A DNA stretch of 24,670 bases from Prevotella sp. UBA3208 (GTDB taxonomy: Bacteria; Bacteroidota; Bacteroidia; Bacteroidales; Bacteroidaceae), in the NCBI GenBank assembly GCA_002363695.1, contig DEWO01000094.1, forward strand, positions 1 through 24,670, given 5' to 3'. Below the pieces are notes generated by a model. It saw nothing but the letters and a program-made list of their open reading frames with translations, did not search any database and was not told the DNA's origin. The translations under genes were made by a program, and so were the position numbers. Shown here piece after piece: positions 1 through 24,670 of the stretch. Within the stretch, counting starts at the first letter, position 1. Every line of letters begins with the position of its first letter.

Positions 1-494
1 GGCACCGAACTCTCCTTCAGCACCTCCACCTCCAGACGGTTCTTCTTCGAGCCGAAGAACACACGGTCGCTGACGTCAATGGTATGACGGGTGAAGCCCC
101 CCTGATAAGTGCCGTTGCCTGCTTTGCGCCCGTTGATTTGCACACGTATCTCGGTAAAGGCGGCCTCGAACACCAGTTGTATCTGGCGGCCCTGCCACTG
201 CTGCGGCAGCGTGAACTCATGCTTATACAGTCCTTTCTCGTCGGCAATGCCCTCAGGTGTGGCCTTACCATAGAAGCGCATACCATACTGGTAGGTGCCG
301 AAACCTTGCAGTTCCCAGCATGAGGGGACACCAATCTTGGTCCACTTCCCACTGTTTCTGCCATCTGTGCACTGAAAATCCCACTGTACCATGTCGTCAC
401 ACCCGTGACCACTCAAATACTGTCGCTCAGTCTCTTGTGCCTGCGTTGCCAAAGCCATCAGCCCCAGCATCGCCAAAAGAAAAGTCCGTCTCAT
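1..494 (-). CDS. Glycoside hydrolase family 2 protein, N-terminal part (cut by window edge)
   Basis: The frame is open from the ATG at 494 to the window edge, giving about 164 residues; the catalytic part lies outside. It begins with a signal peptide (MRRTFLLAMLGLMALATQAQ), so export to the periplasm is likely. The rest reads as the jelly-roll sugar-binding domain that opens GH2 beta-galactosidases, beta-glucuronidases and relatives: WTKIGVPSCWELQGFGTYQYG near residues 52-72, then GLYKHEFTLPQQWQGRQIQLVFE and the FTEIRVQINGRKAGNGTYQGGFTRH stretch, where the family binds the glycan. In a xylan PUL it would remove a side-chain sugar such as galactose; this is inference, since the active site is not visible. 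It follows the GH10 xylanase after a strong terminator, and no TAnnTTTG promoter is visible between them. The family call is good, the substrate unknown. Confidence 0.85.
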   Translation of the reverse strand, partial: MRRTFLLAMLGLMALATQAQETERQYLSGHGCDDMVQWDFQCTDGRNSGKWTKIGVPSCWELQGFGTYQYGMRFYGKATPEGIADEKGLYKHEFTLPQQWQGRQIQLVFEAAFTEIRVQINGRKAGNGTYQGGFTRHTIDVSDRVFFGSKKNRLEVEVLKESSV

Positions 495-526
495 AGATAT
501 AGCTATATTATGTTTATAAGACGGAC
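484..526 (-). promoter_or_regulatory. Inverted repeat around the GH2 start codon
   Basis: GTCCGTCT at 484-491 is perfectly complementary to AGACGGAC at 519-526. The start codon (492-494) lies directly beside one arm, which covers codons 2-4. A 12-bp palindrome, ATATAGCTATAT, fills 497-508 inside the loop. In the mRNA these could fold over the ribosome-binding region. A role in translation control is inference. Confidence 0.4.
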
Positions 527-544
527 ATATAAAAGAATTGTCGC

Positions 545-565
545 CATTAAGCATTAAGCATTAAA
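545..565. repeat. Heptamer repeat CATTAAG x3
   Basis: Three consecutive 7-bp units, CATTAAG, CATTAAG and CATTAAA, lie between the GH10 terminator and the GH2 gene. They belong to a wider habit in this window of 7-8 bp repeats at gene junctions. Confidence 0.7.
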
Positions 566-602
566 AAAGCCCCTGCTACCGTCACGGCAACAGAGGGCTT
601 TT
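565..602 (-). terminator. Rho-independent terminator after the GH10 xylanase
   Basis: AAAAGCCC (565-572) pairs with GGGCTTTT (595-602). Three further pairs, CTG with CAG, continue the stem past a one-base bulge, and an inner CCGT/ACGG hairpin sits in the loop. Read on the minus strand the stem ends in a run of six T, as expected for intrinsic termination. It lies 22 bases past the GH10 stop codon and should end the uptake operon. The A-run on the other side could allow weak action in both directions. Confidence 0.85.
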
Positions 603-623
603 GTCTGTTAAAAGAGTAGATGA

Positions 624-2996
624 CTACTTCACGGTGTCTGATACGTTTTGACGCTCGTAGTAAGCCTTGTACTGCTCACCGCCGAACTTCAGGCCGAGGT
701 CTTCGCCGGCTAGTGCATCGCAGACGCCCTTGTAGGCCCACTTGCGCAGGAAGGAAGCGTCGAACAGGTTGGGTTTCTCACCCTTCAGCCAGTATTCGTG
801 CTCATCGTCGGCATCGGTCAGCGACCAGATGGTGATACCACTCTGCTGGGCTGCAGGCACGTTCTCAAAGTACGACTCGAAGACTGCCTTGTAGGCGTCG
901 CTCTGTGCCTTGTACTGGGCGGCAGAGGGAGAACTGGTGCTCAGCGAGATGTCCAACTCAGTGATACGGATGAGTTTGCCGGTGGCAGCCAGTTCCTTGA
1001 ACTGCTTGTCTACCTGGGCGCGCAGGGCAGCCACCTTCTCGGCATTGTTCTCTGCATTGTCGCTGGTTCCGCTCAGTGTGATGTGCATCTGGGTGCCGAT
1101 ACCGTCTACGATAGCCGCACCGTTGGCAGCGTCGATAGCCTGTACGAACTTGATGGCAGCAGCACGCTTGCCGTCAGAGGTCTCCAGGTTATAGTCGTTG
1201 TAGAACAACTTGGTCTCGGCAGGCAGATACTTGCGGGCAAACTGGAAAGCCTTCACGGCATAGTCCTTGACATAGTAGCCCCAGTAGAAGTGACCGCTAC
1301 CCCAGTTGAGGGTCAGACCGTCTTCTTCAGTCTCCACAGGAGCAGAGTCGTAGTGAGTACCGTCGTCATCGGTCCATGAGCCGCCAAAGACACCATCCAC
1401 ACCACGCACCTTGTTGTCGCCGTCGGTGATGGCCTCGTTGATGACATCATAGCCCACGGGCACGATGTCCTTCTCGGCCAAGTGGGTAGCAACACCCTTG
1501 ATCCAGTTCTCCATGACCTCTGTCAGGGCGGCGGCCTTCTCCTCAGCCGTCTTTGCCTCGAAGGTGATGCCTCCGGCACGACGAGGTGCAGCAGCGGGTG
1601 TCTGGTCTTTCTTCTTTCCGAACTTGAAGTCATCTACCCACAATACCGAGTTAGGCTTACCGCCAAACTGCAGACCGATGCGCACTACATCGGCTGGGTT
1701 GCCGTCGTAGGTGAATTCTCCCTCACACTTCAGCCATTCCTCAGGAGCCGTGAATGATGACTTATACAGGCCACTGTAACTGGCATTCTGACCGATAAAC
1801 TGTGCCACGACAGCATCAGGTGACTTGATGTAGAACGAGTAACTGTAGATGGTACCTGCCTGCAGGTTTTCAGCCAGCGGCCACCACAACTGGCAGTCCC
1901 AGTTCTGCGCCGTCTCACCATCCATCGTACATTTCAGGGCATACTTGCCGCTGTGTCCGCCTTCCTCTACGGTGCGGGCATAGTGGCTCCAACCCGTCCA
2001 TCCGGTATCGTTACCATCGTCGAAGTTACTGTTGGTGATGATGTTCTCCATCGGGTCTTCCACCTTCTTGCCGAACTGGAAGTCGTCCACATAGACAACC
2101 GAGTTAGGAGTACCGCCAAACTGCAGACCGATGCGCACTACGTCAGCCGGATTGCCTTCATAGGTGAACTCGCCTTCCAGCAAGGTCCACTCGTTAGTAG
2201 CAGTGACAGTGCCCTTGTAGAGACCGCTGTAGCTGGCATTCTGGCCGATGAACTGCACGTTGATGTTGTCAGGCGACTTGACCCACACACCGTAATAGTA
2301 GGTCACACCCTCTTTCAGGTTCTCGGCCAACGGCCACCACAACTGGCAGTCGTAGTTCACCGAAGTCTCGCCATCCATAGCGCATTTCAGGGCATACTTG
2401 CTCTCATGTCCACCCTCAACCACGCTACGCGAATAGTGAGACCAACCCGTCCAACCGGCATCGTTACCACCTTCGAAGTCAGAGTTGGTAATCACGTTCT
2501 CGCACTTGTCACCATCCTGTTCTGGCAGGATCATCTTCGGGGCAATGACCGAACGCAGGTAGCCCTGCTGTTGCTGGGTGTGCCAGAAGAAGTTGTGACC
2601 GTAGAGCCTCAGGCCGTCCTCTTTGAGGGCATCGAGCGCCGGGTCCAGATTGGCAAAGTTCAGGTCGCCATTGCTCTTCATCAGGGCATCCATCTTCATG
2701 GCATTGCCCCAGGTCACCATCTGGAAGTTTTCCTTGGACAACTCATGGCGGCCGTCCTCGCCCATATAGATGTCCTTGCCTACACCCAGACCGAGCACCA
2801 TGTTGGAGTGGTTCTCAGCAGCATAGGTCTTGATAGCGTCATAGTTGGCCAGCACCTCTTTCACTTCGAGGGGTATCTCAGTCTTAGTGATGCTATTGTG
2901 ACCTTCGGGTGTGTTCCACTCCATTATCTGGTCTTTGCACCCAGTGAGCAGCATCGACGATGCTACTACTGGTAATATGATTTGATTGATTTTCAT
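624..2996 (-). CDS. xyn10: GH10 endo-1,4-beta-xylanase lipoprotein with two internal CBMs
   Basis: A 790-residue xylanase that cuts the beta-1,4-xylan backbone. The signal peptide ends in the lipobox LLTGC (Cys20) followed by KDQ, so the enzyme is probably a surface lipoprotein. The GH10 barrel is split: its first part (about 45-150) includes VTWGNAMKMDAL and GHNFFWHTQ, and the rest runs from about 480 to 775. Between them are two tandem modules of the CBM4_9 type (about 166-311 and 317-462) that are strongly alike. The acid/base Glu521 is in YDVINEAI and the nucleophile Glu680 in ITELDIS; both are intact. Xylanases with CBMs inserted at this point are a known Bacteroidetes type, including Prevotella bryantii Xyn10C and a Bacteroides intestinalis Xyn10A. 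It is the last gene of the SusC operon, 21 bp after the glycan-binding protein gene, and is followed by a terminator. Confidence 0.95.
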   Translation of the reverse strand: MKINQIILPVVASSMLLTGCKDQIMEWNTPEGHNSITKTEIPLEVKEVLANYDAIKTYAAENHSNMVLGLGVGKDIYMGEDGRHELSKENFQMVTWGNAMKMDALMKSNGDLNFANLDPALDALKEDGLRLYGHNFFWHTQQQQGYLRSVIAPKMILPEQDGDKCENVITNSDFEGGNDAGWTGWSHYSRSVVEGGHESKYALKCAMDGETSVNYDCQLWWPLAENLKEGVTYYYGVWVKSPDNINVQFIGQNASYSGLYKGTVTATNEWTLLEGEFTYEGNPADVVRIGLQFGGTPNSVVYVDDFQFGKKVEDPMENIITNSNFDDGNDTGWTGWSHYARTVEEGGHSGKYALKCTMDGETAQNWDCQLWWPLAENLQAGTIYSYSFYIKSPDAVVAQFIGQNASYSGLYKSSFTAPEEWLKCEGEFTYDGNPADVVRIGLQFGGKPNSVLWVDDFKFGKKKDQTPAAAPRRAGGITFEAKTAEEKAAALTEVMENWIKGVATHLAEKDIVPVGYDVINEAITDGDNKVRGVDGVFGGSWTDDDGTHYDSAPVETEEDGLTLNWGSGHFYWGYYVKDYAVKAFQFARKYLPAETKLFYNDYNLETSDGKRAAAIKFVQAIDAANGAAIVDGIGTQMHITLSGTSDNAENNAEKVAALRAQVDKQFKELAATGKLIRITELDISLSTSSPSAAQYKAQSDAYKAVFESYFENVPAAQQSGITIWSLTDADDEHEYWLKGEKPNLFDASFLRKWAYKGVCDALAGEDLGLKFGGEQYKAYYERQNVSDTVK
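1611..2501 (-). repeat. Tandem duplication encoding two CBM modules in GH10
   Basis: Bases 2064-2501 and 1611-2048 encode two successive modules of about 146 residues with long identical blocks, for example GWTGWSHY, WWPLAENL, FIGQNASYSGLYK and GNPADVVRIGLQFGG. DNA identity is also high, with shared runs such as CAGACCGATGCGCACTAC. This is an internal duplication and a possible site of recombination that could change the number of CBMs. Confidence 0.85.
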
Positions 2997-3017
2997 AATG
3001 AATATACGTTTTAGTGG

Positions 3018-4418
3018 TTATTCTTCTGTTTCGTCGTCGAAGTCGCTTACCGGGATGGCGGTAGTGTTCACGACACGCAGGTTGTCAATATAGATCTTCT
3101 GAGTGAAGAGGCTTGCAGGATACTTGACACCTAGAGCTTCGTCCTCCAAGTCGCTGTTGCAGAACAGGAATACGAGGTTCTTGTACGAGCCGGCATTGCG
3201 GTCGTCGGTGACGTTCTTCAGCGTGGCGTCAGGATTCTCAGCAGCATCGTAGTTACCGAAGGCTGTCATGGGGATGGTGACAGTCTGCCAGCGCTCACCC
3301 GTCGTCCAGGCAGCGTGTGTGCCGTCGGCGGCATTGAACCAAGGCACCCAGACGGTAGCCACGTTGGTGTACTGTGCACTGTACTTGGTGCAGCCGGAGC
3401 CGTATCCGTAGTTCGACAGGTTGTTGAGCAGCGAGATTTCCAGCTGTCCGCTCAGATCCCATGCCTCAGGGCAGTAGATGTCGAACTGGATAGCCAGATT
3501 TGAGGCGTTGGTGGTCTCGGGGATGTAGCTGTACATGCGCGACCAGTCATCGTTGGCATTGTCGTTGCCAGCCGTTGCCCACAGCAGGGCATTCGAGCCA
3601 GCATCCAAGCCGCCAGCGTCGAGCTTCACGTTGGGCACCAGCATGGCCACCTTGCCGCGGCCTGTACCCAGCGGGTCGTCCACGAGGTCTTCACTGCCGT
3701 AGGTGGCACTCCATGAACCCAGCTCGCCCTTGCCGTCGAAGTCGGTGATGAAGCTGCGGAAGTCGTTGAAGTAGGCGGGAGTCACAGCCGTTCCGTTGGC
3801 ACCCTCGCTGGTCAGCGAGCCTGCCACGCTAAGGTCGGCATTTGCTGGTACGGTGAATGAGTACCACTCGCCGTCCTCGTCGGTGATGATGCCGCTCTCA
3901 ACAACGGTACCGTCAGGCAGCGTCACCTTGGTGGTCTCCTGCAAGTTGCTGCCATAGACGGTCACCGTCTCGCCAGCCTTGGGCAGGGTGTTGTCACAGT
4001 TGGTGATGCTGGGGGCTGCAGCCCGGATGGTAAATTCATACACCAGACGGTTGCTGTCACTCTTGTAGAAGACAATCGTATTGCGTACACTTTCCTCTGC
4101 TTTGTCTACAGGAGTCTTGCTGTTCAGCGTCACCCACACGTTGTTGTCGGTCATCAGGGCGTTGTTGAAGTAGGTCTCGTAGCCGTTGATATAGATTTTC
4201 TTCAGGCCGGTGAAACCCGAGCCCTGAATGCGCAGCAGCTGGCCCAAGCGGGCAAAGTCTACCTCGCGGTCCTTGTTGACTTTGTCGTCGATGTTCTCAA
4301 GGAACACCTTGTCTATTGTCATCTGTGCCGAGCCGGAATCGTCGTCATCCTTACAGGCGGTGAAGCCGAAGGCTGCTACAGCTAAGCACAGCATCATGAA
4401 ATATCTTGTAGCTTTCAT
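3018..4418 (-). CDS. Surface glycan-binding lipoprotein with IPT/TIG-like domains (SGBP)
   Basis: A 466-residue lipoprotein with lipobox FGFTAC (Cys22). The following KDDDD matches the lipoprotein export signal that sends Bacteroidetes lipoproteins to the cell surface. Residues about 35-130 and 133-220 read as two Ig-like IPT/TIG domains (LLRIQGSGFTGLKKIYING; PKAGETVTVYGSNLQ), which in SGBPs act as spacers. The C-terminal half, about 220-460, is rich in aromatic residues (WATAGNDNANDDWSRMYSYIP, VWVPWFNA) and ends in KIYIDNLRVV; it is probably the sugar-binding domain, as in SGBP-B proteins of xylan and xyloglucan PULs. No catalytic motif is seen. It is placed directly after SusD (38 bp) and before the xylanase (21 bp), the usual position, so its job is probably to hold xylan at the SusCD transporter. 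Confidence 0.88.
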   Translation of the reverse strand: MKATRYFMMLCLAVAAFGFTACKDDDDSGSAQMTIDKVFLENIDDKVNKDREVDFARLGQLLRIQGSGFTGLKKIYINGYETYFNNALMTDNNVWVTLNSKTPVDKAEESVRNTIVFYKSDSNRLVYEFTIRAAAPSITNCDNTLPKAGETVTVYGSNLQETTKVTLPDGTVVESGIITDEDGEWYSFTVPANADLSVAGSLTSEGANGTAVTPAYFNDFRSFITDFDGKGELGSWSATYGSEDLVDDPLGTGRGKVAMLVPNVKLDAGGLDAGSNALLWATAGNDNANDDWSRMYSYIPETTNASNLAIQFDIYCPEAWDLSGQLEISLLNNLSNYGYGSGCTKYSAQYTNVATVWVPWFNAADGTHAAWTTGERWQTVTIPMTAFGNYDAAENPDATLKNVTDDRNAGSYKNLVFLFCNSDLEDEALGVKYPASLFTQKIYIDNLRVVNTTAIPVSDFDDETEE

Positions 4419-4423
4419 AATCG

Positions 4424-4458
4424 TTTTACTTTTTTACCTTTTTACTTTTTTACCTTTT
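4424..4458. repeat. TTTTTACY repeat at the SusD/SGBP junction
   Basis: TTTTACT at 4424-4430 is followed by three 8-bp units, TTTTTACC, TTTTTACT and TTTTTACC, and a final TTTT. It fills the gap between the SusD stop codon and the SGBP start. In the mRNA it gives an A-rich leader of GGTAAAAA units, which could help translation start in a phylum that rarely uses Shine-Dalgarno sites. The same unit occurs inside the SusD signal peptide in the opposite orientation. Confidence 0.75.
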
Positions 4459-6220
4459 AAAACAGCTCTGCATCCGTGACCTCACGCTCGCCAAACTCGT
4501 AGGCAACAGTGGCAATGTTGCCGTCGGTATCGGGCTTCAGCAGCGGATTCTTGGTCTGGTCGGTGTCGGCAATGGGCAGCGTCAGGTTGCGTGCAGTGGC
4601 AACGGCAACACTGGGACCAGGCTTGCTGTAAGAGTCTGACAGCTTGTACTCGTGGGTAGAAGCGGTGTAGTAGCTGGCATTGCGGTACTGGTTGTTGACG
4701 TAGTTGACCACCTCCTGCTGCTGGTAGTAGCCGCGACGCACGAGGAAGAACCAGTAGAGGCCCTCGAAAGCCGTCTCGACACGGAACTCGTGGCGGATGT
4801 CCTCATAGCCAATCTTTGTCTTGGCGGGAACCCCGGCACGGCTGCGCAGAGCGTTGAAGTACTGCAGAGCCTGGGCATCGGTAGTGGTGCTGTTGTTGCC
4901 GAGTACGGCCTCTGCATAGTTCAAGTAGACCTCGGCCAAGCGCATCATGTAGGTGTTGATGCCAGAGTTGTTGTTGACGGCAAAGCCGTTGACGGCATTG
5001 GTACCAATGACATACTTCTTGATGTTGGCACCCTGAGAACCTGCATTCTCCGACTCGCCATAGACGTATGGATTGTCGGTGGCCGACAGCTCAGGATAGG
5101 ACTCGCCATAGGAGGCCACGCAGTTGTGGCGGCGGATGGCGTCGTCAATGACTGTGCCTAAGGTCGGGTCGTCATACTCCTTGAACTCCTCCCACAGGTC
5201 GTAAGAGCAATAGGTGGAGCCACCCCATGAGTTGCCCTGATTGACCTGTGTGCTCCACGCCAGGAAGCGAGTCATCGACTGGGCCAGACCGCTGGAAGCA
5301 CCAGCCTGGAACTGCAGCTGGAAGATGCTCTCACTGTTGTTGTTGAAGGTTGAGGCAGCGAAGAGCTCGGCGTAGGTGTCAGTCAACTTGTATGGGCCTT
5401 CGGTGATGACCTTGGCAGCAGCCTTTCTGGCAGCATCCAGATAGTAGTTGTTGCGGGTGCCGCTGATGAAGTTGGTCTGGATGTTGGTGCCGTCATAGCG
5501 GCCGCTGGTGGTCAGACCGGCCATTGACAGGTAGAAGCGCGACAGCATGCCGTAGGCAGCATACTTGTTGACACGCCCTGCTGCTGGCGACGTGGCGGGC
5601 AGGTTGACGGCAGCATACTCCATGTCGCGGATGGCAAACTCCATGGCGTCGGTCATGCGAGAGGGGCTAACCACATAATTATTGATAACGGTCTGCGTGT
5701 TGTCGTAGATGATAGCGCAACCCCACAATGAGGCAATATACCAGTAGGCCAAGCCGCGCATGAAACGGGCTTCGGCAATGCCATGTGTCTTGGCCGTCTC
5801 AGAGACATCACCTGTAGAGAAGTTAGCAATGTTGTTCAGCGAGTTGTTCGACTGAGCTACAACGGAATAGAGAGCACCCCACGCCTCGGTCAGACCTGTA
5901 GACAGACCTGTCTCGGTAAAGTTAGTGTAGGGATAGATATAGTCAGAGTACTGGGCCGTGATGTTGTTGGCGCGTCCGTCGCCCATGCCGTAGTAGAACT
6001 TGTCGTTGAAGTCGTACCATACGTGGCTGTAGAGCGGGATGATGGCCTGTGACACGGCATCGTCACTCGAGAAGAAATTGCTTTGTGACAACTGGTAGGT
6101 GTTCTTCTGGTCCAGAAAGTCCTCGGCACAGCTTGTCAGTAAAGGTAAAACGGTAAAAAGGTAAAAGGGTAATACCGCTTTCGCCAGAGTCCTTACCTTA
6201 TTGAATATATTTGTTTTCAT
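4457..6220 (-). CDS. susD: SusD-like outer-membrane glycan-binding lipoprotein
   Basis: A 587-residue SusD/RagB-family protein, the lid that binds oligosaccharides over the SusC channel. The lipobox is LLTSC with Cys31, followed by the typical AEDFLDQKNTYQLSQSNFF start. Family features follow: a TPR-rich helical core with GIAEARFMRGLAYWYIASLWG near residues 147-167, RVNKYAAYGMLSRFYLSMAG, and near the C-terminus TYMMRLAEVYLNYAEAV, YFNALRSRAGVP and IRHEFRVETAFEGLYWFFLVRRG. Its gene starts 38 bp after susC ends, and the two products should form one complex. The hydrophobic core of the signal peptide (FYLFTVLPL) is encoded by a TTTTTACC-type repeat. The exact glycan is not readable from sequence; xylo-oligosaccharides are inferred from the neighbouring GH10 and GH67 genes. 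Confidence 0.95.
   Translation of the reverse strand: MKTNIFNKVRTLAKAVLPFYLFTVLPLLTSCAEDFLDQKNTYQLSQSNFFSSDDAVSQAIIPLYSHVWYDFNDKFYYGMGDGRANNITAQYSDYIYPYTNFTETGLSTGLTEAWGALYSVVAQSNNSLNNIANFSTGDVSETAKTHGIAEARFMRGLAYWYIASLWGCAIIYDNTQTVINNYVVSPSRMTDAMEFAIRDMEYAAVNLPATSPAAGRVNKYAAYGMLSRFYLSMAGLTTSGRYDGTNIQTNFISGTRNNYYLDAARKAAAKVITEGPYKLTDTYAELFAASTFNNNSESIFQLQFQAGASSGLAQSMTRFLAWSTQVNQGNSWGGSTYCSYDLWEEFKEYDDPTLGTVIDDAIRRHNCVASYGESYPELSATDNPYVYGESENAGSQGANIKKYVIGTNAVNGFAVNNNSGINTYMMRLAEVYLNYAEAVLGNNSTTTDAQALQYFNALRSRAGVPAKTKIGYEDIRHEFRVETAFEGLYWFFLVRRGYYQQQEVVNYVNNQYRNASYYTASTHEYKLSDSYSKPGPSVAVATARNLTLPIADTDQTKNPLLKPDTDGNIATVAYEFGEREVTDAELF
6139..6172. repeat. GGTAAAAA repeat inside the SusD signal peptide
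   Basis: Degenerate 7-8 bp units (GTAAAGGTAAAACGGTAAAA and onward to GGGTAA) lie within the coding sequence. Read on the coding strand as TTTTTACC units, they encode much of the hydrophobic core of the SusD signal peptide, about residues 17-27. Confidence 0.7.
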
Positions 6221-6222
6221 AG

Positions 6223-6257
6223 TTTTTTACTTTGTTGTTTTTTACTTTTTTGCCTTT
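6223..6257. repeat. T-rich TTTTTAC repeat at the SusC/SusD junction
   Basis: TTTTTTAC occurs twice (6223-6230, 6237-6244) with a TTTTTTGCC variant after it, filling the gap between the susC stop and the susD start. It is a degenerate relative of the repeat at 4424-4458 and gives an A-rich leader on the mRNA. Confidence 0.55.
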
Positions 6258-6258
6258 A

Positions 6259-9200
6259 TCAGAACTGCAAGTTCACACCAATGGTATAAATACGAGGTGA
6301 GGGATAGCGGCTGTAGTCAACACCGTTCAGCAATGCATTGCCGCGCAGTGAACCCACCTCAGGATCGAAACCGTCGTACTTGGTGATGGTGAAGAGGTTC
6401 TGGATGTTGCAGTAAATCTTAGCATTGGTCAGATAGACCTTCTGAATCAGCTTGCGGGGCAGCGTGTAAGACAAAGATACATTCTGTAGGCGGATGTACG
6501 AACCGTCCTCCACGTAGGCGTCGCTGACGCGGTTGTTCTTGTTGACACCACTCTCAGTCGACAGACGGGGCATGTTGGTACCCGGGTTTGTCACGTAGTA
6601 GTTACGATAGTCGTCAGGACCATCGGCCTCGTACTTGGCCAGACGTGCATAGTCAAGCACGGTGGTCAGCTGGTTGGCTGTAGAACCTGTGATGTCCAGG
6701 AAGCGGCGCTGGTAGTTCATCACCTTGTTGCCATAAGAACCGCTGAACTGGAAACTCAGGTCGAAGCCTTTATAGGAGAAAGTGTTGCCGAAGCCCCAAG
6801 TGAATTTAGGCTCAGGGTTGCCGATGAAGGTCTGGTCATTGTTGTCGATTACACCGTTGTTGTCGATGTCGGCATAGATGTAGTCGCCGATAAAGATGCC
6901 GCCCGATGTGGGCGAGGTGGCTATCGAAGCACCCTCAGGCAGTGCCACAGGCTTGATGTTACCGTCGGCATCCTTGTAGTAGAAGTCCTCGGGTTTGTCG
7001 AAGCGGCCGATGACCTTGTAGCCCCAGAACTGGCCGATAGGCTCACCCACTACGGTATTGGTGACAGTGGCAGTCTCAGAACCAATCTGCAGGGTTTGGG
7101 GCAGGCTGCCGCTCTCAGAGTCAAGTTCCGTTACCTTGTTGCGGTTCAGCGAGAACACGATGTTCGAACGCCATGAGAAGTCCTTGTTCTCGATGTTCAC
7201 CGTGTTGACGGTAATCTCGATACCCGTATTGCGCAGACTACCTACGTTAGCCCACGGGTTGCTGGCCACGCCGTATTTGCTGCCGGCACCGGAACCGCCA
7301 AAGGCGGGAATATCCTTGATCATGAGCAAGTCCTTGGTCTTCTTGTAGTACCAGTCGAACACGACGTCTATGCGGCTATGGAACAGCGAGAGGTCGAAAC
7401 CGATGTTGGTCGAATAGGTGGTCTCCCATTTCAGATCGGCATTGGCATTGTTAGCATTCAGTACGCCCACACCCCATGTAGTGGTGTAGTTACGAAGCAT
7501 GGCATCGCCCATCCAGTTAGCCACGTTTTGGTTACCTGTAGCACCCCAGCCTAAGCGTAACTTCAGGTTGTTGACAATCTTGTTATCCTTCAGGAATTCC
7601 TCCTGCGAGGCACGCCAGGCGAGAGCTGCAGAGGGGAACCAGCCCCAGCGGTTGTCGCCGATGAACTTGCTGGAACCGTCGCGACGTAGCGTAGCCGTCA
7701 GCAAGTAGCGGTCGTCATAGTTATAGAGTACGCGGCCGAAATATGAGAATAGGCTGTTGCGGTCTTGGTTACCTTGTGTCAGGTTGATATTGTTGCCTGT
7801 CGTCTCACCGGCAATGATATCCGTCACCGAGTTGGACAGGTAGCCAGAGTTGGCCACGGCAAAATTCTCCCAGTAACTCTCGCTCATTTCCTGACCAATC
7901 ATGGCGTTGATGTTATGCTTCTGTGCGAAGGTGCCGTTGTAGGTCAGGATGTTACGCCACGACCAGTATTTCGTGTCGTTCTTGTACCACGCACCGTCGC
8001 GCTGGGTACTCTCCTTGACACCGAACTTGTAGTCTGGAGTATAAGTCTTCGTCTTGTTCAGGTTATAGTCGGTAGAGAGTTCGGTCTTCAAGGTCAGGCC
8101 CTTGTAGAGCGTAGTTTCCAGATAAGTGTTGATGCGGAAGTTGAGGCGCTTGGCATAGTTGGTCTTGATTTCAGCCAGTGCCACGGCATTCTCGGGCATC
8201 CACTGGTCATCCGGACCATCATAGCCACCGTCTGGGTTGCGGACAGCCACTGAAGGCTGCGAGCGCAGGGCTGTATTGATGATGTCCCAGTTCTTCTCCA
8301 TCTCCTGCCTTGAGTCAGACAGTGAGAACGAGATGCCGCCCTTGAGCCACTTCTTCAGTTCCGTGTCAATGTTACCACGGATGGTCTGGCGGCGGAAACC
8401 TGTGTTCAAGGCAATACCGTCTTGTTTCAGGTAGCCGGCGCTGATGGCGTAGGTGGTCTTCTCTGTACCGCCTGTCAGCGACAGACTGTGGTTGGTCATG
8501 AAGGCCGTCTTGAACATCTCGTCCTGCCAGTCGGTACCTTCACCCAGCAGTTCCGGGCGGATATAGGTGCCGCTGTGGGTCTTGATCTGGGCATCGGCAA
8601 TGGCGTTGTTCTGTTCGGCATACTGGCGCAGGTTCATGACGTCCAGTTTCTTGGGCATCTGCTGCCAGCCTACGTAGCCGTCATAGGTCAGCAGAGCCTC
8701 GCCGGCTTTACCGCGCTTGGTGGTAATCATGATGACACCATTACTTGCGCGCGAACCATAAATAGCTGTAGCCGATGCGTCCTTCAGAATGTCCATCGTC
8801 AGGATGTCCGAGGGGTTGATGCCTGCCAGCGGGTTCGAGTTACCGTTGTCGCCGCCGTCTGAGTCGATGATGACACCGTCAATGACGAAGATAGGCTGGC
8901 TGGAGGCGTTCAGCGAGTTGGTACCACGGATGCGGATGGTGCTGGAACCACCAGGCGTACCGGTGTTGGCCTGAATCTGGACACCGGCGGCACGACCCTG
9001 CAGTACCTGGTCAATGCTGGTGGTGACGGACTTCTCGAAGGCCTTGTTGTCCACCTGTGTGACGGCACCCGTCAGGTCCGACTTACGCATCGTACCGTAA
9101 CCGACCACCACCACTTCGTTCAGAAGAGCTTCGTCTTCCAAGAGCGTAACGTTGATAGTTCTCTTGCCTGCAACTTTGACTTCCTGAGTCTGATAGCCTA

Positions 9201-9438
9201 CATAGCTGAAGACAAGTGTTGAGTTAGACTGAGCGTCAATGGTGTAGTTACCGTCATAGTCGGTAATGGTACCACCCTGAGCTCCTTTCACTTTGACGGT
9301 GGCTCCGATGACGGGCCCGTCAGCTGCACTTACAGTACCCTTCACGGTAATCTTCTGCGCGTACGTTCCTATAGGAAGCATACAAAGCAGAAGCACTACC
9401 CCAAGGATTCTTTTTAGAAATCTACATGTGCGATTCAT
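6259..9438 (-). CDS. susC: SusC-like TonB-dependent outer-membrane transporter
   Basis: A 1059-residue SusC/RagA-family transporter that imports oligosaccharides across the outer membrane using energy passed on by TonB. A signal peptide ends near TYAQ28. Residues about 29-100 are the carboxypeptidase-regulatory-like domain typical of SusC (VKGTVSAADGPVIGATVKVKG, FSYVGYQTQEVKV). A TonB-box-like segment NEVVVVGYGT is at about 107-116. The plug follows (VLQGRAAGVQIQ, STIRIRGTNSLNASSQPIFVIDGV, GSRASNGVIMITTKRGKAG), then a long beta-barrel ending in YTIGVNLQF with a terminal Phe. Length and features are complete. It is the first gene of the operon susC-susD-SGBP-GH10. A -7 box lies upstream at 9520-9527, with phased repeats before it. 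The leader is about 78 nt, longer than for other genes here, leaving room for control. Confidence 0.96.
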   Translation of the reverse strand: MNRTCRFLKRILGVVLLLCMLPIGTYAQKITVKGTVSAADGPVIGATVKVKGAQGGTITDYDGNYTIDAQSNSTLVFSYVGYQTQEVKVAGKRTINVTLLEDEALLNEVVVVGYGTMRKSDLTGAVTQVDNKAFEKSVTTSIDQVLQGRAAGVQIQANTGTPGGSSTIRIRGTNSLNASSQPIFVIDGVIIDSDGGDNGNSNPLAGINPSDILTMDILKDASATAIYGSRASNGVIMITTKRGKAGEALLTYDGYVGWQQMPKKLDVMNLRQYAEQNNAIADAQIKTHSGTYIRPELLGEGTDWQDEMFKTAFMTNHSLSLTGGTEKTTYAISAGYLKQDGIALNTGFRRQTIRGNIDTELKKWLKGGISFSLSDSRQEMEKNWDIINTALRSQPSVAVRNPDGGYDGPDDQWMPENAVALAEIKTNYAKRLNFRINTYLETTLYKGLTLKTELSTDYNLNKTKTYTPDYKFGVKESTQRDGAWYKNDTKYWSWRNILTYNGTFAQKHNINAMIGQEMSESYWENFAVANSGYLSNSVTDIIAGETTGNNINLTQGNQDRNSLFSYFGRVLYNYDDRYLLTATLRRDGSSKFIGDNRWGWFPSAALAWRASQEEFLKDNKIVNNLKLRLGWGATGNQNVANWMGDAMLRNYTTTWGVGVLNANNANADLKWETTYSTNIGFDLSLFHSRIDVVFDWYYKKTKDLLMIKDIPAFGGSGAGSKYGVASNPWANVGSLRNTGIEITVNTVNIENKDFSWRSNIVFSLNRNKVTELDSESGSLPQTLQIGSETATVTNTVVGEPIGQFWGYKVIGRFDKPEDFYYKDADGNIKPVALPEGASIATSPTSGGIFIGDYIYADIDNNGVIDNNDQTFIGNPEPKFTWGFGNTFSYKGFDLSFQFSGSYGNKVMNYQRRFLDITGSTANQLTTVLDYARLAKYEADGPDDYRNYYVTNPGTNMPRLSTESGVNKNNRVSDAYVEDGSYIRLQNVSLSYTLPRKLIQKVYLTNAKIYCNIQNLFTITKYDGFDPEVGSLRGNALLNGVDYSRYPSPRIYTIGVNLQF

Positions 9439-9519
9439 ACTTTTTGAGTTTTGTTAGTAATAAAGGTATATGTAATTTTTAGAACTTTATCTTGACCTTA
9501 TGGTCTGAACTTTACGCTG

Positions 9520-9527
9520 CAAAGGTA
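9520..9527 (-). promoter_or_regulatory. Promoter -7 box of the susC operon
   Basis: CAAAGGTA reads TACCTTTG on the minus strand, an exact match to the Bacteroidetes -7 element TAnnTTTG. At the expected -33 position (about 9548-9551) there is no TTTG, in contrast to three other promoters in this window. That suits a promoter needing an activator. Transcription would start near 9516. Confidence 0.7.
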
Positions 9528-9548
9528 GACATTTACGCTTAAATGCCT

Positions 9549-9585
9549 GTTTTCGTGTGTTTCATGGTCGTTTCAATTTGTTTCA
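9549..9585 (-). promoter_or_regulatory. Helix-phased TGAAAC repeats upstream of susC (candidate operator)
   Basis: GTTTCA occurs at 9559-9564, 9570-9575 and 9580-9585, with a GTTTTC variant at 9549-9554. Spacings are 10, 11 and 10 bp, one turn each, so alternate copies are 20-21 bp apart on one face. The array covers the region from about -33 to -70 relative to the predicted start, where an activator would sit. The last copy includes the stop codon of the GH35 gene. AraC-type regulators often bind direct repeats of about 21 bp, so the PUL regulator at 13793-16645 is the obvious candidate; binding is inference. Confidence 0.5.
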
Positions 9586-11361
9586 ATCGTATTTATAAAG
9601 GCGGATATGCAGGATTTCCCAGTCCCCACAGGCTATCCGCACGTGCCTTCCCTGATGGTCCTGGTCACCGTTGAGACGTCTCACAAAGTGAGTTGCTCCT
9701 GTCTCATCAATAGTCACTTCGTCCACCGAGCCGATGCCGACACGCTGGCCGTTAAATTTTTCTCTTTTCACTTTTCCCTTTACCCTTCCATCGCCTTCTG
9801 CCACGAATCCGTCTTCGCCTAACACTTTCTGCTCTTCATGGGCTTGTTCGTATGCTGTGGCAAAGGTCACTACGACGCCAGTGCCTGCCAGCAGATATTC
9901 GTCCTTGGCCAGTTTCAGCAGCATGGCACCGCCTTCGGGCCATGTGGAACCGTCGGTGGCTCGTGGGTCCCAAGGCAGCGTGTAGTAGTGACGACAGGTG
10001 ATGACCATACCGTCTTCTTGGATGATGCGCTCCTTGTCCTGTTGGTCGAAGAGCAAGCCATAGGAACTGTTGGCTGTTCTCTCTTTGAGAGTGTGGCGTT
10101 GCGAGGGCTTTTGGCTGTTAGTTTTTTGTAGTTCTCTCTTTGAGAGTGTGGCGTTGCGAGGGTTTATGGCTGACAACTGGCGCAAGAGCGCATAGGCTTT
10201 GGTGATATTGGCGGTCTCGCGGGGCGAGGCTTGGTCGATGGCGAAGGGCGAGAAACCGAGGGCCTGATGCTCGCCAAAGGCGTACATGGCGCGGGCTCCG
10301 CTGTTCTCGCAACAACGGCTCTCGGGAATGAACAGCCGGTTGTTCGGCAGGGCATATTGGTCGGCCCAGCCCTTGAAACCGGTATCGTAGATGTCGGGAG
10401 CCAGACACAGCAACTGTGGGGCACCTGCGTTCCAGAGGTCGATGAGATGGGCCAACGGACCTGCTGAGGGGTATTGGCCTGGCTGGCGTCCGCGACTGTT
10501 CATGGCGGCATTGACGTAGAGGGGCATCTGGGTGTACTTCCGGGCTGTCTCGCACAACCGTCCTACGTACTTGGCATAGTAGTAGGCCATGAAAATCTCG
10601 TCTGTATAGATGTCGTCGCCAAACACTTCCGTCCACGTTCCCCCCTTCAGTCCACCAGAAGCCCTTTCTTTCAGCCACGGGTGCAGTCCCTTTTCATGCT
10701 TCTTCAGATAGGTCAGCAGTTCCAAGGGTACACCTTTCTTATATATAGCGTCAGCCAGTGGGGAATGGTCGCGGGCCGACTCCAGCATACCAATCTCGTT
10801 CTCTACCTGTACCATGCTGACCACGTCGCTGCCTGTCTCGCTGATGTGCTGCATCAGGGCACCGAAGGCGCGGTTGTCAGCCTTGAACACCTCTTCCGAG
10901 AAACAACTGGCAATCTCCAAGGGCTTCCCGGTTTCCGTTCTGGCTCGCGGAAAACGCTTGGTGTCCTGCTTGAACCACAGCGGAGCATAGCACGACATAC
11001 TGTTCTTCCACGCTCCGAACCATAGGAACACCACCTTCAGCCCGTTCTCGCGAGCCCGTTGGATGGTGCGGTCGATGAGGGTGAAGTCAAACCGTCCCTC
11101 CGTAGGTTCCAGCAGTTCCCAGTAGGCCGGCACCAGTACCGTGTTCAGTCCCAGCGTCTTCATGCGAGGTATCACCTCGTCAATATCCGCTACCGAGGTC
11201 GCTGCCGAATTGCTCAACTCGCCGCCCAAAATGCGTGCCACACTCTGAACTTCAGGTCTGAGACTGCGTGCCACACTCTGATCTTCAGGTCTGAGACTGC
11301 GTTGCGCCTGTAAGCCTATCGACAGGCATAGTAAAAGAGTAAGTAGTTTGGTACGTAACAT
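9583..11361 (-). CDS. GH35-like (beta-galactosidase family) enzyme with repeat-derived inserts
   Basis: A 592-residue exported protein; signal peptide MLRTKLLTLLLCLSIGLQAQ. The body reads as a GH35-type TIM barrel: LGLNTVLVPAYWELLEPTEGRFDF (about 70-93), acid/base Glu189 in QVENEIG, nucleophile Glu347 in RLFIPESRC, followed by FGEHQALGFSPFAID. The C-terminal part resembles the domain found with GH35 enzymes of the DUF5597 kind. Such genes occur in xylan PULs and might remove galactose or L-arabinopyranose side groups; the substrate is inferred. It carries three stretches absent from the expected fold: residues 21-43 (an 11-residue unit SLRPE[D/V]QSVAR twice), about 399-430 (two copies of another reading of the same palindromic element), and about 525-536 (KGKVKREKFN, low complexity). 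Active-site residues remain intact. It has its own promoter and lies 144 bp upstream of susC. Confidence 0.85.
   Translation of the reverse strand: MLRTKLLTLLLCLSIGLQAQRSLRPEDQSVARSLRPEVQSVARILGGELSNSAATSVADIDEVIPRMKTLGLNTVLVPAYWELLEPTEGRFDFTLIDRTIQRARENGLKVVFLWFGAWKNSMSCYAPLWFKQDTKRFPRARTETGKPLEIASCFSEEVFKADNRAFGALMQHISETGSDVVSMVQVENEIGMLESARDHSPLADAIYKKGVPLELLTYLKKHEKGLHPWLKERASGGLKGGTWTEVFGDDIYTDEIFMAYYYAKYVGRLCETARKYTQMPLYVNAAMNSRGRQPGQYPSAGPLAHLIDLWNAGAPQLLCLAPDIYDTGFKGWADQYALPNNRLFIPESRCCENSGARAMYAFGEHQALGFSPFAIDQASPRETANITKAYALLRQLSAINPRNATLSKRELQKTNSQKPSQRHTLKERTANSSYGLLFDQQDKERIIQEDGMVITCRHYYTLPWDPRATDGSTWPEGGAMLLKLAKDEYLLAGTGVVVTFATAYEQAHEEQKVLGEDGFVAEGDGRVKGKVKREKFNGQRVGIGSVDEVTIDETGATHFVRRLNGDQDHQGRHVRIACGDWEILHIRLYKYD
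9757..9784. repeat. Heptamer repeat CTTTTCM inside GH35
   Basis: Consecutive 7-bp units TTTTTCT, CTTTTCA, CTTTTCC and CTTTACC lie in the reading frame and encode a short basic stretch (KGKVKREK) near the C-terminus. They are similar in kind to the repeats at other gene junctions in the window. Confidence 0.6.
10077..10162 (+). repeat. Palindromic element, two tandem copies (GH35 mid)
   Basis: TTCTCTCTTTGAGAG followed by TGTGGCGTTGCGAGGG occurs at 10077-10107 and again at 10132-10162. Each contains a CTCTC-TTT-GAGAG hairpin. The period is 55 bp, not a multiple of three, so the copies are translated in different frames (RNATLSKREL and QRHTLKERT). Sequence after each copy is also similar, so the duplicated unit is about 55 bp. 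Neither copy introduces a stop codon. Confidence 0.85.
11233..11298 (-). repeat. Palindromic element, two tandem 33-bp copies (GH35 N-terminus)
   Basis: Two 33-bp copies, 11233-11265 and 11266-11298, each GCGTGCCACACTCTGA followed by a TTCA-centred imperfect hairpin (two mismatches in eight pairs). Thirty-three bases equal eleven codons, so the frame is kept: SLRPEDQSVAR then SLRPEVQSVAR, directly after the signal peptide. The same peptide, SLRPEGRSVA, appears at the start of the regulator gene. Confidence 0.9.
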
Positions 11362-11387
11362 GAGTTTTGGTCTTTAGATTCTAATGG

Positions 11388-11419
11388 CAAAAGTAAAATA
11401 AAATTCTGAAAGCGCCAAA
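11388..11419 (-). promoter_or_regulatory. Promoter of the GH35 gene
   Basis: On the minus strand, TTTG (11419-11416), a 20-nt spacer, then TACTTTTG (11395-11388) matches both Bacteroidetes promoter elements exactly. Start of transcription is expected near 11384, leaving a leader of about 23 nt before the ATG at 11361. Confidence 0.8.
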
Positions 11420-11524
11420 TCTTTTTACCGATTTTTCATTTGTACTCGCTCTGCTTTTTCCTAGAGTGCACTCCAATTATTTTTTGAGTGCAGTCAAAAA
11501 AATGTTCCACGGCTTGGAACAAAC

Positions 11525-11587
11525 AATACTCGCCACTTATTCTGCAATAAGGGGCACTTATCTGAGAATACTCGGCTCTTATTATTA
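11525..11587. repeat. Three tandem 21-bp units (candidate operator array)
   Basis: Units start at 11525, 11546 and 11567. The first and third share AATACTCGSCWCTTATT (15 of 17 bases identical); the middle is AATAAGGGGCACTTATC. The 21-bp period is two turns of DNA, so equivalent bases face the same side. It lies about 105-170 bp upstream of the GH35 promoter. Such phased direct repeats suit an AraC-type regulator; that role is inference. Confidence 0.6.
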
Positions 11588-11631
11588 TGGGGATGCCTGT
11601 TATCACTCACGCAGACGTCATCTACGGGTTG

Positions 11632-11691
11632 TGCGGATAGTCTCCATAAGGGTATAGAAGGCATCCGCATGACTCACGGAGCCTATCCGCA
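11632..11691. repeat. Long inverted repeat in the GH35/GH67 gap
   Basis: TGCGGATAG (11632-11640) pairs with CTATCCGCA (11683-11691); after one mismatch the stem continues with CTCC/GGAG. This gives 13 pairs around a loop of about 32 bases that contains another ATCCGCAT. It is not followed by a T-run, so it is not an obvious terminator. Confidence 0.65.
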
Positions 11692-11715
11692 TCAATGATA
11701 AGAGGCATTTCTTTA

Positions 11716-11800
11716 GGTGTAAGAATGCATCGCCACACTTATATCTTCTAGGTGTAAGAAGGTGCCGGAAGGTGCCGGATAAAAACGACAATCTTACACC
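11716..11800. repeat. GGTGTAAG repeats with a probable palindromic-element relic
   Basis: AGGTGTAAGAA occurs at 11715-11725 and 11750-11760, and the inverse TCTTACACC at 11792-11800. A 10-bp tandem, GGTGCCGGAW, occupies 11761-11780. GCATCGCCACA (11727-11737) leads into a CTTATATC/GGTGTAAG stem with G-T pairs; this has the layout of the palindromic elements found in the genes around it and may be a decayed copy. Confidence 0.5.
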
Positions 11801-11898
11801 CGTATATAATTGTTTTACAGACGGTTGCAACGCTCTGTAGTGCTTGTGGTAGGATAATCTTGTCATGTGTTGTAAATAGAGGATGAATAAAAGGGCTA

Positions 11899-13779
11899 TC
11901 ACTTCCCCTGGGCGAACTGGCCGAAGTAGCGGAGGCAGACGTCGCGCCACTCGCGGGCGTTCTGCAGCTGGTCCTCCAGTCGCTCGTCCACCTCGCGCCA
12001 GCGTTGCTCGTCTACGTAGTGGCGCATTTTGTAGCGCCATGTGGTCTGCAGGATGTCCACGAACGTCACGCCCATGTGGTATTCAAACTGCATTCTTTCC
12101 CACAGCGTGGAGCCGTCCTTCATACGGTAGGTCCAGGGCACGCGGTGGAACCACAGCAGTACGTCTTCTGGACAAGTCTCGATGTTGTCGTAGAGCTTAG
12201 CCATGTCGGGGCGGTACTGGCTGGTGGCATCGGTTCCTGTGTGGGTGCGGTTGAAACCGACGCTGTCTTTCGTGGCCTGGTGGTAGTAGACGGGACACCA
12301 CTCTAACGGGTAGTCGGCCTTAAAGCCTTCGGGCTCGGGACCGTAGTGGTGGTCGAACTTGAAGATGTGGTGCAGTCCCAGCGGCATCATGTACCTGACG
12401 CAGGCGTCGCGGCTCCCCTCCATGAGTTTGCCCATGGTGTTGACAAAGTCGGTATCGGTGGAAATTGCACCGCCACACTCTGACCGTGGGTCAGAGAACG
12501 TCTGCCGCAACCATTCGTGGGCGATGGTGGTCGAGCTAAGCTCTGGGTTCCAGGCTAGCCGGCCGAAGGCGTACCAGTTGGCTTGTGAGAAGTGGTGGCC
12601 GCACCAGTTGCGGTCCTTGCCGATATTGGCTACACCGGCAATACCCTTCAGCTTTTGGGCAGAGACGAAGGAGAAGAACTCTTTCCACATGGGTGCCAGA
12701 TAGACGAGGTGGCGCGACTGGCCGAGGTACTCCTGCGTAATCTGCAGTTCCACCATGTTGGGTGTCTGCTTAATCTGGTCGAACACGGGACTATAGGGTT
12801 CGCGGGGCTGGAAGTCCAAGGGACCGTTCTTGGTCTGTAGGATGACATTGTCGCGGAACTGTCCATCCAGGGGCTTGAACTCACTGACGGCCTGCTTGAC
12901 GCGGTCTTCGCCTTTGTGGTTGGCACCATAGACGAAGCAGCGCCACATGACGATGCCCTTGTAAGGCTTCAGGGCATCAGCCAGCATGTTGGCACCATCG
13001 GCATGGGTGCGGTGGTAGTCGCCAGGGCCGGGCTGCCCTTCGCTGTTGGCCTTGACCAGGAAACCTCCGAAGTCAGGGATGAGTTTATAGATTTCCTTGG
13101 CCTTGCGCTGCCACCAACGGGCCACCGACTTGTTCAGGGGGTCTGCCGTCTTGGTGTCGCCCAGTGCCATGGGGGTGGCGAAGTTGATGCTCAGGTAAAC
13201 CTTGATGCCATAGGGGCGCAAGATGTCTGCAATCTTCCTGACCTCTTTTAAATAAGGTGTAGTCAGCATTTTGGGCGAGGCATTGACATTGTTCAGTACT
13301 GAGCCGTTGATGCCGATAGAGGCGTTGGCGCGGGCGTAGTCGCGGATGAGTTGTGTGTCGAGGTGGAACCACTCGAAGATGCTCTCGCCGGCATAGCCGC
13401 GCTCGATGGAGCCGTCCAGGTTGTCCCAGTGGTTCAGCAGGCGCAACGGGAACTGCGGATGTGACTGCCCGGTCTCTCCGCGCAGCAGGGCATAGGTGCC
13501 ATAGAGCAGGCCGATGTCCCGACGGGCGGTGACAGTGTGGCCCTGGATATTGTAGCCGTCGTTGTCGGGCATGGTGGCGTCGAGCTTGAGGACTGCCTGG
13601 TCTCCCTGATAGTAGGTGGCGAGCTCTTGCCTGGCAATGTCGATGGTTGGCGACGAGGCGTTGGCGGTGACGTGGGCTTTGTTGACGGGCTGGTAGCGCA
13701 GCCACAGCTGGTGTCCGTCCTCGGCAGCAACAGTCGAGGCGAATACAAATGTAAATAGTGATAATAATAGTTTTTTCAT
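11899..13779 (-). CDS. aguA: GH67 alpha-glucuronidase
   Basis: A 626-residue exo-acting enzyme that removes (4-O-methyl)-glucuronic acid from the non-reducing end of short xylo-oligosaccharides. The start at 13779 was chosen because a signal peptide (MKKLLLSLFTFVFASTVAAE) follows directly; the frame is open 17 codons further upstream, but those overlap the regulator gene. GH67 hallmarks: LLYGTYALLRGE, FEWFHLDTQLIRDYARANASIGING, FGGFLVKANSEGQPGPGDYHRTHADGANMLA with the proposed acid Glu247, DFQPREPYSPVF with Asp322 and LQITQEYLGQ with Glu350 as the proposed base pair, then NWYAFGRLAWNPELS. Near residues 426-438 the frame runs through a palindromic element (FSDPRSECGGA), apparently harmless to the fold. 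It starts 13 bp after the regulator gene stops, so the two are surely co-transcribed. Confidence 0.95.
   Translation of the reverse strand: MKKLLLSLFTFVFASTVAAEDGHQLWLRYQPVNKAHVTANASSPTIDIARQELATYYQGDQAVLKLDATMPDNDGYNIQGHTVTARRDIGLLYGTYALLRGETGQSHPQFPLRLLNHWDNLDGSIERGYAGESIFEWFHLDTQLIRDYARANASIGINGSVLNNVNASPKMLTTPYLKEVRKIADILRPYGIKVYLSINFATPMALGDTKTADPLNKSVARWWQRKAKEIYKLIPDFGGFLVKANSEGQPGPGDYHRTHADGANMLADALKPYKGIVMWRCFVYGANHKGEDRVKQAVSEFKPLDGQFRDNVILQTKNGPLDFQPREPYSPVFDQIKQTPNMVELQITQEYLGQSRHLVYLAPMWKEFFSFVSAQKLKGIAGVANIGKDRNWCGHHFSQANWYAFGRLAWNPELSSTTIAHEWLRQTFSDPRSECGGAISTDTDFVNTMGKLMEGSRDACVRYMMPLGLHHIFKFDHHYGPEPEGFKADYPLEWCPVYYHQATKDSVGFNRTHTGTDATSQYRPDMAKLYDNIETCPEDVLLWFHRVPWTYRMKDGSTLWERMQFEYHMGVTFVDILQTTWRYKMRHYVDEQRWREVDERLEDQLQNAREWRDVCLRYFGQFAQGK
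12467..12496 (-). repeat. Palindromic element inside GH67
   Basis: GCACCGCCACA is followed by a perfect 8-bp hairpin, CTCTGACC-GTG-GGTCAGAG (12478-12496). It is read in frame as FSDPRSECGGA. It has the reverse orientation and nearly the same sequence as the copy in the regulator at 15404-15434. Confidence 0.88.
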
Positions 13780-13792
13780 GATGCTTTTTTGT

Positions 13793-16645
13793 TTATTGTT
13801 TGTTTTCTGCATATTCTGTAGGTGTGACACCGAAGTGTTTCTTGAAGACGGTAGAGAAGTGGGCCTGGTTGTTGAAACCTACCGAGTAGGCTACCTGTGT
13901 GATGTTGATTTTCTTCTCGCGGATGAGTCGGGCAGCCTGTTCCAGTCGCAGATTGCGGATGAACTCACTGGTCGAGATGCCCGTCATCTCCTTCATCTTA
14001 CGATGTAGTTGGGCGCGGCTGATGCCTACCTTGTGGGTCATCATCTCCACGTCGAAGTCGGGATTGGACAGGTTCTCGTTGACGCACTTCATGATTTTCT
14101 CCATCAGCAGGTCGTTATTGCCCTTGACCTTGACGGGCTGTATCTCGCCCTTCTCTTCCAACGAGCCGAAGAACTTGTTGCGCAGCCACTTCATGTTCTG
14201 CTTCATGTCGTTGATCATCAGGTGCAGCCGCTTCTCGGCCAGGTAGCGCTTCCAACTGAAGGCCACCAAGGCCCCGAAAGCCGCAATCAGCAGGAAGTAG
14301 AACGCATAGGCCCATGTCGTCTTGTACCAAGGTTTCTGGACGGTCACCATCAGGGTGGTCACTTGGTCGGACACGATGCCGCTGGCAGAAGCCCTGACCA
14401 GAATGGTATAGAGTCCCGGTTGCAGTTGGTGGAAGGTCAGTTGGTTGTTGCCTTCGTCGGTCTGCATCCAGACGTCTGTGTCTTTTTCCGGGTTGAAGGT
14501 ATGGGAGTGCCCTGCAATGACCCGATACTGGAAAGAGACATTCTCGGTGTTCTTGAAGTCCAGCAGAGAGAACTCCATGGTGAAAGAGTTCTCTGCGTAT
14601 GGCAGTTCAAAGTGGTCCTGCAGCGGGTTCAGCGATTTTCCTGCCACGTTGAAGCGGGTCAGGAAGGTACGGCCCAGTGTCTGTTTCAGGGTGCTGACAT
14701 CCTTGGGCAGGAAGGTCACCAGTCCGTCGGCAGTACCGAAACTGATGCGGTCGTCCGGATGGTGTATCATGGCTCCCAGGACATAAGAGAGGTGAGGGGT
14801 GAGGGGTGAGAGGTGAGACGGGGGAGCGTACTGCCAGATGCCTCTTGTCGTTGAAATCCAGATGGTGCCCTGACGGTCGCGAACCATGCCGCATATCATC
14901 TTGTCGTGCAGTTGTTCTGTATCGGCAGCCTCGGCCACTCGGTTGGTTCTGGGGTCGTAGCGGTAGAGTCCGCTTTCAGTACCTATTAATATATCGCCCT
15001 CCTTTGTCTCGCAGGTGGTGTAACATTGTTTTCCGTCCAGCAGGACGTTCCATCCGCGGCTGTTGAAGACGAATCCATCGGGCTGCATCATCGATACGCC
15101 ACTGGTGGTGCATATCCACAACTGTCCGTGTGAGTCGAACATCAGTCCTTTGATCCAGTCGTTACACAGGTAGCCGCCCTTGCGATGGGTTTGCTGCATA
15201 CTGAGCAGTTCGCCACGCTTCGACTGGGGGTCATAGACATAGAGTCCCATGCCGAACGAGCAAATATATAATCTGCCCTCGGCATCCTCTGTCATACAGT
15301 TCAGTCCGCGGCCGTTCAGCGTGAGTTCAGGTTGAGCCTGCCCTGTATCGGGGTTGTAGCGGTAGAGCACATTCTCAGTGGTCAGCCAGTACTGTCCAGA
15401 CTTCTCTGACCCACGGTCAGAGTGTGGCGTTGCATTGCTGCGGAAGATGAGGCGGGTGCCGGCGGGTGAGTGGGGGTGACTCTTTACCTGTCCCTTGCCG
15501 TCCAGCAGGAATACGCCGCTGTTCTGTACCGTACACCATGTGTCTTGGCCCTCGCCAGCCGTGATGGACGAGACACCGCCTCCTGTCACATAATGCTGGT
15601 CTGACAGACTCCATGTGCTGAAGGCAGACTGCTGACGCGACAGCACCAGCAGGCCTTTATTGTAACAGGCTGCCCAGAGGTGTTGGTCTTTGTCTTCCAT
15701 GACGTCTACCACATGAGCGGTGTTCAGGTCTATACGTCCGTTTTCCCCCTCCACTCGTGTCAGTTGCTTACTGTCGTGTGCTATCTTCATCAGCCCGCTG
15801 CCTGAGGTGGCCAGAAAGATATCGCCCTTTTCGTCTATGGTGGCATCTTCGATGCTGACGTTATGGTCAAGTGCTGACAGGTCGAAACCGGCGTCGCGGA
15901 TGTTGCCCGTCTGGTAGTCAAAGCTCATGATGCCGTGCATACAGACAATGAGCAACTGCTGACCGTACTCCAGATAGTTCATCGGCTGACCTACCGTTGA
16001 CTGATAGTCGCGTAGAGCGGTGGGTTGGCCGTTCTTGACCATAAACCGGGTCAGTGTCGTCAGATGGTCACTGCGCCACAGGTGACCCTTGCGATCCAGG
16101 TAGATGCGACTATAGAAGTGGTCACTCTGCCGTCGGTTGAACTTGCTTTCGTAGTCTATCTGGTCAGGTTTGCTGATGCTATAGAGGCCATAGCCTGCTG
16201 TACCGATCAACAGGCCTTTATTGTTTTCCGTCAGCGAGTTGACACGAGGTGTCAGCCGGTCGGGGAAGGTGTAGCGATGGAAGTTGTCATGCTCGTAATC
16301 GTAGCTGACCAGACCTCGCGAACAGCCTACCCACAGTCGCCCGCTTTTGTCGACGAACAATGTGGATATCTCGTTGTCAATAAGTGTTGTCGAGTCGTTG
16401 CGACTATGGAAATAGGTGGTGAAGCGGTAGCCGTCGAACTTGTTCAGTCCGTACTCGGTGCCCACCCACACAAAACCATATCGGTCTTGGCAGATACAGG
16501 TAATCAGACCGCTCGACAGCCGGTCTGATGTGTACAACTGACTTGTCGCAGCACACAGATGTTGTACTACGAACAAGCAGATGGCCATAATGCATGCCAC
16601 ACTCCGACCTTCAGGTCGGAGACTATGGAACTTTACATGCTGCAT
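13793..16645 (-). CDS. HTCS-like membrane regulator lacking kinase and receiver domains
   Basis: A 950-residue transcription regulator. An N-terminal signal (MAICLFVVQHLCAATS, residues 20-35) leads into about 14 Reg_prop-type propeller blades (DRYGFVWVGTEYGLNKFDG, KSGRLWVGCSRGLVSYD, RQGTIWISTTRGIWQY) reaching about residue 650. A Y_Y_Y domain (about 685-770) and one membrane helix (about 776-798) follow. After only about 45 linker residues comes an AraC-type domain (845-948: NPDFDVEMMTHKVGISRAQLHRKMKEMTG, ITQVAYSVGFNNQAHFSTVFKKHFGVTPTEY). Canonical HTCS proteins carry a histidine kinase (H, N and G boxes) and receiver between membrane and AraC parts, about 1300-1400 residues in all; none is present. 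The frame is unbroken. It probably senses xylo-oligosaccharides and activates the PUL. The start may be residue 1 or Met20 (16588); a palindromic element lies between. The gene sits between GH3 (16-bp gap) and GH67 (13-bp gap). Confidence 0.88.
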   Translation of the reverse strand: MQHVKFHSLRPEGRSVACIMAICLFVVQHLCAATSQLYTSDRLSSGLITCICQDRYGFVWVGTEYGLNKFDGYRFTTYFHSRNDSTTLIDNEISTLFVDKSGRLWVGCSRGLVSYDYEHDNFHRYTFPDRLTPRVNSLTENNKGLLIGTAGYGLYSISKPDQIDYESKFNRRQSDHFYSRIYLDRKGHLWRSDHLTTLTRFMVKNGQPTALRDYQSTVGQPMNYLEYGQQLLIVCMHGIMSFDYQTGNIRDAGFDLSALDHNVSIEDATIDEKGDIFLATSGSGLMKIAHDSKQLTRVEGENGRIDLNTAHVVDVMEDKDQHLWAACYNKGLLVLSRQQSAFSTWSLSDQHYVTGGGVSSITAGEGQDTWCTVQNSGVFLLDGKGQVKSHPHSPAGTRLIFRSNATPHSDRGSEKSGQYWLTTENVLYRYNPDTGQAQPELTLNGRGLNCMTEDAEGRLYICSFGMGLYVYDPQSKRGELLSMQQTHRKGGYLCNDWIKGLMFDSHGQLWICTTSGVSMMQPDGFVFNSRGWNVLLDGKQCYTTCETKEGDILIGTESGLYRYDPRTNRVAEAADTEQLHDKMICGMVRDRQGTIWISTTRGIWQYAPPSHLSPLTPHLSYVLGAMIHHPDDRISFGTADGLVTFLPKDVSTLKQTLGRTFLTRFNVAGKSLNPLQDHFELPYAENSFTMEFSLLDFKNTENVSFQYRVIAGHSHTFNPEKDTDVWMQTDEGNNQLTFHQLQPGLYTILVRASASGIVSDQVTTLMVTVQKPWYKTTWAYAFYFLLIAAFGALVAFSWKRYLAEKRLHLMINDMKQNMKWLRNKFFGSLEEKGEIQPVKVKGNNDLLMEKIMKCVNENLSNPDFDVEMMTHKVGISRAQLHRKMKEMTGISTSEFIRNLRLEQAARLIREKKINITQVAYSVGFNNQAHFSTVFKKHFGVTPTEYAENKQ
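14791..14818. repeat. Heptamer repeat GGTGAGR x4 in the regulator gene
   Basis: Four exact 7-bp units, GGTGAGG, GGTGAGG, GGTGAGA, GGTGAGA, encode SHLSPLTPHLS near residues 610-620, at the edge of the propeller. Gain or loss of one unit would shift the frame and remove the membrane and DNA-binding parts. Confidence 0.8.
15404..15434 (+). repeat. Palindromic element inside the regulator propeller
   Basis: CTCTGACC-CAC-GGTCAGAG (15404-15422) is a perfect 8-bp hairpin followed by TGTGGCGTTGCA. It is translated as NATPHSDRGSEK near residues 404-415, between two propeller blades, where an insert in a loop could be tolerated. Confidence 0.88.
16591..16621 (-). repeat. Palindromic element at the start of the regulator gene
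   Basis: TGCATGCCACA precedes a perfect hairpin, CTCCGACC-TTCA-GGTCGGAG (16602-16621). Its reading, SLRPEGRSVA, is the same as for the copies in GH35. It lies between the first ATG (16645) and Met20 (16588), so it is either a harmless N-terminal extension or part of the leader, where the hairpin would sit 14 bases before the start codon. Confidence 0.85.
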
Positions 16646-16661
16646 AGTGGTTATGTGTGTC

Positions 16662-19043
16662 TTATTGCTTCAGCAGGTTGAGGGGCTGTCGGGGAGCCAT
16701 GACGTTGTTTACCGATTCGGTGTACTGGGTCAGTTTGGCATTGACACTGAGGGGCAGGTCACGGCTGGACGAGCCGATGCGGAAAGTGTATGTCCCGGCT
16801 TCGGTCAGCCACTGGCTGTTGGCCTCGTCGAATGATGCCAGGTCGCGCACGGTTATCTGCATGGTCAGCGTCTGGCTCTCACCGGGTTTCAACTCACGCG
16901 TCTTGGCAAAGGCTTTCAGTTCGTGAACGGGTTTCTGCAACTGTCCCTTGGGGGCGGTCACATACACCTGTGCCACCTCTTTGCCGCTGACGCTGCCCGT
17001 GTTCTTGACGGTGACGGAGACGGTGACCGTGCTGCCGTTGGCTTTTACCACGGGCTTGGAGAAGGCAAAGGTGGTATAACTCAGTCCGTAGCCGAAGGGA
17101 TAAGCCACGGGTTTCTGGAAGGTGTCGAAGTAGCGGTAGCCCACATAGATGTCTTCCTCGTGGTTGGTGAAGTCCTCACCCTGTATGGGCGAACCCCAGC
17201 CCAGCATCTCCTTATAGGTGTACATGTCGTAGTCCTTGGGGAAGTTCTTGGTAGAGGGATGGTCGGTAGCGGCTACGGGCCATGTCATGGTCAGTTTGCC
17301 GCTGGGGTTGGCTTTGCCTGTCAGCACGTCGGCTACGCTGTTGCCGCCCTCCTCACCGGGTTGCCAGGCGCAGAGGATGGCATCCACGCGGTCGCGCCAC
17401 GAACAGGTTTCCATCACGCTTCCTGAGTTGATGATGACGATGACGGGCTTGCCGGCAGCATGGAACTGGTCGCTGACGCGGAATATCATGTCCTGTTCCT
17501 GTTGGCTCAGGTTGAATTCGCCGTCTATCTTGCGGTCCAGGCCCTCACCGGCCTGACGGCCGATGGTGATGATGGCGGCATCGGCCTCCTGCAGTTCGTG
17601 GGCCACACAGCGTTCCGAAATCTCTATCTCGTCAAACTTGGGCTGGCCTTGGTCGAGGAACCACATCATGGGGTTCTTGTCAGCCTTGAGTTTGGCCTTG
17701 GCATAGCGCACGTAGTTCTGGTAAATCTCCGTCAGCAGGGGCGTGGTGGAAACACCGATGTTCTTCAGTCCCTGTACCATGTCGACCACGTAAGGCACGT
17801 TGACACAGCCGGAACCCAGACCGCCCGACATGAAGTCGTAACTGTTGACACCAAACAGGGCCACCGTCAACCCCTCTCCGTCTCCCCCGAGGGGGAGTGT
17901 CAACCGCGGCTTTCCTCCCCTCGGAGAGGCTGGGTGGGGAGCATTCTTCAGCAGTACCATGCCTTCTGTCGACGACTGGCGGGTTACCTTGGCATGAGCC
18001 GTCAGGTCGGGCTTGTTGCTGAACTTGTAGCCACGGAAGCGTGGTGTCTTGACAATGTATTCCAACATACGGCGTACGTTCTGGTCAACATATTTGATGT
18101 CCAGACGACCTGCCTTGACAGCCTGTACAATGTCCTCAGCCTGGGTAGGATAGCCCGGCATCATGAGGTCGTTGCCTGCCTCTACCTCCTGTGCTGTAGG
18201 CAGTTTCTCGCGCTTGCCGATCCAGTCAGTCATCACAATGCCCTTGTATCCCCACTCGTCGCGCAGAATGGTGGAGAGCAGGTCTTTGTTACCTTGGGCA
18301 TAGACACCGTTGATGACATTATACGACGACATCAGGGTCCAGGGGTCTGACTGGCGTACAGCCATCTCGAAGCCTTTCAGATAAAGTTCGCGCAGGGCCC
18401 GTTGGGACAGTCGCTCGTCTACCTTCGTACGTGACGACTCCTGTGAGTTGACGGCAAAGTGCTTGGCCGACACACCCACGCCTTGGCTCTGGATGCCCTT
18501 GATGACTGCGGCTCCGATGAGTCCCGTCACAATGGGGTCCTCGGAGTAGTATTCAAAGTTGCGTCCGCAGAGGGGTGAGCGGTGCAGGTTCATGCCAGGG
18601 CCCAGAATGACATCGACACCGTATTCCAGCGTCTCGTTACCGATGGCCTGACCTACCTGTTCTACCAGTTCCGTGTTCCAGGTGGAGGCCAGACAGGTGC
18701 CGATGGGGAAGCCTGTGGCATAGTAACTGTTGGGGTCGTTGTCGCGCTTGGGGTCTATGTGTACTCCGGCAGGCCCGTCGGCAACCACCGTGGCAGGGAT
18801 GCCCAGACGGGGAATCTCAACGGTTGTTCCGGCAGCACCGGCTACATATTTTTTCTGGTGGCCCAGCATGGCCCCCGAGCCTACGAAGGAATCGTTGCCA
18901 CCGCCTACCAGCAGTTGGGCTTTCTCTTCCAAGGTCATGGCCTTCATGACTTCGTCAATATTTCCTGACGTGAGTTTTGTCTGTGCAGTCATTGTTGCAG
19001 ATGTTAACAGGAGCATTGCTTCAGTGATGAATAGTTTTTTCAT
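16662..19043 (-). CDS. GH3 beta-glycosidase (beta-xylosidase or beta-glucosidase)
   Basis: A 793-residue exported enzyme that removes single sugars from the non-reducing ends of oligosaccharides. Signal peptide: MKKLFITEAMLLLTSATMTAQ. Family features in order: IPATVVADGPAGVHID, GPGMNLHRSPLCGRNFEYYSEDP (about 148-170), KHFAVNSQE with Lys194-His195, nucleophile Asp273 in GIVMTDW, and the probable acid/base Glu500 in RQAGEGLDRKIDGEFNLS; a C-terminal fibronectin-III-like domain (VKNTGSVSGKEVAQVYV) completes it. This form resembles GH3 enzymes including P. bryantii CdxA that act on both glucosides and xylosides; context favours xylose. An insert of about 24 residues, APHPASPRGG to GGDGEG (368-391), follows EGMVLLKN and comes from a palindromic DNA element. 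No promoter match is seen in the 43 bp before it, so it may be transcribed together with the gene at 19087-19770. Confidence 0.93.
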   Translation of the reverse strand: MKKLFITEAMLLLTSATMTAQTKLTSGNIDEVMKAMTLEEKAQLLVGGGNDSFVGSGAMLGHQKKYVAGAAGTTVEIPRLGIPATVVADGPAGVHIDPKRDNDPNSYYATGFPIGTCLASTWNTELVEQVGQAIGNETLEYGVDVILGPGMNLHRSPLCGRNFEYYSEDPIVTGLIGAAVIKGIQSQGVGVSAKHFAVNSQESSRTKVDERLSQRALRELYLKGFEMAVRQSDPWTLMSSYNVINGVYAQGNKDLLSTILRDEWGYKGIVMTDWIGKREKLPTAQEVEAGNDLMMPGYPTQAEDIVQAVKAGRLDIKYVDQNVRRMLEYIVKTPRFRGYKFSNKPDLTAHAKVTRQSSTEGMVLLKNAPHPASPRGGKPRLTLPLGGDGEGLTVALFGVNSYDFMSGGLGSGCVNVPYVVDMVQGLKNIGVSTTPLLTEIYQNYVRYAKAKLKADKNPMMWFLDQGQPKFDEIEISERCVAHELQEADAAIITIGRQAGEGLDRKIDGEFNLSQQEQDMIFRVSDQFHAAGKPVIVIINSGSVMETCSWRDRVDAILCAWQPGEEGGNSVADVLTGKANPSGKLTMTWPVAATDHPSTKNFPKDYDMYTYKEMLGWGSPIQGEDFTNHEEDIYVGYRYFDTFQKPVAYPFGYGLSYTTFAFSKPVVKANGSTVTVSVTVKNTGSVSGKEVAQVYVTAPKGQLQKPVHELKAFAKTRELKPGESQTLTMQITVRDLASFDEANSQWLTEAGTYTFRIGSSSRDLPLSVNAKLTQYTESVNNVMAPRQPLNLLKQ
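17873..17929. repeat. Different palindromic element inside GH3
   Basis: CCTCTCCG (17873-17880) pairs with CGGAGAGG (17922-17929). Between them are a second hairpin, CTCCCCC-GA-GGGGGAG (17882-17897), and a CCGCGG palindrome. It is read in frame as HPASPRGGKPRLTLPLGGDGEG. The sequence differs from the TGTGGCGTTGC family; similar CCCCTCGGAGAGG hairpins occur widely as dispersed repeats in Bacteroidetes genomes. Confidence 0.8.
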
Positions 19044-19086
19044 ACATATTGTTATTTTGTTACTTTGTCTTTAACATTACAATGTC

Positions 19087-19770
19087 TCAACTCTTAAAGT
19101 ACGCTTTCAGCTGTTCGGCATAGTCAGCCAATTCGCGTGTGTCACCGTTGCCATATTGCTGCCATATCTGCTGACAGGGAGCCAGCAGCGCACTTTCCGA
19201 CTTGTCACGACGCCTCAGATAGGGGTCGCAATGTTGATAGACTTTCAGGATGTCCACGACCAGCGGGGTGGGAATGTGCATCAGACGTCCTAACTCCTGT
19301 ACCTCTGGTGTCTCGCTGACCATGGTGATGGGGGTGAGGCGGAAATAGAGGTCCAGTACCATGACGAGCATGATGGGGGTCAGCCGGGGGTCTTCGGTCA
19401 AGGGACGGAAGTCGCGCTCGAAGGTTTCCTGAACCGCAACACCCTCAAAGAAGTCACCTCCGCTGTTAAATCCTTTCATGTTACGCAACAGCTGGACGGC
19501 ACGGCTCAGACGGCGTGGATTCTGGCTGTACTCCTTCCAGATGCGCTCAATGCGGGGGATGCGCAGACGGGCTATCTCACCCATGCGCTGGTGCAGTTCC
19601 TGTGGGGCGATGTGCAACTCCAGACTCAGTTCAACCATGGGACGACTGTAGACGGGCTTGATGCCTACGGGCTTGCGCAGATACTGTTCCATCAACAGCA
19701 GCCAATAGTCGTCTTGCCATAGTCTTCCGACCGGTTGGTAAGCGTGTGTCAAGTATTGTTTCTTAGCCAT
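19087..19770 (-). CDS. Conserved-looking protein of unknown function
   Basis: I do not recognise this 227-residue protein. It has no signal peptide or membrane helix, is mostly helical and charged, and should be cytoplasmic. Recognisable stretches are QPVGRLWQDDYWLLLMEQYLRKPVGIKPVYSRP near the start and FFEGVAVQETFERDFRPLTEDPRLTPIMLVMVLDLYFRLTPITMVSETPEVQELGRLM in the middle. The start at 19770 (MAKKQYL) was preferred over upstream ATGs at 19779 and 19833. The predicted promoter box at 19799-19806 would put the RNA start near 19795 and give a leader of about 25 nt, like other genes here; the 19833 start would lie outside the transcript. It stands 43 bp upstream of GH3 and may be co-transcribed with the PUL genes, but nothing in it suggests sugar metabolism. 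Confidence 0.75.
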   Translation of the reverse strand: MAKKQYLTHAYQPVGRLWQDDYWLLLMEQYLRKPVGIKPVYSRPMVELSLELHIAPQELHQRMGEIARLRIPRIERIWKEYSQNPRRLSRAVQLLRNMKGFNSGGDFFEGVAVQETFERDFRPLTEDPRLTPIMLVMVLDLYFRLTPITMVSETPEVQELGRLMHIPTPLVVDILKVYQHCDPYLRRRDKSESALLAPCQQIWQQYGNGDTRELADYAEQLKAYFKS

Positions 19771-19794
19771 TGGATACATTTTTTTGTATAATAG

Positions 19795-19826
19795 TTTGCA
19801 AATATACGATTTTTTTTCTATATTTG
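19795..19826 (+). promoter_or_regulatory. Promoter of the histidine phosphatase pair
   Basis: TTTG (19795-19798), a 20-nt spacer, then TATATTTG (19819-19826) matches the Bacteroidetes promoter exactly. RNA would start near 19830, about 20 nt before the ATG at 19850, which supports that start over an upstream in-frame ATG at 19784. Confidence 0.8.
19799..19806 (-). promoter_or_regulatory. Divergent -7 box for the gene at 19087-19770
   Basis: CAAATATA reads TATATTTG on the minus strand, a perfect TAnnTTTG. It touches the -33 element of the opposite promoter. A -33 match is weaker: CAAA at 19831-19834 is 4 bp too far. Transcription in the two directions would compete for the same DNA. Confidence 0.5.
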
Positions 19827-19849
19827 CACACAAATTCGCGAAAAACTTG

Positions 19850-21139
19850 ATGAGAAATTTTCTGATATTAGTAGCCTTATCGGGCTATGCCATCAGTCTG
19901 CCAGCTCAGTCGGTACGTGAAGAGATACAAAAAAACATACGCTGTTCCGCAAGCAATTATATGGCATATCCCAATCCTCACCAGCATGAGCTGACACCTG
20001 CTCCTGAGGGTAAGAAGCCTTTTTATATCAGTCATTACGGCCGTCATGGTTCCCGCTATCACAACACCCCTCTCACCTATGAAATCCCCTATCAGATTCT
20101 GGCTGCTGCCGATAGTCTGGGCAAGCTGACGCCACTGGGTGTTGACGTGTTGCACCGGCTGGACCTGATTCGACAGGATGCCAAGGACCATTGGGGTGAG
20201 CTGACAGAACTGGGGGCCCGCCAGCACCGCGAAATCATCAAGCGCATGGTGCGACACTACCCTGGGATTTTTCAGGGCCGGGTGTCTGTCGATGCCCGTA
20301 GTACCATGGTGACGCGTTGCATCCTCTCCATGGAGTATGCCATGATGCAACTGGCGGGGATGGTACCCACGGCTAATATCCACCATAATGCCACCCATCG
20401 GGATATGTACTACCTGAACCAGCAGGACAAGCGGCTGTTTGCCATGAAGATGGACTCTGCCACGTTTGCCCGCTATAAGGAGTTTACCAAGTCTTATGAA
20501 GACAACTTGCGGCTTATGCAGTCGCTCTTCAACGACACTGCTTATATCAATAATAAGGTGGATGCGGGCAAGCTGAACTATTTCCTCTTCAAGGTGGCCA
20601 GCAATCTGCAGAGCACACATCTCAATAATCAGATGACGCTCTACGACCTGTTTACTGACGAGGAGATTTACCATAACTGGAAAAAGGAGAATGCCTGGTG
20701 GTATATCTGCTATGCGGGCTCAACCCTCAATGGTGGTCTTCAGCCTTACACCCAGCGCAACCTGCTTCGCCGCATCATCGAACAGGCCGACAGCTGCATC
20801 CGACTGGAGCAGCCGGGCGTACAGCTGCGCTATGGTCACGAGACGGTGCTTCTGCCTTTGGTATGCCTGCTCGAGATTGAAGACTATGGACTGGCAACAG
20901 ATAACCTCGAGTCACTGGACCGTCGCGGATGGGCCAACTATCGCATTTTCCCCATGGCTGCCAATCTCCAGATAGTGTTCTATCGCAAGAGTCCTGACGA
21001 CGGGGATGTGCTGGTCAAGGTGCTGCTCAACGAAAATGAGGTCCATCTGCCGTTGAAGAGCGTGGAGGAGGTCTACTACCATTGGAGCGACTTCCGCAAG
21101 TATTACTTAAAGAAACTGGATGCCTATGTGGAACAATAG
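19850..21139 (+). CDS. Histidine acid phosphatase family protein (MINPP/phytase-like), copy 1
   Basis: A 429-residue exported phosphatase; signal peptide MRNFLILVALSGYAISLPAQ. The catalytic RHG motif is in ISHYGRHGSRY, with the phosphate-accepting His66; the proton-donor pair His330-Glu331 is in LRYGHETVLLPL. A His-Glu pair rather than His-Asp is as in the multiple inositol polyphosphate phosphatase (MINPP) branch, and MINPP-type enzymes are known in Bacteroides, so release of phosphate from phytate or other phosphoesters in the periplasm is likely. Supporting stretches are GELTELGARQHREIIKRM and VDARSTMVTRCILSM. The gene overlaps the next one by 20 bp. It has its own promoter, opposite to the PUL, and is probably not part of it, although phytate and xylan are found together in plant food. 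Confidence 0.88.
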   Translation: MRNFLILVALSGYAISLPAQSVREEIQKNIRCSASNYMAYPNPHQHELTPAPEGKKPFYISHYGRHGSRYHNTPLTYEIPYQILAAADSLGKLTPLGVDVLHRLDLIRQDAKDHWGELTELGARQHREIIKRMVRHYPGIFQGRVSVDARSTMVTRCILSMEYAMMQLAGMVPTANIHHNATHRDMYYLNQQDKRLFAMKMDSATFARYKEFTKSYEDNLRLMQSLFNDTAYINNKVDAGKLNYFLFKVASNLQSTHLNNQMTLYDLFTDEEIYHNWKKENAWWYICYAGSTLNGGLQPYTQRNLLRRIIEQADSCIRLEQPGVQLRYGHETVLLPLVCLLEIEDYGLATDNLESLDRRGWANYRIFPMAANLQIVFYRKSPDDGDVLVKVLLNENEVHLPLKSVEEVYYHWSDFRKYYLKKLDAYVEQ

Positions 21140-22415
21140 GGTGCTGTTGGTGGGGTTGCTGCTTTGTATGGCATTAGAGAGTGGGGCGCAGAGTGCGTTC
21201 AACATGATTACCCGTAACCGCAACATCTCGGCCAGCAACTATTGCATCTATCCTGACAGTGTGGAGCCGCCAATGACAGAGGCTCCGGCAGGCAAGAAAC
21301 CTTTCTATATCTCCCATTATGGTCGTCATGGCTCACGCTATCTCGGCAATCGTAAGGGCTATGACATTCCATATCGCATCTTGGCCAAGGCCGACAGTTT
21401 AGGCAAGCTGACACCAAAGGGCAAACAGGTGATGGAGGAACTGGAGATGATTCTCCGCGACTCAGAAGGACGTTGGGGCGACCTCACAGGACTGGGCAAG
21501 CGCCAGCATCGTGACATTGCCCGGCGTATGATGGCTCACTTCCCAGAGGTCTTCGAAGGCAGTGCCCATATTGATGCCCGTAGCACGACGGTCAACCGCT
21601 GTGTCGTTTCTATGGGAGCAGCCATGCAGCAGATGAAAGCCCTTCATCCGGCTTTGGACATCACCATGCGGGCATCCAAGGCTGATATGTGGTATATGAA
21701 CCATCAGGACAGTGTGTTGCGCAAACAGATGAACACGCCCGCCACGAAGGAGGCCTATAAGAAGTTTAGTGCCAAGCGCATTCAGAATCCGCGCCTCATG
21801 AACTTGTTGTTCAATGACACAGCATATATAAAACAGGTGGACGAGGAGTGGCTGAACTACTATCTGTTGAAGACGGCCCTCATCCAGCAGAATACCAAGA
21901 TGAGCGAGAAGCGCTGCATGGCAGACCTCTTCACCTACGAGGAGATTCACCAGTTCTGGCAGCGCGAGAATGCCTGGTGGTACTTTACCTATGGTCCCTC
22001 GCCGTTGAACGGAGGAAAGCAGCCCTTCACCCAGCGGTTCCTGTTGCGTAAGATGATAGAAGAGGCAGACAGCTGTATCCGACTGCCCAAGCCTGGCGCT
22101 CAGTTGCGCTTTGGTCATGAGACGGTGGTATTGCCTTTGACATGCCTGTTGGGCATCAACGGCTTCGACTACCAGACGATGGATTTGGAGCAGTTGGAGT
22201 CTTCAGGCTGGTGGGCCTGTCTGGTGTTCCCCATGGCTTCGAACATACAAATCGTATTCTATCGCAGCAGTCCCAAGGACAAGAATGTACTTATCAAAGT
22301 ACTGCTCAACGAAAAGGAAACGCGCTTGCCGCTGCCCGACAAACTCGCACCGTATTATCGTTGGAAGGACTTCCGTGAATACTACCTGAAGAAGATCGAC
22401 TCCTACGAAGAGTAA
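21120..22415 (+). CDS. Histidine acid phosphatase family protein, copy 2
   Basis: A 431-residue paralogue of the preceding gene, similar over its full length. The catalytic His70 lies in ISHYGRHGSRY; the His-Glu pair is in LRFGHETVVLPL. Shared blocks include PAGKKPFYISHYGRHGSRY, IPYRILAKADSLGKLTP, ENAWWYFTYGPSPLNGG and a YYLKK near the end. The start is at 21120 or 21126 (MWNNRVLLVGLLLCMALESGAQ, a signal peptide); both lie inside the end of copy 1, whose stop is at 21139, so translation is probably coupled. The tandem copies may differ in substrate preference, for example different inositol phosphates; this cannot be read from the sequence. Confidence 0.87.
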   Translation: MPMWNNRVLLVGLLLCMALESGAQSAFNMITRNRNISASNYCIYPDSVEPPMTEAPAGKKPFYISHYGRHGSRYLGNRKGYDIPYRILAKADSLGKLTPKGKQVMEELEMILRDSEGRWGDLTGLGKRQHRDIARRMMAHFPEVFEGSAHIDARSTTVNRCVVSMGAAMQQMKALHPALDITMRASKADMWYMNHQDSVLRKQMNTPATKEAYKKFSAKRIQNPRLMNLLFNDTAYIKQVDEEWLNYYLLKTALIQQNTKMSEKRCMADLFTYEEIHQFWQRENAWWYFTYGPSPLNGGKQPFTQRFLLRKMIEEADSCIRLPKPGAQLRFGHETVVLPLTCLLGINGFDYQTMDLEQLESSGWWACLVFPMASNIQIVFYRSSPKDKNVLIKVLLNEKETRLPLPDKLAPYYRWKDFREYYLKKIDSYEE

Positions 22416-22426
22416 TCTCGCCTTTT

Positions 22427-22443
22427 AACTTGAGTTTCAAGTT
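22427..22443. terminator. Weak hairpin between convergent genes
   Basis: AACTTGA (22427-22433) pairs with TCAAGTT (22437-22443) around a 3-base loop, between the stop codons of the phosphatase and sufE. The stem is AT-rich and only a broken T-run (TTTCACCTTTT) follows on the plus strand, so its strength as a terminator is doubtful. Confidence 0.3.
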
Positions 22444-22863
22444 TCACCTTTTCGACAGTGCCAAAGCGTACATCCGCATCTGCTTCACCATGGCCAGCAG
22501 ACCATTCGAGCGGGTGGGAGAGAGATGCTCCTTCAGTCCAATCTTCTCGATGAAGTACAGGTCGGCATCCAGGATTTCCTGCGGCGTATGACCTGACAGC
22601 ACACGGATGAGCAGCGCCACAATACCCTTCACTATCAGGGCATCACTCTCTGCCGTAAAGCGTATCACTCCGTCTTCGTAGTCGGCCTGCAGCCACACAC
22701 GGCTCTGGCAGCCGTCTATCAGGTTGCTCTCCACCTTGTACTGTTCGTCCAGTGGCTCCTGTTCGTTGCCCAGGTCAATCAGCAGTTGGTACTTGTCCAT
22801 CCAGTCGTCAAAACCGGAGAACTCCTCTATAATCTCGTCTTGTATCTCGTTAATGGTTGCCAT
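22444..22863 (-). CDS. sufE: SufE-family cysteine desulfuration protein
   Basis: A 139-residue cytoplasmic protein of the SufE family, which accepts sulfur from the cysteine desulfurase SufS and passes it to the Fe-S assembly scaffold. The conserved IDGCQSRVW with the sulfur-carrying Cys52 is present, followed by the typical ESDALIVKGIVALLIRVLSGHTPQEIL and the helical end GLKEHLSPTRSNGLLAMVKQM. The start at 22863 (MATINE) was chosen; an in-frame ATG three codons upstream is formed by a heptamer repeat. It lies 12 bp after the U32 gene, so the two are probably one operon. This makes sense because U32 proteins of this kind carry an Fe-S cluster. No sufS is in the window. Confidence 0.93.
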   Translation of the reverse strand: MATINEIQDEIIEEFSGFDDWMDKYQLLIDLGNEQEPLDEQYKVESNLIDGCQSRVWLQADYEDGVIRFTAESDALIVKGIVALLIRVLSGHTPQEILDADLYFIEKIGLKEHLSPTRSNGLLAMVKQMRMYALALSKR

Positions 22864-22865
22864 AA

Positions 22866-22886
22866 TTCTCAACTTTCAATTCTCAA
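22866..22886. repeat. Heptamer repeat at the U32/sufE junction
   Basis: TTCTCAA, CTTTCAA and TTCTCAA follow one another. They cover the leader of sufE and encode the last residues and the stop codon (22876-22878) of the U32 gene, so the repeat appears to have shaped the end of that protein. Confidence 0.65.
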
Positions 22887-24117
22887 CTATCTTAAACAGT
22901 TTGTCACTCGGGCGGACCTTCTCAGGCACCTTGATGCTGACGCGTGTACCCTGCTGGGCCGTCTGGATGCTGCTGTCGTCGTCGTGAATCTCATCCACGG
23001 TGACATACAGCGCTCCCGTCGTGGGCCCCGTAATGAGCATCTTGTCACCCACAGAGAAGGTGTCGGCCTCTACCGTAAACTCTGCCACACCCAAGCGCGA
23101 AAAGTACTTCACGCCCTTGCCGATATACTGCTTGCGCTCGGTGGCGTTCGAACCGTAGTTCTTGTTCCACTCGCCCAACAGCTGTCCCTGGTAGTAGCCG
23201 TCCCAGAAACCGCGGTTGAAGACCGTTGCCAGCCGTTCGTCCCACTGGTCCTTCTTCTCCTCCGTAAAGGTGTTGTCCAGCACGCTCTGGATGGCCTCGC
23301 GGTAGCACTGTACCACCGTCAGCACATATTCCGGTCCGCGGGCACGACCCTCAATCTTGAATACCCGCACCCCGCTCTTCATCATGCGGTCAATGAAGCG
23401 GATGGTCTTCAGGTCCTTGGGCGACATGATGTACTTGTTGTCAATCTCCAGCTCCGTACCCGTCTCGCGGTCGGTGACGATGTACGAGCGGCGGCATATC
23501 TGCATACAGGCCCCCCGGTTGGCCGAGCGCCCCGTGTTGTCCAGGCTCATGTAGCACTTGCCGCTGATGGCCATGCACAGCGCACCGTGACAGAACATCT
23601 CGATGCGCACCAGCTCACCGCTGGGCCCCGTGATGTGCTGTTCCTCTATCTGGCGGTAGATGTCAGCCACCTGGTCCAGGTTCAGCTCGCGTGCCAGCAC
23701 CACCACATCGGCAAACTGGGCGTAGAACTTCAGTGCCTCGATGTTCGAGATGTTCAGCTGTGTCGAGAGGTGAACCTCCACACCCTTCTGCCGGCAGTAG
23801 GTCATCACTGCCACGTCGCTGGCTATGATGGCTGAGATGTCAGCCTCCTTGGCAGCATCCACTATCCGCCGCATCAGCTCCAGGTCCTCGCCATAGATGA
23901 TGGTGTTCACCGTCAGGTACGACCTTACGCCGTGCTCCCTGCACGTGGCGGCAATCTCGCGCAAGTCGTCAATGGTAAAGTGGTTGGCCGAGTGCGACCG
24001 CATGTTCAGCTGTTCCACGCCGAAGTACACGCTGCCCGCCCCAGCCTTCAGCGCAGCAGCCAGCGAGTCACGGCTCCCCACAGGAGCCATAATCTCAAAG
24101 TCCGATAGTTCCATCAT
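22876..24117 (-). CDS. U32-family protein, TrhP-like (tRNA uridine hydroxylation)
   Basis: A 413-residue protein of the family called peptidase U32, most like the TrhP branch (YegQ; YrrN/YrrO in Bacillus) that acts with prephenate to form 5-hydroxyuridine at the tRNA wobble position. Evidence: the start FEIMAPVGSRDSLAAALKAGAGSVYFG, the cluster-binding cysteines in FCHGALCMAISGKCYMS and NRGACMQICRR (about 175-210), FKIEGRARGPEYV, and the C-terminal U32 barrel domain (about 330-410, YFSRLGVAEFTVEADTFSVGDKMLITGP). TrhP proteins are usually a little longer, near 450 residues. Other U32 members modify rRNA or act in ubiquinone synthesis, and old notes call them collagenases, so the substrate is likely but not proven. 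It leads a probable operon with sufE and has its own promoter. Confidence 0.87.
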   Translation of the reverse strand: MMELSDFEIMAPVGSRDSLAAALKAGAGSVYFGVEQLNMRSHSANHFTIDDLREIAATCREHGVRSYLTVNTIIYGEDLELMRRIVDAAKEADISAIIASDVAVMTYCRQKGVEVHLSTQLNISNIEALKFYAQFADVVVLARELNLDQVADIYRQIEEQHITGPSGELVRIEMFCHGALCMAISGKCYMSLDNTGRSANRGACMQICRRSYIVTDRETGTELEIDNKYIMSPKDLKTIRFIDRMMKSGVRVFKIEGRARGPEYVLTVVQCYREAIQSVLDNTFTEEKKDQWDERLATVFNRGFWDGYYQGQLLGEWNKNYGSNATERKQYIGKGVKYFSRLGVAEFTVEADTFSVGDKMLITGPTTGALYVTVDEIHDDDSSIQTAQQGTRVSIKVPEKVRPSDKLFKIVEN

Positions 24118-24143
24118 TCGTCCTTATTCGTAATTTCAGGCTG

Positions 24144-24175
24144 CAAAGGTACGAATACTTTCGCAATCTGCCAAA
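24144..24175 (-). promoter_or_regulatory. Promoter of the U32-sufE operon
   Basis: On the minus strand TTTG (24175-24172), a 20-nt spacer and TACCTTTG (24151-24144) match the Bacteroidetes consensus. The RNA would start near 24140, about 23 nt before the ATG at 24117. Confidence 0.82.
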
Positions 24176-24189
24176 CGTTTCGGCAGATT
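24165..24189. repeat. Palindrome over the -33 element of the U32 promoter
   Basis: AATCTGCC (24165-24172) pairs with GGCAGATT (24182-24189), and the centre contains a second palindrome, AAACGTTT. The promoter's TTTG element lies within it. It could be an operator, or a terminator for the transposase, though no T-run follows. Confidence 0.5.
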
Positions 24190-24206
24190 CTCTTTCTCTG
24201 GCCAAA

Positions 24207-24670
24207 AACAAGGTGATGCGCCAGTTCGGGATAAGATTAGAACAATGAGAGTTGATTAGTGTCCTCGATACAATACCCCTGAATAGCCTCAGGTTTGTTG
24301 TCGAAGAAACAATATGCTCCAAGTGCAGCGATAAGGTTCATCAGGAAATTGTTGACAGACCTATGTCTGGAGTGTACGAGATTTCCTTTGTCCTTGAGCA
24401 AATGGTTAATGCACTCGATGATGTACCTTTTTCTGAGCATAATTTTGTCCCATAGTGGCATCAACCTGTTCTTCATGTTGTTCCTGATTCCAGTGACCAG
24501 ATGTACTCCGTCGGCAAAGAGCGCATCAAACAGGTTGGGCGAGATATATCCCCTGTCAGCAAAGAGTTTCCCGTAGATTCTCTTGCCGAGCACAGCCCAT
24601 ACCTTCGGATCCCTGTCATCCACGTTGGCCCCTGTAAGACAGAACATTAACGTGAGTTCGACGTAAGAAA
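24207..24670 (-). mobile_element. IS982-family insertion sequence, one end (cut by window edge)
   Basis: The transposase identifies the element; its other end is outside the window. The boundary inside the window is uncertain. The sequence GATGCGCCAGTTCGGGATAA (24215-24234), just past the transposase stop codon, is a candidate terminal inverted repeat that cannot be tested without the other end. The element lies upstream of the U32 promoter and does not interrupt a recognisable gene here. Confidence 0.6.
24237..24670 (-). CDS. IS982-family transposase, C-terminal part
   Basis: The frame is open from the window edge to the stop codon at 24237, about 144 residues; the ATG at 24647 is internal. 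It reads as the last part of a DDE transposase of the IS982 family: CLTGANVDDRD, GKLFADRGYIS with a catalytic Asp, LVTGIRNNMKNRLMPLWDKIMLRKRYIIECINHLLKD containing the final catalytic Glu, and HSRHRSVNNFLMNLIAALGAYCFF. The visible part is intact, without stops or frameshifts, so the element may be active, but its first half is not visible. Confidence 0.9.
   Translation of the reverse strand, partial: SYVELTLMFCLTGANVDDRDPKVWAVLGKRIYGKLFADRGYISPNLFDALFADGVHLVTGIRNNMKNRLMPLWDKIMLRKRYIIECINHLLKDKGNLVHSRHRSVNNFLMNLIAALGAYCFFDNKPEAIQGYCIEDTNQLSLF

Follow-up and report, generated by a model that had tools for sequence, protein, structure and literature searches.

The stretch of DNA analysed here (the window; 24,670 nucleotides of Prevotella sp. 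UBA3208, contig DEWO01000094.1) raises the question of what the small palindromes are that lie within the reading frames of three of its genes, and how they came to be there. A first-pass annotation had described them as a palindromic family in both orientations and several frames, and had likened them to the palindromic elements of Rickettsia and to REP elements moved by RAYT transposases. The results presented below indicate that they probably belong to a miniature, non-autonomous mobile DNA family of some Prevotella lineages, consisting of a hairpin unit that inserts after TT and would be mobilised in trans.

Copies of the hairpin element in the window

With the covariance model R2, eight copies of a hairpin element were found between positions 10079 and 16621, all with E <= 0.0012. 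All seven copies that had been regarded as clear were recovered at this level, and a possible relic at 11727-11759 turned out to be a genuine intergenic copy of 35 nt. R2 was built from 20 family members with hairpins of 19-20 nt, and it replaced a sequence-only model, which had been derived from a first, mixed-length alignment in which RNAalifold detected no pair. The scores in the window are partly due to construction, because the window contains two of the 20 model rows in full and another one minus its last three bases. The match rows were 15402-15436, 12464-12498, 16589-16623, 11230-11264, 11724-11760, 11270-11295, 10077-10105 and 10132-10160, and three weaker rows (E 0.039-0.058) were reverse-strand matches to copies in this list. 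The inserts were delimited as CTC..GC plus 3 nt, following TT (GT for those starting at 11230, 11263 and 16589). The 11-nt foot of the element taken alone was marginally over chance in the window (18 occurrences with up to two mismatches versus 10.65 expected, with one of 100 shuffles as high), and the hairpin and the foot together were clearly over chance.

Four copies reside in a gene for a DUF5597/GH35-GH42-like glycosidase (9583-11361, minus strand). Copies 1 and 2 (10079-10105 and 10134-10160, both plus strand, E 0.0012 each) are 27-nt inserts after TT, and both are antisense to the gene. Copy 1 is composed of CTCTC-loop-GAGAG, TGTGGCGTTGC and GAG and contributes the peptide SQRHTLKER, while copy 2 is read in a different frame and contributes RNATLSKRE. 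Near the N-terminus two 33-nt units on the minus strand are arranged in tandem. The first, copy 4 (11263-11295, E 8.3e-4), encodes SLRPEDQSVAR; the second, copy 3 (11230-11262, E 1.8e-6), has the structure CTCAGACC-TGAA-GTTCAGAG + TGTGGCACGC + ATT and encodes SLRPEVQSVAR. The intergenic copy 5 (11724-11758, minus strand, E 5.4e-6) follows TT and consists of the hairpin CTTACACCTAGAAGATATAAG, TGTGGCGATGC and ATT. A gene for a GH67 alpha-glucuronidase (11899-13779, minus strand, given from the ATG; the open frame is listed from a GTG at 13830) contains copy 6 (12464-12496, minus strand, E 8.3e-9), a 33-nt insert after TT in sense orientation with the peptide FSDPRSECGGA. The gene for a two-component-propeller/AraC-type regulator (13793-16645, minus strand) carries two copies, of which one is internal and the other lies at the 5' end. 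The internal copy 7 (15404-15436, plus strand, E 3.4e-10) is a 33-nt antisense insert after TT with the peptide NATPHSDRGSE. Copy 8 (16589-16621, minus strand, E 3.3e-8) has a length of 33 nt and the structure CTCCGACC-TGAA-GGTCGGAG + TGTGGCATGC + ATT. At this end of the frame the start codon is uncertain; the peptide would be SLRPEGRSVAC, and the copy may be untranslated, because a homologue with 97% identity (P0241) is annotated with a start downstream of it.

Structure of the unit

One unit comprises a hairpin, the foot TGTGGCGTTGC and a tail of 3 nt. The stem of the hairpin varies except for the outer CT..AG, which is almost constant, and the tail was AAT, ATT, GAG or GAA in 178 of 182 copies. 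The inserts were 27-39 nt long, mostly 27, 33 or 35 nt. Extreme stems, e.g., CTTTTTTCCTAAAAAAG, retained just CT..AG and the foot.

Pairing was analysed with a set of 53 distinct exact-foot contexts, which stemmed from 1.55 Mb of genome G056 and from 29 loci retrieved with the foot pattern, and which was therefore free of any pairing filter. AG preceded the foot in 52 of these contexts, and TTCT was present 12-26 nt upstream in 49, compared to about 10% of randomly chosen places. Stem pair 3 was formed in every one of the 49 contexts (CG 31, TA 16, TG 2), while shuffled partners gave at most 43, and stem pair 5 was formed in 45, with at most 34 after shuffling. Shuffles were not surpassed by pair 4 (42 of 49, up to 43 in shuffles) or by pairs 6-8, partly because 21-nt hairpins bulge or shift there. 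The stem positions 3 and 5 thus covary, and the filter-free test supports these two pairs only. In the larger set of 182 copies with 70 distinct hairpins, pair 5 was the sole informative one, because pairs 1-4 had been required there; it was formed in 61 of 70 hairpins (shuffle maximum 45). For the 20 picked copies, 92.5% of the cells paired versus 26-40% when the strands were slid, and the covariation score exceeded all 500 shuffles; two pairs had changed on both sides, against a mean of 1.7 in shuffles, and there were six further pair types, against a mean of 5.6, neither number standing out from the shuffles. This test leans to structure, because its rows had been picked for variety from pairing-filtered hairpins. 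Hairpin-templated repair could add to the stem pattern.

Insertion site

The flanks of each of the 182 copies were sought without the insert in all available DNA, and an empty counterpart was found for 25 copies. At 22 of these 25 sites the junctions coincided exactly with the end of TT and the end of the 3-nt tail, and at three they lay one base further; 22 of the 25 have low-complexity flanks, and of the three with complex flanks two were exact and one was one base off. A target duplication was found at none of the 25 empty sites. The clearest case is a homologous coding site, which reads CAGGCCAATT^GGGAACGCC in locus L058 (genome G008) and carries a 33-nt insert in locus L110, changing the protein from QAN-WERP to QAN-SLTSGQSVALQ-WERP. 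Several copies were nested inside other copies, at GTT^GC.

The target preference was also visible in filled sites. In 1.55 Mb of G056 TTCT formed the left end of 33 of the 34 copies that were defined by AG and foot with up to one mismatch, and the remaining one had no left arm. The base to the right of the insert was G or C in 163 of the 182 copies, and in 32 of 32 in G056, against a background of about 54% after TT. The copies were also clustered, as the 39 copies of G056 included three neighbour pairs closer than 1 kb versus about 0.5 expected.

Copies inside and outside of genes

Coding status was assigned with a home-made codon-usage test, which classified 56 of the 182 copies as coding, 109 as noncoding and 17 as unclear. 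The coding inserts had lengths of 27 nt (40), 33 nt (12), 30 nt (1) and 29 nt (3), and 37 of the noncoding inserts were 35 nt long. Multiples of three accounted for 53 of the 56 coding versus 47 of the 109 noncoding copies (Fisher p 9e-12), and in G056 alone for 5 of 5 versus 4 of 25. This excess reveals which copies survived and not an insertion preference, because the open spanning frame that was required partly forces it. Ten host frames were scanned and nine had Pfam matches; the hosts were unrelated and included Tex, a glycogen synthase, a PIF1-type helicase, a GH3 enzyme and a TMEM260-like protein.

It had been noted that none of the copies in the window makes a stop codon. They are indeed open in their host frames, and this is mostly survivorship: the mean number of open frames of six was near that of shuffles for 25 copies of 33 nt (3.96 versus 3.78) and for 18 copies of 35 nt (3.17 versus 3.16), the exception being 27 distinct 27-nt copies (5.33 versus 4.24). 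The orientation in genes was antisense for 45 and sense for 11 copies, which is above the ratio of 3:2 assumed from the open frames (p 0.0015). All three antisense frames were in use, with unrelated peptides (NATPHSQRE, RNATLSKRE and SQRHTLKER types), and therefore no particular peptide seems to be selected. The proposal of the first-pass annotation that the element may function in seeding new peptides into proteins was thus not upheld, as this variety fits tolerated insertion, and the new peptides look like a by-product of harmless insertions.

Distribution among Prevotella genomes

In 60 genomes of the same genus R2 (E <= 0.01) yielded matches in nine, namely 45 copies in G034, 39 in G056 and 27 in G008, and one or two in the other six. 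The nearest genome compared (G001, 70% complete) had one copy, and with these stricter filters R2 detected no copy in 51 of the 60 genomes. A search of 100 genomes with the pattern GAGTGTGGCGTTGC (up to one mismatch) gave 55, 36 and 26 matches in G034, G056 and G008 (reversed-pattern controls 0, 0 and 1), and 0-7 matches in the other 97 (controls 0-4). The further copies that the claim of a palindromic family implied thus exist, dispersed in other genomes and located both in and outside of genes.

Among named genome records at least 120 stretches matched an element pattern that had TT and CTCT..AGAG built in. The 80 matches listed were all from records titled Prevotella, Prevotellaceae, Bacteroidales or Bacteroidetes, and among the matches listed were several ruminant foregut samples and the records HUN156 and MN60, which we take to be cultured rumen strains; the HUN156 record and G056 share the same contig coordinates. 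A family-wide search found one copy each in two of 201 genomes; with 34 candidates scored per genome it is better suited to argue against further very rich genomes than against isolated copies. Viral contigs contained no element match, and a plasmid and distant search with the GH67 insert region returned 15 records of other genera, none of them covering 80% of the query.

Search for a possible moving enzyme

A Y1 HUH enzyme would be the natural guess for the mover. If so, the element could be an atypical REP of Bacteroidetes that is mobilised by a RAYT, i.e., a Y1 HUH transposase, and its size, its hairpin and the lack of a target duplication would fit. Moreover, RAYT genes of subclass 2.6 with atypical hairpins lacking GT[AG]G have been outlined (PMC6006769). 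Y1 (PF01797) was sought in two sets of genomes. Among 60 relatives 40 had a match, 39 of them over the cut-off, and among 14 element-bearing genomes 13 had a match, 11 of them over the cut-off, belonging to several types. The latter 14 represent 13 distinct genomes, as two have identical coordinates; copies were counted in G056, G034 and G008, and the others had been picked for a listed copy.

The matches did not follow the element. The 40 relatives included 17 genomes of the same genus with a Y1 match yet no R2 copy. Conversely, G107 (completeness not stated) had no Y1 match, though at least six copies are among the matches listed. The two Y1 genes of G056 were about 15 kb and 175 kb away from the nearest copy. 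A RAYT-like gene of about 180 aa with the motifs NHLH and YIHQNP, in agreement with the length and motifs of subclass 2.6, was present in the element-bearing genomes G008, G102, G103 and G111, but it was flanked by a different palindrome (GGCGAATTTGCAATTCGCC/GCATTACAAATGC types). Of the 60 same-genus genomes 11 had a match to this candidate protein, which was strong in G008, G035, G043 and, in pieces, G029. The gene was not found in G034 with its 45 copies, G056 with its 39 copies had a weak piece of 42% identity only, and in G035, where no copies were found, it was 87% identical. Inspection of 32 Y1 loci, with up to about 1.5 kb on each side, revealed none with element copies on both sides. 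One locus, L234, had an element-like piece more than 1 kb from the Y1 gene, and a Y1-like frame of G108 (L229), which contains one copy, was rejected as mover, as it is rich in repeats and probably broken. Taken together, RAYT/Y1 genes were common, and none was consistent across relatives, element-bearing genomes and flanks; in addition, the element has no GTAG/CGTC tag. The suggested assignment to REP elements moved by a RAYT is hence unlikely.

Two further kinds of mover were discarded. Y2_Tnp (IS91-type) was present in one of 60 genomes only, G053, in which no copy was found. A comparison of the 2.5-kb flanks of the 182 copies yielded six pairs that were alike on both sides, 14 upstream only and six downstream only; the long one-sided matches (2047, 2500 and 1636 bp) were single pairs that look like homologous loci, and no recurrent longer unit ending at the hairpin, as expected for a longer autonomous element, was found. 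As no Y1 type, Y2 or longer element accompanies the hairpin, the mover would have been lost or be of another kind.

It speaks against the mobile-element reading that no mobilising gene was found. In addition, the strand of the copies did not appear to follow GC skew, as 14 of 28 agreed with it in one genome, whose skew is weak; for IS608 a preference for the lagging strand has been described.

Mobile insertion versus conserved sequence

A regulatory or structural motif, such as an RNA hairpin, a protein-binding site or an uptake-like signal, could also be kept for its function and be spread by recombination, and the covarying stem, the fixed 11-nt foot and the many intergenic copies would agree with this. 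Such a motif is not expected in both orientations, inside unrelated genes and nested in itself, and the absence of detectable copies from most same-genus genomes and of any Rfam match at gathering score in the window also makes this explanation rather improbable.

The window proteins were compared with their homologues. In GH67 the insert was absent from 118 of 121 rows (120 homologues and the window); P0123 and P0124 (96% identical) had no copy, the window has one, and P0121 and P0122 (98% and 96%) had two in tandem. The internal insert of the regulator was present once in the window, as three tandem units in P0241, and was missing from the other 23 of 25 rows in an alignment that included 24 of the 120 listed homologues. 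At the tandem site of the GH35 protein, P0001 (95%) had a single unit versus two in the window and in P0002 (94%). The latter lacked one internal unit, copy 1, and carried another insert, FSNLKVGVWHA, elsewhere, which by our back-translation is the same element. At the protein level, homologues that are 94-98% identical to the window proteins thus differed in copy number at shared sites, which held from 0 to 3 copies, and therefore the change is recent.

Since 33-nt units stand in tandem in GH35, in GH67 and in the regulator, local slippage alone could be behind these differences. This is very improbable, as slippage can generate neither first copies at new sites nor nested copies nor copies in dozens of unrelated genes, and 25 elements have an empty counterpart. 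That the segments are ordinary conserved parts of proteins, as their open frames in genes with many homologues might suggest, was refuted by the same alignments, in which most rows lack them and near-identical homologues differ by whole units. Two outcomes named beforehand as contrary to insertion, i.e., the same residues in distant orthologues and a lack of further copies, were tested for, and neither occurred.

In GH67 the insert corresponds to residues 432-442 of 630, and in an alignment an 11-residue gap of the solved structure 1gqi coincides with it. A predicted model (mean pLDDT 65, the stretch mostly below 50) tentatively places it in a loop between helices.

Proposed mechanism and its implications

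In the mobile-element model, the unit inserts with precision behind TT, in most cases with G or C as the next base, and leaves the target unduplicated at the empty sites. Copies lie between as well as inside genes, in both orientations. Those seen within genes nearly all have a length divisible by three and are open in the frame of their host, so that proteins mostly receive 9-11 extra residues, a pattern that selection probably produced. Gain, loss and tandem copy change are ongoing among close relatives, judged from their proteins. An enzyme acting in trans would recognise the folded hairpin with its foot, probably in single-stranded form, in the manner of IS200/IS605-like and REP systems.

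A more far-reaching version is possible, albeit doubtful: the mover might lie outside the RAYTs and the other known HUH transposases, the 27-nt unit might be among the smallest mobile elements that invade proteins in frame, and the common, mostly open 27- and 33-nt forms might have been shaped by passage through coding DNA. In that case, Prevotella enzymes would continually gain and shed loops of 9-11 residues. The element is far smaller than the palindromes of Rickettsia and Wolbachia, occurs in gut Prevotella, varies among near-identical homologues, and has hosts with assays and structures (GH67). It can therefore be tested what moves tiny palindromes without a RAYT and whether the inserts ever help proteins.

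Comparison with known systems

In open-access papers, judged by titles and abstract openings, no literature on this hairpin family was found. It resembles IS200/IS605-type elements in inserting 3' of TT without duplication and in having a hairpin at its left end, but no cognate Y1 transposase that shares its ends was found, and no Y1 type goes with it consistently. It differs from MITEs of DDE transposons in the missing target-site duplication and in its right end (foot and tail), to which the left end, formed by the hairpin arm itself, offers no inverted counterpart. The very small mobile repeated elements and small dispersed repeats of cyanobacteria (21-27 nt) appear similar in size and in occurring also in genes, but they belong to another phylum. 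PINSR of Prevotella intermedia, as outlined in PMC4755523, is likewise a dispersed repeat that is confined to some Prevotella; however, it has 188 bp, is intergenic, and is described as having probably multiplied before the strains under comparison diverged.

REP/REPIN sequences have been summarised as stem-loops of 20-40 nt with many copies, some of them in genes, and have been proposed to be selfish mobile DNA; GTAG-1/-2 repeats have conserved 3-bp tails, and CGTC families are also said to be without a dedicated transposase (PMC3733652). The Prevotella element is likewise a small stem-loop with many dispersed copies (27-45 in three genomes). Its feet are different, namely TT on the left and the 11-nt TGTGGCGTTGC on the right in place of a GTAG/CGTC tetranucleotide, and no RAYT gene flanked by it was found among the 32 Y1 loci. 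A further comparison is with the TnpA-REP genes of subclass 2.6 of Bacteroidetes, which, in the outline of PMC6006769, have atypical hairpins on their flanks; these hairpins lack GT[AG]G and have copies elsewhere in the genome. Host group, missing GTAG and dispersed copies are shared, but the 2.6-like genes found here adjoin another palindrome, a comparison made with the description and not with the hairpin sequences of that paper.

The best-known mobile palindromes that stay in frame within protein genes are those of Rickettsia and Wolbachia. These RPEs are outlined as palindromic, dispersed and non-autonomous elements of about 100-150 bp with terminal inverted repeats, which are inserted in frame in unrelated protein genes of Rickettsiales (PMC2229807, PMC3767692, PMC10969869). 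The likeness noticed in the first-pass annotation holds for the dispersed palindrome in frame in unrelated genes, as the predominance of multiples of three among the coding copies illustrates; it does not extend to size, as the inserts have 27-39 and mostly 27-35 nt with a single hairpin, a TT target and no duplication, nor to the hosts, which are Rickettsiales in one case and Bacteroidetes in the other, according to the titles of all 80 records listed. Furthermore, according to one abstract all rickettsial orthologues carry their RPE inserts at one shared locus, whereas the Prevotella element varies among near-identical homologues.

Nested and degenerate copies

Both internal copies of the element in the GH35 gene of the window are housed in a short GGCTGTT-like repeat (10079-10160). 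This host repeat is itself absent in most homologues, an insert within an insert. In the GH35 homologue P0074, two sites are occupied by in-frame inserts of a further type, PQAPQPPKGGANGCAVTPP.GGWGAGG, which apparently belongs to a repeat family distinct from the element and lying within coding DNA. Of the 34 copies in the stretches of the element-rich genome G056, a single one was degenerate; located on contig C12 near the copy at 185541 (L063), it had the foot and the right arm and lacked the left arm (GACCTTAAACAGAG-TGTGGCGTTGC).

Transposase-like genes and their repeats

RAYT-like genes of about 180 aa were adjoined by a second palindrome family, as revealed by the Y1 gene flanks in L236, L237, L238, L245, L249 and L250. 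These palindromes, of the types GGCGAATTTGCAATTCGCC, GCATTACAAATGC, CGAATTACAAATTCG and GGGGATTTGCAATCCCC, have a loop similar to that of the element and a variable stem, and they are probably the own repeats of the RAYT-like gene. At the locus L229 (1407-2256, minus strand) a Y1-like domain shares a composite and probably broken frame with a single copy of the element, with tandem repeats and with a stretch that, judged by eye, we take to be NusG-like. The DDE_Tnp_1_3 transposase piece near the end of the window (24237-24647) is not linked to the element.

Target sites

Short inverted flanks surround some copies (ATGATGC / GCATCAAT and TTCTCCT / GGAGAAG, at L097 and L103), and thus the target of the element may itself be capable of folding. 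At L130 (3919-3952), about 22 bp of flanking sequence recur as a direct repeat on either side of the copy, in contrast to the sites that are devoid of a duplication.
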